From assembly GCF_000284095.1 (NCBI RefSeq), contig NC_017068.1, positions 1,488,001 through 1,552,000 of the forward strand: DNA of 64,000 nucleotides. Reading direction: 5' to 3'. The notes below the pieces were generated by a model. It made no database searches. It was not told where the DNA came from and worked only from the letters and a program-made list of their open reading frames with translations. The DNA is from Selenomonas ruminantium subsp. lactilytica TAM6421. Its GTDB lineage: Bacteria > Bacillota > Negativicutes > Selenomonadales > Selenomonadaceae. The position numbers were made by a program, and so were the translations under genes. This document shows positions 1-64,000 of this stretch, piece by piece (positions within the stretch are counted from its first letter, which is position 1; each line of letters starts with the position of its first letter).

Positions 1-2
1 GG

Positions 3-176
3 CTGAATCGCTTTAGAATCCGGGATTTTAATCATGCTCACAGCCTAATTTTTGAGTATATTGAAGCATTTTATAATACAAAGCGGATTCACAGCCATTG
101 TGAATATCTTTCGCCAGATGACTTTGAAAAACTTTACAATGCGAGCGTTGCTAGAGAATCACGATTGGTAAGTTGA
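3..176 (+). pseudogene. C-terminal end of an IS3-family transposase (partial at window edge)
   Basis: The frame that is open from base 3 reads through a stretch ending in a TGA at 174-176. It contains IFEYIEAFYNTKRIHS followed by SPDDFEKLY, the typical last helix and tail of IS150-like IS3 transposases. The start lies outside the window, so I cannot tell whether the element is complete. It is a different element from the two IS3 copies further on, whose C-termini read differently. The following 110 bases up to the RNA ligase start hold no gene. Confidence 0.75.
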
Positions 177-286
177 AAATAATTAAAATTTCTCATTTTA
201 TGTTGTACTAAATCTTGATATAGGACCAAGGGACCTGAATCAGTAATAGGGATTACGTAAGACAAAAAACAGAGAGGGGAATATGT

Positions 287-828
287 TTGCGTAAACTCGC
301 ATCTATTCAGGTCATTAAGAAGATTGAAGCTATCGAGGGAGCCGACCGCATTGAGAAAGCTACGGTGCTTGGCTGGCATGTAGTGGTCAAGAAGGGACTC
401 TACAAAGAGGGAGACTTGGTAGTATATCTGGAGATTGATTCTGTACTGCCGAAGGCGTTGGCAGTGCGTGCAGAATTCACGGATAAGTATTTGAAGACTC
501 GCCGGTTCAAAGGCATCTATTCACAGGGCATGTGCTTGCCTATTAGCGAACTGCCAGAGTGGTTACAGAAGAAGGGCATCAAAGAAGGTCAGGATGTGAC
601 TACAGAACTGGGCATCACGAAGTACGAAGCAGACATCCGCAATGATGAGCAGTGGTGGAAGAAACATGCGAATAAACCTTTGCCGAAGAAATGGTATATG
701 AATTTCCGCATCGGCCGCTGGTTCTGGAAGAAGTTCCTATATAAACCAACATCCGGGCCATTCCCCACAAACCTTGTTCCTAAAACAGATGAGACTCGTG
801 TTCAGATTTTGGGCGATGTATTGAAGGG
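287..828 (+). pseudogene. RNA ligase, DRB0094 family, N-terminal part, interrupted by IS3 element
   Basis: The protein opens with RKLASIQVI, IEGADRIEKATVLGW and a VVKKG/DLVVYLEIDSVLP stretch. This is the OB-like N-terminal domain of DRB0094-type RNA ligases, which act in RNA end joining or repair. FPTNLVPKTDETRVQ, the start of the nucleotidyltransferase domain, is present, but the lysine-containing catalytic core should follow and is missing. Coding sequence runs straight into the terminal repeat of an IS3 element at 826, and the frame closes inside the element at 868. The start is TTG at 287 behind GAGAGGGG. The missing 3' half is not found on the far side of the insertion, so a deletion accompanied or followed the insertion. 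The product cannot be a working ligase. Confidence 0.8.
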
Positions 829-869
829 GGCTGCGGACAAAAAGTTGGACTCTGACGGAGGAGATTAAG

Positions 870-1106
870 ATGTCATTTTCATTAGAGCAGAAACAAAAAG
901 CCTTGCAACTGTATGATGAAACGAAATCAGTAACCATGGTAATTGTTCGATTGGGATATCCAACACGTCAATGCCTGTATCGCTGGTTAAGAGAGAAACG
1001 CGCCTATAAAGTCTTTAAAAGTACGGAAGAAATTCATCAATACAGTAGAGCATCCTTTACATCCATCCGTGGAGACAAAATTAAATATTCTTCATCGTTG
1101 CTTTGA
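870..1106 (+). CDS. IS3 transposase OrfA (helix-turn-helix)
   Basis: This 78-residue protein is the upstream frame of the IS3 element, with a strong ribosome-binding site (GGAGGAG) 6 bases before the ATG. It contains an HTH_29/IS3-type DNA-binding helix set (KQKALQLYDETKS ... YPTRQCLYRWLREKRAYK). It binds the element's ends in this family. It overlaps OrfB by 38 bases in another frame. The OrfB frame remains open upstream of its own first start (LHPSVETKL), which suggests either a programmed frameshift near 1060 or a point frameshift. No classical A6G slippery run is seen there. Confidence 0.75.
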   Translation: MSFSLEQKQKALQLYDETKSVTMVIVRLGYPTRQCLYRWLREKRAYKVFKSTEEIHQYSRASFTSIRGDKIKYSSSLL

Positions 1107-2256
1107 ACTTGGAGAGAATGTACAATTAGTATCAGAAGAAACAGGTTATTCAAGAACCGCTATATACACATGGCGAAGACGATACATCAAGGGAGGACGA
1201 TTGTCACTAATGAATTCGAAAGATATTCCCAGAGCGTGCTTAGAAGAAGGTTCCCCCAAGACATCACAGGAAGAATTGGATGATATGAAGCAAAAAATGC
1301 ATGATATGCAACTGGAAATGGATATCTTAAAAGAAACGATTGCTGTATTAAAAAAAGACCCAGGCATCAATCTAGACCCGCTAAAGAATCGGGAAAAGGT
1401 AGTGATAATTGATGCCTTACAACAAAAATATTCACTACCAGTGCTCTTGTTAAAGCTTGGCCTATCTAGAAGTAGTTATTATTACCAAAAGAAGGTACAG
1501 AACCGTATTGACAAATATGCCGACTTAAGAGAGAAAATTCGAGAACTATTCTTTAAGAGCCGACAATGCTATGGATACCGTCGTATTTATGGACTTCTTC
1601 GCCGCGAGGGAATTATTCTTTCCGAAAAGGTAATTCGGCGAATCATGTTCGAAGAAGGATTGCAAGTACCTGTTAAATCACATAAAAAGTACTCATCATA
1701 TCAAGGTGAAATAACCCCTTCCGTTGAAAATTTACTAAATCGGGATTTTCATGCAGATGCACCGAATAAAAAATGGCTCACTGATATAACAGAATTATCC
1801 ATATCCGCCGGCAAGGTTTATTTATCTGCTTTGGTAGATTGTTTTGATGGAATGATTGTTGCCTGGAGGTTGGGGACAAGTCCCAATGCCAATCTAGTGA
1901 ACAGTATGTTGGCAGACGGTATTCGTCAGCTTGGCCCTGGAGAGCATCCTATCGTCCATACAGATCGAGGATGCCATTATCGCTGGCCTGGTTGGATTAA
2001 ATGTATGGAAAAAGCACTTCTGACAAGGTCAATGTCAAAGAAGGGTTGTTCTCCTGATAATGCTGCATGTGAAGGCTTTTGGGGCAGATTGAAAAATGAA
2101 ATGTTTTATCCTGGTTGTTGGACTGAAATCAGCATTGAAGAGTTCATGGATGAGGTTGACGGCTACATTCAATGGTATAATCAAGAAAGGATAAAAGAAT
2201 CTCTTGGATATTTGAGTCCAATGGAATATCGACAGAAATTAGGACTTATCGCATAA
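1069..2256 (+). CDS. IS3 transposase OrfB (DDE integrase)
   Basis: This 395-residue frame starts at GTG 1069. It holds a second HTH (GYSRTAIYTWRRRY), a coiled leucine-rich linker around residues 65-95, an HTH_21-like segment (SRQCYGYRRIYGLLRREG) and the rve integrase core. The three acidic catalytic positions can be seen in WLTDITE, in HTDRGCHY, and in the glutamate of ACEGFWGRLKNE. The C-terminus has the usual YIQWYNQERIKESLGYLSPMEYR signature. All motifs are intact, so the element may still be active provided the OrfA/OrfB frames can be joined. Confidence 0.88.
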   Translation: METKLNILHRCFELGENVQLVSEETGYSRTAIYTWRRRYIKGGRLSLMNSKDIPRACLEEGSPKTSQEELDDMKQKMHDMQLEMDILKETIAVLKKDPGINLDPLKNREKVVIIDALQQKYSLPVLLLKLGLSRSSYYYQKKVQNRIDKYADLREKIRELFFKSRQCYGYRRIYGLLRREGIILSEKVIRRIMFEEGLQVPVKSHKKYSSYQGEITPSVENLLNRDFHADAPNKKWLTDITELSISAGKVYLSALVDCFDGMIVAWRLGTSPNANLVNSMLADGIRQLGPGEHPIVHTDRGCHYRWPGWIKCMEKALLTRSMSKKGCSPDNAACEGFWGRLKNEMFYPGCWTEISIEEFMDEVDGYIQWYNQERIKESLGYLSPMEYRQKLGLIA

Positions 2257-2290
2257 TAATAGTCCAACTTTTTGTCCGCAGCCCCCCCTC

Positions 2291-2343
2291 TGTTGTGCAA
2301 ATATACAAATGTCTACGTAATTAGACTTTTTCAACACGCCCTA
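2291..2343 (+). repeat. Right-end remnant of the IS5-type element
   Basis: These bases match the right end of the complete IS5-type element (5595-5647) with only two substitutions that I can see, including the terminal TTTTTCAACACGCCCTA. Nothing else of that copy survives, since the IS3 element abuts it directly. The 220 bases after it, up to 2563, show no gene. Confidence 0.8.
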
Positions 2344-2563
2344 GTTTCTCTCATAGTTTCTCCCATAGGTTCTCCCTTTACTTTTATTGGAGCCTTAAAT
2401 CAGGTCCCTATTCTCCTATTACTAGAATCTTTGCCTGTATTAACCACACTCCACTACAACTTTTACATTGTTTTTTCGTAGGCCGTTTGCTAGTAAGTAG
2501 CGACTATGGTACAATGTAGTGCAGTAAAAATAAGTTTGAAGCAGCAATTGGAGGCTGACCAGA

Positions 2564-2860
2564 TTGGAATTAACTGACGAAGAATTTCAGAGCGTGTACT
2601 CATATGCAGAGTATTTCTCTATACAGATTTACGGTTCTCTTAAAAAGGGTGGCGACTTAAAAGGTCTACTGTATGAAATAGTCGACCGTATCCATGAAGA
2701 AATACCTACAGAGTTTCACAAAGCTGTCTTAGATGCTACCGATAAGCATCTTGATAATCCTGAGCTTGTGTTCCCTATGCTAGTTGATGATTTCTCTAGT
2801 GAAGATGAGAAACTTGATTGGCAGGGCGCAAAAGCAAAGTTACACAGGATGATGAGGTAA
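2564..2860 (+). CDS. Small acidic protein of unknown function
   Basis: The 98-residue product is not recognised. It starts at TTG 2564 behind TTGGAGG (spacing 10). It is acidic, largely helical in appearance (LTDEEFQSVYSYAEYF, LLYEIVDRIHEEIP) and has no signal peptide or membrane segment. The size and composition would suit an immunity or antitoxin-type partner, but no partner gene sits beside it. The gene is AT-rich like its two right-hand neighbours, unlike the core genes later in the window. Confidence 0.55.
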   Translation: MELTDEEFQSVYSYAEYFSIQIYGSLKKGGDLKGLLYEIVDRIHEEIPTEFHKAVLDATDKHLDNPELVFPMLVDDFSSEDEKLDWQGAKAKLHRMMR

Positions 2861-2899
2861 CAGGAAACCCAATAACTATATTATCTTTCGGAGATTATA

Positions 2900-3427
2900 A
2901 TGACTAAATTTATCTTTTCAACATTTTTAACACTCATCGTACTATTAGCACCATTGTCAAATATCTATGCTAGCGACAGCTTAAATACACCATTTCATCA
3001 TACAAGGTATGCTTATCCTTTTCCGTCAGATCCATTCTTCAAGCAATGGACGTATGATCCTTATTCGGTCGTCTTGTGTACTGCCGATAAGACAATTTTC
3101 CTTATTGCAAAAGAACGCCCAGAAATGTTTTCTTGCTGGGACGGTGATAGAGACTATGAAGTAATTTATGCTATAAATATTAATCCTGAAAAATATCTTG
3201 TAATTAAGGCTCCGCTATATCATAGAGACGGCCCTAATGATATTTGGCATAGAGAAGAGTCTACAAAATGGAGCGCCCCCATTGATGCTCAAAAACAATT
3301 CCATTGGTTAGTAGTCATAAACGAAGCAGTTGATGAACTAAGGTACTGTTCTGATATCAAAAGTCGCACCATAAACTTCATTCCTGACCCAGCTGATTTC
3401 GAGATTAACCATCTGAACGGAGAATAA
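2900..3427 (+). CDS. Secreted protein of unknown function
   Basis: The 175-residue protein has a clear signal peptide: a Lys after the start, a hydrophobic core (FIFSTFLTLIVLLAPLS) and a likely cleavage after IYA-SD. The mature part is rich in aromatic residues and contains two cysteines separated by about 35 residues (VVLCTADK, FSCWDGD), possibly a disulfide, plus a third near the C-terminus. It resembles the many small exported proteins with an alternating charged/aromatic pattern found in Negativicutes, but I cannot name a family. ATG at 2900 follows a GGAG motif. It lies 39 bases after the previous gene, same strand. Confidence 0.6.
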   Translation: MTKFIFSTFLTLIVLLAPLSNIYASDSLNTPFHHTRYAYPFPSDPFFKQWTYDPYSVVLCTADKTIFLIAKERPEMFSCWDGDRDYEVIYAININPEKYLVIKAPLYHRDGPNDIWHREESTKWSAPIDAQKQFHWLVVINEAVDELRYCSDIKSRTINFIPDPADFEINHLNGE

Positions 3428-3481
3428 AAAACGACCGGATTATTCCGGCTGCATAAGATAGGTGAGGGGATTTATTGAAAT

Positions 3482-4333
3482 ATGAAAACTAAATTCTGTG
3501 CTTATATAATTTCTTTAATTGTAGCGTCCATAAAAATCTCTTTAGATTTAAGAATGATTGACAATATTCCAGTAAGTTTTTTCATTATTTTTTTATCAAT
3601 TGGATTACTATTTTATTACACGATTAATAATACAAAAAAGCCTAGGATAATAACCATAGTGTTTATATTATGTTCCATTATTAGTTTCTGCTACATGTTA
3701 TATAATGAGAATGTTGTAAACATGCTTTATTCTTCTACTACTTTACTATTAATATTAATCACTATTATAGTATCTCACAGAGCGTATAAAGATGGATTTG
3801 ATACTCATCAAAAAAATTTAATTCGACATAGTAAAGTTCTTATAAACATCATCAATAGGTATTGTACTATCGAACAAAGAAGAAAGATTAAGTTACAACG
3901 ATTTGAATATCAAGCATGGATTATAGAATTAGAGAGGGCTAGATATGATTTAGAAAAAGAAGTATCTGCTTGTATGTGGATAATGGATTTTTCTTGTAAT
4001 AAACTATCAGATATATGTACTCTGCTAGATTTAACGAAACGAACCATCATAGCGTTTTTAAAGACAATCTTCAACTTCATAAAATTCATTTTCTCTGGTA
4101 ATGAAGTGGAAGAAAAATCTTCTGATTATTCATGGCGTGATGTTCTAAGTGATGAAATGAAGTTAGCAATAGTTGCACTTGAAACGCACGATGACTTCGT
4201 AAATCGTTTGAGTAAAAATCAGAAGGTTAAAGTATATCATGAAGCTCAATGCCTCCTTGATTCAATATTAAAGAAAAATAAAGATAGTTATATCGATGAT
4301 TACGAACGTCTTGCTTTAATTATACCCAAATAA
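3482..4333 (+). CDS. AT-rich membrane protein with cytoplasmic helical tail
   Basis: 283 residues. The first 105 residues hold about four hydrophobic segments (around 7-22, 28-46, 55-75, 82-100). The remainder is a charged, mainly helical cytoplasmic region with one further hydrophobic stretch near 190-205. No known motif is visible. Base composition is markedly AT-rich and rare-codon rich compared with the genes after 33 kb, consistent with recent acquisition. It lies immediately before the IS5-type element, whose target is a CTAG seven bases downstream of the stop. Function is unknown. Confidence 0.6.
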   Translation: MKTKFCAYIISLIVASIKISLDLRMIDNIPVSFFIIFLSIGLLFYYTINNTKKPRIITIVFILCSIISFCYMLYNENVVNMLYSSTTLLLILITIIVSHRAYKDGFDTHQKNLIRHSKVLINIINRYCTIEQRRKIKLQRFEYQAWIIELERARYDLEKEVSACMWIMDFSCNKLSDICTLLDLTKRTIIAFLKTIFNFIKFIFSGNEVEEKSSDYSWRDVLSDEMKLAIVALETHDDFVNRLSKNQKVKVYHEAQCLLDSILKKNKDSYIDDYERLALIIPK

Positions 4334-4429
4334 AATTTACTAGGGCGTGTTGAAAAACTCAATAATTAAAATTACATGTATTTCAAAAAACGAGAATCTT
4401 TATTTCTTTCATAAAAAACATAGGTAATA

Positions 4430-4931
4430 TCCCCTATAATGAATTTGACCAAATATCCAGAAAAGGGGGATTACCTATGTCAGATTCATTATATACAATC
4501 AAGGAAGCATATGCAAGATACAGTTTAACCGATGAGGCATATGAAAAAATCCGGGAATGTTTGCCAGAAGAAAAAACAACTGGCAGGCCAGGCATGGATG
4601 TATGTCTTTTTCTGGATGCACTGATTTTTGTCGTGCGTGAAGGATGTAGCTGGCGGAGTATCCCCGCAACATATGGAAAATCCCCTATAATGAATTTGAT
4701 CAAATATCCAGAAAAGGGGGATTACCTATGTCAGATTCATTATATACAATCAAGGAAGCATATGCAAGATACAGTTTAACCGATGAGGCATATGAAAAAA
4801 TCCGGGAATGTTTGCCAGAAGAAAAAACAACTGGCAGGCCAGGCATGGATGTATGTCTTTTTCTGGATGCACTGATTTTTGTCGTGCGTGAAGGATGTAG
4901 CTGGCGGAGTATCCCCGCAACATATGGAAAA
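4430..4931 (+). repeat. 251-bp tandem duplication inside the IS5-type element
   Basis: Bases 4430-4680 are repeated head to tail at 4681-4931, with the only difference I see being C4449 versus T4700. Each copy contains the ribosome-binding region, start codon and first 67 codons of the transposase. Because 251 is not a multiple of three, the first copy cannot read into the second in frame; the second copy is the one fused to the rest of the gene. Confidence 0.95.
4477..4779 (+). pseudogene. Duplicated N-terminal stub of IS5 transposase
   Basis: The first copy in the tandem duplication. Its first 68 residues are identical to the start of the intact transposase at 4728, after which it enters the leader of the second copy out of frame and ends after a nonsense tail at 4779. 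It could be translated, as it has the same GGGGGATTACCT leader, giving a 100-residue protein with the N-terminal IS5 domain only. Whether such a fragment inhibits transposition is untested. Confidence 0.8.
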
Positions 4932-5624
4932 TGGAATTCCATCTACAGGAAATTCAGGTTATGGGAATCTCAAAATATTTTCCAAAGGATTTATTTGTGC
5001 TTAATGGGATTATGTGCCCCAGATGCAGACGGTCTTGTCCTTATCGAGCAGATTTACTATGCCATTTCCATAGACAGCACCTCGAACAAAGTCCATCAAC
5101 ATGCCGCTGGAGCTAGGAAAGATGCACCTGAAGCAGAAGTAAAGCAGCATATAGGTATATCTCGTGGCGATCCCAATACCAAAGTCCATGCATTGGTTAA
5201 TGATGAATTGGAAATGGTAGCATTTGAGATTACGGGTGGACAGGTTCATGATTCAAAAATGGCAATTTCATTGTTAGAAGCAGCGAATATAGCATTTGTA
5301 TACTTCAATGCAGATATGGCATATGGAACCAAGAATATACGTGAATATATCCAATCGCTCGATGCAGATATAGCCTGTCCAAACAAGTCAAATGCCAAAA
5401 TCATTTACAAATTTGATAAAGGACAATATAAAGGGCGGAATGTTGTGGAAAGATACTTCCAAAAGTTAAAATGCTATCGCCGAATCGCAACACGTTACGA
5501 TAAATTGGCTTGCGTTTACCGAGCGTTTATATACATTGCATCGATTTTGATAAAAATAGGCAATAAGGCAAGAGAAAACACTCTAAAGAGGATGTGTTGT
5601 GTAAATATACAAATGTCTACGTAA
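4728..5624 (+). CDS. IS5-family DDE transposase
   Basis: The 298-residue product has the DUF4096-type N-terminus (LTDEAYEKIRECLPEE ... GRPGMDVCLFLDALIFVVREGCSWRSIP) followed by the DDE_Tnp_1 core: SIDSTSNKVHQHAAG with the first aspartate, YFNADMAYG with the second, and ERYFQKLKCYRRIATRYDK with the glutamate. Many IS427 relatives need a frameshift to join these two halves, but here they are in one frame. The start ATG is preceded by GGGGGATTACCT. All motifs look intact. Confidence 0.88.
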   Translation: MSDSLYTIKEAYARYSLTDEAYEKIRECLPEEKTTGRPGMDVCLFLDALIFVVREGCSWRSIPATYGKWNSIYRKFRLWESQNIFQRIYLCLMGLCAPDADGLVLIEQIYYAISIDSTSNKVHQHAAGARKDAPEAEVKQHIGISRGDPNTKVHALVNDELEMVAFEITGGQVHDSKMAISLLEAANIAFVYFNADMAYGTKNIREYIQSLDADIACPNKSNAKIIYKFDKGQYKGRNVVERYFQKLKCYRRIATRYDKLACVYRAFIYIASILIKIGNKARENTLKRMCCVNIQMST

Positions 5625-5648
5625 TTAGATTTTTTCAACACGCCCTAG

Positions 5649-5698
5649 AAAAACCAGCGTGCTGCTCGCAAAGGCCGTAATCTGCAGACCGGCGAAGT
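5649..5698 (+). pseudogene. HU-type DNA-binding protein fragment
   Basis: The frame next to the IS end reads NQRAARKGRNLQTGEVI, which is the arm region of HU/IHF family proteins (usually RAARKGRNPQTGEEI). Both sides are lost: the IS5-type element replaces the N-terminal part, and at about 5698 the sequence switches to the end of the opposite-strand acetyltransferase gene. Only about 17 residues remain, so the identification rests on this one motif. Confidence 0.6.
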
Positions 5699-6150
5699 CA
5701 TTGACGATGGGCATTATAGAATTCTACAATGTGAAAGCCACAGCGGTTAACGTAAAAATGAATGTTGCGTTTTTCAAAGTAAGGAGTTACAGTTTGCCAT
5801 ACCTTAACCTGTGGGTACAATTCTTCTACCGCACACCATGCAGTGTAGCCAATTCCTTTGCTGTGGGCATGAGGCGAAACAAACAGGATTTCCAGTTCGC
5901 CATGAGATCCATCAATTTTCAGGATAAGGCCGCCGACAGGCTGGTTGTCCAGCATAATACGGTAAGCAATGCCATGGTCGATGGATTCTTCGATAGTGGA
6001 GCGGGAGATAATCTCGCCATCCTCTTCGAAGTGATTATCGCGGAGGCCGAATTCCTCCATAGCACCGTAGTTGAAAGCGTCCTGATTGTCACGTATAAAT
6101 TGTTCCCTGTCATCATCCTGCAGGGGAACGAGTGATATTTTTGTTTGCAT
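5698..6150 (-). CDS. GNAT-family N-acetyltransferase
   Basis: 150 residues. The acetyl-CoA binding motif A is seen as LFVSPHAHSKGIGYTAWCAVE (residues about 90-110, with the SKGIG loop), preceded by the strands QPVGGLILKIDG and ELEILFV. Motif B follows (VWQTVTPYFEKRNIHFYVNRCGFHIVEF). The substrate is not predictable. The start at 6150 lies behind AAGAGGA. The C-terminus ends abruptly at FYNAHRQ exactly where the HU fragment joins. Relatives normally continue for some residues, so the last part is probably lost and the stop codon borrowed from the junction. It may still be functional because the fold is essentially complete. Confidence 0.75.
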   Translation of the reverse strand: MQTKISLVPLQDDDREQFIRDNQDAFNYGAMEEFGLRDNHFEEDGEIISRSTIEESIDHGIAYRIMLDNQPVGGLILKIDGSHGELEILFVSPHAHSKGIGYTAWCAVEELYPQVKVWQTVTPYFEKRNIHFYVNRCGFHIVEFYNAHRQ

Positions 6151-6312
6151 GGTCTTGTCCTCTTAAATGTCCGAAATTAAGCTATATTATAGCGCGTGAG
6201 CAATTAGGGGGCAATGAAAAGTTAATGCAGCCAGCTGGAGGATGATGTGGTAGCAATCTTGATTTTCCAGAGGGTGCATGATACAATTCTATAAAGATGG
6301 CTAGAACTTAGG

Positions 6313-6338
6313 GGCAACGTCTTATAGGCGTTGCCTTT
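6313..6338 (+). terminator. Hairpin, weak terminator
   Basis: GGCAACG pairs with CGTTGCC across a 9-base loop and is followed by only three T residues. It lies between the divergently oriented acetyltransferase and CYTH genes, 34 bases before the latter. It could be a leader structure rather than a true terminator. Confidence 0.35.
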
Positions 6339-6371
6339 CGTGCATGGTGAGGTCGATTTGAAGGTGTAGGA

Positions 6372-6854
6372 ATGGAGATTGAGCGTCAATTCTTAGTGGA
6401 AAAGCTGCCGGTGCTGCCAGATGCCTATGAAGAACTGCAACAGGGGTATGTATCACTGGAGCCGGAAATCCGTATCCGAGGAATCGGAGGCAGTCAGTTT
6501 GTGCTGACGGTTAAGCGTGGAGCTGGTCTGGTACGGGAAGAGTGGGAGACTAATATCTCAATGCAGGAATATGAAAATTTGGCGGCACGGCTGTATCCCG
6601 GAACCAAAATGATTGAAAAGCGCCGTTACCATATTGAGCTTAAAGATGGCTATACTGCAGAAATGCATGTGCATGGTGGTCATTTAGCAGGGTTCAACTA
6701 TGTGGAAGTCGAATTTCCTACAGTGGAGGAGGCCGAAGCCTTTGTGCCACCGGACTGGTTTGGCAGGGAAGTAACGGAAGACGCCAGGTTTTCCTATGGA
6801 ATCCTGGCCCATGAGGATGGTATGGAGACTGTATGCCGTTTGATGTCTAATTGA
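6372..6854 (+). CDS. CYTH-domain protein (triphosphate tunnel family)
   Basis: 160 residues. The opening MEIERQFLV is the CYTH signature. The later alternation of acidic and basic strands (EIRIRG, FVLTVKRG, REEWETNIS, KRRYHIEL, YVEVEFP) forms the tunnel, which in this family binds a triphosphate with divalent metal; members include inorganic triphosphatases and class IV adenylate cyclases. The usual EXEXK metal/phosphate motif here is EIERQ: the lysine is replaced by glutamine, so activity may be altered. The C-terminal EVTEDARFSYGILA matches the common DxRFsn end. It starts with ATG at 6372 after GGTGTAGGA, and is followed closely by the DUF1653 gene. Confidence 0.8.
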   Translation: MEIERQFLVEKLPVLPDAYEELQQGYVSLEPEIRIRGIGGSQFVLTVKRGAGLVREEWETNISMQEYENLAARLYPGTKMIEKRRYHIELKDGYTAEMHVHGGHLAGFNYVEVEFPTVEEAEAFVPPDWFGREVTEDARFSYGILAHEDGMETVCRLMSN

Positions 6855-6869
6855 AGGAGTAAACAAGAT

Positions 6870-7181
6870 TTGAAAGAAACAAAAGAAGTGCAGGAGCAGC
6901 GAGAATTGCTGAGTTCAAAATATCGCAGGGAAATACCGATGGCAGAGGAGATCTGGCATCATTTCAAGGATAACGAGTACAAAATCATAGCCTGTCCGGT
7001 TATTCATACGGAGACACGGGAAATCTACTGCGTTTATCAGGCATTGTACGGTTCCTATGGTGTTTACTGCCGACCGATGGATATGTTCATGAGCGAAGTG
7101 GATCATGAGAAATACCCAAAGGCTGGGCAGAAATATCGGTTTGAAAACAAAGAAATTGGAAAAATGCATAAGGAAGGATAA
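6870..7181 (+). CDS. DUF1653 family protein
   Basis: 103 residues. The central segment WHHFKDNEYKIIACPVIHTETREIYCVYQALYG-SYGVYCRPMDMF is the DUF1653 fold, a small beta-rich domain of unknown role, usually YRHFKGN..YEVL..A.HSET.E..VVYR.LYG...W.RP..MF. The N-terminal 25 residues are a charged helix not typical of the minimal family. TTG at 6870 follows GAAGGAG. It lies 15 bases after the CYTH gene and is probably co-transcribed. Confidence 0.75.
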   Translation: MKETKEVQEQRELLSSKYRREIPMAEEIWHHFKDNEYKIIACPVIHTETREIYCVYQALYGSYGVYCRPMDMFMSEVDHEKYPKAGQKYRFENKEIGKMHKEG

Positions 7182-7209
7182 GCGAAAATCTGGCGTGTGC
7201 GTCACAGAC

Positions 7210-7332
7210 ATGAGCCGTTCGCAGATGTTTGCCAATATTATGGAGCTGCTTAATGAAAAGGCCATAAAGCTGGATGATCTGGATGGCTTTAGTGATTTTC
7301 TAAGGCAACGTCTGGAATTTTTGTGTAGATGA
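7210..7332 (+). CDS. Possible small protein or detached tail
   Basis: The 40-residue frame (MSRSQMFANIMELLNEKA then LDDLDGFSDFLRQRLEF) looks like true helical protein, with an LDGFSDEL-like motif frequent in small Negativicutes proteins. There is no convincing ribosome-binding site before 7210. It may be the detached C-terminal helix of a larger protein, because the reading frame continues upstream to 7105 over the end of the DUF1653 gene. Function is unknown. Confidence 0.35.
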   Translation: MSRSQMFANIMELLNEKAIKLDDLDGFSDFLRQRLEFLCR

Positions 7333-7354
7333 GGCTGCCATGAAGACAAGAAAT

Positions 7355-7392
7355 GGGCTGATGCAGGATTTAGTCGCTGCATCAGCCCTGTT
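7355..7392. terminator. Bidirectional hairpin between convergent genes
   Basis: A perfect 12-bp stem (GGGCTGATGCAG and its complement) with a 10-base loop, followed by TGTTTGT on the plus strand. It sits between the end of the plus-strand genes and the end of the minus-strand pair, as expected for a shared terminator. Confidence 0.7.
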
Positions 7393-7414
7393 TGTATGCT
7401 TATCTGCTTACATG

Positions 7415-8017
7415 TTACGCGGATTGTTTTGCCGCATCATTGTTTTGAGTGTATTCGGTCTGGAGTTTATCAAGGCCGGACATGATGGAATCGTAGGTGT
7501 CCAGACAAATCTGGGGCAGGTCTTTTTCCTTGGTGGCAGCCTGATAATCCCGGCGGAAGATAGCCACAGCTTTGGCGATTTCCTGACGGATTTCTGCGAT
7601 TTTATCGGGATTGCCCTGCGCAACATGAGCGGCCATGCTGAGAATGCAGTTTGTGACCACTTCCACGGAATAGGGGCCGCCGGGGCCTATGGCACGGACA
7701 GCTTCTTCATAGCTGGGGAGCACCTTGGGCACGGTAAATGTCTCCCCTAGCTTGAAGTGGCCGCCGGAATTGTAATAGGCCTGCCAGCTTAAATTCTTAC
7801 GGGTTTGTTCCTGGATACTCTCCAAAGTATCCTTGTTTTCCGCTGGCTGAACAAGGGACAGGCTGGCCGTATGGGCAGTTTGTGGTGGAGCTGATTCCGC
7901 TTTGGGCGCGGCAAATTCGCCCATAATGTCCCGGAAATTCTCCTCCGTTGTAGTCCTTGACTGGCTCATTGGGGCAGAGGTTGCAGATTCGTGCAGCTTG
8001 CCGATGGATAGATCCAT
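7415..8017 (-). CDS. Conserved-looking protein of unknown function
   Basis: 200 residues. The first 60 are low-complexity (Ser/Thr/Ala/Pro rich). From about residue 65 the protein is ordered, with SLEVQ-type helices (ESIQEQTRKNLSWQAYYNSGG, SYEEAVRAIGPGGPYSVEVVTNCILSMA) and an acidic/basic C-terminal coiled segment (NPDKIAEIRQEIAKAVAIFRRDYQ). No signal peptide or membrane segment. ATG 8017 follows AGGAGG. It is the second gene of a two-gene minus-strand unit with the 125-residue gene upstream (16-base gap). The unit might be linked to motility or secretion in this group, but nothing in the sequence proves that. Confidence 0.65.
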   Translation of the reverse strand: MDLSIGKLHESATSAPMSQSRTTTEENFRDIMGEFAAPKAESAPPQTAHTASLSLVQPAENKDTLESIQEQTRKNLSWQAYYNSGGHFKLGETFTVPKVLPSYEEAVRAIGPGGPYSVEVVTNCILSMAAHVAQGNPDKIAEIRQEIAKAVAIFRRDYQAATKEKDLPQICLDTYDSIMSGLDKLQTEYTQNNDAAKQSA

Positions 8018-8033
8018 GGTATTAACCTCCTGA

Positions 8034-8411
8034 TTATTTCTGCATTAGCAGGTTGAGCATTTGGGCATCCGTCATGCCAGGCTGTTGCTCATCTGCATTA
8101 TCTGGCAGGGAATGTTCAACTTGAGTGCTGAGGATGGTGGGGATTTTTTCTGGATGCGGAGAATGCGTCTTGGTCTGGGAAATAATCTTGTCCTTTTCGT
8201 AAACTGTAACGAGGACGGAGCCATCTGACATAACACGGATCACTGTGGTGGTATCCTCACCAGATTTTTCGCCAGTGTCCGTTATGGCACCGCCGGTTTC
8301 CAGCTGGCGCAGCATGGTGCTGAACTTTTCCTTTGCTGCAAAGGTCTTGCCCTTGGATTCCGTTCCCTTGTCAGACCAGGCTGTCATGCCCTGTACTGTT
8401 TTTACCTCCAT
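8034..8411 (-). CDS. Small protein of unknown function, first gene of a pair
   Basis: 125 residues, Lys/Thr rich at the N-terminus, with a central beta-strand pair (TTVIRVMSDGSVLVTVYEKDKIISQ) and a C-terminal MTDAQMLNLLMQK helix. The IRVMSDGSVLVTVYEGDKV pattern is typical of a short conserved Negativicutes protein found with the 200-residue partner, but I know no function. A strong ribosome-binding site (GGAGGTG) precedes ATG 8411. Confidence 0.6.
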   Translation of the reverse strand: MEVKTVQGMTAWSDKGTESKGKTFAAKEKFSTMLRQLETGGAITDTGEKSGEDTTTVIRVMSDGSVLVTVYEKDKIISQTKTHSPHPEKIPTILSTQVEHSLPDNADEQQPGMTDAQMLNLLMQK

Positions 8412-8477
8412 GGTTTCACCTCCAAAACAGATGATGTATCTCTATGACATATATCGGTGAAAAGTGTGGATTGATAA

Positions 8478-8711
8478 GAGTCTGGAGCCAGATTTTGTCA
8501 TATACAGAGTATTATCTTAAAAGAGCTCAGCCGCCAGCTTAAAGGCTATGATTTGGAAGATTTTGTGGCAGATCTCCTAAGAGCTATGGGATACCGTACA
8601 ATCGTCTCTCCACATGGCGGCGATAGTGGCATTGATATAACGGCATATAAAGATGAGCTGCCACCTCGGATATTGGTTCAGGTAAAGAGCCGGGATGAAA
8701 TTGAAAACTAA
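8478..8711 (+). pseudogene. Mrr-type restriction endonuclease remnant
   Basis: The open frame contains LSRQLKGYDLEDFVADLLRAMGYRTIVSPH followed by GGDSGIDITAYKDE and ILVQVKSRD. These are the alpha-1 glutamate region and the D-x(n)-QxK catalytic motif of the Mrr_cat (restriction endonuclease-like) domain. No start codon with a ribosome-binding site precedes it, and a TAA ends it right after QVKSRDEIEN, so the DNA-recognition winged helix and the C-terminal helices are missing. It is a leftover of a type IV restriction gene. Confidence 0.75.
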
Positions 8712-8763
8712 CTAAGCAGATTTTTGGCGAATCAATGACATAATCATTGACATTTCCAATTTA

Positions 8764-9051
8764 GTGCGATACATTGAAACCATGAAAAAGAAGAGTATAA
8801 AATCAAATGCTGACCAGGCTAAGCAGTTTAGAGATACCTGGAGAACAATAGAAGATGCTATTATTGCCGAGCACAGCTTTTTGTTACCGTCTGGCGAGAT
8901 AAATGTTACTGTTACGCTACCATGGACAAGAGAAAGTGTTCTTGGGCTGTTAAAGCGTAGCGGGAAGATTATCTCCTGGGAGCAGCAGAAAGAGTTCTAT
9001 GAAGGTAATATGCGACAGTATAGAGTAACTGTCGATGGAGACAAGATATGA
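8764..9051 (+). CDS. Small protein of unknown function
   Basis: 95 residues from GTG 8764, or 89 from the ATG at 8782 (MKKKSIKSNADQAKQFRDTW). The middle is helical (WRTIEDAIIAEHSFLLPSGEINVTVTLPWTRESVLGLLKRSG) and the end is basic/beta. No ribosome-binding site is convincing for either start. It follows the Mrr remnant and overlaps the next short frame by 4 bases (ATGA), which suggests translational coupling. No family recognised. Confidence 0.45.
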   Translation: MRYIETMKKKSIKSNADQAKQFRDTWRTIEDAIIAEHSFLLPSGEINVTVTLPWTRESVLGLLKRSGKIISWEQQKEFYEGNMRQYRVTVDGDKI

Positions 9052-9182
9052 CTTCAATCGAGAAGATGAAAAAGCTGATTGCTATACAAAAAAATCATCA
9101 TAAGGCGAACATTCAACTGCGTGATGGTGATTGGTATGCTGTGAATTTACATAATCCGGCGAATGATAGCGATGGCTTTTAG
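9048..9182 (+). CDS. 44-residue small protein, coupled to the gene before it
   Basis: A short frame beginning at the ATG of an ATGA overlap. The product starts MTSIEKMKKLIAIQKNHH and continues with IQLRDGDWYAVNLHNPA, which looks like a beta-hairpin protein end. It is immediately followed by a rho-independent terminator, so the pair 8764-9182 forms a closed unit. Too short for certain assignment. Confidence 0.45.
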   Translation: MTSIEKMKKLIAIQKNHHKANIQLRDGDWYAVNLHNPANDSDGF

Positions 9183-9207
9183 TCCCTGCTTGAATGGCAG
9201 GGATTTT
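9183..9207 (+). terminator. Rho-independent terminator
   Basis: TCCCTGC pairs with GCAGGGA around a 7-base loop and is followed by TTTTAATTT. It begins at the stop codon of the 44-residue frame. Confidence 0.75.
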
Positions 9208-9339
9208 AATTTGCTTTTAATGACTTTTTAAACAGAACTTAATTGAACAGGGGTATCATTTGTAATTGGTATTATGAAAAATACCTGAAAATTATGATGC
9301 ACTGACAATATCGATTTGGTTAAGGAGGAAGCAGGATTT

Positions 9340-9561
9340 ATGACTGTAAAAATAGCAAAGTATATGTTAGTGGCGACATTATTGATTATTATGACCGTAA
9401 CGTCAGGGTGTGCGTTGGCAAGAGGTGCAAGAGCTATTTTAAGATACAATGAGGATCGTAATGAGCATTCGGCAATAAGTAACATGATCGAAGATGAAAA
9501 TATGACAGCAAATTTAAGTGATGAGTCAGCAAGGCAGTTGCATATGGATTTGTATATTTAA
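9340..9561 (+). CDS. Small lipoprotein
   Basis: 73 residues from ATG 9340, with AAGGAGG upstream. The signal peptide (MTVKIAKYMLVATLLIIMTV) ends in the lipobox TSGC, so the protein is predicted to be lipid-anchored in an envelope membrane. The mature part of about 50 residues is charged and helical (RGARAILRYNEDRNEH ... DESARQLHMDLYI). No family is recognised. It is followed after 18 bases by a membrane protein gene, probably the same transcript. Confidence 0.6.
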   Translation: MTVKIAKYMLVATLLIIMTVTSGCALARGARAILRYNEDRNEHSAISNMIEDENMTANLSDESARQLHMDLYI

Positions 9562-9579
9562 TCGGAGGTGGGGTTCATA

Positions 9580-10257
9580 ATGGATGATGATAATTTTGTA
9601 ACATCGGCGCGGTTTCTGGTGTTTCTGGGCATGGTGTTCTTCGCGCTGTTTTTCGTAGATGAGCATAAGATGGAAGTTTTCGTATTTGCCTGCGCCGTAG
9701 CGCTTTATCTGGAGTCGCGTAAGGAAGGCTGGCAAAGCCCACTGATTGAGTGGCCAGAAGAATTGTCTTTCCTGTCCACCTGCTATTATGCTTCGTTGAA
9801 ATTATTGAAAATTGGTACTGTAATTGAGACCGTGGTGCTGATTTACTTCTTGTGGAATGGTGCGATGGATAGCCCGGATTTATTTCAGATAGCAGGAAAT
9901 GTATATTTGGCCAATGTTATTTGGCTGTCTGCCACTGCCAGTACGTTATCTATCTGCTGGTCTATACATGATAAATGGGCTGAGCGAACAGGCAGCACGA
10001 CGATTACATCCCTGAAGCCGCCTTTTACACAGGGAGACAGAGGCTTCAAGAAGTGGAGCTGGCTGCTGATGGATGGGATCGTGATAATGGCATTGGTAAT
10101 TATGTGGGTGGATCATTTTGAGCTGCATATGTACAATGTATTTGAAGGTACAGTCATCTGTAGCGCATATTTTGTCTTGATGCTGCCGCTACAGCTATGG
10201 TTCTATTTCCATTACAGGGGGATGATTCCCAAGGCTGTGGCGAATACAGAAAATTGA
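9580..10257 (+). CDS. Integral membrane protein of unknown function
   Basis: 225 residues from ATG 9580 behind CGGAGGTGGGG. About six hydrophobic segments can be seen (roughly residues 8-28, 33-43, 75-90, 100-120, 155-175, 185-210), separated by short charged loops such as SRKEGWQSPLIEWPEE. No transporter or enzyme motif is visible. The context (small lipoprotein before, eroded coding sequence after) gives no clue to its job. Confidence 0.6.
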   Translation: MDDDNFVTSARFLVFLGMVFFALFFVDEHKMEVFVFACAVALYLESRKEGWQSPLIEWPEELSFLSTCYYASLKLLKIGTVIETVVLIYFLWNGAMDSPDLFQIAGNVYLANVIWLSATASTLSICWSIHDKWAERTGSTTITSLKPPFTQGDRGFKKWSWLLMDGIVIMALVIMWVDHFELHMYNVFEGTVICSAYFVLMLPLQLWFYFHYRGMIPKAVANTEN

Positions 10258-10572
10258 ACAGACGCATATCAAGCGTTTTCTGGTTGATTGCCAGAAGAAA
10301 AGACAGGCTGGAGATTCTGGCAGGAACTCTTGTATCGGAATATGCCTGGGGCTACAAATGTGAAGCATGTTGCTGAAACTTCACTTCGGGCAGCAAAATC
10401 AGGCACGGTCGTCTGTACGCCAGATCCTGTAAGCACGTTGCACCGCATTGTGGCATCTATATTGCCGCATTGGCTGTTGGCGAGGATTTGCAAATAAGTG
10501 GATTGGATTGTTCCATTCTAAGGGAATCTTAATACTGGCGTAGTATCATGGATTACCAAGGGGGATGGAACT
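10258..10572 (+). other. Gap with eroded coding sequence
   Basis: Fragments in shifting frames look protein-like (GTLVSEYAWGYKCEAC, then CGIYIAALAVGEDLQ), suggesting a decayed gene, but no frame is open long enough and I cannot name the family. The last 60 bases carry the leader of the following gene (GGGGATGGAACT before GTG 10573). Confidence 0.35.
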
Positions 10573-11088
10573 GTGATAAATAAATTTAAACAGGTTTTAT
10601 CTAAAATCGGTAAATATTTAGGCTATGGTTTATTATTAGGTGCCATAGCCTTAATCGCATATGTTGGCTATAGCATGGCTGCGTTCTTTTTTCACTTGGA
10701 TTTATCGCAAAGCTACCGAAACATAGATGGTTATGAAGGAATTACTTTTGAAAAATCAGCCCGTGATGGCAGAATGCTTGTCTATAAGAGAACTTTTGCA
10801 GGACTGAGAGAATCAGGCGAGAAAAAGTCCAGTAATAGTCAAGGTAAGGAAAATGATGAAGTCGTGTATCTCACACTGAAAGAGAAACTGGGGGAGGGCG
10901 TAAAAGTCATTGATTATGCAGCGTCTCCTGATAATAAATATATCCTGTATGTTGTAACGGAAGATGTAAGTAAAGGTGCATCTACTGATACAGAACGGTA
11001 TTACTATAAAGTACTTGATTTACAGGACAATTCATCCACAACTATTTATAAGGGATATTTGCATGATTTTGCTGTAGAATGGCAATGA
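10573..11088 (+). CDS. Membrane-anchored protein of unknown function
   Basis: 171 residues starting at GTG 10573. One transmembrane segment near the N-terminus ([26 protein letters not shown], residues about 15-41) and then a soluble domain of about 130 residues with beta-strand pattern ([47 protein letters not shown]). The [10 protein letters not shown] stretch resembles a propeller-type strand, but there is only one repeat. It overlaps the next gene by 10 bases. Confidence 0.55.
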
Positions 11089-11654
11089 ACTCAAAAGAGA
11101 TGGAGCTGTTGCATATGGAATTGGTAGATGTAATCCGGCAAATATATGGCGAAGAAGTCTACATAACGGACAGGATAGGGATTTCTGGCGGCGATATAAA
11201 TGATGCATATCATCTATGCCTGAGTAATGGAGAGAATCTGTTTATAAAGATGAATGCTAATGCGAAAGATGATTTCTTTGCAGCTGAAAAAACAGGGCTG
11301 GAAGCATTGCATAAAGCTGGAGCAGTTACGCTATCGGTTATTACTTATGATAAAACGAAGGATAACTTGTCCTATTTACTGCTGAATTTCGTGAGAAGTT
11401 CGAGGCCTAAGAGAACGTACTGGGAAGACTTAGGCCATATGCTGGCACAGGTACACCACGCTGCAGTGGATAAGTTTGGCGGGTTCTCACCGGAGTTTTA
11501 TGATGCCTATCATGAGATAATTCCAAAGGAGCCAGGCTATACTGTTCGGCGGGATTTATACAATCTGTATCATTTGCTGAACCATTTGAATCTGTTTGGC
11601 AGATCATATCTTGCGGCAGGAAGAAGAATATTGAAGAGTTATTCGCAGAAGTGA
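11079..11654 (+). pseudogene. Fructosamine kinase family protein with internal deletion
   Basis: The N-terminal lobe of a fructosamine-3-kinase is present ([12 protein letters not shown] glycine loop, FIKMNANAK lysine, [29 protein letters not shown]), as is the very C-terminus ([37 protein letters not shown]). The about 90-100 residues between them, which carry the HGDLWxGN catalytic loop and the metal aspartate, are absent. The join is in frame at KFGGF, and both original sides of this family have an FGxF-like sequence there, so deletion across a short repeat is plausible. The 191-residue product cannot phosphorylate ketoamines. Its ATG overlaps the preceding gene. Confidence 0.8.
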
Positions 11655-11668
11655 GACAAGAAAACAAA

Positions 11669-11975
11669 ATGACGATAGAGCAATACATGGATGAACTTAA
11701 AATAGAGAAAAAAGATCACAATATCATTTTTAACAATGAATGGTTTGTATTGGGAAAAGATAAATACTTTTCTTATTGGGTTTATACGGTTGATGAAACC
11801 AAGGGAGATAAATAATATATTAGGTTTGCAAATTTTTCCAAAGGAATTAATGGAAAAATCCAAAAGATGCCCGAATATTCTAGGGACAGTTTCCCATGAA
11901 TCCATGAAAAAGGCAGAAGATGAAACTTATAAGTTCATAAAACAGTATGTAAAGTTCAATAAGCGTGATTGGTGA
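11669..11975 (+). pseudogene. Frameshifted small gene of unknown function
   Basis: A first frame (11669-11815) gives MTIEQYMDELKIEKKD ... WFVLGKDKYFSYWVYTVDETKGDK. A second frame continues from about 11805 with ILGLQIFPKELMEKSKRCP, TVSHESMKKAEDETYKF and ends at 11975. Both halves look like true protein and together would give about 100 residues, so a one-base frameshift near 11810 in the run GGGAGATAAATAATA is likely. The family is unknown; the small size fits the orphan-immunity character of this region. Confidence 0.5.
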
Positions 11976-11992
11976 GCTGGAAAGGAAAGCCA

Positions 11993-13663
11993 ATGGAATA
12001 TAAATTTCAGCCTATGGTGCAGGAAGCCATAGAATTGATTTGGAAACAGGATGACTCAAAAAATTGTGAGAAGGGCCGGACTTTGCTGCGCAGAGCAGCG
12101 GAGGACGGAGATGCGGAAGCCTGGGCATTACTGTCCTTGACTTATTTAGGAGAGCCATGGGTAGGGAAGACCAGCAACTTTGAGAATAACATAGCAGAAG
12201 CCGAACGCTGCCTGAAAAAGAGCTTGTCAGAAGGCAGTCCTGTTGGTTTGCTGGCGATTCTGGCCAGACGTAGCCTCTACCCTACGGAGGAAATGGATTT
12301 TTGGGATTATTGGGACGATGAAAGAGAGACAGCTGTTGTAGAAATGGAAGAATATACCGAAGGCGATGGCAATGGTGAAGACCTGGCAGCATATCTATTT
12401 GGGATGGCTTATCTGCGGGGCGGTATTGACATACTGACAGGTAAAAGGCTGGATAAAGGACAGCGGCAGCAGCTGGCGAAGCCTTTTCTGGAACATGCCC
12501 GGACTCAGGGTATAAGGTTGAATTACAATCCGGAGGAGATGTCAAAGCCCGACGATTCGGATGCTGACTGGAGGTTAAAGCTTTGGCTGCAGAATGGTTT
12601 GGTTATTACCTTTGACCGCTATGATACAGAAGAATTCCAGGCAGCATTGGAAATAATGGAAGACACCTATAAAGTCATAGAGCTATATCATGATAAGGAT
12701 TATCTCTCTGTTCGTCAGACAGAAGACAATTATGAACTCCACGCTATGCTGAACGGCAAAGGTGCCTTGCGCAGGGAAGATTCAAGGGAACAGGTTTTAT
12801 CCCTTCTGCAGGCGTGGCTTGGGGGAAAGACAGATCTTTCAGCAGAGGAATGGCAGAATGATGTCCAAGCAGTACGATATGTAAAGTGGCAGTGGTATCT
12901 GGACAAGGCGGAAGTTTGCAAAAATCGTGATGGCCTAGATGAAATGGTAACGGCACTTAAACAGGCTGCCAATATGGACTGTGGAAAGGCTATGGTTCGC
13001 TTGGGGTGTTATCATCAGGAAAAAGGGGAAAAGGATGTCGCCAGGCAGTGGTTTTTGCAGGCCGTAAAAACGGAAGAGCATGATGATGTAAAAGAAGCCT
13101 GTTATTATCTGGGCTGCTTGGAAGAGGGCCAGCTGGCTGTGCAGTATCTTGAAAAAGCCGCCAAGATGGGAGCAGCTTCTGCCTGGGCAAAGCTCGGAAA
13201 TTGTTATCGTAACGGGCTGGGTACTCTCATGGACAGCGAAAAGGCCATGATCTGTTACAAAAAAGGTGCAGACCTTGGGGACTATGAGGCTTTGTATGTT
13301 ATGGCGTGCAGCTGCCGGAGCGAAGATGGAACGTGGCAGGATATACCGAAAGCAATATCCTGCTTGCGAAAGGTATTATCCGAGGAAAACGATTGGCAAA
13401 ATGAGGCACGTCTCTTGTTGGCTCAAGTATTTATGGCCCAGAATCCCGGGAAAAATGCCGACCGGATAGGACGCTTGCTGGCAGAAACAAAATACGATAA
13501 ATACTTACCTGGCTGGCTTGAACTGGCCCATTACTATAAAGCGCAGGGCAGAATCTATCAGTATGGCCAGGAGATGGATGCCCTAATCAAGGCAGGCTAT
13601 GAACCGGCCATAAAAGAAAAGGAAGATATGTATCGTGGCAGTGAATGGAGTAAATTGTTCTGA
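11993..13663 (+). CDS. Sel1-like repeat protein
   Basis: 556 residues from ATG 11993 (GGAAAGG upstream). It is a helical-repeat protein. The N-terminal part has TPR-like pairs (CEKGRTLLRRAAEDGDAEAWALLSLTYLG, AEAERCLKKSLSEGSPVGLLAILA). A clear Sel1 array lies at about residues 330-470: CGKAMVRLGCYHQEKGE, AVQYLEKAAKMGAASAWAKLGNCYRNGLGT, KAMICYKKGADLGDYEALYVMA. No signal peptide. Sel1 proteins are protein-binding scaffolds. In bacteria they often sit in toxin/immunity or secretion loci, and the DUF1266 and Imm30-like genes directly downstream suit that. A gap between repeats (residues 180-310) holds an unrecognised domain. Confidence 0.8.
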   Translation: MEYKFQPMVQEAIELIWKQDDSKNCEKGRTLLRRAAEDGDAEAWALLSLTYLGEPWVGKTSNFENNIAEAERCLKKSLSEGSPVGLLAILARRSLYPTEEMDFWDYWDDERETAVVEMEEYTEGDGNGEDLAAYLFGMAYLRGGIDILTGKRLDKGQRQQLAKPFLEHARTQGIRLNYNPEEMSKPDDSDADWRLKLWLQNGLVITFDRYDTEEFQAALEIMEDTYKVIELYHDKDYLSVRQTEDNYELHAMLNGKGALRREDSREQVLSLLQAWLGGKTDLSAEEWQNDVQAVRYVKWQWYLDKAEVCKNRDGLDEMVTALKQAANMDCGKAMVRLGCYHQEKGEKDVARQWFLQAVKTEEHDDVKEACYYLGCLEEGQLAVQYLEKAAKMGAASAWAKLGNCYRNGLGTLMDSEKAMICYKKGADLGDYEALYVMACSCRSEDGTWQDIPKAISCLRKVLSEENDWQNEARLLLAQVFMAQNPGKNADRIGRLLAETKYDKYLPGWLELAHYYKAQGRIYQYGQEMDALIKAGYEPAIKEKEDMYRGSEWSKLF

Positions 13664-13682
13664 GGGGGATGGGATAGAAATT

Positions 13683-14225
13683 ATGGAAGTGCAAATACAG
13701 CAGGAAATCTGTCCGCCACCGGATAGTCTTACTTTTGCTGATGTGGATTCTAAACTGCTAAGGTGGATAGAGGCAGAACAAGCTATAGTCAAGGTCGTCA
13801 ATGGATGGGACTGCCATAAAGATGATGTACAGAAGCAGAGAAAGGGGAGATGTTATCTGCTGGAAAAGCATGAGGCAGGTTCACGGCCTCAGCTGATAGA
13901 CCAGATTATGAGTTTGGGAAGTTTGTCTCCTAACTCAGTTTGGGATATGTCAAAGGCCATCGAACTGGCAACCATCGGATATTTAGCGGGCTACCTGACT
14001 TTGCGGGAAGCGTTGAATGTTTCGGTTACTGCTGGCCAGCGTATACAGAAATGTACCAGCAGCTGGGAAAACATGGGAATGGCCTATCTTCGTTATCTGA
14101 AAACCTTTGAAGGCAACTTCGAAAGGCTGAGAGCCAGCGAGGCAGCCTTTGAACAATTAAGGAACTCCTCGGATTCCCCTTATAAAGCGGTGCCGTTTGA
14201 AATGGAACTAAAAAAAACCTGGTAA
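13683..14225 (+). CDS. DUF1266 domain protein
   Basis: 180 residues from ATG 13683 (GAGGGGGATGGG upstream). The C-terminal half carries the DUF1266 pattern: VWDMSKAIELATIGYLAGYLTLREALNVSVTAGQRIQ, CTSSWENMGMAYLRYLKTFEGN. This family is common in polymorphic-toxin immunity loci and has no known biochemical role. The N-terminal 50 residues are less conserved. It lies 19 bases after the Sel1 gene. The stop is followed without a gap by the open frame of the Imm30-like gene. Confidence 0.75.
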   Translation: MEVQIQQEICPPPDSLTFADVDSKLLRWIEAEQAIVKVVNGWDCHKDDVQKQRKGRCYLLEKHEAGSRPQLIDQIMSLGSLSPNSVWDMSKAIELATIGYLAGYLTLREALNVSVTAGQRIQKCTSSWENMGMAYLRYLKTFEGNFERLRASEAAFEQLRNSSDSPYKAVPFEMELKKTW

Positions 14226-15125
14226 ATAGGACTGTTCGTAGGAGATATTTCTTGTGAGATTTTACCAGAGGAATGGCCCGAGTACAAAAGAGTAATATTT
14301 ATACCATGTTTAGATGCTGCAGGAGAGGAAAAACAGAAATTGACCACTTTACTAAAAAAGGAATTGGATATGAATATCGAAAAGAACGAGGAAATATTAA
14401 AGAATACATGCAAATTAAGAAATGAGTATGAAGTAGCGTTGTTTGAAAAAGCCATTGAGGAGATTTGTTCCACACAAAGAGCAGAGTATGTACTTAATTT
14501 ATGTTCAGGCTTTGATGACGATACGGAAGATGAAGAGGTCATGTTTGGTCTCGTCCATGCCGTGGAGAAGCTCGGAGGGGAAGATGGCCTGTATTGGACA
14601 GCTATGGGGCTAGAGAGAATGTGGAGAAATAAAGAGTGGTGTAAGATACTGCTCTATAGGATACTTAACTCTGATGAGGATAGAATAAAATATCCGGAAG
14701 TGATAAACAGGCTTCCTTGGCGGGAAAGAGACCGGAATATATCCTTATTAGCGGATATTCTCCATGAAGATAAAGAAATGTTTGCCGACAAGATAGATGA
14801 GGTTTTAAAAGATTGTTCTGTGGTATATCAGATAAACAAGTACCCAAATGGTGAGATAATGGTTATTTATGACCGAAATGGAGCTGTATGGAATGGTAAA
14901 CTGGATACGATATATGAGTCAGATAATGGGCTGAATGATGGTGAAAACGGGTATGAAGAATATCATGCCTGTTTGTTTAAGGTTATAGATGTTATAAAAC
15001 CTGGTAAAAACAGCATAAAGGTAAATGACTGGGTAGAAATAAGTCGTCTTAATCCGCCTGAGCAGATTTTTGATTCAAAAGGCCTGCAAATATGGGGACA
15101 GTCAAGGGAGGATAGACAGTGCTAG
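14226..15125 (+). pseudogene. Imm30-like immunity protein, start codon lost or atypical
   Basis: The reading frame is open from the stop codon of the DUF1266 gene to 15125, about 300 residues. Protein-like sequence already begins near 14232 (FVGDISCEILPEEWPEYKRVIFIPCLDA), but no ATG or GTG occurs before TTG 14340, so the natural N-terminus may have been lost. The core matches the Imm30 immunity family: FEKAIEEICSTQRAEYVLNLCSGFDDDTEDEEVMFGLVHAVEKLGG and CKILLYRILNSDEDRIKYPEV. The C-terminal 100 residues form a separate beta-rich extension. Imm30 proteins neutralise contact-dependent or secreted nuclease-type toxins; no toxin gene accompanies it here. A 261-residue version starting at TTG 14340 may still be made. 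Confidence 0.65.
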
Positions 15126-15424
15126 ACCTAGAAAAGCGTGAAATGATCCTCCAAGAAATTGAAGCCGTTATAAAAGATATGGAAAACAGGTATTCATTTA
15201 TAGAATTGGAAGGCGGTATTCTTAATCTGATATATGTGAGATACAAAAAGGCCTATAAAATAATAAAAGAGCATAAAGAAGATGATTCGGTAATTTATAT
15301 AAGAGGGGGAATTCGTGCGTATTTGGATTCATATAGTGACTGGGATAACCCGTTGTTGGGTAAAATGGGAGATGGTGAGAAATTATATGATAAATACATT
15401 ATGAAGCATCCTAAAACAAAATGA
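15119..15424 (+). CDS. Small protein of unknown function (possible immunity)
   Basis: 101 residues from GTG 15119, overlapping the previous stop by 7 bases, with AAGGGAGG upstream. Helical N-terminus (LEKREMILQEIEAVIKDMENRYSF) and a mixed C-terminus (DDSVIYIRGGIRAYLDSYSDWDNPLLGKMGDGEKLYDKYI). The GGIRAYLDSY..WDNPLLGKMGEAEKL phrase looks like a known small conserved immunity-type domain, but I cannot give it a name. It couples to the next gene through an ATGA overlap. Confidence 0.55.
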   Translation: MLDLEKREMILQEIEAVIKDMENRYSFIELEGGILNLIYVRYKKAYKIIKEHKEDDSVIYIRGGIRAYLDSYSDWDNPLLGKMGDGEKLYDKYIMKHPKTK

Positions 15425-15759
15425 TTATGCAGGTAACAATTATGGCGAATAATGAATATAAACATTTAATTAGCAATTACGATGTACGGAGTACTGTAAA
15501 GTATAAAGGGAATAAGATAATCTTATTAAAACCGATTTCTATGCAAGAGCCAGTTGATAACGTGTTTTGTTTAGATGCTGACAATAATATGATTTGGCAG
15601 GTGGCGGATTTGAGGGAGAAATATCCTCATGATAGGAAAATGCCGTATGAAAATATGTTTTATCATGATGGTATTTTAACAGTATCTACGTTTATAGGCA
15701 TGGGGTACGATATTAATCCTGATGATGGTATGATTCTCAAATCACATATTGTGAAATGA
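15421..15759 (+). CDS. Small beta-rich protein (possible immunity)
   Basis: 112 residues from ATG 15421, or 105 from ATG 15442. Beta-strand pattern with VFCLDADNNMIWQVADL and MFYHDGILTVSTFIGMGYDINPDDGMIL. It resembles small proteins of toxin-immunity arrays that read their ligand with a beta-sandwich, but no family can be named. No signal peptide. It directly follows the previous small gene in the same transcript. Confidence 0.5.
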   Translation: MIMQVTIMANNEYKHLISNYDVRSTVKYKGNKIILLKPISMQEPVDNVFCLDADNNMIWQVADLREKYPHDRKMPYENMFYHDGILTVSTFIGMGYDINPDDGMILKSHIVK

Positions 15760-15812
15760 GTAAATCTATAATAGTTGTGTTGGTAGATTGTATTATACCT
15801 ATTTGATGTTAT

Positions 15813-16667
15813 ATGAAATACTTAGATAAGAAACTAATAGAAACTTTGGATTCATATTCTTACGATGAGGATATCGTAAAATGGGTTACAAGGTTGGAAG
15901 ATGAATTTGATGTAAATGATTTGCTGGCTTTAAGTGATGCTGTATGCCAAGCAGGAGCATGTAAGGAACTGGCATTTGCGGTCCTCCCCTTTATGTTACG
16001 CTTAAGCGAAGATGTTTCAGAGAAAAATAAGCTACATTTATTCGTAGAGTCTGCAATGATTTACGCATACAGCTATGAAATCGAGGATAAAATCCCAGAT
16101 AATTTAATGTGTTGTTTAAAAGAGACAGTAAGTAAGTATAGAAATAAGATTTTGGAATATTATTTAGCAAATACCTTTGAATTGACAGATGAATACTATC
16201 TGGTAGCCGCAATCATGACATTTTATAATCAAAAATGGGGCGCTTCTATACTATATGGGAATTTGTTTCCCTATGAAAGTGAGATAGAATTGGATTGTTG
16301 TTGCCCTAATTTACATGATATTGTCCTGTATGTTAATGATGACGGCATCTGTTGTCTTGGTGAGCAGCCAGCAACTAACAGATCGGCTAGTAATGTGATG
16401 GAATTAAGTCCAAAAGAGGATAAGTCAAATATCCAAGAATTGTTGGACGTGATTAACAAAGTACTTGCTGATAAAGGCCTGCATACATTAAAACAGTTCG
16501 AGGAAATAAGTGAATCAGAAGCCGGTGTAGTGTTTATTGTAATGGGAACTATGTTGATGTATGCAGGATATAACGAGCAGGCAAAAAGGTATTATTATAT
16601 GTTGAATAGCATTGAATGCCCTGTCTGTCATCAGAAATTTATCCCTGCAGAACAATGGGGGCGTTGA
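15813..16667 (+). CDS. Protein of unknown function with a C-terminal zinc-binding knuckle
   Basis: 284 residues. Predominantly helical N-terminal 150 residues (KLIETLDSYSYDEDIVKWVTRLEDEFDVNDLLALSDAVCQ...), then a beta segment with clustered cysteines (LDCCCPNLHDIVLYVNDDGICCLG) resembling a CPxC-type region, a helical region, and a final ECPVCHQKF knuckle. AT-rich. It shares the helical-then-CCPNCH layout of some bacterial immunity or SMI1-neighbour proteins, which is a loose comparison. It ends 3 bases before the next start. Confidence 0.5.
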   Translation: MKYLDKKLIETLDSYSYDEDIVKWVTRLEDEFDVNDLLALSDAVCQAGACKELAFAVLPFMLRLSEDVSEKNKLHLFVESAMIYAYSYEIEDKIPDNLMCCLKETVSKYRNKILEYYLANTFELTDEYYLVAAIMTFYNQKWGASILYGNLFPYESEIELDCCCPNLHDIVLYVNDDGICCLGEQPATNRSASNVMELSPKEDKSNIQELLDVINKVLADKGLHTLKQFEEISESEAGVVFIVMGTMLMYAGYNEQAKRYYYMLNSIECPVCHQKFIPAEQWGR

Positions 16668-16669
16668 AA

Positions 16670-17044
16670 ATGAATGTTCATGACAGTATGGTGGTGAGGT
16701 ATAGTGCTGATTTGGAAAATGAAACCTTTGCTATGTACCTGAAACCTGATACGGAAGAAGGGGTTAAAGAAGTAAATTTTGAAGGTGTGTTAGCTCATTG
16801 GTTTGAGTATGTTGTTTCATGGAATGTTTTAGATGATATTGAAGAACTTGATATTAAAACATTTATATCATATTTTAAGAAAGTTCTATTAGAGGGGAAA
16901 AGTGATGGCTGGCCTCTGTTTTTTGAAACTTTAGAGGATTTAGAAGAGCAGTTGCTCAATAAAGGATATAAAACGTATTATATTTCTGGATGTTGTGGGA
17001 TTACTGGTTTTGTTATTGCGGAACAAGTCAGTGTAAAAGTATAA
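16670..17044 (+). CDS. Small protein of unknown function (possible immunity)
   Basis: 124 residues from ATG 16670; the ribosome-binding site is the GGGGGCG inside the end of the preceding gene. N-terminal beta-strands (SMVVRYSADLENETFAMYLKPD), an FEGVLAHWFEYV segment, and a helical middle (DIKTFISYFKKVLLEGKSDGWPLFFETLEDLEEQL). This pattern, strands followed by a helix pair, is frequent in small immunity-type proteins that accompany polymorphic toxins, but I do not recognise the exact family. Confidence 0.5.
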   Translation: MNVHDSMVVRYSADLENETFAMYLKPDTEEGVKEVNFEGVLAHWFEYVVSWNVLDDIEELDIKTFISYFKKVLLEGKSDGWPLFFETLEDLEEQLLNKGYKTYYISGCCGITGFVIAEQVSVKV

Positions 17045-17154
17045 AAACGAATAATTGCTTAAAAGAATGTATTATGGATATATATAAAAGGCATAATATA
17101 ATTAGAAAAGTGGTCATTTGCTGGTTAGTTAGGAAATGCTAAGGAGGGAAGAAT

Positions 17155-17466
17155 GTGAAAGAAAGCACCTTTCGATATTACCCCAATATTTATGCAGATG
17201 AGGCGCTGGTTCATGCAGACGGTGTATGTCAGTGTTGTGGCAAGAAGGTGCATGAATATACCGAATTTATGTACACTGAGGAGAATGTTGACTGTATTTG
17301 CCTTCCATGTATTCGTGATGGAAGTGCAGTCGTAAAATTTCAAGGGGAGTTTATTGCTGCAGCAGATTGGGTCAGCTATCCGGCAAAGAGAGAAGAGCTC
17401 TTTCGCAGAACGCCGGGCTACATATCCATTCAGAATGTGGTTAATATTATTATGAGAGAAGGCTAA
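17155..17466 (+). CDS. CbrC family protein, short form
   Basis: 103 residues from GTG 17155 behind AAGGAGGG. The N-terminus FRYYPNIYADEALVHADGVCQCCGKKVHEYTEFMYTEENVDCICLPCIRDGSAVVKFQGEF is the CbrC/UPF0167 pattern, with two CxxC-type pairs that probably bind zinc. Full-length members have about 180 residues; here the ELFRRTPGYISIQ end is followed by only a few residues, so the C-terminal third is missing or replaced. CbrC is linked to colicin resistance in E. coli and to immunity arrays elsewhere, in line with the neighbours. Confidence 0.7.
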   Translation: MKESTFRYYPNIYADEALVHADGVCQCCGKKVHEYTEFMYTEENVDCICLPCIRDGSAVVKFQGEFIAAADWVSYPAKREELFRRTPGYISIQNVVNIIMREG

Positions 17467-17473
17467 TGATTTT

Positions 17474-17806
17474 ATGGAAGATGCATGGAATAAAGCTGTA
17501 AATTGGCTTGGAGATAAAAAGTGGAGAGGTTACTGTTTTGGATTTATGTTTTCTTATATAGTACAGGTTTTTACAATGGTGTTTAGGCGGGGAGATACAT
17601 CTTGGCATGCTTTTGATCCGCTTAGATTGTTAAACTTTGTTATGGCTTATGTTATAGGGGTAACATTATATGGTGCAGTTCATAAATACGATATAGAATA
17701 TATGAAAAATAGAATGATGAATGTGTTTATAGCTTTGGGGATAATCATCTTCCTTGCTGTTGTTATAGATTTAAATTGTCATTTAGATGTGCTTAGGTGG
17801 CTATAA
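17474..17806 (+). CDS. Small membrane protein
   Basis: 110 residues with about three hydrophobic segments (roughly 20-37, 55-68, 80-98) and basic connecting loops (MVFRRGDTSWHAF, YDIEYMKNRMM). It starts with ATG 17474, 7 bases after the CbrC-like gene, so it is co-transcribed. No motif known. Membrane immunity proteins against pore-forming toxins have this size and shape, but this is only a possibility. Confidence 0.5.
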   Translation: MEDAWNKAVNWLGDKKWRGYCFGFMFSYIVQVFTMVFRRGDTSWHAFDPLRLLNFVMAYVIGVTLYGAVHKYDIEYMKNRMMNVFIALGIIIFLAVVIDLNCHLDVLRWL

Positions 17807-17912
17807 TTGCTAATGAGTTAAATCCCATAATAAATTCTAATGAGAATTTAAAAAACGTATGTTATCATAACCTCGTTACTTATTATTATAGCTGAAGAGG
17901 GAGGTTTATGTT

Positions 17913-18024
17913 ATGGAATTAAGTGAACTGTGCTTCGAAGATAGAATAGCAGCTTCTAATAGAATGTAATTTGATTTTTGTAGCATTTGACCTTAGAGAT
18001 GGAAGATACATCGAATACTTCTAA
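17913..18024 (+). pseudogene. Remnant of a small gene
   Basis: A good ribosome-binding site (AGAGGGAGG) precedes ATG 17913, but translation stops after 18 codons (MELSELCFEDRIAASNRM). In another frame VAFDLRDGRYIEYF continues to 18024. This looks like the two ends of a lost gene, start preserved, in line with other shortened genes in the window. The rest of the gap 17807-18047 holds nothing I recognise. Confidence 0.4.
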
Positions 18025-18047
18025 GAATAGTTGAGGGGGAATAATGT

Positions 18048-18422
18048 GTGATTATAAGCATAGATCGTGATGGTGTCTGCATGGGTGATGATGCCATGGA
18101 TCATTGGAGGGATGTTGTTCTGGAAGATAACGCAACAGCCCGTGATTTACTGAATAAGTTGCTGGAAATTGACTATCTGCCGAATCTTACCGATGCCATT
18201 TGGTATACATGGAGCTCTGATGCCCGCTGCCTTATAGCATGGTCTTGCAAGAAGAAAAAAGTCATAGCTGAGGTGCGAGATAAACTACTTGAAAAAGATA
18301 ATAGCAAGTCAGGGTATTACTTCGTTCATCTTTGGAAACAGGATTTGCAGCTCATCAAGGAATATATAAAAGAAACACCTGGCATTTGGTATGACAAAGA
18401 TTACTTTGGTGGTCGCTTATAA
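18048..18422 (+). CDS. Small protein of unknown function (possible immunity)
   Basis: 124 residues from GTG 18048 (TGAGGGGGA upstream). ISIDRDGVCMGDDAMDH at the start and WYTWSSDARCLIAWSCKKKKVIAEV in the middle give a beta-alpha pattern; the tail is YIKETPGIWYDKDYFGGRL. This looks like a conserved small domain of immunity arrays (the VCMGDDA...H start recurs in such proteins), but I have no family name. Its neighbours are small same-strand genes. Confidence 0.5.
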   Translation: MIISIDRDGVCMGDDAMDHWRDVVLEDNATARDLLNKLLEIDYLPNLTDAIWYTWSSDARCLIAWSCKKKKVIAEVRDKLLEKDNSKSGYYFVHLWKQDLQLIKEYIKETPGIWYDKDYFGGRL

Positions 18423-18451
18423 GTGGTGGTCGATGAATGGGAGAGTAGCAA

Positions 18452-18844
18452 TTGGAAGAAATGTTAGCTATAAAACTGAAACCACGAAATGGTGGAGATA
18501 TTATCATTGATAAAGATGATGTGGAAAGTATATACTTCGGGGATGTGGTAGAATGCATCTTGTTTAAGAATAATGAACTTACCCGCTGTAAAAAGGCTAA
18601 ACAAGCAGTGATTCATTTGAAAAAAAGTGCGGATAAGTATGGTGGTGGAAAAATAAGTGTATTTGAGAGACTTTGTAGTGAAAGAAATTTGTATATCGTA
18701 GAATTGTTGCATGATGAAATAATTGAAGAAATTCTGTTGCCATATAAGCGCATAAATGGTATAGAAACTAATATACTTGAAAAGCATGAGTTTGATAATG
18801 GACTGAAAATTAAATTCAGTGAAAAGTTTGGAACGGAGAGGTAA
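18452..18844 (+). CDS. Small protein of unknown function
   Basis: 130 residues from TTG 18452, behind GGGAG. Beta-rich start (MLAIKLKPRNGGDIIIDKDDVESIYFGDVVEC) followed by mixed alpha/beta with many lysines. The C-terminal ILLPYKRINGIETNILEKHEFDNGLKIKF is AT-rich coding. No recognised domain; position suggests membership of the same small-gene array. Confidence 0.5.
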   Translation: MEEMLAIKLKPRNGGDIIIDKDDVESIYFGDVVECILFKNNELTRCKKAKQAVIHLKKSADKYGGGKISVFERLCSERNLYIVELLHDEIIEEILLPYKRINGIETNILEKHEFDNGLKIKFSEKFGTER

Positions 18845-18856
18845 ATATTCTGGGGC

Positions 18857-19177
18857 TTGTGGTGGGCTGGCTGGCCCAGAAGCTTTGCAATGTGTCCCTG
18901 CGTCGTAAAGAAGCATGAAACTGCCCTGGCTGAAATGAAAAATGGCAGGAAGAAGTCCCATTGGATTTGGTATATCTTCCCGCAACTGGCCGACCTGGGG
19001 TATAAGGAAGTCATCACATGGAATTACACTAAATTCCAGACGGATATGTGGCGCTACCAGACCAAGACCATGGATCAGAGCCATGATACGGTAGTGTCGC
19101 CCGGAGATAAAGTTTTTTCATATGGTATGAACCGGTTGGGGTGGCCATATGAAGTGAGGGAATTCTGGGTTGATTAA
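18857..19177 (+). pseudogene. Chimeric remnant with a DUF1810 fragment
   Basis: The middle of this 106-residue frame, KHETALAEMKNGRKKSHWIWYIFPQL, is the diagnostic N-terminal motif of DUF1810 (YETALAEIKNGRKxSHWMWYIFPQ). The first 15 residues are not DUF1810-like. After LADLGYKEV the sequence continues with unrelated coding sequence (MDQSHDTVVSPGDKVFSYGMNRLGWPYEVREFWVD), which looks like the C-terminus of another protein. It therefore seems to be two gene pieces joined in frame; GC content is higher than in adjacent genes. Confidence 0.6.
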
Positions 19178-19327
19178 GCTCAGGAAGAAATCAATTAATC
19201 GATTTAGCAGTAGCTTTTAATAAAAAGCTACTAGAATTATAATGAAAATTTAATTGAGAAGGTTTATTATTTAACATGTTGTATTGTGTCAAGAATAAAG
19301 CAACAACATGTTTATTTGCCGATGGGG

Positions 19328-19369
19328 GCACCATGCCATGGGGATTTAACCATGGTATGGTGCTTTTTT
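19328..19369 (+). terminator. Strong rho-independent terminator
   Basis: GCACCATGCCATGG pairs with CCATGGTATGGTGC (one G-U type mismatch) over an 8-base loop, followed by six T residues. Two further inverted repeats precede it in the same intergenic region: AGTAGCTTTT/AAAAGCTACT near 19208-19231 and ACATGTTGT/ACAACATGT near 19275-19312. Together these close the small-gene array. Confidence 0.85.
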
Positions 19370-19400
19370 GCGTGCATGAATCAGTTGGGAGGACGGAGCA

Positions 19401-20024
19401 TTGAAAGGTAAATTTGAGAGCGTGGGAAGGTTATTATCTGTTGTACTACTGATAACTGGAATTATGGGGATGGCCGGTTGTGGCAGACACTCAGATGTAG
19501 ATGAAAGTCATCTCTTAAGCAAAAAGGCAGAGGCAGGAGACGGATATGAGTGGCGTACTGTGGAGTACGCCCAAACAGATGGGAAAAAGATGAAGGTAGA
19601 ACTGCCCTTTGAATTGGAAAAAGATAACACTGAGGAAAGCGTTGGTGGCTGGAGAGAGGATTCTTACAGCCATTATGATGATGAGAAATTCTTCTCTGTA
19701 GAAATGGTTCATGTCAGTGGCTTGAGGCCGGGGCGTGTATTTGATATGGAAGGGTTCCTCAAAGTAAGTTTTGTTGATCCAGAAGGACTTAAGGTCACGG
19801 TGAAGGACAGGGGAACAAAGACGGTCAATGGACTTAAAATGACTTATCTGGATGTGCAGTTGCTGGATGAAGAGAATGGCAGTCAGCGTCCAGCCAGACT
19901 GTTGAACCTTGGCTTTTTCGGTGGCGAAGGCGAATTCTGGGCTATTTCATACTTTGCATATGAAGATGACAAGCTCGGGCAGAAGATGATAGAAAGATCC
20001 ATTGAGTCAATAAAAGTTGAATAA
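19401..20024 (+). CDS. Lipoprotein of unknown function
   Basis: 207 residues from TTG 19401, behind GGGAGGACGG. The signal peptide ends with the lipobox GMAGC (cysteine at about residue 27). The mature domain has a DcrB/PsbP-like look: EWRTVEYAQTDGKKMKVELPFELEKD, FFSVEMVHVSGLRPG, KDRGTKTVNGLKMTYLDVQLLDE, and a closing AYEDDKLGQKMIERSIESIKVE. Such domains occur in many secreted lipoproteins and may support envelope or transport functions. The name is not certain. Confidence 0.6.
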   Translation: MKGKFESVGRLLSVVLLITGIMGMAGCGRHSDVDESHLLSKKAEAGDGYEWRTVEYAQTDGKKMKVELPFELEKDNTEESVGGWREDSYSHYDDEKFFSVEMVHVSGLRPGRVFDMEGFLKVSFVDPEGLKVTVKDRGTKTVNGLKMTYLDVQLLDEENGSQRPARLLNLGFFGGEGEFWAISYFAYEDDKLGQKMIERSIESIKVE

Positions 20025-20278
20025 ATTCAAGCTAAAAGAGGATAAGATTGAAAATTGTGGCTCAAGAAAGGGTATAACATGAAAGAAGGGGAGAGTTAAA
20101 TGTTTGATTTTTCATGGGTGAAAGAGTGTTCATGTTCTATATAAAAAGGTTGGCTCTGAATGGATGGCATCAAATAGAGGATTTTGGAGGGGATGGTATT
20201 GCTTTTTGATAATCAGCATAAGCTGGTAGAGGAATATTCGGAAGTCGTGTAGAAAATATGCAGAAAGCTGATGGAGCG
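20025..20278 (+). other. Gap with short gene remnants
   Basis: Two very short open pieces are seen: MFDFSWVKECSCSI near 20101 and LLFDNQHKLVEEYSEVV ending near 20252, the latter behind GGAGGGGATGG. Both look like the beginnings or ends of lost genes. No complete gene is present. Confidence 0.35.
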
Positions 20279-20295
20279 ATGTTAATTATTAACAT
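20279..20295. promoter_or_regulatory. 17-bp palindrome, possible operator (copy 1)
   Basis: ATGTTAATTATTAACAT is a perfect palindrome around a central T. It lies 14 bases before the start codon of the zinc-ribbon gene and abuts its ribosome-binding site. The same palindrome plus two flanking bases occurs at 23734. It resembles the TTAA-rich half sites of redox regulators such as Rex but has a 3-base spacer rather than 4, so no regulator is named. Confidence 0.4.
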
Positions 20296-20309
20296 GGGAG
20301 GGTGCTGCT

Positions 20310-20534
20310 ATGGCTAAATACTACGATGGCTGTCCTCGGTGTGGCAGAAGAGATTTTGGTGAGATACTGCACTGTAAGAGGTGTAATACGGATTTCTGCA
20401 CGAAATGCCAGGGAAAGCGGAAACTGGCTGGTGGCACGGAATATGCGTGCTGCCCACGTTGTGGTGCAGAAATAGACGATGATGATACGGTGGTCGTTGT
20501 TACCACAGAGAAGGAAAACGCCAAGAATAGGTAA
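20310..20534 (+). CDS. Small zinc-ribbon protein
   Basis: 74 residues from ATG 20310 with GGGAGGG upstream. Four CxxC pairs: CPRCGRR, CKRCNTDFC, KCQGK and CCPRCGAE, so two zinc ribbons are likely. The tail is acidic then basic (DDDDTVVVVTTEKENAKNR). No partner gene. A palindrome at 20279-20295 may control translation or transcription initiation. Confidence 0.65.
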   Translation: MAKYYDGCPRCGRRDFGEILHCKRCNTDFCTKCQGKRKLAGGTEYACCPRCGAEIDDDDTVVVVTTEKENAKNR

Positions 20535-20609
20535 AATGTAACTTTGTGTTCTGAGAGTGTATATATGATACTAAAGTATAGAAAACAAAACTGTTTTTGA
20601 TAATATGTG

Positions 20610-20638
20610 TTGACATTATCTGCGTAATGTATTATATT
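20610..20638 (+). promoter_or_regulatory. Sigma-70-type promoter for the cyclase gene
   Basis: TTGACA and TATATT are separated by 17 bases, 43 bases before the start codon at 20681. Confidence 0.65.
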
Positions 20639-20680
20639 ACCTATCAAATGAATATGTAGTAAGCTATGGAGGTGCATCCT

Positions 20681-21460
20681 ATGAGTCATCAGTTATGGAA
20701 TATTATCAATGAGCTGCAGTCAGAGAAATATGAATGGGTAGATCTAAGCCATTCTTTGAACAATGACAGTCCTTACTGGGCAGGTATACCTGAGGGATCC
20801 GTGGAACTGTCCAAGACTGTATTTGACTGGGGAAATCCTATGCTTGAATGCCTGATTCAGACATTCAAGTTCCCGGGACAGTTCGGCACGCATATTGATT
20901 TTCCTGGTCATTTCGTCAAGGATGCGCCTCTCTCAGAAAAATTTGATGTCTGGCATATGCTGTATCCGTTAGTTGTAATCGACATCAGCGATAAGGTGCG
21001 CGAGGATGTGCATTACGCTGTTACGGTGGAGGATATCAAGGCCTTTGAGGCAAAATATGGAGATATACCTGATGGGGCCTTTGTGGCGCTGAATGCCGGC
21101 TGGTCAAAGAACTGGCCTGACATGGATAAATTGTCAGGGATCGATGAGGATGGCAATGAAAATGCCCCGGGCTGGTCACTGGATGCGCTGAAGTATATCT
21201 ATGAGGTGCGCAATGCGGCGGCCAATGGCCATGAAACTTTGGATACGGATGCCAGCGCAGTAGCTGCCGCCGCTGGCGACCTGGCCTGCGAACGCTATGT
21301 GCTCAGTAAGGGTAAGCTGCAGATAGAAGTATTGAATAATCTGGATAAAGTAGCACCGGTGGGGGCGTTGCTGTTCGCCGCCTGGCCTAATATTGAACAG
21401 GCTACGGGGTTACCTGTCCGCGTACTGGCTATTACGCCGAAGAGAAAACAGTATATCTAA
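20681..21460 (+). CDS. Cyclase family protein (kynurenine formamidase-like)
   Basis: 259 residues from ATG 20681, behind GGAGGTG. Cyclase-family metal hydrolases carry an HxGTHxDxPxH motif, seen here as FPGQFGTHIDFPGHF, with the preceding WVDLSHSLNNDSPYW and later GWSKNWP. The catalytic histidine/glutamate region in the C-terminal half reads DTDASAVAAAAGDLACERYVL, which is a somewhat reduced version of the usual DTxSxD...aHxxll stretch. Family members hydrolyse cyclic amides or N-formyl groups (formylkynurenine, isatin). The substrate is unknown. It has its own promoter and stands alone. Confidence 0.8.
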   Translation: MSHQLWNIINELQSEKYEWVDLSHSLNNDSPYWAGIPEGSVELSKTVFDWGNPMLECLIQTFKFPGQFGTHIDFPGHFVKDAPLSEKFDVWHMLYPLVVIDISDKVREDVHYAVTVEDIKAFEAKYGDIPDGAFVALNAGWSKNWPDMDKLSGIDEDGNENAPGWSLDALKYIYEVRNAAANGHETLDTDASAVAAAAGDLACERYVLSKGKLQIEVLNNLDKVAPVGALLFAAWPNIEQATGLPVRVLAITPKRKQYI

Positions 21461-21562
21461 ATGCTATTGCATTATTGAGCCGGATTGGTTATTGGTATAT
21501 CAGGTCATAGAGGAACGTTTGGTGTTAGCCATGATAAAGAAATAGGCTTGTGGCAAAGAACA

Positions 21563-21624
21563 AGAGAGGCTGTGAAAAAGATTCTGCCCTGGTTGAGGGA
21601 AACCTTCTTTTTCACAGCCTCTCT
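21563..21624. terminator. Long perfect hairpin
   Basis: AGAGAGGCTGTGAAAAAG (21563-21580) is repeated as its exact complement at 21607-21624, an 18-bp stem with a 26-base loop. It lies about 100 bases after the cyclase stop and 40 before the IS3 left end. There is no long T run after it, so it may be a terminator for transcripts in either direction or a remnant of a small repetitive element. Confidence 0.5.
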
Positions 21625-21663
21625 CTACATAGAAAAAGACATTGGTACTTGCAGTGTCTGATA

Positions 21664-21719
21664 TGCTCCCTATTAGGTAGACAGAAGAAATAATAAAACT
21701 GTCTGCTTGATAGGGAGCA
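21664..21719 (+). promoter_or_regulatory. IS left end with hairpin covering the transposase ribosome-binding site
   Basis: The terminal repeat at 21664-21684 is followed 14 bases later by its own inverted copy (21699-21719), which contains the AGGGAG ribosome-binding site of orfA (ATG 21724). In RNA the two would form a 21-bp stem, with the three non-matching positions becoming G-U pairs. Readthrough transcripts from outside would therefore hide the ribosome-binding site, whereas a transcript starting inside would not. This protection against impinging transcription is known for IS10 and IS50. Confidence 0.65.
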
Positions 21720-21723
21720 TTTT

Positions 21724-22395
21724 ATGTACAAGAAGAGATTATCACCCGAAGAGAAAATCCACTTCATTGAAAAGTATAAACGTGGAGAGGGCAGTTATGC
21801 CTCCATAGCCGCGGATGCAGGCGTTGACAGCAGATCCTTCAGGCAATGGGTTCGTAACTATGATGCTTGCGGCCCGGATGTATTCTTCAAACGACATCAT
21901 CAGCGCTATTCTGTTGAATTTAAGGAAACTGCTATCCACGATTATCTTTCTGGCGTGGATTCACAAGATGCTATATGCCGAAAATACGGACTTCGTTCGC
22001 GGAGACAGCTACAAGACTGGATTATGAAGTATAATAGTCACGAGGAACTTAAACCATCCGGTACAGGAGGGAGCACCATCGTGACTAAAGGCAGAAAAAC
22101 TACATTTGATGAACGGGTATCCATTGTAGAGGATTGCATTGCAAATGGCCGTGATTATGCTTTGACGGCGGAGAAATTCGATGTTTCTTACCAGCAGGTC
22201 TATACCTGGGTCAGGAAATATGACCAAAAGGGAATCGAAGGCCTCAAGGACGGCAGAGGCCGCAGGAAGCCTGAGTCTGAGATGAACGAGCTGGAACGGC
22301 TCAGATATGAAAACCGCATGCAGAAGGCTCAGTTGCTACAAAAGCAGATGGAGATAGATTTTCTAAAAAAACTCGAGGAATTGGAAAGGCGGTGA
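21724..22395 (+). CDS. IS3 transposase OrfA, two HTH domains
   Basis: 223 residues. Two HTH_23/28-type domains: KIHFIEKYKRGEGSYASIAADAGVDSRSFRQWVRNY and, after a second partial one (QDAICRKYGLRSRRQLQDWIMKY), FDERVSIVEDCIANGRDYALTAEKFDVSYQQVYTWVRKY. The C-terminal leucine-rich coil (NELERLRYENRMQKAQLLQKQMEIDFLKKLEELE) is typical of OrfA of the IS150 group and mediates multimerisation. It ends in an overlap with OrfB, probably joined by frameshifting at the AAAAAAC run near 22364 in IS150-type elements. Confidence 0.85.
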   Translation: MYKKRLSPEEKIHFIEKYKRGEGSYASIAADAGVDSRSFRQWVRNYDACGPDVFFKRHHQRYSVEFKETAIHDYLSGVDSQDAICRKYGLRSRRQLQDWIMKYNSHEELKPSGTGGSTIVTKGRKTTFDERVSIVEDCIANGRDYALTAEKFDVSYQQVYTWVRKYDQKGIEGLKDGRGRRKPESEMNELERLRYENRMQKAQLLQKQMEIDFLKKLEELERR

Positions 22396-23306
22396 TACTA
22401 GACAGAACTCGTAATACGGCTGCCTACCGGGCGATACTGGAGCTCAGCAGTATCTGTAAGGATTATCCAGTCAAGGCGTTATGCAGGTTGGGCCGTGTAA
22501 CCAGGGCTGCGTATTACAAATGGCTTCACAGGAAGCTGGGACAAAACGAAGAAACGAACCAGAAGCTTGCTGCCCTGGCAGAATCAATCCATAAGGAGCA
22601 TCCAGATATGGGCTACCGAAGGATTCGAGATAAGATTGAGCATGACCATGGCCTGCATGCTAATGACAAGCGTATCCTGCGTATATGCCGCAAGAAGAGA
22701 CTGCGCTCCGTAATAAAAGGACGTCACAACTGTTGCACCAGGCCTGCTGTTGATCCATACTATACAGCAGAGAATGTGCTCAACAGGGATTTCCATGCAG
22801 ATAAATACAACCAGAAATGGGTTACGGATGTGACCGAATTCAAGTACTTTCCTGAATACGGAACCGTTAAAAAGGTATATCTGAGTGCCATCCTTGACCT
22901 CTGTGATCGCCGGCCTGTTGCCTATGTTATTGGTGACAGCAACAATAACCAGTTGGTATTCCAAACCTTTGACAAAGCTCTTGAAGCCAATCCAGGGGCA
23001 CATCCCTTGTTTCATAGTGACCGTGGCTTTCAGTACACCAATAAGTTGTTCCGCGCCAAAATTGAACAGGCCGGTATGACACAAAGCATGTCCCGTGTAG
23101 CACATTGCCTAGACAATGGCCCCATGGAAGGCTTCTGGGGTATCTTGAAGCGCGAGATGTACTACAGGCGCAGATTTACTTCCCGGCAAGAGTTGGTTGA
23201 GTCAATTGAGGAATATATAAGATATTACACTTATGACAGACCACAGCGTCATTTAGGCATACGAACCCCAAGTGAGTACCACGAAAAACTGGTTGGAGCT
23301 GCATGA
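22392..23306 (+). CDS. IS3 transposase OrfB (DDE integrase)
   Basis: 304 residues from GTG 22392. An HTH_21 segment (HPDMGYRRIRDKIEHDHGLHANDKRILRICRKKRLRS) is followed by the rve core. Catalytic acids are seen in KWVTDVTEF, HSDRGFQYT and EGFWGILKREMYY. The C-terminal YIRYYTYDRPQRHLGIRTPSEYHEKL is typical. All motifs intact. Confidence 0.88.
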   Translation: MILDRTRNTAAYRAILELSSICKDYPVKALCRLGRVTRAAYYKWLHRKLGQNEETNQKLAALAESIHKEHPDMGYRRIRDKIEHDHGLHANDKRILRICRKKRLRSVIKGRHNCCTRPAVDPYYTAENVLNRDFHADKYNQKWVTDVTEFKYFPEYGTVKKVYLSAILDLCDRRPVAYVIGDSNNNQLVFQTFDKALEANPGAHPLFHSDRGFQYTNKLFRAKIEQAGMTQSMSRVAHCLDNGPMEGFWGILKREMYYRRRFTSRQELVESIEEYIRYYTYDRPQRHLGIRTPSEYHEKLVGAA

Positions 23307-23380
23307 AAAAAGCTGCTCGCATTAGTTGCGAGCAGCAATGAATATTTTTATTTTTTTACCTGTCCACTTGACGGGGAGCA

Positions 23381-23707
23381 CACCAGTCTCCTGTTGTATG
23401 GTATGCTGTTGAAACTGTCAGCATAAATGCGGCAGATGACTTAGATGATGTGGAGGATATGGGGTTGTTGAGATTTGAAGGTGAGGAATATCCCACGAGA
23501 TTGATTGCGTTTGATATGCCTGAAATCAGCGGAAAGCACTTGATTTCAGTAGACAGCCTGGACGTTGCTCTTATGACTAAAGACGGCTGTTATGTCTCGG
23601 AGGAAGCGCGGGCCATTGATGAAAAGATTTTCGTCTATGTTCCGGACAAGATGATTGATGCTGAGGAGAATACTCTCATACAGTATGTGAAGGATATGGT
23701 TGCATAA
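23381..23707 (+). pseudogene. C-terminal part of an unknown protein, cut by the IS3 element
   Basis: The frame is open from the IS end and reads QSPVVWYAVETVSINAADD then DMGLLRFEGEEYPTRLIAFDMPEISGKHLISVDSLDVAL and ends at 23707. It is clearly protein-like but without a start: the N-terminal part was removed when the element inserted or by a later deletion. A short version could start at GTG 23450. No family recognised. Confidence 0.55.
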
Positions 23708-23733
23708 GGTGCAATTAGGTTTAAACTGCGTCG

Positions 23734-23750
23734 ATGTTAATTATTAACAT
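23734..23750. promoter_or_regulatory. 17-bp palindrome, possible operator (copy 2)
   Basis: Identical to the palindrome at 20279-20295, including the two preceding bases CG. Here it lies in a 230-base stretch between two gene remnants, so its target is unclear. Confidence 0.35.
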
Positions 23751-23936
23751 CCAGTAAAGGGATGGCTATGATAACATAGTCATAAGTATGAGTAACAATA
23801 TGACGCATAAAAGTCAAAAAGTCAAATAACGAAGCCTATGACATTGCCTATGTAGTTATGGAAAAAAATCCCTGGTAGCGGTATAATTGTCATTAATGAA
23901 GAATGGAAGCGCTAAGGAGGGTGACTGTGGTTGATT

Positions 23937-24066
23937 TGCATGTGCATACAAATGCCTCTGAGTGAGATAGATGAAGAAGCACGCATGGATTTACTGGATC
24001 GTGCCAATGGTGATTGGAAGGCTCGCTTAGGGAAAATGCTGGTTTCCATACTATCCTTGCGGAGCT
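23937..24066 (+). pseudogene. PHP-domain gene start joined to unrelated coding remnant
   Basis: A strong ribosome-binding site (AAGGAGGG) precedes GTG 23937, which opens VVDLHVHTNASE, the first beta-strand and metal-binding HxH of PHP-domain phosphoesterases, and then stops. In the next frame EIDEEARMDLLDRANGDWKARLGKMLVSILSL runs to a stop at about 24066. The start of one gene has been fused to part of another. The rest of the gap 23751-24166 shows no gene. Confidence 0.5.
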
Positions 24067-24166
24067 AAGCAGACGGCAAAACCTGAGGCGCCCCCAAAAA
24101 TAAGATTGTAATGATAAAGAAGAAATCGTAAAACGGTTGTTGGCTCAATGGATATAATCACGGGAG

Positions 24167-24955
24167 GTGAAAAAAATAAAAACGGTAATTTACTATTACT
24201 CGGCAACGGGAAACTCATTGTATGTGACGCAGGAATTGCAGAAAGCAGTCAAAGATGTAGAGATAAGGTCGATTGTAGAAGCTATGCAGGAAGATAAACC
24301 ACAGGTCAATGCAGAGTGTGTGGGCTTTGTATTTCCTATGCATTACTTCGGTCTGCCACTGCAGGTTGAGGAATTCCTGCAAAAGCTCACGATACTGGAA
24401 TCTCCATATACTTTTGCCATAGCTACTTGCGGCGTTCCATATTGGGGCAGGCCGTTTGTAGATGCAGAAAAGATATTGAAGGAAAAGAATCGGCAGATAC
24501 ATGCTACATGGTATGTGCGGTTGGTGTCTAATTACATTCCCTGGCGGGATATCGCTGCAGACTGGCAGATAAATATCAGGGCATGGCTGGCAGAGCGGAA
24601 ACTGAAAAAAATAGCTGGTGCCATTGAGAAACGAGAACATCACGAGACATGGCAGCTGCTCAGGAAGTTCTGTGCAGGCTATCACGATAAATGGAAAGGG
24701 AAACAGCAGGAAATAGATACAAACTTCCAGTGTGATAAGGCAAAGTGTACGTCCTGCGGGCTATGTGAGAGGATTTGTCCAAAGAAAAATATCCTGCGCC
24801 CTAATGGTCAGCCTGTTTGGCAGCATGATTGCGTTGAGTGTCTGGGATGTCTGCATATCTGTCCTGTTAAGGCCATAGACTATGGTGAGCAGACCAAGGG
24901 CAGGAAAAGGTATCGGCATAAGGAAATCAAAGCGGCAGAGCTAATCAGGAGGTAG
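24167..24955 (+). CDS. EFR1-type flavodoxin/ferredoxin fusion protein
   Basis: 262 residues. The N-terminal flavodoxin-like domain has the phosphate loop YYSATGNSLYVTQEL and FVFPMHYFGLPLQVEEFL; the C-terminus carries two 4Fe-4S clusters, CTSCGLCERICP and CVECLGCLHICP. The protein should move electrons between an FMN domain and ferredoxin clusters in the cytoplasm of an anaerobe. The gene sits just before CobO, and a low-potential reductant is needed to bring cobalamin to Co(I) for adenosylation, so coupling is plausible. Start choice is awkward: GTG 24167 directly abuts its GGGAGG ribosome-binding site. Confidence 0.82.
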   Translation: MKKIKTVIYYYSATGNSLYVTQELQKAVKDVEIRSIVEAMQEDKPQVNAECVGFVFPMHYFGLPLQVEEFLQKLTILESPYTFAIATCGVPYWGRPFVDAEKILKEKNRQIHATWYVRLVSNYIPWRDIAADWQINIRAWLAERKLKKIAGAIEKREHHETWQLLRKFCAGYHDKWKGKQQEIDTNFQCDKAKCTSCGLCERICPKKNILRPNGQPVWQHDCVECLGCLHICPVKAIDYGEQTKGRKRYRHKEIKAAELIRR

Positions 24956-24960
24956 GCGTG

Positions 24961-25533
24961 ATGCTTCAAGTCTATACAGGAAATGGCAAGGGAAAGACCA
25001 CAGCAGCTATAGGGCTAGCCATCCGGGCATTAGGGGCAGGCAGGAAAGTCTACATCATGCAGTTCATGAAGAGTCTGGCCTATAGCGAGCAGGAGATACT
25101 TCAGGGATTTGCGCCTGAGCTTACCTTAAGAACCAGTGGCAAGCCCTTTTTCATTGCGGAAGAAGGAACCTTAAGCAACGAATTGCGGGATAAGCTGGGA
25201 GATAATGTAGTGGTATTTCCGAAGGGAAAGCCTCCGCAGGATTATGTTGAACTTATAAAAGCCGGTTTTGATGAAGTGAAAAGAGCAGTATCTTCGGGAA
25301 ATTACGGGCTGGTAATTCTGGATGAGCTCAATATGGCACTGCACTTTGGGCTGATAGGCAGGAGCGCTGTTGAGGAACTGTTGGAAAAGGTGCCGAAGCA
25401 TACGGAACTGGTGCTCACCGGAAGATGTGCTCCTGACTGGCTGATTGAGCGGGCTGACCTGGTTACGGAAATGAAGGCAGTTAAGCACTACTATACGAAA
25501 GGCGTCGAGGCACGTAAGGGAATTGAATGTTGA
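24961..25533 (+). CDS. cobO: Corrinoid adenosyltransferase (CobO/BtuR-like)
   Basis: 190 residues from ATG 24961 (AGGAGG 8 bases upstream). The P-loop GNGKGKTTAAIGLAIRALGAG, QFMKSLAYSEQE, ILDELNMALHFGLI and ELVLTGRCAPDWLIERADLVTEMKAVKHYYTKGVEARKGIE are the BtuR/CobO motifs. The enzyme transfers adenosyl from ATP to Co(I) corrinoids. The family usually writes GR..P..l...ADLVTEm...KHYY..GV.AR.GIE, all seen. A stretch of about 20 residues (TSGKPFFIAEEGTLSNELRD) replaces the shorter loop of the E. coli enzyme. No other cobalamin gene is nearby. Confidence 0.88.
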   Translation: MLQVYTGNGKGKTTAAIGLAIRALGAGRKVYIMQFMKSLAYSEQEILQGFAPELTLRTSGKPFFIAEEGTLSNELRDKLGDNVVVFPKGKPPQDYVELIKAGFDEVKRAVSSGNYGLVILDELNMALHFGLIGRSAVEELLEKVPKHTELVLTGRCAPDWLIERADLVTEMKAVKHYYTKGVEARKGIEC

Positions 25534-25649
25534 TAAATCGTAACAGCGTGCAGGTTATTTTAGTGTGGAGGGCATCATGAGCAGAATAAAAGAACTTAGA
25601 AAGATAGTTGGCGACAAACTGTGCGAAAGCAAATTGCTGGGGGGATGGC

Positions 25650-26234
25650 ATGGACTACTCTGTGGAATACAGGAAAAATAAGATGCCAATGGAGCTCTTT
25701 CGCCAGAGATATCAGGATAAGGAAAAATACATGGCATATTGCCGTGAGTGTCCCAGATATGATGCCGTCTGGAGCTGTCCGCCATTGGTTGTGGATGCGG
25801 AAGAATATCTATCCCGGTTCGAATGGATGAATGTGGTGGGGGCTAAGATCAATCTGGAACGTCATGTGATAGAAGAGGCTGATACCGCAGATAAAATAAA
25901 AGATGTAGGATGGGGGATTGTATCTGAAGTGAAGCTGCGCATGGAAGACAAACTGCGCAAACTTGAGAAGGAACTTCCTGGAAGCATATCCCTTTCCTCT
26001 GGTGGATGCAATTTATGCAGGGAGTGCAGTCGGAAAGAAGGGCAGCCATGCAGGATGCCGGATAAGATGAGGTATTCGCTGGATGCTTTTGGTTTCGACC
26101 TTAGTGCCATTACCCAAGACATGCTGGGAATTGAAATCAAATGGTGCAGAGACAGACTGCCGGATTATTTTACCTTGGTTCATGGGATAATGACGGTAAA
26201 TGAGATGCCTGAGGAAATATGGCTATCCATGTAA
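25650..26234 (+). CDS. DUF2284 predicted metal-binding protein
   Basis: 194 residues from ATG 25650 (GGGGGG upstream). Conserved cysteine sets: YCRECPRYDAVWSCPPLV in the N-terminal half, and CNLCRECSRKEGQPCRMPDKMRYSLDAFGFDL in the second half, typical of DUF2284 with an Fe-S or zinc site. Function unknown; the family is common in anaerobes. A short frame with its own start (25577-25681, MSRIKELRKIVGDK) overlaps the beginning and is probably the preserved start of another lost gene. Confidence 0.78.
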   Translation: MDYSVEYRKNKMPMELFRQRYQDKEKYMAYCRECPRYDAVWSCPPLVVDAEEYLSRFEWMNVVGAKINLERHVIEEADTADKIKDVGWGIVSEVKLRMEDKLRKLEKELPGSISLSSGGCNLCRECSRKEGQPCRMPDKMRYSLDAFGFDLSAITQDMLGIEIKWCRDRLPDYFTLVHGIMTVNEMPEEIWLSM

Positions 26235-26305
26235 GCGGAGGCAGAAGTGGCTGGAAGGAGGAGGATGTGCTCTGCCTACGTACGTCTATGATTAGGAGAA
26301 ATATT

Positions 26306-26405
26306 TTGACAACTCTCTTTTCCTATGATAGACTATTTTGTAGGAGAGCGTGATATACGTGAAGAAAAGTCCCCAAGGTTTTGTGTATTGACCTTGGGGA
26401 TTTTT
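26306..26405 (+). ncRNA. Candidate small RNA: promoter plus terminator without a gene
   Basis: TTGACA (26306-26311) and TAGACT (26329-26334) are 17 bases apart. About 36 bases after the -10 box begins a 10-bp perfect stem (TCCCCAAGGT with its complement at 26391-26400) followed by TTTTTGTT. A transcript of about 65 bases would result. It contains GTAGGAGAGCGTGATATACGTG, which has a ribosome-binding-like GGAG and a GTG, but only a few codons before the hairpin. It could be a small RNA or a leader terminator for a gene now lost. Confidence 0.45.
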
Positions 26406-26438
26406 GTTGTCGTTGTTAAAAATAATTTTCAATTATCT

Positions 26439-26457
26439 ATTGATTTTCATTCTCAAT
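26439..26457. promoter_or_regulatory. Possible Fur-like iron box
   Basis: ATTGATTTTCATTCTCAAT resembles the reverse complement of an iron box (TTGAGAATGAAAATCAA). It lies upstream of the -10-like TATATTATA at 26463. The gene it controlled is not present; the next coding sequence is a CooS remnant with a very different base composition. Confidence 0.35.
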
Positions 26458-26514
26458 AGTGCTATATTATATTCAGGCTTTCGTTAAAGCTCTCCTAAAA
26501 TATAATACACAGTC

Positions 26515-26551
26515 AAAAAGGCTACCGTACTGCTCATGCGGTGGCCTTTTT
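26515..26551. terminator. Bidirectional terminator hairpin
   Basis: AAAAAGGCTACCG pairs with CGGTGGCCTTTTT (one G-U pair) across an 11-base loop, with A and T runs on either side. Confidence 0.75.
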
Positions 26552-26637
26552 GGCGTGTGTTGTATCAGGTGTATACGATGAAGAGGGGGCTGAAGAAGAT
26601 AATGGTGGCATTTAAATCCAGCGTTAAATATTAATCC

Positions 26638-27416
26638 TTAGCACAAATAAAACTGGAAGACGCCGGATCCGGCGGTGCGGGAGCGGATCTGATCGTGGCC
26701 CGCAATCTCCTGCGCAGCGCCGCTGCCGGCGTGGCCCAGCATGGGGCCCATGCCCGGGAAATCCTGATTTCCATGAAGGCTGTGGCGGAAGGAAGACTGC
26801 CGTTGCCCATCTTGGGGGAAAAGAAATTAAGAGCGGTTTGCCAGGCCTTTGGCATCGGGACTCGGGGACAGAGCTCGGCAAGGCTTCTGGGCAAGCTGGC
26901 GGACGTTTTACTGGCGGACTTATCAAGAGCCCTGCCGGAGGATTACAAGACCATTCGGGCCCTGGCGCCTAAGGAGCGGCAGGAGGTCTGGGACAAGCTG
27001 GACATCGTGCCCATCAGCGCCTATCAGGAGGTCTTTGATGCCTACCATCGTACGGGGGTGGGGACGGACGGAGATTACCGCAGCATCCTGAAGGCCTTCC
27101 TGCGCTGTGGTCTGGCCTTCTGCTTCACAGGGGTGGTGGCCTCCAATATCGGCACGGATGTGCTCTTTTATGCCTATGACTATCGCCATAGTAATATCAA
27201 GGATACGGAAAAGCTGGCCCGCAAGATCGTTACCCGGGCCATCGAGAGTTTTGCAGCCCGCCGGTGCAGGGTTCGGCGGCGGTGGAAAAGTTCCTGAAGG
27301 AGGATACCAGAGAGCTTCTGGGTGCCGTGATGACGGTCAATACCAATGCCCGGGAATTGGGGGAGAAAATCGTGGCGGATATGAAACTTGCCCGACAGAA
27401 ACTGGGCTGGAGGTGA
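26638..27416 (+). pseudogene. cooS: Anaerobic CO dehydrogenase catalytic subunit (CooS) remnant
   Basis: The frame reads GSGGAGADLIVARNLLRSAAAGVAQHGAHAREIL, LGEKKLRAVCQAFGI, LAPKERQEVWDKLDIVPISAYQEVFDAYHRTGVGTDGDYRSILKAFLRCGLAFCFTGVVASNIGTDVLF, a good match to the N-terminal half of Ni-Fe CooS. The preceding cluster B/D cysteines (CxxC...C) are missing; there is no start. After NIGTDVLF the sequence switches to unrelated coding sequence (YRHSNIKDTEKLARKIVTRAIESFAARR, then in another frame VEKFLKEDTRELLGAVMTVNTNARELGEKIVADMKLARQKLGW), with no C-cluster or Ni ligands. The region is distinctly GC-rich compared with the flanks. It is inactive. Confidence 0.75.
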
Positions 27417-27420
27417 ATCT

Positions 27421-27867
27421 ATGCGTAGACTTTGCTTGTTGTTCTTGCTGCTGGCGGCGGTGTTGACGGCTGGCTGCAGCAATCCTTTGGCGGACCGCAG
27501 CGCCCAGGGCAGTCAGGGGCGGACGGTGCGCATTGCGTACCTGCCCATCACCCATGCCCTGCCGCTGTTTGCTGAAAAGGAACTTTTAAGTGCGGACGAT
27601 AATGTGCAGATTGAACTGGTCAAATATGGCTCCTGGCCGGAGCTCATGGACGCCCTGAATACGGGGAAGGTGGATGGTGCCTCGGTGCTCATCGAACTGG
27701 CGGTCAAGGCTCGGGAGCAGGGGATTGGCAACAACCTCCGGGCGGACTGGCTTATGGCGGCCATCCTGACCATCGGGGTGCTGGGGCTTTTGCTGGATGG
27801 CGGCGTGCGGCTGCTGGAGGGGCGGATTTACCGCCTCTGGGGAATGAAGAAAGGAACTAGCTTATGA
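27421..27867 (+). pseudogene. ABC transporter: binding-protein N-terminus fused to permease C-terminus
   Basis: From ATG 27421 (GGAGGTGAATCT upstream), residues 1-100 are the N-terminus of an NMT1/SsuA-like lipoprotein: signal peptide with lipobox LTAGC, then RTVRIAYLPITHALPLFAEKELL, ELVKYGSWPELMDALNTGKVDGASVLIELAVKA. From about residue 103 the protein becomes LRADWLMAAILTIGVLGLLLDGGVRLLEGRIYRLW, the last transmembrane helix and tail of the cognate BPD-type permease. The roughly 1.3 kb that would encode the rest of both proteins is missing, and the fusion is in frame. No transport function can remain. Confidence 0.8.
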
Positions 27868-28075
27868 GTTATATAACCGTTCAGGATGTAAGCCGCCATT
27901 TCCGGCGCAATGACGGCGAAGAATTTACAGCCCTCGACCATGTATCAAGACCATCATTCCCGTAGACCTCCATGGCAAACGCGACCGTACCAGCCACGAC
28001 TTCCTGCAGATCCGGGACAAGGTCTTCGCGGCCTTTGCCCTGAAACAGCCGGATGCAACGGAATACTATATTTGA
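27864..28075 (+). pseudogene. ABC transporter ATP-binding protein with internal deletion
   Basis: ATG 27864 overlaps the preceding stop (ATGA). The first 27 residues, SYITVQDVSRHFRRNDGEEFTALDHVS, are the beginning of an SsuB/TauB-type ATPase. Then the frame shifts into IKTIIPVDLHGKRDRTSHDFLQIRDKVFAAF, the C-terminal end of the same kind of protein, ending at 28075. Walker A, the signature motif and Walker B are all gone. It completes the picture of a binding-protein/permease/ATPase operon reduced to gene ends. Confidence 0.8.
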
Positions 28076-28091
28076 TATGGTGAAGAAGAAA

Positions 28092-28135
28092 GGTGCTGTC
28101 GCATGTTTGACTACATGCAGCAGCACCACTTTTTG
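28092..28135 (+). terminator. Rho-independent terminator
   Basis: GGTGCTG...GCATG pairs with CATGC...CAGCACC, followed by ACTTTTTG. It ends the decayed transporter operon. Confidence 0.75.
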
Positions 28136-28136
28136 C

Positions 28137-28190
28137 CTTCCCCTCTGGGGAAGGGGGGCCGTCGAAGACGGTGGATGAGGATCGCACCTC
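28137..28190. repeat. GC-rich intergenic repeat-like sequence
   Basis: The stretch with CCCCTCTGGGGAAGGGG followed by GGCCGTCGAAGACGG and TGGATGAGG has internal hairpins. Sequence of this type recurs between genes in Negativicutes and Clostridia genomes in my general knowledge. A related GC-rich stretch is seen at 31745-31860. Confidence 0.4.
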
Positions 28191-28191
28191 A

Positions 28192-28575
28192 TCAATTCCT
28201 TTTTTCTGTTTGTTGAAGTTTCTTCATAAAATCATGGGCGAAGTCGAGAACCAGGGCGCGGGTTTCAGGAGGGAAGGAAAGGAAGGTAAGCAGTAGGAGC
28301 TGTTCCCGGTCGGAGAGGGAAAGTTCTTCAGAGAGCTGCCGGACGAGGTCGGGGGTGCGGTTGATGAACATATCCCCAGTTCCGTGGCGCAGGTATTCTT
28401 CGCTTATATTAAATTCATTGACCAGCTGAGAGATAACACGCTCCGTGATGGGGCGTGTTTCTTTTTCGTATTGGCCAATGGTGGTCTGGCTTAGATTTAT
28501 GCGGGCACCGAAATCCGTTTGATTGAGGTTCAAAGCCTTGCGGATATCTTTTAAGCGTTTGCCTATGCTCATCAT
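28192..28575 (-). CDS. XRE-family transcriptional regulator
   Basis: 127 residues. An HTH_3 domain occupies residues 5-60 (IGKRLKDIRKALNLNQTDFGARINLSQTTIGQYEKETRPITERVISQLVNEFNISEEYLRHGTG). The C-terminal 50 residues are helical (RQLSEELSLSDREQLLLLTFLSFPPETRALVLDFAHDFMKKLQQ), an oligomerisation-type tail. The start may be ATG 28575 or 28572. It diverges from a second XRE gene, and each has its own promoter in the 240-base intergenic region. It probably represses its own promoter, in the way of phage-like or plasmid-like regulators. Confidence 0.82.
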   Translation of the reverse strand: MMSIGKRLKDIRKALNLNQTDFGARINLSQTTIGQYEKETRPITERVISQLVNEFNISEEYLRHGTGDMFINRTPDLVRQLSEELSLSDREQLLLLTFLSFPPETRALVLDFAHDFMKKLQQTEKRN

Positions 28576-28593
28576 ATCCCTCCTCGTGACTAC

Positions 28594-28622
28594 AGTATAG
28601 GTTATATGTTAGTGAAATGCAA
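28594..28622 (-). promoter_or_regulatory. Promoter of the minus-strand XRE gene
   Basis: On the minus strand TTGCAT (28617-28622) and TATACT (28594-28599) are spaced by 17 bases, about 20 bases before the start. Confidence 0.55.
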
Positions 28623-28639
28623 TAAAATGGGATAATGTC

Positions 28640-28668
28640 TTGTAATTGTAAGTGAAAGACACTATAAT
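28640..28668 (+). promoter_or_regulatory. Plus-strand promoter between the XRE genes
   Basis: TTGTAA and TATAAT are spaced by 17 bases. AGTGAAA occurs next to both divergent promoters (near 28611 and 28651) and could be an operator half site. Confidence 0.5.
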
Positions 28669-28825
28669 TATAGTTATAATGTACTAGAAATACAGAAAAT
28701 CACTAATTGAAGCGTCATACGAAGGTAGAAAGCATATACTTGACGTAATACGGCGGCTATATGCGAAACAAAAGGCTGTGGAAATGCGATAATTATTATA
28801 GGCAGAATGTAAAGAGGTGGACACT

Positions 28826-29104
28826 GTGGGAATTCGCCGGGATATTTTTTATCGACAGATTGGCGCCAAAATCGCATATTATCGCACTTTGTACGGCATG
28901 GAGCAGAACCAGCTGGCGGAGAAGGTGCATATAAGCCAGAGCACCCTGAGCCGCATTGAGCGTGGCAAGTATGGGGAGAATATATCTATATCGTTGCTGT
29001 TGGATATTGCAGAGGGGTTGGAAATCGACCCTTCTTTGTTGACTATATTTTCCAGTTTGGAAAAGAGCATGTGGACTTATCAGGCGTATGCTGATAGCTG
29101 GTAA
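28826..29104 (+). CDS. XRE-family regulator, short
   Basis: 92 residues from GTG 28826, chosen over GTG 28817 because AAAGAGG lies at the right distance. HTH_3 domain from residue 9 (IGAKIAYYRTLYGMEQNQLAEKVHISQSTLSRIERGKYGENISISLLLDIAEGLEIDPSLL). It lies 46 bases upstream of the flagellin gene on the same strand, so it may be transcribed with it or regulate it. Confidence 0.78.
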   Translation: MGIRRDIFYRQIGAKIAYYRTLYGMEQNQLAEKVHISQSTLSRIERGKYGENISISLLLDIAEGLEIDPSLLTIFSSLEKSMWTYQAYADSW

Positions 29105-29150
29105 GGAGTAAGAAACGGCCCAGGGAGGGGCGGACAAGGAGGTAGGGGCA

Positions 29151-31250
29151 ATGGCGATGACAGTAAAGAACAACCCAACGGCCACGTTGGTCTTGGGGGA
29201 GCTCAATAAAAATGTTTCAAAGCTGGGCAAGCAGTTGTCTAAGGTGGCAAATGGTCAGAAAATTGTGAGTGTAGGCGATGGGACTGCGGACTACAGCATT
29301 TCGGAGAGGATGCAAGCACAGATACGAAGCCTTAGGCAGGACATAGATAACACCAAAACTGGCCGTTCTATGTTGCAGGTGGCTGAGGGCGGCATACAAG
29401 GGATTGTGGATGAACTGCGGGAAATGAAGCAGCTGGCTATCAATGCGGCCAATGATAGCAATACGGATGCAGACAGAGCTACCATACAAAAAGAGTTTGA
29501 TGAAAAGCTGAAACAGATAGATGATATTGTGGCGACTACTAACTATAACGGAAAACTCCTGTTGAATGGCGAATATGGGCGTTGGCATACGGCTATGGTT
29601 ACTGATAATCCCAATGGTAGTAGTAATATCGTAAGTACGGGGGTAATTGAACCAAGTGGTACGCCGATTACTCTTGCCAGTGGAAATCACACCATAACCA
29701 CTGCAGGTGTATATGTATTAGGGACGGGGTTTACCGGTGACATCACTATTGCTGATGGCTTATCAGGTGTCAAAATAACGCAGTCTAATTCTGCTCAGCT
29801 TACAGATGTACATATTATCGGACCCACCTCAGGAAATGCAAATTTATGGATTGAAGGACTCAATATCAAGAATACTACTGACCAATCTTGCATAAGATTT
29901 TCTGGTAGTGACAATGTACTTTCTATAAAAGGTAACAACAACATAGACTATAGCTCTTATATGGCTAGCGGCTCTGTTTCTAATGAAAAGGCAACAATAA
30001 ATGTTGGAGGGGGGCTTACCATCGAGGGAACAGGCACCTTGGAAATGATAAGTACACATACATATAGTGCAATGATTGGTACAGATAATAACGAAATAAG
30101 CAATGCTGATTTAACCATCAATAGTGGTACGTATGTATTGACAGGTACTGATAGTCGTCAAAATGTTCTTAATAGTGCTCGTGCTGGAGCTGTCATTGGT
30201 TCAGGAATTTGCGGCAGTATAGGAGATATTACTATAAATGGTGGAACATTTGATATTTTTACTAGTGGTGATGCTGCTGCCATTGGTTCCTCTATGGGGG
30301 TCTCTTATATGATTAATAGCGGTCTTGCTGGAGGTGGCGATATAACGATTAGGAATGCTAATATAACTGCTGTGGCTGATGGAGGTGCCTGTATTGGAAG
30401 TGGTGTTGACAATACCATAGGTAATATTACGATTGAAGATTCAATAATCCACGCTGAGAATAAAGCATTGAATCATACGGTATTAGCGAATGGAATCCCT
30501 TGGTTGCAATACCTTATTGGTAGTGGTGCAGGCATCGGTAGTGGCTCGTATCGTTACTATTCTGATGGCGCCAATGCAGGAGATATAGTCATTAGAAATT
30601 CAGAAATATTTTCTTCTAGCAATAGAGGGGCTGGTGTAGGTAGCGGTTATAAGAGTTACGCAAAAAACATTACTATTGAGAATGTGACTGGTCAAATTAC
30701 TAGTATAAAAGGGGAAGATATTGGCAAAGGCTTGGAGGGTGGGGTTGGCACAATAAATATTAGCGGCTATCCAGAGCCTACACTTCACGAAACCAGCATT
30801 AGTGGCACACCTCTTAAGATTCATACTGGTACTAAGGCCAACCAGCGTATCAACTGCTATATCGAAAACCTTGGCACCAAAGCTCTTTTCAACGTCAAAA
30901 CCGATGAAGAACTGGAAAACCTTGCCAACGTCCGAACCCGTGCCTCAGCCCAACGGCTGCTGGGAAGTCTCACTGACCCCAGCGTTGAAGGCCCGCTGGA
31001 CAAGGCCATCAACTACGCCCTCAACGAAATGACCCAGGTGGGCTCCTACATCAACCGCCTGGAGCAGACAGAAAATACCCTCACCGTCAATCACGAAAAT
31101 ACCACCAGTTCCGAGAGCACCATCCGCGATGCGGACATGGCCAAGGAAATGACGGAATACACAAAGAGCAACGTCCTCGCCCAGGCCGCCCAGTCCATGC
31201 TGGCCCAGGCCAATCAGAATAGCAGCAGCGTGCTTTCACTGTTGCAGTAA
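29151..31250 (+). CDS. Flagellin with a large beta-helix-like insert
   Basis: 699 residues from ATG 29151 (AAGGAGG upstream). Residues 1-140 are the flagellin N-terminal D0/D1 coiled coil (NPTATLVLGELNKNVSKLGKQLSKVANGQKIVSVGDGTADYSISERM ... DDIVATTNYNGKLLLNG). The last 110 are the matching C-terminal D1/D0 (RLLGSLTDPSVEGPLDKAINYALNEMTQVGSYINRLEQTENTL ... NVLAQAAQSMLAQANQNSSSVLSLL). Between them, about 420 residues replace the usual variable domain with repeating strands and turns: GDITINGGTFDI, GDITIRNANITAVADGGACIGSG, GNITIEDSIIHAE, GDIVIRNSEIFSSSNRGAGVGSG, KNITIENVTGQI. This is a parallel beta-helix pattern with recurring IGSG turns. Such folds occur in adhesins and polysaccharide-binding proteins. 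The filament would carry it on its surface. No flagellar gene lies near. Confidence 0.85.
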   Translation: MAMTVKNNPTATLVLGELNKNVSKLGKQLSKVANGQKIVSVGDGTADYSISERMQAQIRSLRQDIDNTKTGRSMLQVAEGGIQGIVDELREMKQLAINAANDSNTDADRATIQKEFDEKLKQIDDIVATTNYNGKLLLNGEYGRWHTAMVTDNPNGSSNIVSTGVIEPSGTPITLASGNHTITTAGVYVLGTGFTGDITIADGLSGVKITQSNSAQLTDVHIIGPTSGNANLWIEGLNIKNTTDQSCIRFSGSDNVLSIKGNNNIDYSSYMASGSVSNEKATINVGGGLTIEGTGTLEMISTHTYSAMIGTDNNEISNADLTINSGTYVLTGTDSRQNVLNSARAGAVIGSGICGSIGDITINGGTFDIFTSGDAAAIGSSMGVSYMINSGLAGGGDITIRNANITAVADGGACIGSGVDNTIGNITIEDSIIHAENKALNHTVLANGIPWLQYLIGSGAGIGSGSYRYYSDGANAGDIVIRNSEIFSSSNRGAGVGSGYKSYAKNITIENVTGQITSIKGEDIGKGLEGGVGTINISGYPEPTLHETSISGTPLKIHTGTKANQRINCYIENLGTKALFNVKTDEELENLANVRTRASAQRLLGSLTDPSVEGPLDKAINYALNEMTQVGSYINRLEQTENTLTVNHENTTSSESTIRDADMAKEMTEYTKSNVLAQAAQSMLAQANQNSSSVLSLLQ

Positions 31251-31351
31251 AATTGAGAAAACACCTCCATCAGATTCCCGTTATGGGCTGATGGAGGCTG
31301 CTCTGGAGTTTGAATGTTTGAGGATTTAGTGTTATCATTAACGTATAGAAA

Positions 31352-31447
31352 ATGTTACCGCTTATCGTTGGTGCGGTATATAAATTATTCGATAAGAAAA
31401 TGCTTTCGCTTGCCGATGGTGCGAACAACAAGTTATTCGGTTTGAAA
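31352..31447 (+). repeat. Two imperfect 48-bp tandem repeats
   Basis: Units 31352-31399 and 31400-31447 both begin ATG(T/C)T(A/T)(C/T)CGCTT and end with an AAATTATTCGATAAGAAA-like or AAGTTATTCGGTTTGAAA-like tail; a third start follows. In one frame they would encode two 16-residue repeats. A terminator follows at 31494. I do not think a gene is present. Confidence 0.6.
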
Positions 31448-31493
31448 ATGAGCCAATGTTTTCGGGCTGGCCGACAGGCCCAGGTCCACCGTG

Positions 31494-31517
31494 GGCGGGG
31501 AAGTTCCCCGCCTTTTT
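31494..31517. terminator. Rho-independent terminator
   Basis: GGCGGGG and CCCCGCC with a 5-base loop, followed by five T residues. It ends the plus-strand flagellin side. It abuts the end of the minus-strand DUF1902 gene. Confidence 0.8.
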
Positions 31518-31723
31518 CATTTGCTCGGCAGAAGATGTTGATTTGATTCGATAATCTCTGGGGCGGTAACACTAATTCGATTGATGAGTTCGTCCAGTGA
31601 TTCTGCTTCCAGAGCTAAAGGAATATCATCACAGATGGCTACCCAGACATTAGCTGCATCGTCCCATATCAAGTTTACCGTGTATTCGGCGTGCTTGTAG
31701 TAGTTTTCGCCGTAAAATTTCAC
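31517..31723 (-). CDS. DUF1902 family protein
   Basis: 68 residues from GTG 31723. The sequence YTVNLIWDDAANVWVAICDDIPLALEAESLDELINRISVTAPEIIESN is the DUF1902 pattern, a HicB-like single alpha/beta domain. HicB proteins are antitoxins, but DUF1902 genes often stand alone, and no HicA partner (small dsRBD-like protein) is seen within 300 bases upstream. The alternative longer frame (to 31795) runs through GC-rich repeat sequence and is not credible as a start. Confidence 0.7.
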   Translation of the reverse strand: MKFYGENYYKHAEYTVNLIWDDAANVWVAICDDIPLALEAESLDELINRISVTAPEIIESNQHLLPSK

Positions 31724-31744
31724 AGTTGCATGCCCCCCACCATC

Positions 31745-31860
31745 CTCAAGAGGACTAGCTTTGCGTCGCCGCCTACGGCGGTCCCCCGCCCCCAAGGGGG
31801 CGGACTGAAATGCTCTATAGCTCTGCCAAAATCTGGCACGGTCTCCCGTTCCCCTTGGTG
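31745..31860. repeat. GC-rich hairpin-containing intergenic repeat
   Basis: CGCCGCCTACGGCGG and CCCCGCCCCCAAGGGGGCGG are adjacent short hairpins, followed by GTCTCCCGTTCCCCTTGG. The composition is unlike the neighbouring genes. The rest of the stretch to 32010 contains no gene I recognise. Confidence 0.4.
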
Positions 31861-32020
31861 GAGGACTTTTCCTCTAGCTATACTCACGAACCATAAAATA
31901 TGCCATTTGGTCGTCCACAGCTGTTTGCGCAACCATACACTACTATGGGGGCGGCAAACTACTAACAGGCGGCGAGTTAATATCTCCCGCCTCATGCGAC
32001 GCGGAACTAGTCACCTTGGG

Positions 32021-32063
32021 AAAAGGGGCTGTTGCACGTAATCAACGTGCAGCAGCTCCTTTT
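32021..32063 (-). terminator. Long terminator hairpin
   Basis: AAAAGGGGCTGTTGCACG pairs with CGTGCAGCAGCTCCTTTT, about 18 bp with one or two mismatches. On the minus strand it ends with a run of T. It lies inside the last codons of the minus-strand adhesin remnant, indicating that the original end of that gene was slightly upstream. Confidence 0.7.
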
Positions 32064-33215
32064 CGCATGCAAAAAAACAATCCCGGGGCTTGAATGCCTC
32101 GGGATTAAGTGTAGAATTTAGGTATGCACAAACTAAATTCACAGAAAGATTATACGTCTTTCGGAGGGAGTTATCAAGTATCCCTTCCTCAACGTTCTTG
32201 ATATTTTCCTTGGCCACGCCTTTATTCTTGGCCACACCACCGGTGACATCACCATCTATCTGGCCACTGATATTATCCCCGCCTTCATTGATGGCATCGT
32301 CCTTGTCCGTGTCAGGGTCAGGATCGAGATCAGGATCGGGATTAGGCGTAGAGGTGGCTGTGCCTGTGGTTACGAGATATTTGAGGTTCCCGCTTTCAAA
32401 GTAGGCATGGCCTTTGCCGGTTTTGCCGTTGGCATCGGTGAAGTTCATGCCGTCCGGCCCGCCGATGGAACCCCCCACAGAGGTGCCGAAGGCATTGACC
32501 AGCGTCATGATGTCGCCGTCACTGCGGGTACCGCCGGTAGTAAAGTGGATTTTGCTGGTGTCAATGGCGGCCTTTTCAAAGGAAATATTCGTGTATTGCG
32601 TGCTGTGGTCAATTAGTGCACCGCTGGTCAGCCATTCCACATCCCCAAAGGACAGCTTGCTGGCTGCTGTGTTTACCACATTGAGCAGGACGTTTTTATA
32701 GCTGTTGTTTTGGTCGATAGCCACCTCATGGTAGGTGTTGTAATAGATGGTCACACCATTGAGGGTAGGGGGATTTTCTGTATTCTTTAAAATCAGATTG
32801 GGAGTCTCGCTGTTCAGGATGGTACTGTTCTCGGCGGAGTATTTCAAATCCAGTGTGGCAAAATCGTTTTCCTTATTGGAGGCCAATAATGTCATGGTGC
32901 CGGGGTCTTTCTGCGCGAAAAATGCTGTGGTAACACCTGTGATATCCAGCTGGCCGTAGTTTTGGAAACTGCCGCCGCTAAGCACCAGGGCTTCGGTCTG
33001 CCAGGCCATATTATCGGCCAGTTTGATGGTGGCAAAATTTTTTACTGCACTGTATGCCATACTGGCTGCCGTATTGATGCCGTCCAGTATCAGGGTATTG
33101 CCAGTGGTCACATCATAGTTATTAGAGCTACAGTAGCCACCTTGAAGATTACTGCTGACCGTGGCATTTTTCAGGGAAATGGTATTGTTGATGGCGGGGC
33201 CCGTATACTGCGATT
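32064..33215 (-). pseudogene. Adhesin/autotransporter-like passenger fragment
   Basis: The minus-strand frame is open from about 33215 to a stop at 32011 without a proper start. The sequence is a beta-strand-rich repeat protein (NTISLKNATVSSNLQGG, NTLILDGINTAASMAYSAVKNFATIKLADN, SGGSFQNYGQLDITG, KLSFGDVEWLTSGALIDHSTQYTNISFEKAAIDTSKIHFTTGG). A Pro/Asp-rich linker follows (NPDPDLDPDPDTDKDD), which is typical of large secreted adhesins. The linker leads to an abrupt end after NVEEGILDNSLRKTYNL. Both the signal peptide half and the outer-membrane barrel are missing, so only an internal piece remains. Confidence 0.65.
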
Positions 33216-33445
33216 ATTTCAACTTTTATATTGACATTAAGGAAGGGGTATGTTATTGTAAAGCTATCAATAGTGGCAACGGCGCCCGGACGAGTCAGGA
33301 TATTCGTCCGGGCTTTTATTTTTACCACCCTTGGATAGCCGCTACTGATACATATATATGGCAGGACAATGGCGTCCTGGATCATGGCTTTGTCTGTGGT
33401 TCAGGGCGTTTTTGCTTTGCCTGCCGCATGATTTGGGAGGAATGA
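33205..33445 (+). pseudogene. C-terminal fragment of an unknown protein
   Basis: In this frame YCDYFNFYIDIKEGVCYCKAIN, DIRPGFYFYHPWIAATDTYIWQDNGVLDHGFVCGSGRFCFACRMIWEE looks like true protein with several cysteines, ending at TGA 33445. No start codon with a ribosome-binding site is available, and its upstream side is the junction with the minus-strand adhesin fragment near 33215. It probably represents the tail of a protein removed by the same rearrangement. I do not know the family. Confidence 0.4.
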
Positions 33446-33450
33446 TAAAA

Positions 33451-33846
33451 ATGGTTACGTTTCCGCTGTTTTCCGAGTTAGAGAAGCATCGTGATGAGGC
33501 AAATGAGAAGTTTCATCATAACATCAAGCCCCTGCTGATTGAACGGCTCAGGGAGTTTGGCTTTGTTCACACCAACGAGGATGCCCCGGGGATCATGGAG
33601 TTGCAGGAAAAGGCAACGCAGAACAAATATCTGCTGACGCTGCGCAAGTACGAGATCATCATCCAGTTCCAGCATGTAAAGACTGGGGAACAGGTGCTGA
33701 TTTGCGCCATCAGCAATCTTGAACTCAGCGCCCATGTCATCATGGATATCATCATCGATTCCATTGACAGCTGGCTGCAGTACGGCGTGGTCTATGATTA
33801 CAAAAAAGCCCAGCAGCTGGAAGAACGGGCGAAGAAGCGTGGCTGA
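33451..33846 (+). CDS. Small protein of unknown function, first gene of the ATP-grasp operon
   Basis: 131 residues from ATG 33451, selected over ATG 33442 because GGGAGGA sits 9 bases before it. A helical first third (FSELEKHRDEANEKFHHNIKPLLIERLREFGF), then two strands (YLLTLRKYEIIIQFQHVKTGEQVLICAIS) and a helical tail (VIMDIIIDSIDSWLQYGVVYDYKKAQQLEERAKKR). No family known. It is followed after 41 bases by the ATP-grasp gene, and is likely part of the same transcript. Confidence 0.6.
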   Translation: MVTFPLFSELEKHRDEANEKFHHNIKPLLIERLREFGFVHTNEDAPGIMELQEKATQNKYLLTLRKYEIIIQFQHVKTGEQVLICAISNLELSAHVIMDIIIDSIDSWLQYGVVYDYKKAQQLEERAKKRG

Positions 33847-33887
33847 GTCCCGCATATATTATTCCTACCCTGAAAGGATGTGGCCCC

Positions 33888-35201
33888 ATGCAGGATTTAC
33901 TGACGCAAAAGGACCAAGTCAATGAGCAGCTTGCTCGCTATGGTGTGAAATTCGGCATCTACAAGGATGGCAAATTCAATGAACGCCTGTTTCCCTTCGA
34001 TCCCATTCCCCGGCAGATTGAGGCACGGGACTATGAAATGCTGGAAAAAGGCCTGCGCCAGCGCGTTACGGCCCTTAACCTGTTTTTGGCTGATATCTAT
34101 GGCAAGAAACGGATTCTGCGGGATAGCATCATCCCGGAGGAATTTGTCTTCTGTTCTCCAGGATATTTGGCAGAATGTGAGGGGATCAAGCCGCCCAAGG
34201 GCATATACAGCCATATATCCGGCATTGATCTCGTTCTGGGCAAGGATGGTGTCTGGTATGTATTGGAGGATAATCTGCGCATACCCTCAGGGGCTTCCTA
34301 TCCGCTGATTGCCCGCAGACTCTGCCGCAACTGCAGCCCGCGCACCTTCCGCAGCAATAATATCCGGGACAATCGGAACTATGGGGCGCTATTGAAGCAG
34401 GTGATGGATGAGGTAAACACCGGCGGCATCAATGTCATCTTTACCCCGGGGCGTTACAACGCCGCGTATTTTGAACATTCTTACTTAGCAGAACAGTCCG
34501 GGGCCGTGCTGGCGGAAAGTGCCGATCTGTTCGTGGATCAGGGCGTGCTTTATTATAAAGCCAGCCGGGATCCGGTGAAGGTGGGTTCCATCTATCGTCG
34601 TGTCAGTGATGAATATCTCGATCCGCTGTGTTTTGAGCCAAGTTCCCTAATCGGCGTGCCCAACCTGATGGACGCCTACCGGGCCGGCAATGTGGCCATT
34701 CTCAACGCTCCGGGCAATGGTGTGGCCGATGACAAGGGCATCTATTATTTCGTGCCGAAGATGATTGCCTATTATCTGGAGGAGGAGCCTATATTGCATA
34801 ATGCGCCCACCTTTTTGCCATATTTCCCGGAGGATATGGCCTATACCATGGAGCATATCCATGAACTGGTCATCAAGGATGTGGCGGAGGCCGGAGGTTA
34901 CGGCGTGATCTTCGGGGAAAATCTTTCCCCGGCGGAGCTGGAAAAGCTCAAGGAGGCAGTGCGCCAGGAACCGCGGCGCTTCATCGCCCAGACGGTTATC
35001 GACTTTCAGGATCTGCCGGTTTGGGAGGACGGTGCTCAGGTCATGCGCAAGGCGGATTTGCGGGCGTTTGTGCTGACGGGAGAGAATGTCCGCGTCTGGC
35101 CCAGCGGCCTTACTCGTTTTTCCCGCAATCCGGACAGTTTCGTAGTGAATTCTTCTCAGGGAGGAGGCTTTAAAGATACATGGATCATGACATCTCTATG
35201 A
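33888..35201 (+). CDS. Circularly permuted ATP-grasp protein
   Basis: 437 residues. This is the CP_ATPgrasp family (DUF404/DUF407 type). The characteristic order is seen: GVKFGIYKDGKFNERLFPFDPIPRQIEARDYEMLEKGLRQRVTALNLFLADIYG, GIDLVLGKDGVWYVLEDNLRIPSGASYPL, a central GINVIFTPGRYNAAYFEHSYLA, and at the end LVIKDVAEAGGYGVIFG, RRFIAQTVIDFQDLPVW, KADLRAFVLTGENVRVWPSGLTRFSR, closing NSSQGGGFKDTW. These enzymes are thought to ligate an amine to a carboxylate using ATP, making peptides or amides. In many genomes the gene is followed by alpha-E and transglutaminase genes, as here. ATG 33888 follows GAAAGGATG. Confidence 0.9.
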   Translation: MQDLLTQKDQVNEQLARYGVKFGIYKDGKFNERLFPFDPIPRQIEARDYEMLEKGLRQRVTALNLFLADIYGKKRILRDSIIPEEFVFCSPGYLAECEGIKPPKGIYSHISGIDLVLGKDGVWYVLEDNLRIPSGASYPLIARRLCRNCSPRTFRSNNIRDNRNYGALLKQVMDEVNTGGINVIFTPGRYNAAYFEHSYLAEQSGAVLAESADLFVDQGVLYYKASRDPVKVGSIYRRVSDEYLDPLCFEPSSLIGVPNLMDAYRAGNVAILNAPGNGVADDKGIYYFVPKMIAYYLEEEPILHNAPTFLPYFPEDMAYTMEHIHELVIKDVAEAGGYGVIFGENLSPAELEKLKEAVRQEPRRFIAQTVIDFQDLPVWEDGAQVMRKADLRAFVLTGENVRVWPSGLTRFSRNPDSFVVNSSQGGGFKDTWIMTSL

Positions 35202-35875
35202 CGAAAATCAATAATCTCTTTTGGCTGGGGCGCTATTCTGCCCGGGTGGATACCACCATCCGCTATCTGGCCAAATGGTATGATTCCATGCTGGATGGCA
35301 AGGTCATTGACTTCCAGCATTTTTGCCAAAGTCTTGATATTCCTTGTCATTATATCAGTGCCTATCAGTTCATGCGCTCCTATATTTTTGAGAAGAAAAA
35401 TCCCGATTCCGTGCGTTCAGCGGCGGAGATCATGCTGGGCAATGGCATGGTGCTGCGGGAAACCATTGGCAGCAATACCTTGTCCTATCTGCAGATGACG
35501 GTTTACGCCATGGACAAGGCTGCCGTCACCACCAATCCCTGGCTGGGCTTCCAGAAGGTCTGCGATCTGCTCATGGCTTTTGCGGGGCGTTGCGATGTCT
35601 ATATCGAAGATCAGGGAATCCGGGACATCATCAAGTGCGGAGCCAGCATCGAGCGCCTGTCCCTGTATGTCAGTTTTGACTATCCTGAGAAAACTCTGCT
35701 GAAGGATCTGCAAAAGCTCATAGCCTATATGGAGCGGTTGAGCTTGCCTGTGCCAATCGATGAAGATGCTCTGTCTCTGCTGAGAGCGCAGAAAGCTCGT
35801 CTGGAGTGGGGATTTTCCCTGAGTGTTTCCCCACAGGAGCTGCGGGCGGCTGTGGAATCGTTGGTCCAGTTGTAA
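35180..35875 (+). CDS. Alpha-E domain protein
   Basis: 231 residues, overlapping the ATP-grasp gene by 22 bases. The N-terminus TKINNLFWLGRYSARVDTTIRYLAKWYDSML is the alpha-E start (LFWxGRYxERAE), with the glutamate of RAE replaced by Asp (ARVD). An all-alpha protein throughout: AEIMLGNGMVLRETIGSNTLSYLQMTVYAMD, AFAGRCDVYIEDQGIRDIIKCGASIERLSLYVSF. The usual binding partner of permuted ATP-grasp enzymes, without known catalytic motif. Translational coupling to the ATP-grasp gene is likely. Confidence 0.85.
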   Translation: MDHDISMTKINNLFWLGRYSARVDTTIRYLAKWYDSMLDGKVIDFQHFCQSLDIPCHYISAYQFMRSYIFEKKNPDSVRSAAEIMLGNGMVLRETIGSNTLSYLQMTVYAMDKAAVTTNPWLGFQKVCDLLMAFAGRCDVYIEDQGIRDIIKCGASIERLSLYVSFDYPEKTLLKDLQKLIAYMERLSLPVPIDEDALSLLRAQKARLEWGFSLSVSPQELRAAVESLVQL

Positions 35876-35886
35876 GGAGGATGCCT

Positions 35887-36663
35887 ATGCGTGAGCTTGA
35901 CTTCCAATTTTCCTGTCAGCTTTCCTTTTCCGAATCAGTGACGGATCATGCTTTCCTGCTCCGCTGCCTGCCAAGGCAGGTCAAGGGGCAGGAACTACTT
36001 TCTCTGGACCTGCAGGTGATGCCGGAGGGCGTGCAGCTCTTTTCCGGCAGGGATTCTTTTGGCAACCGGACCATGACCGGCTGGGTGCCGGAAGCACATA
36101 AGGAATTATCCTATCAGGTCAGCGGTGTTGTCCGGCGGGATGATATGCAGGAGGAAGCACCTGCAGTCATGCCCTGCTTTTACTATCCTTCCGCGCTGAC
36201 CAAACCTTCCCCGGAAATGGCAGCATATCTTGAAGAACTGCAATTGACGGGAAGTCCCAGTCAAAAGGCGCAGGCATTGACTGTTGCCCTGAACGAACGT
36301 TTGGCGTATGTTCCTGGTTCTACCAATATATGTACTACCGCTGCGGAGGCCTTTCAGCAGGGGCAGGGAGTCTGTCAGGATTTTGCCCATATCTTTTTGG
36401 CGCTGGCACGGCTGGCAGGCATTCCCGCCCGTTATGCCTGTGGTCTGCCAGTGGGGGAGGGCGCTACTCATGCCTGGGGCGAGATTTGGCAGGATGGTCA
36501 CTGGCTGGGCTATGATCCCACCCGGAACCGCCTGGTGGATGAAACGTATATCACGCTGGCTGTGGGCCGGGACTATGGGGATTGTCCCATTGAGCGGGGC
36601 GTATTCCATGGGACGGCCTGGCAAACCCAGCAGGTATTCATGCAGGTCAGGGAAAAGGAATAG
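35887..36663 (+). CDS. Transglutaminase-like peptidase
   Basis: 258 residues, start chosen at ATG 35887 since AAGGAGG abuts ATG 35881. The N-terminal beta domain (LDFQFSCQLSFSESVTDHAFLLRCLPR, Bact_transglu_N) is followed by the transglutaminase core with the catalytic triad: Cys in QGQGVCQDFAHIFLALARLAGIPARYACGLP, His in GATHAWGEIW and Asp in WLGYDPTRNRLVDETYITLAVGRDYGDCPIERGVF. It can cleave or form isopeptide bonds. Together with ATP-grasp and alpha-E it makes the well-known three-gene module. Confidence 0.9.
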   Translation: MRELDFQFSCQLSFSESVTDHAFLLRCLPRQVKGQELLSLDLQVMPEGVQLFSGRDSFGNRTMTGWVPEAHKELSYQVSGVVRRDDMQEEAPAVMPCFYYPSALTKPSPEMAAYLEELQLTGSPSQKAQALTVALNERLAYVPGSTNICTTAAEAFQQGQGVCQDFAHIFLALARLAGIPARYACGLPVGEGATHAWGEIWQDGHWLGYDPTRNRLVDETYITLAVGRDYGDCPIERGVFHGTAWQTQQVFMQVREKE

Positions 36664-36677
36664 AGAGGAGTCTGTAT

Positions 36678-37610
36678 ATGCTGCAAGAAGTTGTTTCTGC
36701 CCAATTACCCGTGGGTGAGAAACTGGCCATTCAGAAGAACCGCATCGCCGGAGCCAATCCCGAGGCCCGGCGTATTGCTGTGGTAACGGGCACCCATGGG
36801 GATGAACTGGAAGGCCAGTATGTGGCCTGGAAACTGGCCCGGCTGTTGGAGAAAAAGCGCGACCGCCTTCATGGTACCGTGGATATCTATCCGGCCCTGA
36901 ATCCGCTGGGGATCAGTACCATCTACCGAGGGCTGCCGGGCTTTGATCTGGATATGAACCGGATTTTCCCGGGCAGCAGCACGGAAACCATGTATGAGTA
37001 TATCGCTCAGGGTATCGTGCAGGATATTGCCGGGGCTGACCTCTGCATCGACATCCATGCCAGCAATATCTTCCTGCGGGAAATCCCCCAGATCCGCATC
37101 AACGAAAAAAATGCCCAGGAGCTTCTGCCCCTGGCGCATTTTCTCAATATGGACTTTGTCTGGGTGCACGGGGCGGCAACTGTTTTGGAAAGCACGCTGG
37201 CCTACAGCCTCAACGATATCGGTACGCCTACGCTGGTAGTGGAAATGGGGGTGGGCATGCGCATTACCGAAAGCTATGGCAATCAGCTGATCTACGGGAT
37301 CTTTGCTGCGATGAATCATCTGGGAATGCTGGATGAGCCCTATATTCCCGTGGCACCGCCCATTGTCAGCACCGACGGCCATGTGGGCTTTGTCAATGCG
37401 GCGGAATCCGGCATCTTCCTGCCCCGGGTGAGCCATGTAGAACGGGTGGAAAAGGGCCAGACCATCGGCATCATTTCCAATCCCTTCACTGGGGAAATCA
37501 GTGAAAAACTGCTGAGCCCCATAAGCGGCATGGTCTTTACCTTGCGGGAGTATCCGCTGGTCAATGAGGGCTCTCTGATTGCCCGTGTGCTGGGAGGTGC
37601 GGCTTCGTGA
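36678..37610 (+). CDS. Succinylglutamate desuccinylase/aspartoacylase-like (M14) protein
   Basis: 310 residues, ATG 36678 behind AGAGGAG. The zinc-binding HxxE is in TGTHGDELEG (H40, E43), the third ligand in IDIHAS, and the arginine and asparagine of LDMNRIFPG and the active-site glutamate of LVVEMGVG are present. The C-terminal beta-domain (VNAAESGIFLPRVSHVERVEKGQTIGIISNPFTGEI ... LREYPLVNEGSLIARVLGG) is a biotinyl-like barrel typical of AstE/AspA proteins. It should hydrolyse an amide or peptide bond of an N-acylated amino acid. It ends with a 4-base overlap with the next gene. Confidence 0.85.
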   Translation: MLQEVVSAQLPVGEKLAIQKNRIAGANPEARRIAVVTGTHGDELEGQYVAWKLARLLEKKRDRLHGTVDIYPALNPLGISTIYRGLPGFDLDMNRIFPGSSTETMYEYIAQGIVQDIAGADLCIDIHASNIFLREIPQIRINEKNAQELLPLAHFLNMDFVWVHGAATVLESTLAYSLNDIGTPTLVVEMGVGMRITESYGNQLIYGIFAAMNHLGMLDEPYIPVAPPIVSTDGHVGFVNAAESGIFLPRVSHVERVEKGQTIGIISNPFTGEISEKLLSPISGMVFTLREYPLVNEGSLIARVLGGAAS

Positions 37611-38536
37611 AAAAAGAATTGTTATACACCATATCCGCCATGCCCTACCGTCAGCCCATTCCCGTTTACGGTTGGCGTTTTGGCGGCCCGCAAAGGATGC
37701 TGGCGGTGATGGGGGCCATCCGGGGAGACGAGTATCAGCAGATGTATATTGCAGCCCGTCTGATTCACCGGCTGGAAAAGCTGGAGGCCTCCGGAGCGCT
37801 GTCCGAGGAGGCCGGAATCCTGGTCGTCCCCTGTGCGGCCCAGTCCTCCATGAATGTCAGCCGCCGTTTTTGGCCTTTGGACAATACGGATATCAATCGC
37901 ATGTTCCCGGGGTATGAGGACGGGGAGACCACCCAGCGGCTGGCTCACAGGGTTTTTCATGCCCTGCAGGGCTATCATTGGGGCATCCACCTTACGAGCC
38001 TTTATCTGCCCGGGGATTTCGTCCCCCATATCCGCGTGATGAAGACGGGCTGGCAAAAGGAGGATGAGGGGCTGGATTTTGGCCTGCCTTATCTGATTAT
38101 CCGTTCACCCCGGCCCTATGATACGGTCACCCTCAATTATAACTGGCAGGTTTGGGAAACCCACGCTTTTTCCCTTTATACCAAGGAAAACAGCGATATC
38201 GATCCCTTCAGTGCGGAAATGGCTGTGGACAGCATCCTGCGCTTTCTTGCCTGTCACGAGCTGCTGCAGGCAGAGCTGCCGCCCGGACAGGATACGATTT
38301 CCTTTGAAGAGAGCCGCATGGCCACATTCTATTCCACCCAGGCAGGAATCTTATTCCCACAGAAATATCCCGGGGATAAGGTCGCTGCAGGTGAAGTGGT
38401 GGCCAGGATTCTTGATCCCTGCACCACAGAGGTACGGGAGGAAATCCGCTCTTCGGTCAGCGGGGAAGTGTTCTTTCTGCGCAGTGCCCGCCTGTTGCCG
38501 GAGCATACCATTGTCTGTCGGATAATCCCCGGCTGA
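37607..38536 (+). CDS. AstE-like paralogue with altered zinc site
   Basis: 309 residues from GTG 37607. The same overall fold as the preceding gene product (FGGPQRMLAVMGAIRGDEYQQMYIAARLIHRLEKLEASGAL, VPCAAQSSMNVSRRFWPLDNTDINRMFPGYEDG, and a C-terminal STQAGILFPQKYPGDKVAAGEVVARILDP barrel). However, the position of the first zinc-binding histidine is Arg (AIRGDE, R39) while the following Glu is kept, and the second region reads YHWGIHLTS in place of IDIHAS, with the aspartate lost. It may bind substrate without the usual hydrolysis, or use a different metal site. Last gene of the operon. Confidence 0.78.
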   Translation: MKKELLYTISAMPYRQPIPVYGWRFGGPQRMLAVMGAIRGDEYQQMYIAARLIHRLEKLEASGALSEEAGILVVPCAAQSSMNVSRRFWPLDNTDINRMFPGYEDGETTQRLAHRVFHALQGYHWGIHLTSLYLPGDFVPHIRVMKTGWQKEDEGLDFGLPYLIIRSPRPYDTVTLNYNWQVWETHAFSLYTKENSDIDPFSAEMAVDSILRFLACHELLQAELPPGQDTISFEESRMATFYSTQAGILFPQKYPGDKVAAGEVVARILDPCTTEVREEIRSSVSGEVFFLRSARLLPEHTIVCRIIPG

Positions 38537-38603
38537 AATGATATGCTGGCCGCCTATCTATTGTATTTTTCTGGTGAATCTGTTAGAATGAAAAAAATGA
38601 ATA

Positions 38604-38683
38604 TTACGGGAGCTCGCAGACGGGCTGAGAGGAAACTATGCGTTTCGACCGCACCTGATTTGGATAATGCCAACGTAGGGAAG
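38604..38683 (+). promoter_or_regulatory. TPP riboswitch
   Basis: The classic thi-box elements are present in order: TTACGGGAGCTCG, CGGGCTGAGAGGAAAC, CGACCGCACCTGATTTGGATAATGCCAACGTAGGGAA. Thiamine pyrophosphate binding should switch the downstream structure. It lies 72 bases before thiC. Confidence 0.95.
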
Positions 38684-38690
38684 ATTTTAG

Positions 38691-38732
38691 ACTGTGATGG
38701 GATTTTATGCAAATCCTGTTCACAGTTTTTTT
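38691..38732 (+). terminator. Riboswitch-controlled leader terminator
   Basis: ACTGTG...GGATTT pairs with AAATCC...CACAGT and is followed by TTTTTTTATTTTT. It starts 8 bases after the riboswitch core, so it is the expression platform: ligand binding should favour termination before thiC. Confidence 0.85.
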
Positions 38733-38754
38733 ATTTTTAGGAGGATGGTACCAG

Positions 38755-40068
38755 ATGAAAGAAAACTACACAACGCAGATGGACGCAGCCCGCCAGGGAT
38801 TGATCACCCGGGAAATGGAAATCGTAGCTCAAAAAGAGAATATGGAACCGGAAAAGCTGCGTCAATTAGTGGCCGCTGGTCAGGTGGCCATCTGTGCCAA
38901 TAAAAAACATGCTGCCCTTTCCCCGGAAGGGGTGGGCAGCATGCTGCGCACGAAAATTAATGTGAATCTGGGGGTTTCCCGGGATTGCAAGGATTATGAT
39001 CTGGAAATGCAGAAGGTCATGGAAGCAGTGGAACTTGGTGCCGAATCCATCATGGATCTTTCCAGCCATGGCAATACTCAGCCTTTCCGCCAGAAACTTA
39101 CTGCCGAATGTCCCGCTATGATTGGTACTGTGCCCATCTACGACAGCGTTATCCACTACCAGCGGGATCTGGCGGAACTTACGGCCCAGGATTTTTTGGA
39201 TGTCATTCGTCTGCACGCTGAGGATGGCGTGGACTTTGTGACACTGCACTGTGGCATCACCCGGGACACCGTACGGCAGATACGCAGTCAGTCCCGCAAG
39301 ATGAATATCGTGAGTCGGGGAGGCAGCCTTGTCTTTGCCTGGATGAGTATGACCGGTGAGGAAAATCCCTTCTATGAGCATTTCGACGAAATCCTTGATA
39401 TCTGTGCGGAATATGATGTAACCATTTCTTTAGGAGATGCCTGCCGTCCCGGATGTTTGGCTGATGCCACGGACAATTGCCAGTTAGATGAGCTTTCCAG
39501 GTTGGGGGAACTGGTCAAGCGGGCCTGGAAGCGCAATGTACAGGTCATGGTAGAAGGGCCCGGCCATGTGCCCCTTAATCAGATTGCCGCTAATATGGAA
39601 ATCCAGAAAACCCTTTGCCATGGCGCACCTTTCTATGTGTTAGGGCCGCTGGTAACGGATATTGCTCCGGGGTATGATCATATTACGGCTGCTATTGGTG
39701 GTGCCGTGGCTGCTATGAATGGCGCTGCCTTCCTTTGCTATGTGACGCCAGCTGAACATTTGGCTCTGCCCAATCTGGAGGATGTCCGCCAAGGAATCAT
39801 TGCCAGCAAGATCGCAGCTCATGCCGCTGATGTGGCCAAAGGACTGCCAGGGGCAAGACTATTGGATGACCGTATGGCTGATGCTCGTCGGGAATTGGAT
39901 TGGGATAAGCAGTTTGCCTGCGCCCTGGATGCCAAAACGGCACAGGCCATCCGCAAGAGCCGCATGCCGGAAGACGGTCACAGCGAGACTTGCAGCATGT
40001 GTGGCAAATTCTGTGCTGTCCGCAGCATGAACAAAGCCCTGAATCATGAATATATTGACATCCTGTAA
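38755..40068 (+). CDS. thiC: Phosphomethylpyrimidine synthase ThiC
   Basis: 437 residues from ATG 38755, with TAGGAGG upstream. A radical SAM enzyme that converts 5-aminoimidazole ribotide into the pyrimidine of thiamine. It is the short, anaerobic-type form. Signature segments: [172 protein letters not shown]. The cluster-binding CSMCGKFC (CxxCxxxxC) is near the C-terminus. No other thiamine gene in the window. Confidence 0.95.
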
Positions 40069-40091
40069 GCATAGCAAAGGTAGTGAGGGGG

Positions 40092-42632
40092 TTAGCCTGT
40101 CTGTGCTGGTGAGCCAGCCAGTTCCGCTACCTGACGGTAGAGATCCATGACATTGGCATGGTGTTGCTGGATGTAATCCATAGCTTGTTGCTGCTGGTCA
40201 GGGGGTGCAGTTTCGGCCAGATAGTCTTTGACCGCCTGCTCTTGATCCTTGGCTTTTTGGTTGAGACTGCGGCAGCCGATGGTCAGGGCCGTGGATTTGA
40301 GTGCATGGATATTGATGCGGTAGTCCTTCCAGTTGGCTGCAGCTAAATCGTTGTCCAGCTGGGCAATCTTATCGCTGGACTGCTTATTGAACATAGCCAG
40401 TATTTTGTCGTAAACTGCCTGCATATTGTTGCAGTAGGTCAGCCCCAGTTTGTAATCAATAAGGGGCGGGGCTGGTGGTGCGACAGTTGTACTGGCTTGT
40501 TCTGCTGTTTTGGCGGGTGACGGTGCAGCTATTGGTGCAGCTGCTGGAGCCGGTAATGGATGTTGGATAAGTTCCTGCGGTAGGTAGCGGAGTAGCATGT
40601 TGGTGAGATCATCGCCGGTCATGGGTTTGCTCAGGTAATTGTCAAAGCCTTCCATGAGGAATTTTTCCCGAGAGCCGGAGATGGCCGTAGCCGTCAGGGC
40701 AATAAAGCGGGTAGAACCGATATTGGGCAGCTCTTTGGCTTTATGCAGGGTTTCTACGCCATCCATGCCGGGCATCATGTAGTCCAGCAGTACGACATGG
40801 AACCTCTGTTTCTGCAGAGCTTCCATGGTTTCGGCTCCACTGTGGGCGATAACGGTCTGCACCTGGGTTTCTTTGAGCAGACTGCTGGCGACGAAGCAGT
40901 TCATCTCGTTGTCATCAACGATGAGTACCTGGGCATCGGGCGCAATAAAGCTGGCCTGATGTTCAAGTACTTTGTCAAGATCCGGCTGGGCACTCAGGCT
41001 GAAAACGCCTACAGGATCAAAGGAATGAACTTCCTGCGGCAATTCGATGGTAAATACACTGCCTTCTCCATAGGTGCTGTCCACTTTGATGCTGCCATGC
41101 ATCATGTTCAGCAGGCGGTAGGTGATGGCCAAACCTAAGCCGGTTCCCTCAATCTGGCAGTTGCGTTTGATGTCAAGGCGTTCAAATACATGGAACAGCC
41201 TGTCTTTATCTTCTTCGCGGATGCCAATACCGGTATCGGTGACAGCAGCCTGGAGATAAAGGGTGTTTTCCTTCCGTTGGCCGCTGATGTCCAGCGTAAT
41301 GGAGCCGGAGGGCGTATACTTGATGGCATTGTTCAGCAGATTGATGAGAATCTGGCGCAGCCGGCCCGCATCACCGTATAGGCCATTAGGCAGATAGGGA
41401 TCTACGTGGATCTTGAACAGCAAGCTTTTGGCCTGAGCACGTACGCCCACCAGTGTGCATACTTCCCGCAGCACATTGGTCAGCTGATAATCTGTGTCGA
41501 CGATTTCCATATGACCGGATTCAATTTTGGAAAAATCCAGGATTTCGTTGATGATGGTCAGCAGTGCTGTTGTGGCAGATTTGATGTTGTTGGCGTATTG
41601 CCGGACTTCGCCCGGAACTTGCTGACGCAGGATCATCTCATTCATGCCGCTGATGGCATTCAAAGGTGTGCGGATTTCATGGCTCATATTGGCCAGGAAC
41701 TGGCTCTTGGCCAGATTGGCGGCATCGGCGGCCAGTCTAGCCTGCCGTAGTTCCTCGGTTTCCGCTACACTGGTCTGAGCCATGAGCAGGTAAATGCTCA
41801 GGCAGGCGAAGAGAATCAGCATCAGGGCAAAGAGAAAGAATACGCGCTGATAAATGCTCATAATTTGACCGGCTACCGCTGACCAGGGCATATAGCCAAT
41901 CAAGGAAAAATCGGTCTGGGGCAGATCTGCTCCGAAGACGAAGTATTTTCCCTCGGCGCCCTCGGTATAGACGGCGGCCGCTTTATTACGTTCGAGACGG
42001 CTGTGGACCTCCCGCATTCCTGACTGAATGGTTTCATCAGCCCAGAATCTGGTATCTTCTGTCGTGTAGTTTTCGTAGGGAACAGCCAGCGTGCCATCAT
42101 GGTACTGGATGATGACATGGGTGAAGGCATCGTAGTCGGAAAGGGCAAAAAGCTGAGGCAGCATGCTGATGGGATAGATTTGATACAGGACATAGCGGAC
42201 ATTGTCGCCGTAGCTGACCGGGGTGGCCAGCAGAATGCCAATATCAGGGTTGTAGTCGATGACAGTATTGCCATGAAAGGCCAGCTGCAGACGGGGAAAT
42301 GATTTGCTAGAGACGGACCGGCCCCGGGTATGGTGCTGGAAGTCAATGAGTCCAGCCTGTCCTTGGGGATTCTGCTGAACCAGCATTTTCAGCATGTCAT
42401 CTTTGTCTTCCTCGTGTTCAGACAGATGGGTGGCGGCGGTCTGCAGCGGTGTCAGGAAGCGGCGAAAGCGTTCACCAGCTAACATGGAGAGGTCTTCCGT
42501 CTGCCGGGCAACAGAATGTTCAGCGGCTTTGTTGAGCATATTTACAATCCGCTGCTGGATGAAGATTCCGGAAAGAAAAATCAGGAAGAGCATCATCAGA
42601 ATGGTCAACAGCATTTTTTTGCGATTATTCAA
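40092..42632 (-). CDS. Hybrid sensor histidine kinase with receiver and HPt domains
   Basis: 846 residues. A transmembrane segment at the N-terminus, an extracytoplasmic sensor of about 240 residues, a second membrane helix (VFFLFALMLILFACLSIYLLM) and then HisKA with the phospho-acceptor in FLANMSHEIRTPLNAI. HATPase_c follows (RQILINLLNNAIKYT, DTGIGI, EGTGLGLAITYRLL), then a receiver domain (VLIVDDNEMNCFVASSLL, phospho-aspartate in VVLLDYMMPGMDG) and an HPt domain (INIHALKSTALTIG). A Pro/Ala linker (PLPAPAAAPIAAPSPAKTAEQ) precedes the HPt part. It is a BarA-type phosphorelay kinase. It overlaps the upstream binding-protein gene by 8 bases, so the two are co-translated and the latter probably supplies the ligand. 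No separate output regulator adjoins. Confidence 0.92.
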   Translation of the reverse strand: MNNRKKMLLTILMMLFLIFLSGIFIQQRIVNMLNKAAEHSVARQTEDLSMLAGERFRRFLTPLQTAATHLSEHEEDKDDMLKMLVQQNPQGQAGLIDFQHHTRGRSVSSKSFPRLQLAFHGNTVIDYNPDIGILLATPVSYGDNVRYVLYQIYPISMLPQLFALSDYDAFTHVIIQYHDGTLAVPYENYTTEDTRFWADETIQSGMREVHSRLERNKAAAVYTEGAEGKYFVFGADLPQTDFSLIGYMPWSAVAGQIMSIYQRVFFLFALMLILFACLSIYLLMAQTSVAETEELRQARLAADAANLAKSQFLANMSHEIRTPLNAISGMNEMILRQQVPGEVRQYANNIKSATTALLTIINEILDFSKIESGHMEIVDTDYQLTNVLREVCTLVGVRAQAKSLLFKIHVDPYLPNGLYGDAGRLRQILINLLNNAIKYTPSGSITLDISGQRKENTLYLQAAVTDTGIGIREEDKDRLFHVFERLDIKRNCQIEGTGLGLAITYRLLNMMHGSIKVDSTYGEGSVFTIELPQEVHSFDPVGVFSLSAQPDLDKVLEHQASFIAPDAQVLIVDDNEMNCFVASSLLKETQVQTVIAHSGAETMEALQKQRFHVVLLDYMMPGMDGVETLHKAKELPNIGSTRFIALTATAISGSREKFLMEGFDNYLSKPMTGDDLTNMLLRYLPQELIQHPLPAPAAAPIAAPSPAKTAEQASTTVAPPAPPLIDYKLGLTYCNNMQAVYDKILAMFNKQSSDKIAQLDNDLAAANWKDYRINIHALKSTALTIGCRSLNQKAKDQEQAVKDYLAETAPPDQQQQAMDYIQQHHANVMDLYRQVAELAGSPAQTG

Positions 42633-43743
42633 GAATCTCCACCCCCTTTACCAGCCAGTCCATGTGCTGGAGCAGGCGATCATCCCGAATGGATTCATCC
42701 GGACGGCAGCGCAGTTTGCCCTGACGGTCATAGATTTCGCCGGCAAAGACGAAGCGGCCAGCCAGCATGTTCTCTTTTATCTGTGCCAGCCGTGTTTTTT
42801 CGGCGGCGGTGACCGCAGGTGAAAAGTCGCATAACTCTACGAACCCGGCTTCCATGCCCACCCATTGCTTGTCCATATAGTTGAGTTCGCCTTTGAGATA
42901 ACGGCGGATGATGTCCTCATAGTAGCGATCCCAATTGCAGACAACAGAGGTCAGGGCATGGTCAGAACGCCAGGTATGTTTGCCCAAATCCTCATAGTAG
43001 CCGATATAGTCGATGCCCAGTTCTTCCGCTACATTGGCGGCAGCGGGCTCGTCCTGATGATAGGTGAGGACATCAGCCCCGGCTTCCTTGATCAGGCGGC
43101 GGGCTTCCTGGGCTTCTTTTTCCTCATTCTGCCAATTGCCTGTCCACATGACGACAACTCGGGCTGCAGGATTGGTTTGTTGTACCCCCAAAGTGAAAGC
43201 ATTGATGCCACGATTGACCTCGGAATTTTTCATGGCGGCTACATAGCCTATAACATTGCTCTTGGTGTGCATGCCGGCCAGTGCACCAGCAAGATAGCGG
43301 CCCTGATACATGCGGACAAAATAGGAAGTCATATTGCGGGCATGGCACTCAGCAGAATTGGTGCCAAAGGCAATATGGGGGTACTTGCGGACAAGTTTTT
43401 GCGCTTCCTGGGAATAGGAGTAACTGGCCAGGAATATCATCCCGGCGCCATCATTGACCAGTTCATTGACGGCTTTTGTGCAGGCGCCATCACCGATAAT
43501 GCGCTCCTTAGTGATAAGTTCAATGCCCATCGCATTGCAGGCCTTTTGGATGCCGCGGTACTGGGGGGCGTTCCAGCCTTCCTCATTGATGCCGCCCAGC
43601 AGTACGATGCCGGCTTTGGGACGCGGCTGATCGAAGGTGCTGCTGGAAAAGATCCAACAAGCAGCGGCCGACACGATCAGGATAAAGCTGACAATGAGCC
43701 GTGTGGCCCATTGGGACAAACTGTGCTGTTGCCAAAAGTTCAT
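42625..43743 (-). CDS. BMP-family (PnrA-like) binding protein, membrane-anchored
   Basis: 372 residues from ATG 43743, or 380 from TTG 43767. N-terminal anchor (LIVSFILIVSAAACWIF) not followed by a lipobox. The Bmp/PnrA domain follows: KAGIVLLGGINEEGWNAPQYRGIQKACNAMGIELITKERI, GAGMIFLASYSYSQEAQKLVRKYPHIAFGTNS, YQGRYLAGALAGMHTKSNVIGYVAAMKNSEVNRGINAFTLGVQQTNP, WTGNWQNEEKEAQEARRLIKEAGADVLTYHQDEPAAANVAEELGIDYIGYYED. In other bacteria this family binds nucleosides. Here it lies directly before a hybrid kinase with no permease genes, so sensing, not uptake, is its likely job. Confidence 0.85.
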   Translation of the reverse strand: MNFWQQHSLSQWATRLIVSFILIVSAAACWIFSSSTFDQPRPKAGIVLLGGINEEGWNAPQYRGIQKACNAMGIELITKERIIGDGACTKAVNELVNDGAGMIFLASYSYSQEAQKLVRKYPHIAFGTNSAECHARNMTSYFVRMYQGRYLAGALAGMHTKSNVIGYVAAMKNSEVNRGINAFTLGVQQTNPAARVVVMWTGNWQNEEKEAQEARRLIKEAGADVLTYHQDEPAAANVAEELGIDYIGYYEDLGKHTWRSDHALTSVVCNWDRYYEDIIRRYLKGELNYMDKQWVGMEAGFVELCDFSPAVTAAEKTRLAQIKENMLAGRFVFAGEIYDRQGKLRCRPDESIRDDRLLQHMDWLVKGVEILE

Positions 43744-43794
43744 ATCGATAAATTGCCTTTCTGTCAAAAATTAAAAATCATAAGCCGTCAAGCT

Positions 43795-43974
43795 CTAAAA
43801 TTGGAACTTGTTCAGGGAAGTTTGTAGATTCTGGGCCAGTTGGGCCAAAGACTTGCTGGCCGTGGCAATCTCGTCAGCGGCGGTGGATTGCTCATCAGAA
43901 GCAGTGGCGACATTTTCCATTTTACATAGGATCAACAACTTGTAAGCTACCCGTAGATTTTCAATCCATCGCAT
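43795..43974 (-). pseudogene. Methyl-accepting chemotaxis protein reduced to its two ends
   Basis: A 59-residue frame starting at ATG 43974 behind GGAGGG. Residues 1-15 (MRWIENLRVAYKLLIL) are the cytoplasmic/membrane start of a chemoreceptor of the usual MKWFxNLKVxxKLLLL type; residues 20-59 (ENVATASDEQSTAADEI, ATASKSLAQLAQNLQ, TSLNKFQF) are the end of its signalling domain. The sensor, second membrane helix, HAMP and adaptation regions are missing, and the fusion is in frame. It lies just upstream of the BMP/kinase genes on the same strand. Confidence 0.8.
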
Positions 43975-44081
43975 AAATTTCCCTCCTATCAGACAGTATT
44001 CTGGTTAAATACAGGCATGTATTCCATAAATAAAATTCGCCATATGGATTTATTATTCCTGCCAAACAAAGATTTCATAGT

Positions 44082-44115
44082 AAAAGGCTCCAGGAAAAAT
44101 CCTGTAGAGCCTTTG
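44082..44115 (-). terminator. Terminator after the HD-GYP gene
   Basis: AAAGGCTC...CAGG pairs with CCTG...GAGCCTTT over a short A-rich loop, with T residues following on the minus strand. Confidence 0.75.
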
Positions 44116-44128
44116 GCTGTATGTATAT

Positions 44129-45169
44129 TTATTTTTCCCGAAGCTGGTAATGGATGTCTTCATCGATCATCTGCAGCATGATGTCGGTAAAGACAGGGTC
44201 AAGCTGTTTTCCACGGGCATTGAGCATTTCCTGGCGGACCACAGCCTGAGAGAGAACATCTCGATAACTGCGTTTGGAGGTCATGGCATCATAGACATCT
44301 GCTACGGCAATGATGCGGACTTTTTCGGGAATGGCAGTACCGATAAGCCCTTCGGGATAGCCAGTGCCATCATAGCGTTCGTGGTGGCTGCGGGCGGCAG
44401 TCAAAAGTTCCGGCATCTCCTTTACATGGGCGAGAATATCACTGCCAATAAGCGTGTGCTGCTGCACGGCGGCGTATTCCTCATCCGTAAGTTTTGTGCT
44501 TTTGTTGATCAGGCTGGAAGGGATGCCAATCTTGCCGATGTCGTGAAGCTGTGCCATATAGTAGACGGCACGCTGGTATTCTTCGGACTTGCCCGCCCGA
44601 CGGGCGATTTCCCGGGCGTAATCCGCTACGCGGCGGGAATGGCCGTGGGTGTACTTGTCTTTGGCATCAATGGTATCAGCCAGTGTTTCGACCATCTCAT
44701 GAAACAGGCGCTGCGTAGAGGCCAATTGTTCCTTGGCAATGGCTGTCTGACGGTCGATTTCCTGCTGCATATGGTGCTGCAGGGCTTTGAGTTCAAGGGT
44801 TCGTTCGATCCGGCGCAGGATTAAAGTGGGAATAAAGGGTTTGTGGACAAAATCGAAAGCGCCGGCCTGAATGCCCTGCACCTCGGTTTCCTGGTCCAAA
44901 TCCCCGGTCAGCATGATAACCGGGATACTACAGGTTTTTTCACCCTGTTGTAAGGCGGCCAGTACTTCAAAACCATTCATTTCCGGCATGTTGATATCGA
45001 GGAGTATGAGATCTACAGGCTGCCCGGCAAGCAGATCAAGTGCTTCGGGGCCGCTTGATACGGCGGTGAAATCGTAATCGACACTTAGAATGGCTTCCAG
45101 AGTCATCCGATTGATGTCATCGTCATCCACGGCCATGATGCGGCGTTTTATGAATGATGGAGTATTCAT
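44129..45169 (-). CDS. Response regulator with HD-GYP phosphodiesterase domain
   Basis: 346 residues, ATG 45169 behind AAAGGAGGG. The receiver domain (residues about 10-125) shows IMAVDDDDINR, the phospho-aspartate in DLILLDINMPEMNGF, VIMLTGD and the KP of FDFVHKPF. The output domain (160-340) shows HGHSRRVADYAREIARRAG, LHDIGKIGIPSSLI, LHDIGK metal ligands, HHERYDGTGYPEGL (HD-GYP signature) and IIAVADVYDAMTSKRSYR. It should degrade cyclic di-GMP upon phosphorylation. No kinase is immediately beside it; the hybrid kinase on the same strand downstream is a candidate partner. Confidence 0.92.
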   Translation of the reverse strand: MNTPSFIKRRIMAVDDDDINRMTLEAILSVDYDFTAVSSGPEALDLLAGQPVDLILLDINMPEMNGFEVLAALQQGEKTCSIPVIMLTGDLDQETEVQGIQAGAFDFVHKPFIPTLILRRIERTLELKALQHHMQQEIDRQTAIAKEQLASTQRLFHEMVETLADTIDAKDKYTHGHSRRVADYAREIARRAGKSEEYQRAVYYMAQLHDIGKIGIPSSLINKSTKLTDEEYAAVQQHTLIGSDILAHVKEMPELLTAARSHHERYDGTGYPEGLIGTAIPEKVRIIAVADVYDAMTSKRSYRDVLSQAVVRQEMLNARGKQLDPVFTDIMLQMIDEDIHYQLREK

Positions 45170-45373
45170 GACGAGGCTGCCCTCCTTTATTATAATCTGA
45201 ATTTAAGAAAAACTTAACCTATTTATAATTTTATCCTAATTCCACGCTTAAATCAATGTTTTTGCAAAAGTAGCCGAAATATATCATAAGTGGTAAAATG
45301 GATAACAGAAAATTTATTGCGAATTTTATCGGAAATTATACGACGTAGCTATTGTAGAAAGTGAGGATTAGGA

Positions 45374-46693
45374 ATGGAGTATCTATTCGCGTTGGCATTA
45401 GTTTTCTTGCAGTTTAGCGGCGTTTGGCTTCGCTATCTTCCCTTTGCCAAAAGCGTTTCCACTGCACAGCGGCACAAATTGCAGCAGTTTACAGCTGGTT
45501 GGGGCTTAGTGGCATTTTTTATCTATGCTGCCGTTATGACGATGTATGATGGGGAGGTTCTGCGCTTCAAGTTGTTGGTGGCCTTTGGCTGGGTGCCCTT
45601 TTTTCTGATTGCGTATTACTGCATTCCCCGCGGTTTTGTACAGCATCTATTTGTGCTGGGCATGCAAAGTCTGTTTTCGATATTGCTGCATACCGTCAGC
45701 GGTTTTGTGGTCGGGGCAGTGCTGCCGGTTGATTATGGTGAACGCATGCATATGCTGACACTTATCAGCTGCTATTTGCTTTTGTTCCTGCTACTGATTC
45801 CGTTGGAACGGCGGCTGTTTGTCAAGCTGGTGCCGGCGCAGCGATTTTTTCAGTACCGGTATTTGGGCCTGTATATTGCACTGATGCCATTGGTGGTTTT
45901 ATTTGCCTATGCACTGCCCATGCTGGACGGCCAGCTTTATCATAGCGTGCCTGAACGTGTAGGTCGTTTGGCATTGCCTATCTTGTTCTTCCTGATTTTC
46001 CGTTTGGTGTTGAATTCTGCGCATCATATGTCCGAACACACAGCCGAGGTCCATCGCAATAATCTGCTGGCCCAGCAGCTATATTCCCTGCGGGAGTATA
46101 CGCGTCTGACAGAGGAGCGGCGGCAGACCTTGCGTGTTCTGCGCCATAATATATGTCATTACAATCAATTGCTTAGCACGTTGTTGGACAGCGGGCGCAT
46201 CAGCGAAGCCAGGCAGCTTGTGGATAAGCAGGCGGCGGAGATTGAGCGTATGATGATGCGGGATTTTTGTGCCAATGATCTTGTCAATGCGACCTTGTCG
46301 ATCTATCACTATCATCTGGGCACTCTGGAGATTCCTCTGCAGCAAAAGATCGATTTGCCCAAGGATATGACTGGCATGGATACGGATGTGGCTATTGTCC
46401 TGTCCAATCTGTTGGAAAATGCCCTGCATGCCAGCATGAGGCAGCCAGTTATGGATCGTGCAATCAAGGTGTCAGCCCATTATGAGAACGGGAAATACAT
46501 ACTGTCAGTTGCCAATCGTTTTCAGGAGCCTTTGATGTTGGATAGTGATGGTCTGCCGTATAGTGATGAACCGGGGCATGGTACGGGGATGATCGCTTTG
46601 CGTGCCTTTATCCGCAAGTATAGTGCCCAATGTGATTTCCAGCAGCAGGATGGCTGGGTTACGGTGATGCTTTGCTGGCATGGGGAGGATTAG
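45374..46693 (+). CDS. Multi-pass sensor histidine kinase, GHKL type
   Basis: 439 residues. Six to seven hydrophobic segments cover residues 1-225 (first one MEYLFALALVFLQFSGVWL). A linker with a coiled coil (SEHTAEVHRNNLLAQQLYSLREYTRLTEERRQTLRVLRHNICHYNQLL) carries the likely phospho-histidine (RHNICHY). A HATPase_c_5/GHKL domain follows (VAIVLSNLLENALHASMRQ, YILSVANRF, GHGTGMIALRAFIRKYSAQCDF). The layout is like AgrC and other peptide-sensing kinases. No response regulator lies next to it. It starts with ATG 45374 (AGTGAGGATTAGG) and precedes the partner-switching genes. Confidence 0.85.
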   Translation: MEYLFALALVFLQFSGVWLRYLPFAKSVSTAQRHKLQQFTAGWGLVAFFIYAAVMTMYDGEVLRFKLLVAFGWVPFFLIAYYCIPRGFVQHLFVLGMQSLFSILLHTVSGFVVGAVLPVDYGERMHMLTLISCYLLLFLLLIPLERRLFVKLVPAQRFFQYRYLGLYIALMPLVVLFAYALPMLDGQLYHSVPERVGRLALPILFFLIFRLVLNSAHHMSEHTAEVHRNNLLAQQLYSLREYTRLTEERRQTLRVLRHNICHYNQLLSTLLDSGRISEARQLVDKQAAEIERMMMRDFCANDLVNATLSIYHYHLGTLEIPLQQKIDLPKDMTGMDTDVAIVLSNLLENALHASMRQPVMDRAIKVSAHYENGKYILSVANRFQEPLMLDSDGLPYSDEPGHGTGMIALRAFIRKYSAQCDFQQQDGWVTVMLCWHGED

Positions 46694-46719
46694 TTTTTTA
46701 TTTGGCTGTTGCCGGTCGT

Positions 46720-46880
46720 AATTGACATGTCAATCCGTAATCGCCTCTGCGAACGGAATACCGGCGGCCCGGCTCTTTTTCTCAGGCCGAGCTTATCAGC
46801 CGGCTTGGGGGGGAGTCTGCGGCCATCTCCCGTACCATAAGACCATATTTTCAGCCAATAGGCAGGAAAAAGGTAATAAT
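46720..46880. other. GC-rich structured intergenic region
   Basis: CCGGCGGCCCGGCTC, CAGGCCGAGCTTATCAGCCGG and GGGGGGGAGTCTGCGGCC form several mutually exclusive stems. On the minus strand a 67-codon frame covers it, but its composition does not look like protein. A conserved noncoding RNA or an eroded mobile element end is possible. Confidence 0.35.
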
Positions 46881-46926
46881 AAGAGAATAACATATCCCTA
46901 TAAGGATATTACTGATTATACAATGG

Positions 46927-46953
46927 GCGGCAGCAAGGAAACTGCCGCTTTTT
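46927..46953 (+). terminator. Terminator hairpin ahead of the WG-repeat gene
   Basis: GCGGCAG pairs with CTGCCGC, 8-base loop, followed by TTTTTAG. It sits 20 bases before the next start codon, so it isolates the downstream operon or acts as an attenuator. Confidence 0.7.
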
Positions 46954-46972
46954 AGTTAGGGAGGGCTTGCAA

Positions 46973-48298
46973 ATGAACGTGTGGAAAATAAGCCTGTCTG
47001 TGGCAGTGACCGCGTGTATTTTGGTCAGCGGAGCCGGTCTGCTGCATGCGGAACCTCTGGCTGTGGTACAGGAACATAATCTATGTGGTGTGATTGATGG
47101 AACGGGGAATTTTCGTGTGCCCCTTGGCTATGAGCGGATCGTGCCCTGGAAAAATGGTGGCCTGATCGTAAAGAAGGGGGAGTTCTGTGGTGTATTGGGA
47201 CAGGACGGCAAAGAGATTGTCCCAATACATTATATCAACATCCTCATTCCGGATCATGGGAAAACGTATCTGGTGGAAAACGATGAAGCTCATTGGGGGG
47301 CATACAGCAGCGAGGGGAAAGAGATCCTGCCGGTCTGCTATGATGAGATCACCGCGGTGGCGCAGGGAAATGACTACTTCGGTGTCCGCAAGGGAATTGA
47401 TTGGCAGTTTGTCCGCGCGGATGGTTCCCCAGTGAGCACAGAAGTATTTGCTTATATCGGCGAGTTCAGCGAAGGGATGACTGTCATAAAGCAACAGAAT
47501 AAGTGGGGCTATGCCAATACAAGAGGCGAAATCGTATTGAGCCCGCAATATGAGGGCGCCAAAAACTTTTCCGGCGACTTGGCTGCGGTGAAGAGCCAGG
47601 GAAAATGGGGTTTTATTGACCAGCAGGGCATCATGAAGATCCAGCCGCAATACAGTGAAGTGTATGCCGGTTTTGCCGAAGGGCTGGCGGCTGTGCAATC
47701 ACCGAAGGGCAAGGGCTATATAGACAAGCATGGCAATCTGTTGCTGCCGCGGGAGTCGCGTTATCTCGGCCAATTCAAAGAGGGCGTGGCAGAGATCCAT
47801 GAAGTGAAGAAAAAGCTGGATGTATGGCGGACATTGGCTTATGGAGCGAGCGTAGCCCTGGGCAGCATCGGTCTGCCACCGAAGAATGCCTTGAAGAGTA
47901 ACGAGAAGCGCGGTTATATCGATCGGCAGGGCAGGGAAGTCGTTCCCACCACTTATGATGAAGTCGTGCCTTTTTCTGATGGCATGGCACTGGTACGTAA
48001 AGATAAGAAATGGGGCGCTGTGAGCAGGGATGGCAAAATGAGCATCCGCCCGCAATACCTGGCTATGCGGCCTTTTGGTGAAGGCGTGGCGGCTGTGCGT
48101 ACAGACAGCAGCTGGCAGCTGATCGACAAGAACGGGAAACTGCTACGAAAACTGACGGCGGACGTCACAGATGCCGGTGTTATGTCCAAAGGTCTTTTGC
48201 CCGTTTGCCTTGGGGGAAAATGGGGTTATATGAACCAGGAGGGCGAAATGGTTATCGCACCTAATTTTGCACAGGCAGGCAGTTTCGTGGAGACATAA
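46973..48298 (+). CDS. Secreted WG-repeat protein
   Basis: 441 residues from ATG 46973 behind GGAGGGC. A signal peptide (ISLSVAVTACILVSGAGLLHA) is followed by about nine WG (KWG) repeats, each with the pattern ...KWGYANTRGEIVLSPQYEGAKNFSGDLAAVKSQG..., KWGFIDQQGIMKIQPQYSEVYAGFAEGLAAVQS, KRGYIDRQGREVVPTTYDEVVPFSDGMALVRKDK, KWGYMNQEGEMVIAPNF. The fold is a beta-propeller-like repeat of unknown ligand. Since it is exported, it may provide the extracellular sensing side of the operon, upstream of the MATE fusion gene, which begins 3 bases after its stop. Confidence 0.85.
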   Translation: MNVWKISLSVAVTACILVSGAGLLHAEPLAVVQEHNLCGVIDGTGNFRVPLGYERIVPWKNGGLIVKKGEFCGVLGQDGKEIVPIHYINILIPDHGKTYLVENDEAHWGAYSSEGKEILPVCYDEITAVAQGNDYFGVRKGIDWQFVRADGSPVSTEVFAYIGEFSEGMTVIKQQNKWGYANTRGEIVLSPQYEGAKNFSGDLAAVKSQGKWGFIDQQGIMKIQPQYSEVYAGFAEGLAAVQSPKGKGYIDKHGNLLLPRESRYLGQFKEGVAEIHEVKKKLDVWRTLAYGASVALGSIGLPPKNALKSNEKRGYIDRQGREVVPTTYDEVVPFSDGMALVRKDKKWGAVSRDGKMSIRPQYLAMRPFGEGVAAVRTDSSWQLIDKNGKLLRKLTADVTDAGVMSKGLLPVCLGGKWGYMNQEGEMVIAPNFAQAGSFVET

Positions 48299-48301
48299 GT
48301 T

Positions 48302-50044
48302 ATGCAGCGCAATGGGATATTGGTATGGCAGAAGTATCGGGAATATCTGGGTTCGACGATGGGGTTCATCGTATCGTTGTATCTGGCCGCTATCGTCGAT
48401 GGCATTCTGGTGAGCCAGCTGCTGGGACCGGCGGCCTTTGCGGCGATCAACCTGACTATGCCCGTTTACTATGCCCGGAATATTATCTTCTTTCTCTTTG
48501 TGGACGGAGGCGCAACCTTGGCCGCGCAGTTCATCGGTTCCCGGAACTGGGCTGCCTGTGACAAGGTATTCACGCTTTCCATTGGCTGGGGAACGATTGC
48601 GTTGTTGCTGTTGGGGCTTGGCGGCTCGATCCTTGCTGAACCCTTGGCGCATTGGCTGGCAGGGGATAGTTCTCTGTCTGGCATGGTGCAGGCTTATCTG
48701 GTGCCCTTGTGGCTCACGGGGCCATTGCTCATTCTGACCAATGGCGTAGCGGCGTATTTGCGGCTGGAAGGTGAACACAAGCTGGCTATTGCCATCCCCG
48801 TGGTGGCCAACCTCTGCAATCTGATCTTTGACTATATCTTTATGGCTGTACTGGACTGGGGGATTGCTGGTGCAGGCTGGGCTACAGGCGCAGGCTATGC
48901 CTGTTCGCTGTTGCTTTTGCTGCCCTATCGACAGCGGTCAGAGCGGGCATGGCATTTCGTATCCCTGACGGCTGCGGACAAGCTGCTTTTGCGGCAGCTG
49001 ATGGCTGTCGGTCTGCCCATGTCCATCATTCCCCTGGGGCTGGTAGTGCGTTATTTTGCCATCAACAGCATGGCCGTGGATTATATGGGGGATATGGGCG
49101 CTTTGACGGTGTCTTTGTGCAATGCTGCCCAGCTTTATGCCCTGATGTTTGCCGATGGTTCCAGCACGGCGCTGTCCAATGTCTGCGGCGCCCTTTATGG
49201 GGAAATGGACAAGGAGGGAACCATCCAGGTACTGCGCAGGGCTCTGCACCTGACTTTTGGCTTGTGTCTTTTGGCGTTTACCCTGATTGTTTGCTTTCCG
49301 GCAGAGTTTATGGGCTTTTATGGTGTGGCAACGGAACGCATTACGCCGGAACTCATCCTGGATCTGCGCATAAGCCTGCTTTATATGCTGGTGCTGGCAC
49401 ATGTGTTCATCCTGCGGGCGTTTTATCAAGCCACGCGGCAGGAGCGGGCGGCAACCGTGTTTTCCCTGCTGGAAGGCGTGGTGTTGGTGGTGCTCTTGTT
49501 CTATGGGATGTCAAGGTTCAGCTATACGCTGATGTGGAGTGCGCCGGCTTTGGCAGCATTGCTTTCTTTGGGCTGGCTGATCATTCATATGCGGCGTAAA
49601 GCCAGGGAACAGGGGATAAACAGTTTCCTGATGCTGCAGGCAGATACTGATGTTTGGGAAATAAGCATTCCGGCTACGGTGGAGGCAGCTACCCAGGCTG
49701 CGCAGGCTGCAGAGGATTTTTGCGGGCGGCATGCAGGTCTGTTGGATTCCCGTCAGGCCTATGCGGCCCAATTGACCATAGAGGAATTATGCGTCAACAT
49801 CGCGAATTATGACAATAGGGGTGAAAATGGCCATATCGATGTGTTCCTGCGTCTGCAGGAGCAGGCAATCCTGGTCAAGGTAAGGGATGCCGGCAAGCCC
49901 TTCAATCCAGTGAAGTTTCTGGATGAGCATGGTGAAGAATTTTCTGGTTTGTTGATGGTGCAGAAGCTTACTTCCAAGATCGAATATGTACGTATCTTAG
50001 GTTTCAATACCACTATTGTCACAATTGGAAAGCGAAGGGGATGA
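48302..50044 (+). CDS. MATE-type transporter fused to an RsbW-like ATPase domain
   Basis: 580 residues. Residues 1-440 form a 12-helix MATE/MOP transporter (LGSTMGFIVSLYLAAIVDGILVSQLLGPAAFAAINLTMPVYYA, FVDGGATLAAQFIGSRNW, INSMAVDYMGDMGALTVSLCNAAQLYALMFADGSSTALSNVCGALYGEMDKEGT). After the last membrane helix, residues 455-580 form an HATPase_c_2/anti-sigma-type domain: IPATVEAATQAAQAAEDFCGRH, the N-box AAQLTIEELCVNIANYDNRG, VKVRDAGKPFNPVKFL and GLLMVQKLTSKIEY. ATP and Mg-binding residues (EE..N, D.G.PFNP) are kept. An ATPase of the RsbW fold fused to a MATE transporter is unusual. The gene overlaps the RsbU-like gene, so they are coupled. Confidence 0.85.
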   Translation: MQRNGILVWQKYREYLGSTMGFIVSLYLAAIVDGILVSQLLGPAAFAAINLTMPVYYARNIIFFLFVDGGATLAAQFIGSRNWAACDKVFTLSIGWGTIALLLLGLGGSILAEPLAHWLAGDSSLSGMVQAYLVPLWLTGPLLILTNGVAAYLRLEGEHKLAIAIPVVANLCNLIFDYIFMAVLDWGIAGAGWATGAGYACSLLLLLPYRQRSERAWHFVSLTAADKLLLRQLMAVGLPMSIIPLGLVVRYFAINSMAVDYMGDMGALTVSLCNAAQLYALMFADGSSTALSNVCGALYGEMDKEGTIQVLRRALHLTFGLCLLAFTLIVCFPAEFMGFYGVATERITPELILDLRISLLYMLVLAHVFILRAFYQATRQERAATVFSLLEGVVLVVLLFYGMSRFSYTLMWSAPALAALLSLGWLIIHMRRKAREQGINSFLMLQADTDVWEISIPATVEAATQAAQAAEDFCGRHAGLLDSRQAYAAQLTIEELCVNIANYDNRGENGHIDVFLRLQEQAILVKVRDAGKPFNPVKFLDEHGEEFSGLLMVQKLTSKIEYVRILGFNTTIVTIGKRRG

Positions 50045-50049
50045 GATGG

Positions 50050-52218
50050 ATGAAAAGACGCAGTATCCGCCAGCAGGTACAGAGGCTGGTGCTTTTGTGC
50101 AGTGTAGTATCTGTACTGCTTCTGGGGGCCATGGCTTTGCTGGGCATGTTGGGCGCCCGGGAAAATTCCCTGCGTGATGGACGGGAAATGGGGGAAGAGG
50201 CGGCCCTTACGGTCAGCAATACATTGAAACAGAATGCTGAGGCACATCTGCAGGTTTTTGCCGGAGAAAAAGCCAGCCAGATTGCCCTGGAACTGCAGCG
50301 CATTGCTGACCGTACGGAACTCGTGAGACGGGAAATCAGCTGGCTGCGCAGTCATGCGGGAGAACTTACGCCGCGCAGCATCAGCGAACCGCGCCGGGAA
50401 AACGCCGGCAAACTGGCAGCGCAGCTGGAATATGCGGCAGATGTCAACAAGGAAGCACTAGCTGAGGAAATCGGCCTGACGGCTAATCTGCAGGATCTCA
50501 TGCTGCAGGTCGCGGCACAAAATGGCGAGGGAACGGCGATCAGCGTGGCCTCGAAGAATGGTTTCACGATTTCCGTGGATGCGGATTCCGCCGCCCGCTT
50601 TGCCAATGATGCGTCCAATACCCCCTTGACCTTCAATGCCACGAGCCGTCCCTGGTACCGGCTGGCGCAGAACCAGGGAAAGCTGACCTTTACGGAAGTC
50701 TATTCGGACAGTTTCAGCGGCGGCTTGCGTATTGCCTGCACCATGCCTTATGAGGTGAATGGCGAATTTGCCGGTGTGGTAGCCATGTCCACTTATCTGG
50801 AGAATATCAGTCAGCTGGTGCTCAATGCGCAGACCGACACATGTTTTGTATTGGATGATAATGGTCATATCCTGTTCTACAAGGATGAGAACAATATGAT
50901 CAAAGATGTGGATTCCAAGCAGGATCTGCGCACTTTGGATAATGCAGGGATGGCGGAAGCGATAAAGGCGATGACGCAGGGAGAAAAGGGCGCCCGCAAC
51001 GTGATCATCAATGGCAAGGAATATTATCTGGCTTTTGCTCCGATCAAGCAGGTGGGCTGGAGTTTTGCCGCTGCCATTGATGCGGATGAGGTATTGAAGA
51101 CCGAGGAACAGGCGCGGGAGGATGTGCTGGCGATTGCCCGGAAAAACGTAGGCAATATGAATTCCTATATGACGCTGATCATGCTGGCCATGGCGGTGGT
51201 GATCCTGGTGATCATTGCTGGTGTGACCTGGCAGGGCAGACGTATGGGGAACCGCTTCGTCCATCCCATCATGGAGCTTTCCGATGGTGTGCGGGAGATC
51301 GCCAGCGGCAATCTGGACAAGAAGCTGGAAATCAATACCGGTGATGAGATCGAGCATCTGTCCAAATGCTTCAACGCCATGACCGATGAATTGCAGTCGT
51401 ATATGAAAAATCTCACCAAAGTGACGGCAGAAAAAGAGCGCATTGCTACGGAGCTCAATGTAGCCACCAATATCCAGGAGAGCATGCTGCCGAATATCTT
51501 CCCGCCTTTCCCTGATCGGTCGGACTTTGATATTTACGCCACCATGCATGCGGCCAAGGAAGTGGGCGGTGATTTCTATGATTTCTACATGCTCGATGAG
51601 AATCATGTGGTCATCACTATCGCCGATGTGTCAGGCAAGGGAGTTCCCTCAGCGCTCTTCATGGTGATATCCAAGACCATCCTGAAAAACTTTGCCCTGA
51701 CCATGACGGGCGAAAATGACTTGGCGGCGGTGGTGTCCTGCACCAATGACCAGCTCTGTCAGAACAACGATGCCATGATGTTTGTTACGGCTTTTGTGGG
51801 GATGCTCGATGTCAAAACGGGGAAATTTGTCTATGTAAACGCGGGGCATAATCCCCCCTTGCTCTATCGTCATAAAGAGCAGAAATTCACCTATTTGCAG
51901 GTCAAACGGAATTTCGTCATGGGTGGCATGGAAGAGATGGATTATCAGGGACAGGAACTGATGCTGGAACCTGGTGATAAGTTGTTCCTGTACACGGATG
52001 GCGTCACGGAGGCATTAAGTGAAAAAGAGGAACTGTTTGGAGAGGAACGTCTGCAAACGTGTTTGAATGCGTCTGCTGCTAAACCCATCAAGGATCTGAT
52101 GGCTGATGTCAATAAATCTTTGTCGCAGCATGTCGGTCAGGCAGAACAGTCAGATGATATCACCATGCTGGCGCTGGTCTATAATGGTCAGACGGAATCG
52201 TTGCCGAAGGAGGTGTAA
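50050..52218 (+). CDS. RsbU-like PP2C phosphatase with Cache sensor and HAMP
   Basis: 722 residues from ATG 50050; AAGGGG is well spaced for it, whereas ATG 50041 abuts that site. A TM helix (residues 12-34), a periplasmic double Cache domain (about 40-365; SRPWYRLAQNQGKLTFTEVYSDSFSGGLRIACTMPYEVNGEFAGVVAMSTYLENIS), a second TM helix (YMTLIMLAMAVVILVIIAGV), a HAMP domain (HPIMELSDGVREIASGNLDKKLEINTGDEIEHLSKCFNAM) and a PP2C-like SpoIIE domain (IQESMLPN, AKEVGGDFYDFYMLD, IADVSGKGVPSALFMV, YVNAGHNPP, LFLYTDGVTEALSEKEELFG, QSDDITMLALVY). It should dephosphorylate the STAS protein encoded downstream upon an external signal. Confidence 0.92.
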   Translation: MKRRSIRQQVQRLVLLCSVVSVLLLGAMALLGMLGARENSLRDGREMGEEAALTVSNTLKQNAEAHLQVFAGEKASQIALELQRIADRTELVRREISWLRSHAGELTPRSISEPRRENAGKLAAQLEYAADVNKEALAEEIGLTANLQDLMLQVAAQNGEGTAISVASKNGFTISVDADSAARFANDASNTPLTFNATSRPWYRLAQNQGKLTFTEVYSDSFSGGLRIACTMPYEVNGEFAGVVAMSTYLENISQLVLNAQTDTCFVLDDNGHILFYKDENNMIKDVDSKQDLRTLDNAGMAEAIKAMTQGEKGARNVIINGKEYYLAFAPIKQVGWSFAAAIDADEVLKTEEQAREDVLAIARKNVGNMNSYMTLIMLAMAVVILVIIAGVTWQGRRMGNRFVHPIMELSDGVREIASGNLDKKLEINTGDEIEHLSKCFNAMTDELQSYMKNLTKVTAEKERIATELNVATNIQESMLPNIFPPFPDRSDFDIYATMHAAKEVGGDFYDFYMLDENHVVITIADVSGKGVPSALFMVISKTILKNFALTMTGENDLAAVVSCTNDQLCQNNDAMMFVTAFVGMLDVKTGKFVYVNAGHNPPLLYRHKEQKFTYLQVKRNFVMGGMEEMDYQGQELMLEPGDKLFLYTDGVTEALSEKEELFGEERLQTCLNASAAKPIKDLMADVNKSLSQHVGQAEQSDDITMLALVYNGQTESLPKEV

Positions 52219-52220
52219 GC

Positions 52221-52637
52221 ATGTCACAAACAAGGGAGATCAGCCTTGACGCTACCGTAGAGAATCTGCCCCAGGTCAATGCATTCGTGGAAACCTTTTT
52301 GATTGAACTGTCCGCTGCACCGAAAGCACAGATGCAGATCGAACTGGCGGTAGAGGAAATTTTTGTCAACATTGCCCATTATGCCTATGGCGGGCAGGTC
52401 GGGCAGGCTGTTGTGCAAGGGAAGGTCTTAAGTGAGCCGGCAGGGCTGGAACTCGTTTTTATCGATCAGGGCCAGCCCTATGATCCCCTGGCCCGGGAAG
52501 AACCGGACATCGATCAGTGCGTAGAGGAGCGAGCCGTGGGCGGGCTGGGAATCTATCTGGTGAAGAAAAACATGGATGAAGTCCATTATGATTATCAACA
52601 GGGGAAAAACATTCTCACTTTGCGGAAGTATTTTTAG
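52221..52637 (+). CDS. RsbW-like anti-sigma/serine kinase domain protein
   Basis: 138 residues, ATG 52221 behind GGAGGTG. A stand-alone HATPase_c_2 domain: NLPQVNAFVETFLIELSAAPKAQMQIELAVEEIFVNIAHYAYG (N-box), GLELVFIDQGQPYDPLAREEPD, and the G-box VGGLGIYLVKKNMDEVHYDYQQGKNILTLRKYF. All ATP-binding motifs are intact. It would phosphorylate the STAS protein at the switch serine and hold a target protein. No sigma factor gene is adjacent, so its target is open. Confidence 0.9.
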   Translation: MSQTREISLDATVENLPQVNAFVETFLIELSAAPKAQMQIELAVEEIFVNIAHYAYGGQVGQAVVQGKVLSEPAGLELVFIDQGQPYDPLAREEPDIDQCVEERAVGGLGIYLVKKNMDEVHYDYQQGKNILTLRKYF

Positions 52638-52714
52638 CAGGAATTTTCTGGCGAAAGGCGAAATTAAGATAAATAGTAGTTAATATCAGCATCCACAGTA
52701 AGAGGGGTGTGTTT

Positions 52715-54586
52715 ATGGAATTGCCAAGAATGCATGTCACAGACTTGCCGGCAGCTGAGCGCAATGTGCTCGAACAGCTTTATGGCGGGCAGATGACGGA
52801 GGATCAGGGATACTCGCCAAACCATATCGTCTATGTGCGGGAGCTTTCCGCAGTGGAGAAGTCCCTGTTCAGCCATACGTTGACCATACAGCCTGTAGGC
52901 GCCATCCTGCAGAATCTCTATAAATTGAAAGGCAGACTCTCGCCGGCCCGCTTTACCCGGGCGGTGAATCAGATGACGATGAAGGAAGATGCCCTGCGGC
53001 TGAATTACTGTGCAGTTGGCGGGCGGCTGCTGGCGGTGGTCCTGAAGGAACGACAGCAGAATACCGCCGTGATTTTCCGCAATATCGAAGGGGTAGATGG
53101 TGAGGAACTGGATGCCACCTTGCGGCGGATCATGGATGCTGATCTGCGTCAGGGGTTTGACAGCCGCAATGGCTGTCTCGTGCGTTTTTCCGTCTTCCAT
53201 ACCAATCAGGATGAATACGCTGTGCTGGTGACGGCGGTACAGGCGGTGCTGACCAATTTCGATGTGCGGCAGGTCTTTGCTTTGGCGATGGATCTGCCTT
53301 GGCAGGAAAGTCCGGTGCAGATGATAGCGTCACAGCCGTCATTGGGTACTGCCGCGACTTCCGTGCGGGATTATTGGAGCAGGATACTGGACCATTTTCC
53401 CCGCCATTGTCAGATCCCTAAATATATGCCAGGGGGTGGCCGTATCCATAAGCAACGGGCTTATATAGCCCGCGTGCCGGCTAATATCCTGTCGGATCTG
53501 CGCTTGCGGGCTAAATCCAATAAACGTATGTTATTGTCCATTTTGCAGACAGCCTGGGGCTTTTTGCTGCAGATGGAAAACAAATGCCAGGATGTGGGCT
53601 ATTGCCTGCTGGTACCCCGCCGTGAACGGGCAGATTCGAGCCTGGGCAATATTCCCAGCCTGGTGCCGGTCCGTTTGCAGGTGCAGGGAAAGCCCACCGT
53701 ACAGGAAATGGTGACCAAGGCATTCCAGCAATTTGTCATCTCTCAGCCTTATGCCAATATGGGGAGGGAGGATATTGAGGCAATCATTGGACAGGAAAAT
53801 AAGGCGTTCGATCATTTCCTGAATTTCTGCGACTTTTTCTGTGAGTCCAGATCCTTTGGGGAAGTGACTGGCGCTCCTACGGGCAAGCTGATCATGCAGA
53901 ATTCCTGGGATGGCCGTGACAGCCGGTTAGGTCTTAGTTTCCGGTTGGAGAATCATCAGCTGATTTTCACCATGCTCTATAATGAAGGGGATTTTCCGGG
54001 CAGGAATATGGAACTGTTGGTGCATGAATACCTGCTGGTATTGCAGCAGATGCTGACCGATTGGAATGCACCTTATCCTGATTTCATGCAGCACCTGCAG
54101 CAGCGGCAGCAGGTGGAAAATGATGCCTCAGGCAATAGCGAGGCTGAAAACCGGGCTGTTATGCAGGATTATCTGTCCCGTCTCACGCTTTTGCAGGAAT
54201 GTGATCATGGCATCATCCAGCTCTTTATGGATCATGCTCACCTGGTCATGCTTTTTGAGGGAGACCGTATTGCGGAAGAGCAGATTGAGGAAAACCTCGT
54301 CTTTCTGGTATCCGGACGGGTGGCCCGCAGCATCGAAACCGGGGATGGCTGGTATTATACGCTGGATATACAGAAGGAAAACAGTTGGCTTAATGAAACG
54401 GTATTGCTGCCCGAGCGGAAAAGCCGCATGGCAGCAGAAGTGCTGACGGAACAGGCTGTCATTCTGACTGTGGCACTGCCTTCAGCGGCCTTGATTTTGG
54501 AAAAATCCCCGCTTTTTGCGAAAAATATCATCAAACACATCAGTAAACAGATGGAAAAATATCAGCGCTTATGGATTCAATCTTAA
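52715..54586 (+). CDS. Condensation-domain-like protein with C-terminal cNMP-binding-like domain
   Basis: 623 residues from ATG 52715 (AGAGGGG upstream). Residues 20-440 follow the NRPS condensation domain: VEKSLFSHTLTIQPVGAILQNLYKLKGRLSPARFTRAVNQMTMKEDALRLNYC, DADLRQGFDSRNGCLVRFSVFHTNQDEYAVLVTAVQAVLTNFDVRQVFALAMDL, YWSRILDHFP, IQKRMLLSILQTAWGFLLQ-like region, GYCLLVPRRERADSSLGNIPSLVPVRLQVQGKPTVQEMV, GLSFRLENHQLIFTMLYNEGDF. The catalytic HHxxxDG position reads VQAVLTNFD: both histidines are gone. Residues 480-610 resemble a Crp-type cNMP-binding barrel plus helix (LQECDHGIIQLFMDHAHLVMLFEGDRIAEEQIEENLVFLVSGRVARSIETGDGWYYTLDIQKENSWLNETVLLPERKSRMAAEVLTEQAVILTVALPSAALILEKSPLFAKNIIKHISKQM). Likely a non-catalytic regulator or effector binding protein. 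Confidence 0.75.
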   Translation: MELPRMHVTDLPAAERNVLEQLYGGQMTEDQGYSPNHIVYVRELSAVEKSLFSHTLTIQPVGAILQNLYKLKGRLSPARFTRAVNQMTMKEDALRLNYCAVGGRLLAVVLKERQQNTAVIFRNIEGVDGEELDATLRRIMDADLRQGFDSRNGCLVRFSVFHTNQDEYAVLVTAVQAVLTNFDVRQVFALAMDLPWQESPVQMIASQPSLGTAATSVRDYWSRILDHFPRHCQIPKYMPGGGRIHKQRAYIARVPANILSDLRLRAKSNKRMLLSILQTAWGFLLQMENKCQDVGYCLLVPRRERADSSLGNIPSLVPVRLQVQGKPTVQEMVTKAFQQFVISQPYANMGREDIEAIIGQENKAFDHFLNFCDFFCESRSFGEVTGAPTGKLIMQNSWDGRDSRLGLSFRLENHQLIFTMLYNEGDFPGRNMELLVHEYLLVLQQMLTDWNAPYPDFMQHLQQRQQVENDASGNSEAENRAVMQDYLSRLTLLQECDHGIIQLFMDHAHLVMLFEGDRIAEEQIEENLVFLVSGRVARSIETGDGWYYTLDIQKENSWLNETVLLPERKSRMAAEVLTEQAVILTVALPSAALILEKSPLFAKNIIKHISKQMEKYQRLWIQS

Positions 54587-54602
54587 GAGGAGGCACACTG
54601 AA

Positions 54603-54902
54603 ATGGAAATCAAAAAAGAACAAGCAGGCACGGCTTTGACTATTATTTTGACTGGTCGTTTGGACGCAGTTTCGGCGCCGGAACTGGATAAAGTCGTGCA
54701 GAATGAGTTGGCGGGCATCACGGAACTGACATTTGATTTCAAGGAACTCGTATATGTGGCATCGGCAGGCCTGCGGGTACTGCTGCTGGCACAGAAGCGC
54801 ATGAAGAAGCAGGGAACGATGAAGCTTATCCATGTGAATCCCGATGTGAAGGATGTGCTGGAAATGACAGGCTTTATCGATTTTCTGACCATCGAGGAAT
54901 GA
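54603..54902 (+). CDS. STAS-domain anti-anti-sigma factor
   Basis: 99 residues, ATG 54603 behind AAGAGGAGG. The single STAS domain reads GTALTIILTGRLDAVSAPELDKVVQNELAGITELTFDFKELVYVASAGLRVLLLAQKRMKKQGTMKLIHVNPDVKDVLEMTGFIDFLTIEE. The phospho-acceptor serine of this family is kept in ASAGLR. It is the natural substrate of the RsbW-like kinases and the RsbU-like phosphatase encoded just upstream, and so the switch component of the pathway. It follows the condensation-like gene after 16 bases. Confidence 0.93.
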   Translation: MEIKKEQAGTALTIILTGRLDAVSAPELDKVVQNELAGITELTFDFKELVYVASAGLRVLLLAQKRMKKQGTMKLIHVNPDVKDVLEMTGFIDFLTIEE

Positions 54903-54905
54903 AAT

Positions 54906-55526
54906 ATGCAGACGCAAAAGATCACGATAAACAGCAATGGAAATGGAATGCCCTGGGCATTGGATATGGTGGAGGATTTTAGCCGGGATATGGGCTTTGA
55001 TGAGCGCAGTGCCCGGCGCACCCGCCTGCTGGCGGAGGAAACCATGAGCATGGTGCGTGCCATCGTGGGGGAGTTCGTGGCTGAATTCTGGATGGAGAGC
55101 AAACCAGAGTGCAGCTGCATCCTTCATTTGCACGCAGATTCGCTGATGAATTTTGAGAAGAAACAGGAGCTCATTGAGACCTCGTCACGGCAGCGCAATG
55201 AGGCTTCTGTGGGCATCATGGGCAAGATACAGGACTTCATCGAGGACAGTCTCTACAGTATGGAGTACAGCCAGCGGGTAACCATGGGCGGATCAGAAAT
55301 CATGAGTCTGGGTGGTGTGGCCCTGGCGATGGATGGCTATATGTGGTCCCTGGATAAGTACCGGGAAGATGTGGAACAGAAAAGCGATGAGGAAGCAGCA
55401 ATGGACGCCGCTCTTGAGGAATTGGAAAAATCCATTGTCGCCAATATCGCCGATGATATCCGGGTGTATGTCAAGGGCAATACCATTGAAATGATCATTG
55501 AAAAAAATTTTCCTGTGATACCTTAG
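54906..55526 (+). CDS. RsbW-like ATPase-fold protein with an insert
   Basis: 206 residues, ATG 54906, only 3 bases after the STAS gene (GAGGAATGAAAT upstream). N-terminal MPWALDMVEDFSRDMGFDERSARRTRLLAEETMSMVRAIVGEFVAEFWMESKPECSCILHLHAD is a diverged HATPase_c_2 N-box (AEET..M in place of EE..N), followed by a region of unknown structure (LMNFEKKQELIETSSRQRNEASVGIMGKIQDFIEDSLYSMEYSQRVT) and a C-terminal DDIRVYVKGNTIEMIIEKNFPVIP. The ATP-binding N-box asparagine is missing, so it may be a non-kinase binding partner for STAS proteins. Last gene of the operon; a terminator follows. Confidence 0.7.
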   Translation: MQTQKITINSNGNGMPWALDMVEDFSRDMGFDERSARRTRLLAEETMSMVRAIVGEFVAEFWMESKPECSCILHLHADSLMNFEKKQELIETSSRQRNEASVGIMGKIQDFIEDSLYSMEYSQRVTMGGSEIMSLGGVALAMDGYMWSLDKYREDVEQKSDEEAAMDAALEELEKSIVANIADDIRVYVKGNTIEMIIEKNFPVIP

Positions 55527-55529
55527 GAC

Positions 55530-55560
55530 AAAGACCTTGCCCCAGGCAAGGTCTTTCTTG
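55530..55560 (+). terminator. Rho-independent terminator
   Basis: AAAGACCTTGC pairs with GCAAGGTCTTT over a 5-base loop, followed by CTTGTAT. It closes the partner-switching operon. Confidence 0.85.
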
Positions 55561-55597
55561 TATAATTGTGAAGTAACAATGAACGCGGAGGTGCACC

Positions 55598-56080
55598 ATG
55601 AATAGACGCAGAATCGTTAGTGGCGGAATCCTCGGTCTGTTGCTGCTCGGAGCGGCTACGGCTTTTTTATGGCCGAAAGAGTCCCCGCAGGCCCCGGCCA
55701 GTCAGCAGATAACCGAAACCACAGTGGCCACCCGAAACGAAGCAGAGACAAAAATCAACAGAATCCCTGAGCCTCAGCAGGAAAAGAGAACGGAAAAACC
55801 GGAAGTAAAACCCATCAAGGACGTGTTTGTCTACACCTTTGAGGGCGAGAAGGTCTTTATTGTGGCAGGTTCTGTCACCAGCAATAAGAACAGCCAGGAA
55901 TGGCAGGCCAAGATAAAGAATGTCAACAGCAAGGGTGAGGCGCAGCCTGTGCAGTCTGTATACTTCAAGCAGGAAGGCACGCAGATCCTCACCCGCAGTG
56001 ACAAGAGTCAGTGGCGGGATATCGATGAAATGGACCGCTCCCTGTTCAATAAAGTCGTGGATATTTCCGGCAATTATTAA
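55598..56080 (+). CDS. Membrane-anchored protein of unknown function
   Basis: 160 residues, ATG 55598 behind GGAGGTGCACC. A single N-terminal hydrophobic segment after RRR (IVSGGILGLLLLGAATAFLW), then a low-complexity Glu/Pro/Lys linker (PEPQQEKRTEKPEVKPIKD) and a compact C-terminal domain (VFVYTFEGEKVFIVAGSVTSNKNSQEWQAKIKNVNSKGEAQPVQSVYFKQEGTQILTRSDKSQWRDID). No family known. It lies between a terminator and the tRNA cluster. Confidence 0.6.
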   Translation: MNRRRIVSGGILGLLLLGAATAFLWPKESPQAPASQQITETTVATRNEAETKINRIPEPQQEKRTEKPEVKPIKDVFVYTFEGEKVFIVAGSVTSNKNSQEWQAKIKNVNSKGEAQPVQSVYFKQEGTQILTRSDKSQWRDIDEMDRSLFNKVVDISGNY

Positions 56081-56130
56081 GCACTTGAAATAAATTTATA
56101 AAGTTTTTTATAAAATTTGTAATTTAGGTG

Positions 56131-56159
56131 TTGACAAGGCAGGGGGTTATCCGTATAAT
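56131..56159 (+). promoter_or_regulatory. tRNA operon promoter
   Basis: A consensus-like TTGACA and TATAAT spaced by 17 bases, 41 bases before the first tRNA. Confidence 0.85.
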
Positions 56160-56199
56160 AATACATGTCGCTGAACGACAGCGGCGAAAAAGTAAAGAC

Positions 56200-56276
56200 G
56201 GCCCGGTAGTTTAGTTGGTTAGAATGCCGCCCTGTCACGGCGGAGGTCAGGGGTTCAAGTCCCCTTCGGGTCGCCA
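56200..56276 (+). tRNA. tRNA-Asp (GTC)
   Basis: 77 bases with encoded CCA. The anticodon stem-loop CCGCC-CTGTCAC-GGCGG carries GTC; the T-arm is AGGGG-TTCAAGT-CCCCT; acceptor GGCCCGG pairs with TCGGGTC (one G-U pair at each end). Confidence 0.95.
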
Positions 56277-56279
56277 CTT

Positions 56280-56355
<76 letters not shown>

Positions 56356-56361
56356 TATTAT

Positions 56362-56435
<74 letters not shown>

Positions 56436-56445
56436 ATTTCATACT

Positions 56446-56521
56446 GCGGAAATAGCTCAGTTGGTAGAGCATCACCTTGCCAAGGTGGGGGTCGCGAGTT
56501 CGAGTCTCGTTTTCCGCTCCA
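56446..56521 (+). tRNA. tRNA-Gly (GCC), copy 2
   Basis: Same as the Gly copy at 56280 except CACC to TCACC at the anticodon stem (C versus T one base before the stem), still pairing-compatible. Part of a duplicated Gly-Cys unit. Confidence 0.95.
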
Positions 56522-56528
56522 TTATTAT

Positions 56529-56602
<74 letters not shown>

Positions 56603-56614
56603 TAATGAAATGCA

Positions 56615-56648
56615 AGCCTTCTCCTGCTTGATGGGAGAAGGCTTTTCT
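56615..56648 (+). terminator. Rho-independent terminator of the tRNA operon
   Basis: AGCCTTCTCC pairs with GGAGAAGGCT, 9-base loop, followed by TTTCT. Confidence 0.85.
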
Positions 56649-56712
56649 GTATTGAAGTCAGCGGACAAATATTGTAAAATATGTAGTATATGAATTTGGG
56701 GAGGCTGTATTG

Positions 56713-57282
56713 ATGGCAGTGACAGACAAGGATTTAGACAAAGAGTTGGTTGAAGAAAAAATCAGCAGCGAAGATATTTTTGATGGCAATCTGCTTCATG
56801 TGAAGCGTGATACGGTGAAATTGCCCAGCGGCAATGAAGCCACGCGGGAGTGGATCAAGCATCCCGGCGCTTCGGCCGTGATTCCTGTGACGGAGGATGG
56901 CCAGGTTATCCTGGTGAAGCAATACCGTTATCCGATCGGCCGCATCACGCTGGAGATTCCGGCGGGCAAGCTCGATGCGCCGGATGAAGATCCGCTCTAC
57001 TGTGCAACCCGGGAACTGTCGGAGGAGACGGGCTATGAAGCGGACAGCATCACGAAACTGACGACCGTGGCAACGACGGTTGGTTTTTCCAATGAATACA
57101 TCCATATCTATGCGGCAGAAGGGCTCAAAGCTGGCAAGCAGCATACGGACGAGGATGAGTTCATCAATGTGGTGAAGATGCCGCTGGAGAAAGCCGTGGA
57201 GCTGGTACTGAACGGCGAGATTTATGATGCTAAGTCGGTGACGGCAATTCTGATGCTGGAACGCAGCCGGAGGGAGAAATAA
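56713..57282 (+). CDS. nudF: NUDIX hydrolase, ADP-ribose pyrophosphatase type
   Basis: 189 residues from ATG 56713 (GGGGAGG upstream). The Nudix box (GX5EX7REUXEEXGU) is GKLDAPDEDPLYCATRELSEETGYEA. The preceding IPVTEDGQVILVKQYRYPIGRITLEIPAG segment is typical of ADP-ribose pyrophosphatases, which hydrolyse ADP-ribose to AMP and ribose 5-phosphate. It is directly followed by the protease gene. Confidence 0.88.
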   Translation: MAVTDKDLDKELVEEKISSEDIFDGNLLHVKRDTVKLPSGNEATREWIKHPGASAVIPVTEDGQVILVKQYRYPIGRITLEIPAGKLDAPDEDPLYCATRELSEETGYEADSITKLTTVATTVGFSNEYIHIYAAEGLKAGKQHTDEDEFINVVKMPLEKAVELVLNGEIYDAKSVTAILMLERSRREK

Positions 57283-57909
57283 ATGTTTGATTTCAATCCA
57301 ATGACAATTATTGCAGGCCTGCCAGGGCTGATCATCGCCATGGTCATCCATGAGTATGCCCATGCCCAGGTGGCTGTCTGGTTAGGCGATTTCACACCGC
57401 GGCTCATGGGGCGGTTGACGCTGAACCCCAAAGCGCATATCGATCCGATTGGTATGCTGATGCTGTTTTTGGTGCATTTTGGTTGGGCTAAGCCTGTGCA
57501 GATCAATCCTCGTAACTTTAAAAATCCCCAGCGGGATGATATTTTGGTGTCGCTGGCCGGCCCCATGGCTAATTTTGTCACGGCTTTTCTGGCCTTGGTG
57601 GCGCTGCTGGTGTTTGACCGTATGGGCGGCGATATGACGACCGGCGTCTATATGGTCTTCCGTTTGATTATCGAGTATAATATCGGCTTTGGCATCTTCA
57701 ACCTGATTCCGCTGCCGCCTCTTGATGGTTCCCATGTACTCATGCAGCTGCTGCCCCGGGATATGGCCTACAAACTGGCAGGTTTGGAGCGCTATAGCTT
57801 CCTTATCCTGATCGTGCTGCTGATGACACCGGTGCTCAGCATGATCCTGATTCCCTGCCGCAATCTGATCTGGCAGATTTTCCGTTTATTGTTGAGTCCC
57901 TTTATCTGA
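57283..57909 (+). CDS. Site-2 protease family (M50) membrane protein
   Basis: 208 residues beginning at ATG 57283, right after the NUDIX stop. Zinc-binding HExxH is in MVIHEYAHAQVAVWLGDFTPRLMGRLTLNPKAHIDPIG, and the third ligand region NLIPLPPLDGSHVLMQLLP is present. Five or six membrane helices. It is the compact, YwhC-like form. The substrate is unknown; co-occurrence with scpA/scpB, as here, is common in Firmicutes. Confidence 0.9.
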   Translation: MFDFNPMTIIAGLPGLIIAMVIHEYAHAQVAVWLGDFTPRLMGRLTLNPKAHIDPIGMLMLFLVHFGWAKPVQINPRNFKNPQRDDILVSLAGPMANFVTAFLALVALLVFDRMGGDMTTGVYMVFRLIIEYNIGFGIFNLIPLPPLDGSHVLMQLLPRDMAYKLAGLERYSFLILIVLLMTPVLSMILIPCRNLIWQIFRLLLSPFI

Positions 57910-57916
57910 TTCACAA

Positions 57917-58642
57917 ATGGAAGATTACAAGATTAAACTCGATGCCTTTGAAGGCCCTATGGACCTTCTGATGCATCTGATCGAAAAGAACAAGATTGAT
58001 ATCTATGATATTCCCATAGCGGAGCTGACACGGCAGTATTTGGATTACCTGGACAGATTCCGGGAGTTCAATATGGAGATTGCCAGCTCCTTTCTGGTGA
58101 TGGCGGCAACATTATTGCAGATCAAATCCCGCATGATGCTGCCTAAAGCCTCAAAGGAAGAAGGCGAACCGGAGGAAGATCCCCGCTTTGAACTGGTACA
58201 GCGGATTCTGGAATACCGCAAATTCAAGCAGGTGAGCCAGGTGCTGGGGGATATGGCTGGTGTACAGGAGCGGTTTGTGGCCCGGGAGCCCATGGAATTA
58301 CCGGTACATCACCTGCCGCCAGGAAATCTGTCGCTGGATTTGTTGGTGGATGCTTTCCGCACGGTATTGTCCGTGGAGGAGGAGCTAACCATCCCCAAGG
58401 CCTTGGTGGAACCGGAGGAATACAGCATCAAGGGCAAGATGGAGGACATCATCCTGCTCCTAGGCCGCAGCCGGGGTAAATTGCTGTTTTCCGAGGCTTT
58501 TCACTCGGGAACGCGCAGCGAACTGATCGTGACTTTTCTGGCGCTGCTGGAATTGATGAAACTCCGGACGGTTACAGTCAAGCAGCAGCGTTCTTTTGCG
58601 GAAATCTATATCTGTGTCCGGGAGGAGGAAGTTCATGCCTGA
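57917..58642 (+). CDS. scpA: Segregation and condensation protein A
   Basis: 241 residues. N-terminal YKIKLDAFEGPMDLLMHLIEKNKIDIYDIPIAELTRQYLDYLDRF, MASSFLVMAATLLQIKSRMMLPK and C-terminal winged-helix region ELIVTFLALLELMKLRTVTVKQQRSFAEIYI are diagnostic of kleisin ScpA, which bridges the SMC heads and binds ScpB. Start ATG 57917 lacks a strong ribosome-binding site and is probably translated by coupling to the gene before it. Confidence 0.95.
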   Translation: MEDYKIKLDAFEGPMDLLMHLIEKNKIDIYDIPIAELTRQYLDYLDRFREFNMEIASSFLVMAATLLQIKSRMMLPKASKEEGEPEEDPRFELVQRILEYRKFKQVSQVLGDMAGVQERFVAREPMELPVHHLPPGNLSLDLLVDAFRTVLSVEEELTIPKALVEPEEYSIKGKMEDIILLLGRSRGKLLFSEAFHSGTRSELIVTFLALLELMKLRTVTVKQQRSFAEIYICVREEEVHA

Positions 58643-59258
58643 GAAAGAACGAGCAGAAATATCGGCAACAGGGCTGGTGGAGGCGGTGCTGTTTGCGGCA
58701 GGCAATCCCATGAGCGTGAAGGAAATCGCCCATATCATGGAGCTGGGCGTGATAGAAACCCAGAATATATTGACCCGCCTGCAGGCAGAACTGGATGAAC
58801 GGCATAGCGGTCTCACCCTGCGGCAGGTAGCGGGGGGCTATCAACTTGCCACCCGGCCCGAGGCTTATATGACGGTGGAACGGCTCAGCCAGGTCGTGGA
58901 CCGGAAGATTTCGGCACCGACTATGGAAACCCTGTCCATTGTGGCCTTCAAACAGCCAATCACGAAGGCGGAAATCGAAAATATCCGCGGTGTGCGCGTG
59001 GAGCGTGCCCTGCAGAAATTATTGGAATTGGAGCTTATTGCCGAAGTGGGCCGCAAGCCTGTATTGGGGCGGCCGATACTTTATGGTACGACGGATACCT
59101 TCCTGCGTTGCTTTGGGATAAACACCCTGGCAGATCTGCCGGAGCTGCCCAGTACAGAAGAGGCTGTGGCAGCGCTGGACAATGATCAGATGGAACTCTT
59201 CCAGGAGATGCAGCATTTGCAGGAAGCGGAGAAACAAGATACGGAGGAAATGGAATGA
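58635..59258 (+). CDS. scpB: Segregation and condensation protein B
   Basis: 207 residues from ATG 58635 (GGGAGGAGG upstream), overlapping scpA by 8 bases. LVEAVLFAAGNPMSVKEIAHIMELG, GLTLRQVAGGYQLATRPE, LSQVVDRKISAPTMETLSIVAFKQPITKAEIENIRGVRVERALQKLLELELIAEVGRKPVLGRPILYGTTDTFLRCFGI are the two winged-helix domains of ScpB. The C-terminal tail is acidic (QEAEKQDTEEME). It ends in ATGA with the U32 gene. Confidence 0.95.
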   Translation: MPEKERAEISATGLVEAVLFAAGNPMSVKEIAHIMELGVIETQNILTRLQAELDERHSGLTLRQVAGGYQLATRPEAYMTVERLSQVVDRKISAPTMETLSIVAFKQPITKAEIENIRGVRVERALQKLLELELIAEVGRKPVLGRPILYGTTDTFLRCFGINTLADLPELPSTEEAVAALDNDQMELFQEMQHLQEAEKQDTEEME

Positions 59259-61735
59259 TTGAATTACTAGCCCCGGCTGGCAGCCGTGAAGCGCTGATTG
59301 CCGCTGTGGAAAGCGGGGCCAATGCGGTCTATATGGCCGGCACGCAGTTCGGTGCCCGTGCTTATGCCAATAATTTTGATGAGGATGGCCTGCGTGAGGC
59401 CATCCGTTTTGCGCATTTGCGGGATGTGCTGATCAATGTCACCGTCAATACCATCGTAGATGACGAGGAAATCCCGGCGCTTAGGGAATATCTGCTATTC
59501 CTGCGGGATGCAGGCGCAGATGCGATTTTGGTGCAGGATCTGGGCGTGGCGAAGATCGCCCGGGAGATTGTGCCTGATATGCCCCTGCATGCCAGCACCC
59601 AGATGACGGTGCACAGTCTGGAAGGCGTACTGGCTTTGCAGGAATTGGGCTTTACCCGGGTGGTGCTGTCCCGGGAAATGTCCTTGAAGGAAATCGCTCA
59701 TATCTGCGCCAACTGTGATGTGGAAATCGAAGTCTTTATGCATGGGGCACTTTGTGTCTGTTATTCCGGCCAGTGCCTTATGAGCAGCATGATCGGCGGC
59801 CGCAGCGGCAACCGGGGGCGCTGTGCTCAGCCCTGCCGACTGCCCTATACGCTGGTGGATGAAAATGGCCAGGATGTGCTGGGGGATAAGGCAGGCAATT
59901 ATCTGCTTTCGCCCCGGGACCTCAATACCATTGATGTGATTCCTGACCTGATCAAGGCAGGCGTGGCTTCCTTGAAGATCGAGGGCCGCATGAAGCGTCC
60001 GGAATATGTGGCAACGGTAGTAGGTACGTACCGGGCTGCTATTGATCTGTATCTGACCGGTCAGGATTATACGATTGACCAGTCAGCCCGTGACAATCTG
60101 GCGCAGATCTTCAACCGTGACTTTACCACGGCTTATCTCGTGAACCGCCCCGGCAAAAAGATGATGAGTGACCGCCGTCCCAATAACCGGGGCCTGCTGA
60201 TTGGCCGGGTTACTGCCTACGACTGGGATAAGCGGCTTGTGACGGTGAAACTTTCCGGCAGATTGGCGTTGGGCGATCAGGTGGATTTCTGGGTGAAAGT
60301 TGGCGGCCGGGTAACGGCGACCATCAACGAGATGTCAGATGTCAAGGGCAGGCCGCTAACCTTGGCAGACAGTGGCGATACGGTATGTTTTGCCATTCCT
60401 GCTGCCGTCCGTGACCATGACCGGGTATTCAAGGTCTATGATGCCCAATTGATGGAAAGCGCCAAGGAAAAATATGCCAGTGGTGCACCTGTGCGGCGTA
60501 TCCCCATTACGGCGGAAGTCAAGGCGACAATCGGCGAGCCCTTGACGGTCATCCTGCGGGATAATGCCGGTCATATCGGTCAGGGCAGGACGGAATTCAT
60601 CGGGGAGGCGGCGAAAAAACGCCCCCTGTCGGAAGAGGTTATCCGCAAGCAGGTGGACCGTCTGGGCACCAGTGTTTATGAGCTAACGGAACTGCAGACG
60701 CAGATCAGCGGTGAAGTCATGGTACCCATGAGTGAGATCAACGAAGCCCGGCGGCAGGCTGTGGAAATGTTGGATGCTCAGCGTTTGGCTCATTATCCGC
60801 TGCGGGTAAAAAATCCGCAGCCCTTCCAGGCAGAACCCGCTGCGCAGACTACAGCGATGCCTCGCTTGCTGGTGGCCGTGGACAATCTGGAAAAGATGCG
60901 CGCAGCCATCGCCGGCGGCGCCGATGGCATTATCTTTGGCGGTGAATCCTACGAGCACGAAGCCTTGACTGTCATGGATTATGAAAAGGCCTGGCACTTG
61001 GCGCAAAAAGCTAAAGTGCGTCTTGATTTCAATCTGCCGCGTATCATGCGGGATGATTTCCAGCCCTTCTTTGAGAAAATCCTCACGGCGGCGAAGAAAT
61101 TCCCGCCTGCGGCCGTCCATGTCCATAACATCGCCCAGCTGCATCTGGTTAAAAGACTGACGGATTTTGCCATCCATGCAGATTACAGCCTGATTTCCTA
61201 TAACAAGAGCATGCTGGCGTTCCTCAGGGATTATGGTGTGGCGTCGGCTACGCTGTCGCCGGAACTGAAATGGCAGCAGATGGAAGCGCTGGCAAAGGAA
61301 AGTGCAATACCCTTGAGTGCCATTGTCCATGGACGCTTGGAACTGATGGTCTCCGAATACTGCGTGACAGGCAGCTTCTTAGGCAATGCAGGCGAAGGCC
61401 TCTGCAGCCATCCTTGCACCGCAGGCCGTTATGCCTTGAAAGACCGCAAGGAGGCCCTGTTCCCCCTGCGTATGGATCAGTTCTGTCACATGCACGTGCT
61501 AAACAGCAAGACCTTGTCCATGCTGCTCCATGCCATGAAGTTCAAGGGCGCGGGAATCAGGACGCTGCAGATTGAGGCCAAGGCCATGGATTGCAAGGAA
61601 ATCGAGGCCATCGTGAAGGCCTATGTCCAGGCTATGAAACTGCCGGCAAATCTTGACGAAGCCCAGGAAGATGCTCTGAAACGTCAGGAAGGCCCGGATA
61701 TTACCCGTGGTCATTATTTCCGCGGAGTACAGTAA
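59255..61735 (+). CDS. U32 family peptidase, long form
   Basis: 826 residues. ELLAPAGSREALIAAVESGANAVYMAG, VQDLGVAKIAREIVPDMPLHASTQMTVHSLEGVLALQELGFTRVVLSREMSLKEIAHI and the U32 signature EVFMHGALCVCYSGQCLMSSMIGGRSGNRGRCAQPCRLPY are in the first 250 residues. LKIEGRMKRPEYVATVVGTYRAAID follows, and then a DUF3656-type region. A second U32-like repeat fills the C-terminus (LDFNLPRIMRDDFQPFFEKI, LELMVSEYCVTGSFLGNAGEGLCSHPCTAGRYALKDRKE). Members are linked to collagen degradation or to 23S rRNA C2501 hydroxylation (RlhA). The cysteine set suggests an Fe-S cluster. Start overlaps scpB's stop. Confidence 0.9.
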   Translation: MIELLAPAGSREALIAAVESGANAVYMAGTQFGARAYANNFDEDGLREAIRFAHLRDVLINVTVNTIVDDEEIPALREYLLFLRDAGADAILVQDLGVAKIAREIVPDMPLHASTQMTVHSLEGVLALQELGFTRVVLSREMSLKEIAHICANCDVEIEVFMHGALCVCYSGQCLMSSMIGGRSGNRGRCAQPCRLPYTLVDENGQDVLGDKAGNYLLSPRDLNTIDVIPDLIKAGVASLKIEGRMKRPEYVATVVGTYRAAIDLYLTGQDYTIDQSARDNLAQIFNRDFTTAYLVNRPGKKMMSDRRPNNRGLLIGRVTAYDWDKRLVTVKLSGRLALGDQVDFWVKVGGRVTATINEMSDVKGRPLTLADSGDTVCFAIPAAVRDHDRVFKVYDAQLMESAKEKYASGAPVRRIPITAEVKATIGEPLTVILRDNAGHIGQGRTEFIGEAAKKRPLSEEVIRKQVDRLGTSVYELTELQTQISGEVMVPMSEINEARRQAVEMLDAQRLAHYPLRVKNPQPFQAEPAAQTTAMPRLLVAVDNLEKMRAAIAGGADGIIFGGESYEHEALTVMDYEKAWHLAQKAKVRLDFNLPRIMRDDFQPFFEKILTAAKKFPPAAVHVHNIAQLHLVKRLTDFAIHADYSLISYNKSMLAFLRDYGVASATLSPELKWQQMEALAKESAIPLSAIVHGRLELMVSEYCVTGSFLGNAGEGLCSHPCTAGRYALKDRKEALFPLRMDQFCHMHVLNSKTLSMLLHAMKFKGAGIRTLQIEAKAMDCKEIEAIVKAYVQAMKLPANLDEAQEDALKRQEGPDITRGHYFRGVQ

Positions 61736-61767
61736 TAAATACAAATATAAGTAAGTTTGCATAAAAG

Positions 61768-61820
61768 AGCGCAGAGCGCATTGTTGATAATAGACAATGT
61801 GCTCTGCGCTTATTTTATTG
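61768..61820 (+). terminator. Strong terminator after the U32 gene
   Basis: AGCGCAGAGCGCATTGT pairs with ACAATGTGCTCTGCGCT (one mismatch), 9-base loop, followed by TATTTTATTG. Confidence 0.85.
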
Positions 61821-61918
61821 CAAAAAATGATAAAACTTAGCATATCTGGGGATAAATATGATATTTTTTCACATAATGTCTTGTGGGGGGATGTGCTAAT
61901 ATAATAGAGAATAACAGA

Positions 61919-62140
61919 ATGGAACAAAGAACCGAAGCAGAAATCGACCTCGGCAGACTCATGCAAATACTTTACGCCCGCAAAAAGGCAGTGGGAACTA
62001 TCGTCGGCGGCTGTATGTCACTGGCCTTTGGAACTAATGGTGGCGATGAACTCTTTCGGCAATATCCCCGCATAAAGAAAAGCCATCTAAATCAAGCGAC
62101 AATTCTCATTACTGTTGTATATCAAACAGGTCGAGATTAG
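61919..62140 (+). pseudogene. Wzz/chain-length determinant-like N-terminus, truncated
   Basis: 73 residues from ATG 61919. EQRTEAEIDLGRLMQILYARKKAVGTIVGGCMSLAFG is the N-terminal segment before and within the first membrane helix of Wzz/tyrosine-kinase modulator proteins. The next residues (TNGGDELFRQYPRIKKSHLNQATILIT) are out of family and the long periplasmic coil and second helix are missing. A polysaccharide gene start left after deletion. The 170 bases that follow, to 62308, contain no gene I recognise, although GAAAAGTTG occurs twice. Confidence 0.65.
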
Positions 62141-62308
62141 AATGCTTACTTTTGGGGGCTGATCAATTATAGACTAACGATAAGCTAAAAACACTTCAGA
62201 AAAGTTGTGCTTACTTATGATATTGTATAAAACACCCCATAATGGTTGTGGTTTTGAGCTAAATACCTCGGAAAAGTTGCGTTATCCCCAATAAATCATG
62301 GGGAATAT

Positions 62309-62611
62309 ATGAAAAACAAGCAATCCCAAATATTTAGGAGTATTTTTTCAACTGAGACAAGGGGGTTATTTATCGCACAACTTTTCTGGGGGTGTTACAT
62401 CTTTTGTGGGGATTATCAAAAGACCTCCCAGCCAATTACGGTTTTGGGAGGTCTTCTTTCTGTTCTGGCGACTTTAGTCGCAATTGCCATCTATATATAC
62501 TATAGCACAGAAATTGATTTTATTAAAGAAAAATTAGAAAAAGTCTTGTCTTTTTTGTATAAAGAGTATAATTTTATACAGTTGTTTAAGAATGGAGGAA
62601 TCTTACTATGA
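62309..62611 (+). CDS. Small membrane protein
   Basis: 100 residues. Two hydrophobic segments (about residues 20-34 LFIAQLFWGCYIFCG and 44-63 VLGGLLSVLATLVAIAIYIYY) followed by a charged C-terminal helix (STEIDFIKEKLEKVLSFLYKEYNFIQLFKNGG). No strong ribosome-binding site. It ends in a 4-base overlap with the exported protein gene after it. Function unknown. Confidence 0.5.
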   Translation: MKNKQSQIFRSIFSTETRGLFIAQLFWGCYIFCGDYQKTSQPITVLGGLLSVLATLVAIAIYIYYSTEIDFIKEKLEKVLSFLYKEYNFIQLFKNGGILL

Positions 62612-62964
62612 AGAAACTGTTTTTACTATCTATGCTGGTACTCAGTATTTTTCTAGGTCAGGCTGCTACCGAGCCCACCACGACATATGCGGCTGATTGT
62701 TATGCCGGTGCAGATGAATATGGCAATATCTTGTGGATTGATAGCAACAGTATCGAAGTTCACTGCATGAATCTTCGTTGCAGAACAGTCATGACATCGT
62801 CAGACGGACGGAGACTTGACACTGATTACTATCATTTTCAGAGAGAAAAAGGAACGAATAACTGGTATTATACGAACAAGCAATTCTCCCAGTGGCGATA
62901 TGTCGGTAATGATCTTGCTGCACAGGTGATTCTGAATTATGTTCGCAGTAGATGCGAGCAGTAA
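62608..62964 (+). CDS. Secreted small cysteine-containing protein
   Basis: 118 residues, ATG 62608 behind GGAGGAATC. Signal peptide (KKLFLLSMLVLSIFLGQAA) and likely cleavage near TYA-AD. The mature part has four cysteines (ADCYAG, VHCMNLRCRTV, SRCEQ) and the WIDSNSIEVH..RTVMTSSDGRRLDTDYYHFQREKG phrase seen in many small exported Negativicutes proteins. Function unknown. Confidence 0.65.
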   Translation: MKKLFLLSMLVLSIFLGQAATEPTTTYAADCYAGADEYGNILWIDSNSIEVHCMNLRCRTVMTSSDGRRLDTDYYHFQREKGTNNWYYTNKQFSQWRYVGNDLAAQVILNYVRSRCEQ

Positions 62965-62990
62965 TGCATCTCATTGATGCAGAGAAATCC

Positions 62991-63078
62991 ATGGTGAACT
63001 CTTTTTCCTGAAGCTGCATTCTTTCGGGAAACTCTATAATCTGGTCATCACCAGCCTGGCGAACTTTGCTGTTAGCAT
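62991..63078 (-). pseudogene. AbrB/MazE-type antitoxin remnant with frameshift
   Basis: AAGGAGG precedes ATG 63078 with good spacing, but the frame stops after 14 codons at 63034. One base before the shift the sequence CAGCAAAGTTCG would read MLTAKVRQAGDDQIIEFPERMQLQEKEFTMD if one A were restored in the AAA run. That is the beta-strand start of AbrB-fold antitoxins (VapB/MazE). Homology fades after EKEFTMD at about 62995, where the neighbouring gene's sequence begins, so the C-terminal part is also lost. Confidence 0.6.
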
Positions 63079-63130
63079 AAATATTCCTCCTTGCCCTTTC
63101 AAGGGGATAGTGATAGAATTAAGCATATAG

Positions 63131-63171
63131 AAAAAGAGGCCGTTGGTGTTTAGCGGCGTCAACGCTCCCTC
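63131..63171 (-). terminator. Terminator of the small toxin transcript
   Basis: On the minus strand GAGG-GAG-CGTTG pairs with CAACG-G-CCTC, followed by TTTTTC. The right arm is the same ACACCAACGGCC that can pair with the 5' end of the transcript, so the two structures exclude each other. Confidence 0.65.
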
Positions 63172-63248
63172 TATATCTGTGATTGGGAAGGCTTGAACAC
63201 ACGCAGGTTCCACACTCCTTCCCTTTCAGGATGCCTAAAAGGCGCTGC

Positions 63249-63326
63249 TTATTTCAGCAAGGTAGCAACGCCAATCAGAACTTGAAGAATAGCCAGCAAT
63301 TGCATGGCAAACTGATACTTCGTCAT
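63249..63326 (-). CDS. Candidate type I toxin, 25-residue membrane peptide
   Basis: The frame from ATG 63326 to TAA 63249-63251 encodes MTKYQFAMQLLAILQV followed by LIGVATLLK: a charged start, one hydrophobic helix of about 17 residues and a terminal lysine, as in Fst/Ldr-type or holin-like type I toxins. GGAAGGGAGG lies 8 bases before the ATG. A minus-strand promoter at 63378-63406 and a terminator at 63131-63171 define a transcript of about 240 bases with an unusually long 3' part. The first 12-13 bases of that transcript (GGCCGTTGGTGT) are complementary to bases just before its 3' end, a feature of type I toxin mRNAs. The antisense RNA was not located with certainty. Confidence 0.6.
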   Translation of the reverse strand: MTKYQFAMQLLAILQVLIGVATLLK

Positions 63327-63377
63327 GGCACTACCTCCCTTCCAGAGGTGGCGCGGACACACCAACGGCCTTGTATC

Positions 63378-63406
63378 AGTATAGCATGCGGCTGGCTATT
63401 TTTCAA
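63378..63406 (-). promoter_or_regulatory. Promoter of the small toxin transcript
   Basis: On the minus strand TTGAAA (63401-63406) and TATACT (63378-63383) are 17 bases apart. Initiation would be near 63371, exactly at the start of the GGCCGTTGGTGT arm. Confidence 0.65.
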
Positions 63407-63523
63407 TTGTCTGTCTTTTTTATTTGTGCTGTATCGGATGCACAACATAGCAAGGCAATATCATCCATAAGTGAAAAGATAAAGGCTCGCAAAGGAGTTG
63501 AATTCACTACGGATAAAGACAGG

Positions 63524-64000
63524 ATGAAATATATAGGCTATGGCAGGAAAAGAGGGATGTGGAGGGTCAAGGTAGGGATCTCCGGAGAAATCAAGACGTT
63601 ATCCGAAGGCTTTTTCGGTAAAGAAGACAGCGCCGCAGATAGGAACAAGGCCATGAAGATTCGTGACGGCCTCTGTGAAGACCTGAGTATCAAACTGAAT
63701 TTCATGGCGGCCCAAAAAGAAGCAAAGCCTGTTGACCTGAAAAAGATGACGATAGGGGAGCTCCTGTCTAAATGATATGAGAAGAACGTACTGCCCAGGC
63801 TGACCTCGGAACGCAGCAAGGGATGGTACAATCAGGCGTTCAATGAGCATGTCCTGCCGTTCTTCGGTAATCTGAAGGTGGAAGAGGTGAGCAAGGATAT
63901 CGTGCAGGCCTGGGTTGCGGATTTACGCTGGCACGGAAACAATCACAGGAAAGGGAGAGAGCTTAGCTCTGGTACTGTACGTCAGTGTATCGCAAAATTT
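63524..64000 (+). pseudogene. Tyrosine recombinase/integrase, partial, with in-frame stop
   Basis: The frame from about 63464 (ATG 63524) reads MKYIGYGRKRGMWRVKVGISGEIKTLSEGFFGKEDSAADRNKAMKIRD, an AP2-like DNA-binding N-terminus of phage-type integrases, and KKMTIGELLSK, then a TGA at 63773. The same frame continues YEKNVLPRLTSERSKGWYNQAFNEHVLPFFGNLKVEEVSKDIVQAWVADLR, the core-binding domain, and runs to the window end. The stop codon replaces the tryptophan expected at SKWYE, a single G-to-A change. The catalytic domain lies outside the window. No tRNA or clear att site is beside it. Confidence 0.7.

Follow-up and report, generated by a model that had tools for sequence, protein, structure and literature searches.

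A flagellin with a predicted parallel beta-helix outer domain, encoded behind a divergent pair of XRE regulators in Selenomonas ruminantium

Flagellin outer domains vary, and one class of them carries a protease. The flagellin described here resembles the FliC/Hag type (PF00669 and PF00700) in its D0/D1 ends, in their terminal positions and, by homology, in the surfaces used for export and polymerisation, but differs by a 411-residue outer domain predicted as a beta-helix and by a divergent XRE switch as its partner. In flagellinolysin, a functional domain is inserted in the flagellin hypervariable region (PMC5595980). The present protein is similar in that a foreign domain occupies this region and in that two paralogues in its genome hold an HExxH motif, whereas its own insert is a predicted beta-helix in which a regular-expression search found no HE[LM]TH motif. 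Beta-helices are also found on the bacterial surface in SRRP (5ny0), PfbA (3zpp) and the Vag8 passenger (7akv), with the difference that their carriers are cell-wall anchors or autotransporters, and their identity to the insert is 6-13%. Among solved structures, the best match with sequence identity above 15% (21%) is Cthe_2159 (PDB 4peu/4phb, PF14262), a cellulose/pectin-binding protein of C. thermocellum, which shares the beta-helix fold but is not a flagellin. Cthe_2159 domains are described as beta-helices that bind cellulose and polygalacturonic acid, in a family transferred from bacteria to rumen fungi (PMC6712302), and a second source links beta-solenoids distantly related to this family to adhesive regions (PMC9210967).

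Divergent XRE pairs sharing a conserved control region are characteristic of CI/Cro-type phage switches, and the same arrangement is present here at 10/10 loci holding upstream sequence. In Bacillus subtilis, SinR and SlrR are two XRE-type regulators that control alternative states and act on flagellin. The locus differs from both systems in that the putative switch is coupled, through its position, to a flagellin cargo that can change. A search of the open-access literature, which does not extend to subscription papers and preprints, returned no paper on a beta-helix flagellin or an XRE-flagellin switch, and to our knowledge neither a class of beta-helix flagellins nor an XRE port with changeable flagellins has been reported. 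Flagellins with inserted domains are already known; within this limited search, the beta-helix class and the XRE port appear to be new.

The locus was analysed within a stretch of 64,000 nucleotides (hereafter the window) from the genome of S. ruminantium subsp. lactilytica TAM6421. The open reading frame at 29151-31250 (+), with an ATG start, encodes a flagellin of 699 aa and is the last gene of a unit of about 3.1 kb, in the order XRE-2, XRE-1, flagellin, which has the following features:

28192..28575, minus strand: XRE-2, a 127-aa helix-turn-helix regulator directed away from the flagellin (HTH_3, E 9.3e-12, over the cut-off)
28576..28816, no strand: shared intergenic control region of about 240 bp, alignable across 10 loci of 9 genomes
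28611..28704, no strand: three AGTGA/TCACT half-sites (28611, 28651, 28700), possible operators read from the sequence
28640..28668, plus strand: candidate sigma-70-like promoter TTGTAA-17-TATAAT towards XRE-1 (consensus scan)
28732..28764, no strand: 33-bp imperfect palindrome GCATATA...TATATGC, a possible operator (arms 75% complementary)
28817..29104, plus strand: XRE-1, a 95-aa helix-turn-helix regulator with a GTG start (HTH_3, E 1.2e-12, over the cut-off)
29136..29142, plus strand: AAGGAGG, a likely ribosome-binding site 8 nt 5′ of the flagellin ATG (from the sequence)
29151..29576, plus strand: flagellin D0/D1 N end, residues 1-142 (Flagellin_N)
29577..30809, plus strand: predicted beta-helix outer domain, residues 143-553, 411 aa (AlphaFold2 models and fold comparison)
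30810..31250, plus strand: flagellin D1/D0 C end, residues 554-699, plus the stop codon (Flagellin_C and GC3 shift)
31264..31297, plus strand: 10-bp perfect hairpin CCTCCATCAG/CTGATGGAGG (from the sequence; BLAST similarity to the units of three other genomes, G191, G192 and G193, runs to 31297)

The preliminary description of this DNA, made from its letters, had recognised a flagellin with conserved D0/D1 ends, and both Pfam domains are indeed well above their cut-offs: Flagellin_N at residues 12-141 (E 1.7e-25, 90.1 bits against 26.6) and Flagellin_C at residues 616-698 (E 6.3e-20, 71.7 bits against 23). Pfam places no domain between the two, and the insert is assigned to no family by Pfam, NCBIfam or PHROGs. 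The recurring IGSG and DITI patterns noted in it at that time far exceed those of 2000 shuffles, since [IV]G[STK][GSD] occurs eight times within residues 143-553 (shuffle mean 0.84, maximum 5) and [DN][IL][TV]I seven times (mean 0.17, maximum 2), including four exact IGSG and three exact DITI. Also borne out were a lower GC content and a different codon use in the insert, with a change at about 30,830: GC3 is 0.54 over residues 1-142, 0.285 over 143-560 and 0.72 over 561-699, the rise starting at about residue 560, i.e., at 30,830, and third positions are enriched in G in the N end but in C in the C end. The genome holds ten flagellin-type genes, the window gene among them, one of which (C1:2639734-2641638) encodes a second beta-helix flagellin. 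Because the insert of this paralogue is low in GC3 too (0.33), the shift is partly a property of such inserts. The C end of the paralogue shows no rise (0.41), and the C-end GC3 pattern is special to the window gene and a few paralogues.

Comparison with the orthologue of the nearest relative, G191, which belongs to another genus, gave a dN of 0.30 and a dS of 1.38 for the insert (dN/dS about 0.22), while dN is 0.05 in the N end and 0.03 in the C end (dS 0.71). Amino acid identity is 64% in the insert and 92-94% in the ends. The gene is therefore real and coding, and mosaic in tempo.

The full-length protein was modelled by AlphaFold2 with a 17-sequence alignment as input, leading to a mean pLDDT of 78.8 and a pTM of 0.57. 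The insert, mostly at 80-96, appears as a ladder of short strand pairs from residue 173 to 569. The D0 helices are low in pLDDT in this model; in the fold comparison, flagellin chains match both ends at Z of about 20-21.7, in agreement with a helical D0/D1 fold. Modelling of the insert only (residues 160-575) gave a pLDDT of 85.4 and a pTM of 0.87, with 265 of the 416 residues at 90 or above. With this model, VIA-align, on which the fold-family assignment rests, retrieved beta-helix proteins as all its top matches. The Vag8 passenger (7akv; Z 22.1, 294 aligned, 6% identity) and Cthe_2159 (4peu; Z 21.6, rmsd 3.3, 226/250 residues, 21% identity; 4phb, Z 21.5) are tied at the top, sequence similarity being seen with Cthe_2159 only, and are followed by PL6 lyases (7o7a, Z 19.8), the SRRP adhesins of L. 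reuteri (5ny0, Z 19.4) and PfbA (3zpp, Z 18.4). Foldseek returned no beta-helix match for the insert model at E <= 1e-3, the best being at 1.3e-2, and the profile of alignment A2 found nothing at E <= 10 among PDB sequences. Alignments A1 and A2 have 17 rows each, 3 of the 17 being partial ORFs.

The insert is thus predicted with confidence to be a parallel beta-helix, related in fold to Cthe_2159 and perhaps, distantly, in descent. The beta-helix-like domain first put at 420 residues becomes an insert of 411 residues; a standard D2/D3 fold, from which it had been set apart, did not appear in the structure prediction, and the likeness that had been proposed to adhesins and glycan-binding proteins is found again in a predicted fold common to PfbA, SRRP, Cthe_2159 and PL6 lyases. 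Although the folds agree, the window protein has no match to PF14262 at E <= 1, and is therefore not filed as a member of the Cthe_2159 family. The PF14262 profile matches 2 of 17 relatives (best E 1.9e-4), and the family was absent from the 41 genomes searched.

Searched with a profile of the insert, 103 of the 189 genomes of the same family, Selenomonadaceae, give a match at E <= 1e-5. Of 300 genomes sampled from the class, 32 match at E <= 1e-10, all of them from this family. The domain was found in 122 ORFs (108 flagellin, 8 RTX and 6 other), a figure in which overlapping loci repeat genes and which is hence not a census. No insert was found in phages, and no plasmid record covers 80% of the window protein. 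The domain is also present, in one to seven copies, in giant ORFs devoid of flagellin ends in 10/10 regions picked for their long ORFs, all from one genus. The giant proteins (L166-L175) are 1,200 to over 2,900 aa long. Of these ten length-selected regions, 7 show two RTX motifs or more, and HemolysinCabind is above its Pfam cut-off in the four proteins tested. An HE[LM]TH motif is found in 3 of the 10 regions (L166, L168 and L171, of another genus) and also in two paralogous flagellins of the TAM6421 genome (G000; L123 and L125, C1:2622776-2624602 with AHELTHAV and 932130-933902 with AHEMTHAL). Judging from these sequences, a set of payload domains is common to flagella and RTX proteins, suggesting that the two take their surface modules from a common pool. 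A quick tree was made of 69 domain copies; it places the window insert together with 18 other flagellin rows, whereas its paralogue has an insert that lies in another group, near RTX-type copies, with weak support. A single capture of the domain by flagellins was considered and not retained: the tree needs two label changes and is also compatible with one.

Upstream of the flagellin, XRE-1 ends 46 nt before the ATG, and both regulators match phage repressor families. Among the matches listed, 31 XRE-1-like loci were examined, 11 at 82% identity or above and 20 at 70% or below. A flagellin starts 30-52 nt downstream in 9 of the 11 close loci listed, compared with a flagellin directly downstream in 1 of the 20 distant ones. 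A divergent XRE-2 homologue is present at all ten close loci that hold upstream sequence; in the remaining one (L186, in G194) the contig ends before XRE-2, and the G194 motif is on another contig. The same order of XRE-2, XRE-1 and flagellin is seen in L073 (Selenomonas ruminantium SIG239), a record possibly of the G193 genome itself.

The intergenic region is itself well conserved. The 22-bp motif AATACGGCNNNTATATGCNAAA has just two exact copies in the 3.63-Mb genome, one in each beta-helix flagellin unit, and a single exact copy in each of the nine other genomes with XRE-1, and is absent, at up to 2 mismatches, from the ten genus members examined that lack XRE-1. The palindrome keeps the form GCATATA...TATATGC in 10/10 loci, and its core has only two exact copies in the genome. 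TTG-N20-TATAAT is found in 9 of the 10 aligned intergenic loci; the promoter match does not in itself point to function. The AGTGA/TCACT sites, three in the window (a number reached in 9 of 500 shuffles), are three in 5/10 loci (window included), two in 4/10 and one in 1/10. A sigma-28 promoter directly 5′ of the flagellin was also sought; the TAAA-N14..16-GCCGATAA scan reached at best 9/12 matches at all ten flagellin genes, therefore none is claimed, and TGCGATAA at 28785 is only suggestive of such an element.

This architecture suggests, by analogy with CI/Cro, that XRE-1 and XRE-2 may repress each other, and hence that expression may be on or off. We propose that the two divergent regulators, which share one control region, set flagellin expression, which would be on only in some cells or conditions.

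The unit can be delimited by comparison with its relatives. Over 19 kb around the G191 unit, BLAST similarity to the 64-kb window is limited to 28200-29917 and 30560-31297, a span bounded by the end of XRE-2 on one side and the hairpin 3′ of the flagellin on the other. With the G192 unit, matches are found at 28200-29096, 29391-29569 and 31110-31297. The hairpin is not followed by a T-run and is absent from the terminators listed by the scan. G193 shares 186 bp more, at 31551-31736, and the shared block may therefore be larger there. According to these alignments, the unit seems to behave as a block of about 3.1 kb placed in different surroundings.

The site of the paralogous unit indicates what is exchanged. 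Its neighbours (families 29 and 30) are common to three other genomes, G004, G012 and G009. Relative to G004, identity is 96% in the XRE-2/intergenic part and 85% in the XRE-1 part, drops to 48-65% where the flagellin begins and is 93% again over 5030 bp further downstream; hence G004 has kept the switch and the downstream 5 kb with a flagellin carrying another insert. In G012 and G009, the switch and the neighbours are kept and other genes stand in the place of the flagellin. Because 2 of the 11 listed loci hold the switch without a flagellin, it is not specific to flagella. The genes behind XRE-1 at these two loci (L220 in G012 and L221 in G009) encode proteins other than flagellins, one with a tRNA_anti-like domain. 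The nine listed flagellin-linked loci comprise four with a beta-helix (the TAM6421 genome twice, G191 and G194) and five with other inserts (G002, G004, G010, G192 and G193). These comparisons suggest a conserved port with a cargo that is not conserved, flagellins being apparently exchanged between species behind the same switch. Such a unit would be a concrete case of regulator-driven flagellin switching, in which no DNA inversion was seen. The cargo flagellins of G004 and G010 carry a long PDPPEP repeat before the C end, and G010 holds two flagellins of the PDPPEP type in a row behind the switch.

Taken together, we favour, as somewhat probable, an explanation in which a glycan-binding beta-helix flagellin is placed under CI/Cro-type XRE control within a mobile unit whose cargo is exchanged. 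The window protein would be an alternative flagellin whose outer domain is of the kind that surface proteins use to bind carbohydrates or to adhere. As expected from its family, it would leave the cell through the flagellar apparatus and polymerise through its D0/D1 ends, and the beta-helix would then be displayed in many copies on any filament that contains it. In the rumen, the most likely ligands of this domain would be glycans, of the plant cell wall or others, and the 3.1-kb unit of XRE-2, XRE-1 and flagellin would move among chromosomal sites, with flagellins exchanged between species. Glycan binding is suggested by the fold and by the presence of the domain in RTX proteins. In the rumen, attachment to plant fibre is important, and if the widespread beta-helix class binds as the proteins that it resembles do, the filament itself would become a candidate glycan-binding surface there. 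In a wider and more tentative version, to which we give a little less than an even chance, a domesticated, phage-type bistable switch would serve as a port for surface display, its XRE pair and operators remaining fixed while flagellins with unrelated outer folds are swapped and payloads are shared with RTX proteins, so that each cell would decide whether its filament is coated with a glycan-binding beta-helix, giving rise to phase-variable adhesive flagella among rumen Selenomonadaceae.

No conserved binding site was identified in the insert. In the A2 alignment, none of the D, E, K, R or H residues is invariant; 88 columns are conserved at 70% or above, and the charged ones among them are E167, D244, D312, H558, K562 and position 573, the last three of which fall in the D1 end and not in the insert proper. 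The main rival to glycan binding, to which the scarcity of charged conserved columns lends support, is surface variation: the insert would be a changeable coat against flagellum-binding phages, antibodies and grazers, with no particular ligand, and the switch and the cargo exchange would serve antigenic variation. By dN, the insert evolves at about 6 to 10 times the rate of the ends, flagellins with dissimilar inserts are found behind this one switch in 5 of the 9 listed flagellin loci, and cargoes are swapped at one site, as would be expected of such a coat. However, the beta-helix core is under purifying selection across genera, as seen in the 88 columns and in the dN/dS, and giant RTX proteins make use of this domain as well; this points to a function held in common and not just to variation for its own sake. 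Surface variation is hence rather unlikely to be the explanation in its own right, and may act together with binding.

The outer domains of some flagellins make lateral contacts, and the beta-helices could in the same way pack into a sheath-like outer layer, stiffening the filament in the viscous rumen fluid. This mechanical role is improbable, as insert length and coil number vary widely among relatives (their open frames span some 550 to 900 aa) and the domain also serves in proteins that are not part of the flagellum. Pectate-lyase-like folds are common in non-enzymes too, which weakens the case for an active polysaccharide lyase or hydrolase, i.e., a glycan-acting enzymatic flagellin comparable to flagellinolysin, even though the fold matches include PL6 lyases and GH28 polygalacturonases. 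The HExxH motif of the two paralogous flagellins resembles that of the proteolytic flagellins described in PMC5595980. A2 has no invariant charged residue, and the charged columns conserved at 70% or above within the insert are E167, D244 and D312; the enzymatic role was therefore disfavoured and is judged quite improbable, and binding is likelier than catalysis. Finally, that the XRE pair is unrelated prophage debris lying beside the flagellin by chance, as its phage repressor families and the IS-type ORF pair and gene fragments of the region might suggest, is hardly credible given a flagellin linkage in 9 of the 11 listed loci, across 10 genomes, two genera and several chromosomal sites, and a conserved control region.

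Other features of the window deserve a brief description. Upstream of the unit, two overlapping ORFs at 21724-23306 resemble an IS3-type transposase pair, a name given from the sequence, and 26695-27867 holds two partial ORFs, both probably decayed, the first of the Prismane/CO-dehydrogenase kind (158/513 profile positions) and the next NMT1-like. Downstream of the flagellin, a DUF1902 gene at 31517-31795 (-) is similar, in part, to the stretch downstream of the G193 unit, and a 366-aa ORF at 32011-33111 (-) that has no Pfam match resembles a piece of an autotransporter passenger. Genes for a circularly permuted ATP-grasp, an Alpha-E and a transglutaminase protein lie in a row at 33888-36663. 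Further downstream, a stretch of 107 bp at 56200-56305 is 93% identical to stretches in G012 and G009 and is possibly a dispersed repeat.

Follow-up and report, generated by a model that had tools for sequence, protein, structure and literature searches.

A MATE exporter with an RsbW-like tail as a possible output of a partner switch in Selenomonas ruminantium

Introduction

What does a membrane exporter do with a domain from the anti-sigma factor toolkit? The known targets of partner switches are sigma factors and a few enzymes. In a 64,000-nucleotide stretch of the genome of Selenomonas ruminantium subsp. lactilytica TAM6421 (hereafter, the window), an original prediction made from the DNA letters alone placed an RsbW-like ATPase domain at the C-terminus of a MATE transporter, and proposed that such a serine kinase or anti-sigma fold would link transport directly to partner switching. 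If this is true, partner switches would have a target of a new kind, a transporter serving as their direct output, and rumen bacteria would have a post-translational means of gating the export of small molecules; we found no description of an exporter in this role in the open-licence literature. The questions raised by the locus are whether the fusion is genuine, and whether its tail is a kinase or a receptor.

Results

The fusion gene and the fold of its tail

The forward-strand open reading frame at 48302-50044 is uninterrupted and encodes 580 amino acids, comprising a MATE exporter part (48302-49633, residues 1-444) and a C-terminal tail (49634-50041, residues 445-580) with a HATPase_c_2 domain of the RsbW/SpoIIAB type. 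Pfam matched MatE in two stretches of the protein (73.7 bits against a cut-off of 24.9), and hydropathy analysis of the MATE part revealed 13 hydrophobic peaks, one of them probably split, with a basic stretch beyond the last, where a MATE exporter would be expected to have twelve membrane helices and an internal C-terminus; the scores against the NCBIfam models TIGR00797 and FepA fell below their cut-offs. The protein shares its MATE membrane part with the exporters of those families, but carries the HATPase tail in addition. HATPase_c_2 was matched at residues 456-567 of the full protein (E = 6.6e-13, 49.2 bits against a cut-off of 27.4), and with E = 2.6e-14 when the tail was searched alone. 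The intact N-box (EELCVNIANY, residues 494-503) and D-x-G-x-PFNP motif (D529-P536) were both located where they had been predicted.

An AlphaFold2 model of the tail, aligned with five relatives (pLDDT 79, pTM 0.78), showed a HATPase fold, and no different fold emerged; its best PDB matches by Foldseek were SpoIIAB complexed with SpoIIAA (E = 6e-7) and RsbW complexed with RsbV (E = 1.3e-6). Furthermore, a profile built from the tails recovered RsbW at the sequence level; the tail itself scored 16.1 bits with the RsbW equivalog NF003144, far short of the 145 required.

The gene that follows starts at 50041, in a 4-base (ATGA) overlap with the fusion gene. Orthologues at 63-75% identity, found in six other Selenomonas genomes including that of ATCC 12561, the type strain of S. 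ruminantium, all encode the fusion as a single open reading frame, as do many divergent paralogues. The fusion is thus neither an assembly artefact nor the product of a missed stop, the latter having already been discounted in the original prediction on account of the overlap. Three bases upstream of the fusion gene lies a gene for a WG-repeat protein (46967-48298), a search with which yielded no relative in the orthologous loci.

Nucleotide site of the tail

We compared 70 HATPase domains at six site residues (N-box Glu and Asn, G1 Asp and Gly, and both G2 Gly). All six were intact in none of 34 MATE tails, compared with 16 of 18 stand-alone HATPases and all 11 of those linked to SpoIIE. The tail in the window retains five of the six, including the N-box Glu/Asn and G1 Asp/Gly pairs; it has lost the first G2 Gly and its lid is short, the G2 box reading FSGLLMVQKL as compared with GGLGIYLVKK in the neighbouring HATPase encoded at 52221. 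The retained pairs, which might allow weak ATP binding or kinase activity, are not kept throughout the MATE-tail family, and in orthologues at 63-64% identity the N-box Asn has been replaced by Val. Given the missing G2 Gly, the short lid, the absence of any complete site among the 34 tails and the loss of the N-box Asn in those orthologues, a serine kinase role for the tail appears doubtful.

The tail nevertheless bears marks of constraint. Its dN/dS was approximately 0.09-0.23 where estimable, against 0.05-0.17 for the MATE part, values that are reliable for close pairs only since synonymous sites are near saturation in many others. An Arg preceding the G1 Asp was found in 32 of 34 MATE tails, compared with 2 of 29 HATPases that stand alone or are linked to SpoIIE, and constitutes a signature of the MATE tails. 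Decay of the site, purifying selection and this Arg signature together suggest that a binding role has been kept while catalysis was relaxed. At the two ends of the range, the tails of L032 and L033 are strongly reduced, and that of L078 is the least degenerate, with nearly canonical boxes and a full G2 box (IGGLGIYLVKK); no separate kinase was found adjoining L078.

Operon and genome context

The fusion gene belongs to a forward-strand operon in which genes for a phosphatase, a kinase and a STAS protein are encoded together (50041-54902). Neighbouring genes overlap or lie no more than 16 bases apart, save for a gap of 71 bases ahead of the condensation gene. The order, also found in the orthologous locus L025 (genome G004), is MATE-HATPase, dCache-HAMP-SpoIIE phosphatase, complete HATPase, condensation-like protein, STAS protein and a 206-amino-acid protein. 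The phosphatase, of the PP2C type (50041-52218; SpoIIE E = 3.3e-47, dCache_1 E = 1.7e-16, HAMP E = 4.1e-10), is the presumed sensor of the switch; its best NCBIfam match was SiaA, below the cut-off. Its dCache domain keeps the R-x-W-Y part, and is missing the Asp, of the known amino-acid-binding motif, so that to name a carboxylate as the ligand would be a guess. Two genes downstream of MATE-HATPase, the stand-alone HATPase_c_2 protein (52221-52637; Pfam E = 4.4e-22) has complete N, G1 and G2 boxes with all six site residues, and is the presumed STAS kinase.

The condensation-domain protein (52709-54586; Pfam Condensation E = 9.5e-24) lacks HHxxxDG, having VQAVLTNFD instead, and its C-terminus gave a weak match resembling cNMP-binding domains (cNMP_binding E = 0.1, below the cut-off). 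The STAS protein (54603-54902; STAS E = 1.2e-12, TIGR00377 above the cut-off) is of the RsbV/SpoIIAA type, and the phosphorylatable Ser position within its VASAGLR motif was occupied by Ser in every STAS domain aligned. The last gene (54906-55526) encodes the 206-amino-acid protein, which matched no Pfam family; from its low-confidence model (pLDDT 51), the best Foldseek matches of which were SpoIIAB/RsbW with none below E = 0.001, it may represent a third HATPase fold, highly diverged from the SpoIIAB type and devoid of nucleotide motifs.

Across the whole source genome, only two HATPase_c_2 domains scored above the cut-off, both within this operon, and the nearest of five Sigma70_r2 proteins was encoded approximately 395 kb away. 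As sigma factor genes are absent for about 390 kb around, an anti-sigma role is not supported by the surroundings. Of the original prediction, the fold of the RsbW type, the reality of the fusion and a link between transport and partner switching are supported; its suggestion of a kinase is doubtful.

Distribution, origin and linkage of fused MATEs

The two parts are not always separate genes in relatives: the survey of MATE proteins with this tail found the fusion to be conserved. The 34 fused genes examined come from Selenomonas and its family and from three other families, with an eroded form in a further, fifth family (L033). In an even sample of the phylum, 10 of 398 genomes, spread over four families, encode MATE-HATPase (G000, G003, G005, G370, G412, G074, G191, G199, G369 and G300); long frames in G434 and G361 that the tail profile also matched were rejected as fused MATEs, being SpoIIE-HATPase proteins. 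A contig scan with the single fusion protein as query gave no matches, and the same scan with an alignment gave only five loci, all from S. ruminantium; the plasmid search matched plain MATEs and no fused ones.

In a tree of the HATPase domains, the MATE tails required only 2 label changes, compared with 23.7 in shuffles, and separated from the stand-alone kinases that their own operons encode. The tree is built on 134 columns and many of its forks are open, so that a single origin of the MATE tails is likely rather than proven. That the tail is a recent duplicate of the 52221 kinase was rejected, as the two fall into separate supported groups, albeit from few columns.

Of 35 fused MATEs, 28 had a SpoIIE or STAS gene within approximately 8 kb, as against 0 of 20 plain MATEs. 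The contrast is large, and it was counted with purpose-built profiles over loci that are not independent (orthologues counted separately, a few loci cut by contig ends), with plain MATEs drawn nearly all from fused-MATE genomes and the tailless L080 left out. The remaining seven fused loci yielded neither a SpoIIE nor a STAS gene; some lie at contig ends and others beside ATP-grasp or unrelated genes. NRPS linkage was rejected as specific to fused MATEs, since 8 of the 20 plain MATE loci also had a neighbour matching the enzyme profiles. Separately, a plain, tailless MATE of approximately 445 amino acids adjoins an NRPS-like AMP-binding/condensation gene of approximately 1030-1070 amino acids (2486 in L107) at L096 (4830-7940), L099, L100, L103, L104, L105 and L107, the source genome being among those with such a pair.

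STAS-enzyme fusions in related loci

At several related loci the STAS domain is itself part of an enzyme. A STAS-condensation fusion adjoins the fused MATE at L041, L044, L074, L081 and L083-L086, and a fusion of STAS with an APH-like kinase (STAS-APH) does so at L034, L042 and L043; at L034, L081, L085 and L086 the STAS-enzyme gene overlaps that of the fused MATE by 4 bases. The STAS-condensation proteins of relatives keep a YHxxxDG motif. Other biosynthetic genes are found close by, with NRPS modules at L044 and L043, a glycosyltransferase-GH3 at L034 and L042, GH3 with ATP-grasp at L079, and ATP-grasp alone at L031 and L039; a hidden STAS domain was looked for in the ATP-grasp and other neighbours and was not found. 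At L147 (7038-8621), STAS, APH and HATPase are joined in one chain with an intact nucleotide site, an arrangement that indirectly supports, as a Rosetta-stone fusion, the idea that STAS-enzymes and HATPase domains make contact.

Discussion

We propose, with a probability of about 0.55, that the operon encodes a partner switch with the exporter as its output, the tail being a largely non-catalytic, pseudokinase-like STAS receptor with a degenerate G2 box. The membrane phosphatase (50041), with its dCache sensor outside and its SpoIIE/PP2C domain inside, and the cytoplasmic kinase (52221) would together set the phosphorylation of the 54603 STAS protein. In its dephosphorylated form this protein would bind the HATPase tail, and binding would alter or localise export of the substrate, presumably a small molecule; the tail would thus serve mainly as a binding module, and not as the working kinase of the switch.

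SpoIIAB/SpoIIAA and SiaABCD served as the models for this proposed mechanism. The Bacillus systems SpoIIAB/SpoIIAA and RsbW/RsbV likewise combine a HATPase fold, a STAS protein with a conserved Ser and a SpoIIE-type phosphatase; unlike them, the present operon has no sigma factor nearby, and one of its HATPases, with a degenerate G2 box, forms the tail of an exporter. In SiaABCD of Pseudomonas aeruginosa, a small partner, its state determined by a PP2C phosphatase together with a kinase, contacts an enzyme and so acts on it (PMC7647112, PMC8457831). The two systems have in common a membrane PP2C phosphatase, a kinase, a phosphorylated partner and a non-sigma output reached by direct contact (here inferred), whereas the output there is a diguanylate cyclase and here would be an exporter. 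SLC26/SulP transporters bear a cytoplasmic STAS domain (PMC8256260) and are also secondary transporters with a domain of the STAS/anti-sigma toolkit; the present protein is their mirror image, with the HATPase partner as its tail and a MATE as its transporter.

Were the tail instead an active serine kinase, the substrate- or ion-bound state of the exporter would control STAS phosphorylation, making the exporter the input sensor of the switch. The intact N-box and G1 pairs in the window, and the nearly canonical L078 without a kinase found beside it, are in keeping with such a role, which we nevertheless consider unlikely given the broken G2 box and short lid, the lack of a six-residue site in any MATE tail and the complete kinase encoded in the same operon. 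The decay of the site across the family, along with the strongly reduced tails of L032 and L033, might mark the tail as a remnant, or as a domain that serves only folding or dimerisation and has no signalling role; purifying selection similar in strength to that on the MATE part, the Arg signature and the specific linkage of fused MATEs to SpoIIE/STAS genes make this improbable.

The enzyme fusions bear on what the contact is for. Because the STAS partner is part of an enzyme in related loci, this contact could also recruit the producing enzyme to the exporter, and MATE-HATPase with STAS-condensation or STAS-APH may form phosphorylation-controlled enzyme-exporter complexes, in which the anti-sigma/anti-anti-sigma contact acts as a plug coupling synthesis to export; we advance this extension only tentatively. 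A pure docking contact, with no switching, would hold biosynthetic enzymes on the exporter for hand-over of the product, as the adjoining STAS-enzymes and the nearby NRPS, GH3 or ATP-grasp genes would allow. We give this reading little credence: the usual presence of SpoIIE phosphatases, together with conservation of the STAS Ser, speaks for regulation. In the window the STAS protein is free-standing and the catalytic motif is missing from the condensation protein, and NRPS genes adjoin plain MATEs as well. The 54603 STAS protein could also act only on the condensation protein or the 54906 protein, which would count against the receptor model.

Under that receptor model, the tail and the STAS protein form a concrete, testable pair, and the MATE-HATPase signature could flag uncharacterised small-molecule clusters. 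The source genome encodes further STAS proteins outside the operon. One is a STAS-APH-like phosphotransferase (L172, 1483-2688; genome G000, contig C1, at approximately 98.5 kb), beside an RpiR-type regulator and a NanE-like gene and with no MATE or HATPase in the surrounding 3.3 kb; another is a methyltransferase-like protein with a C-terminal STAS domain (L174, 1513-2745; small contig C8), of which a shortened copy lies on C10 (L175). Either the tail or the kinase could have these as additional ligands.
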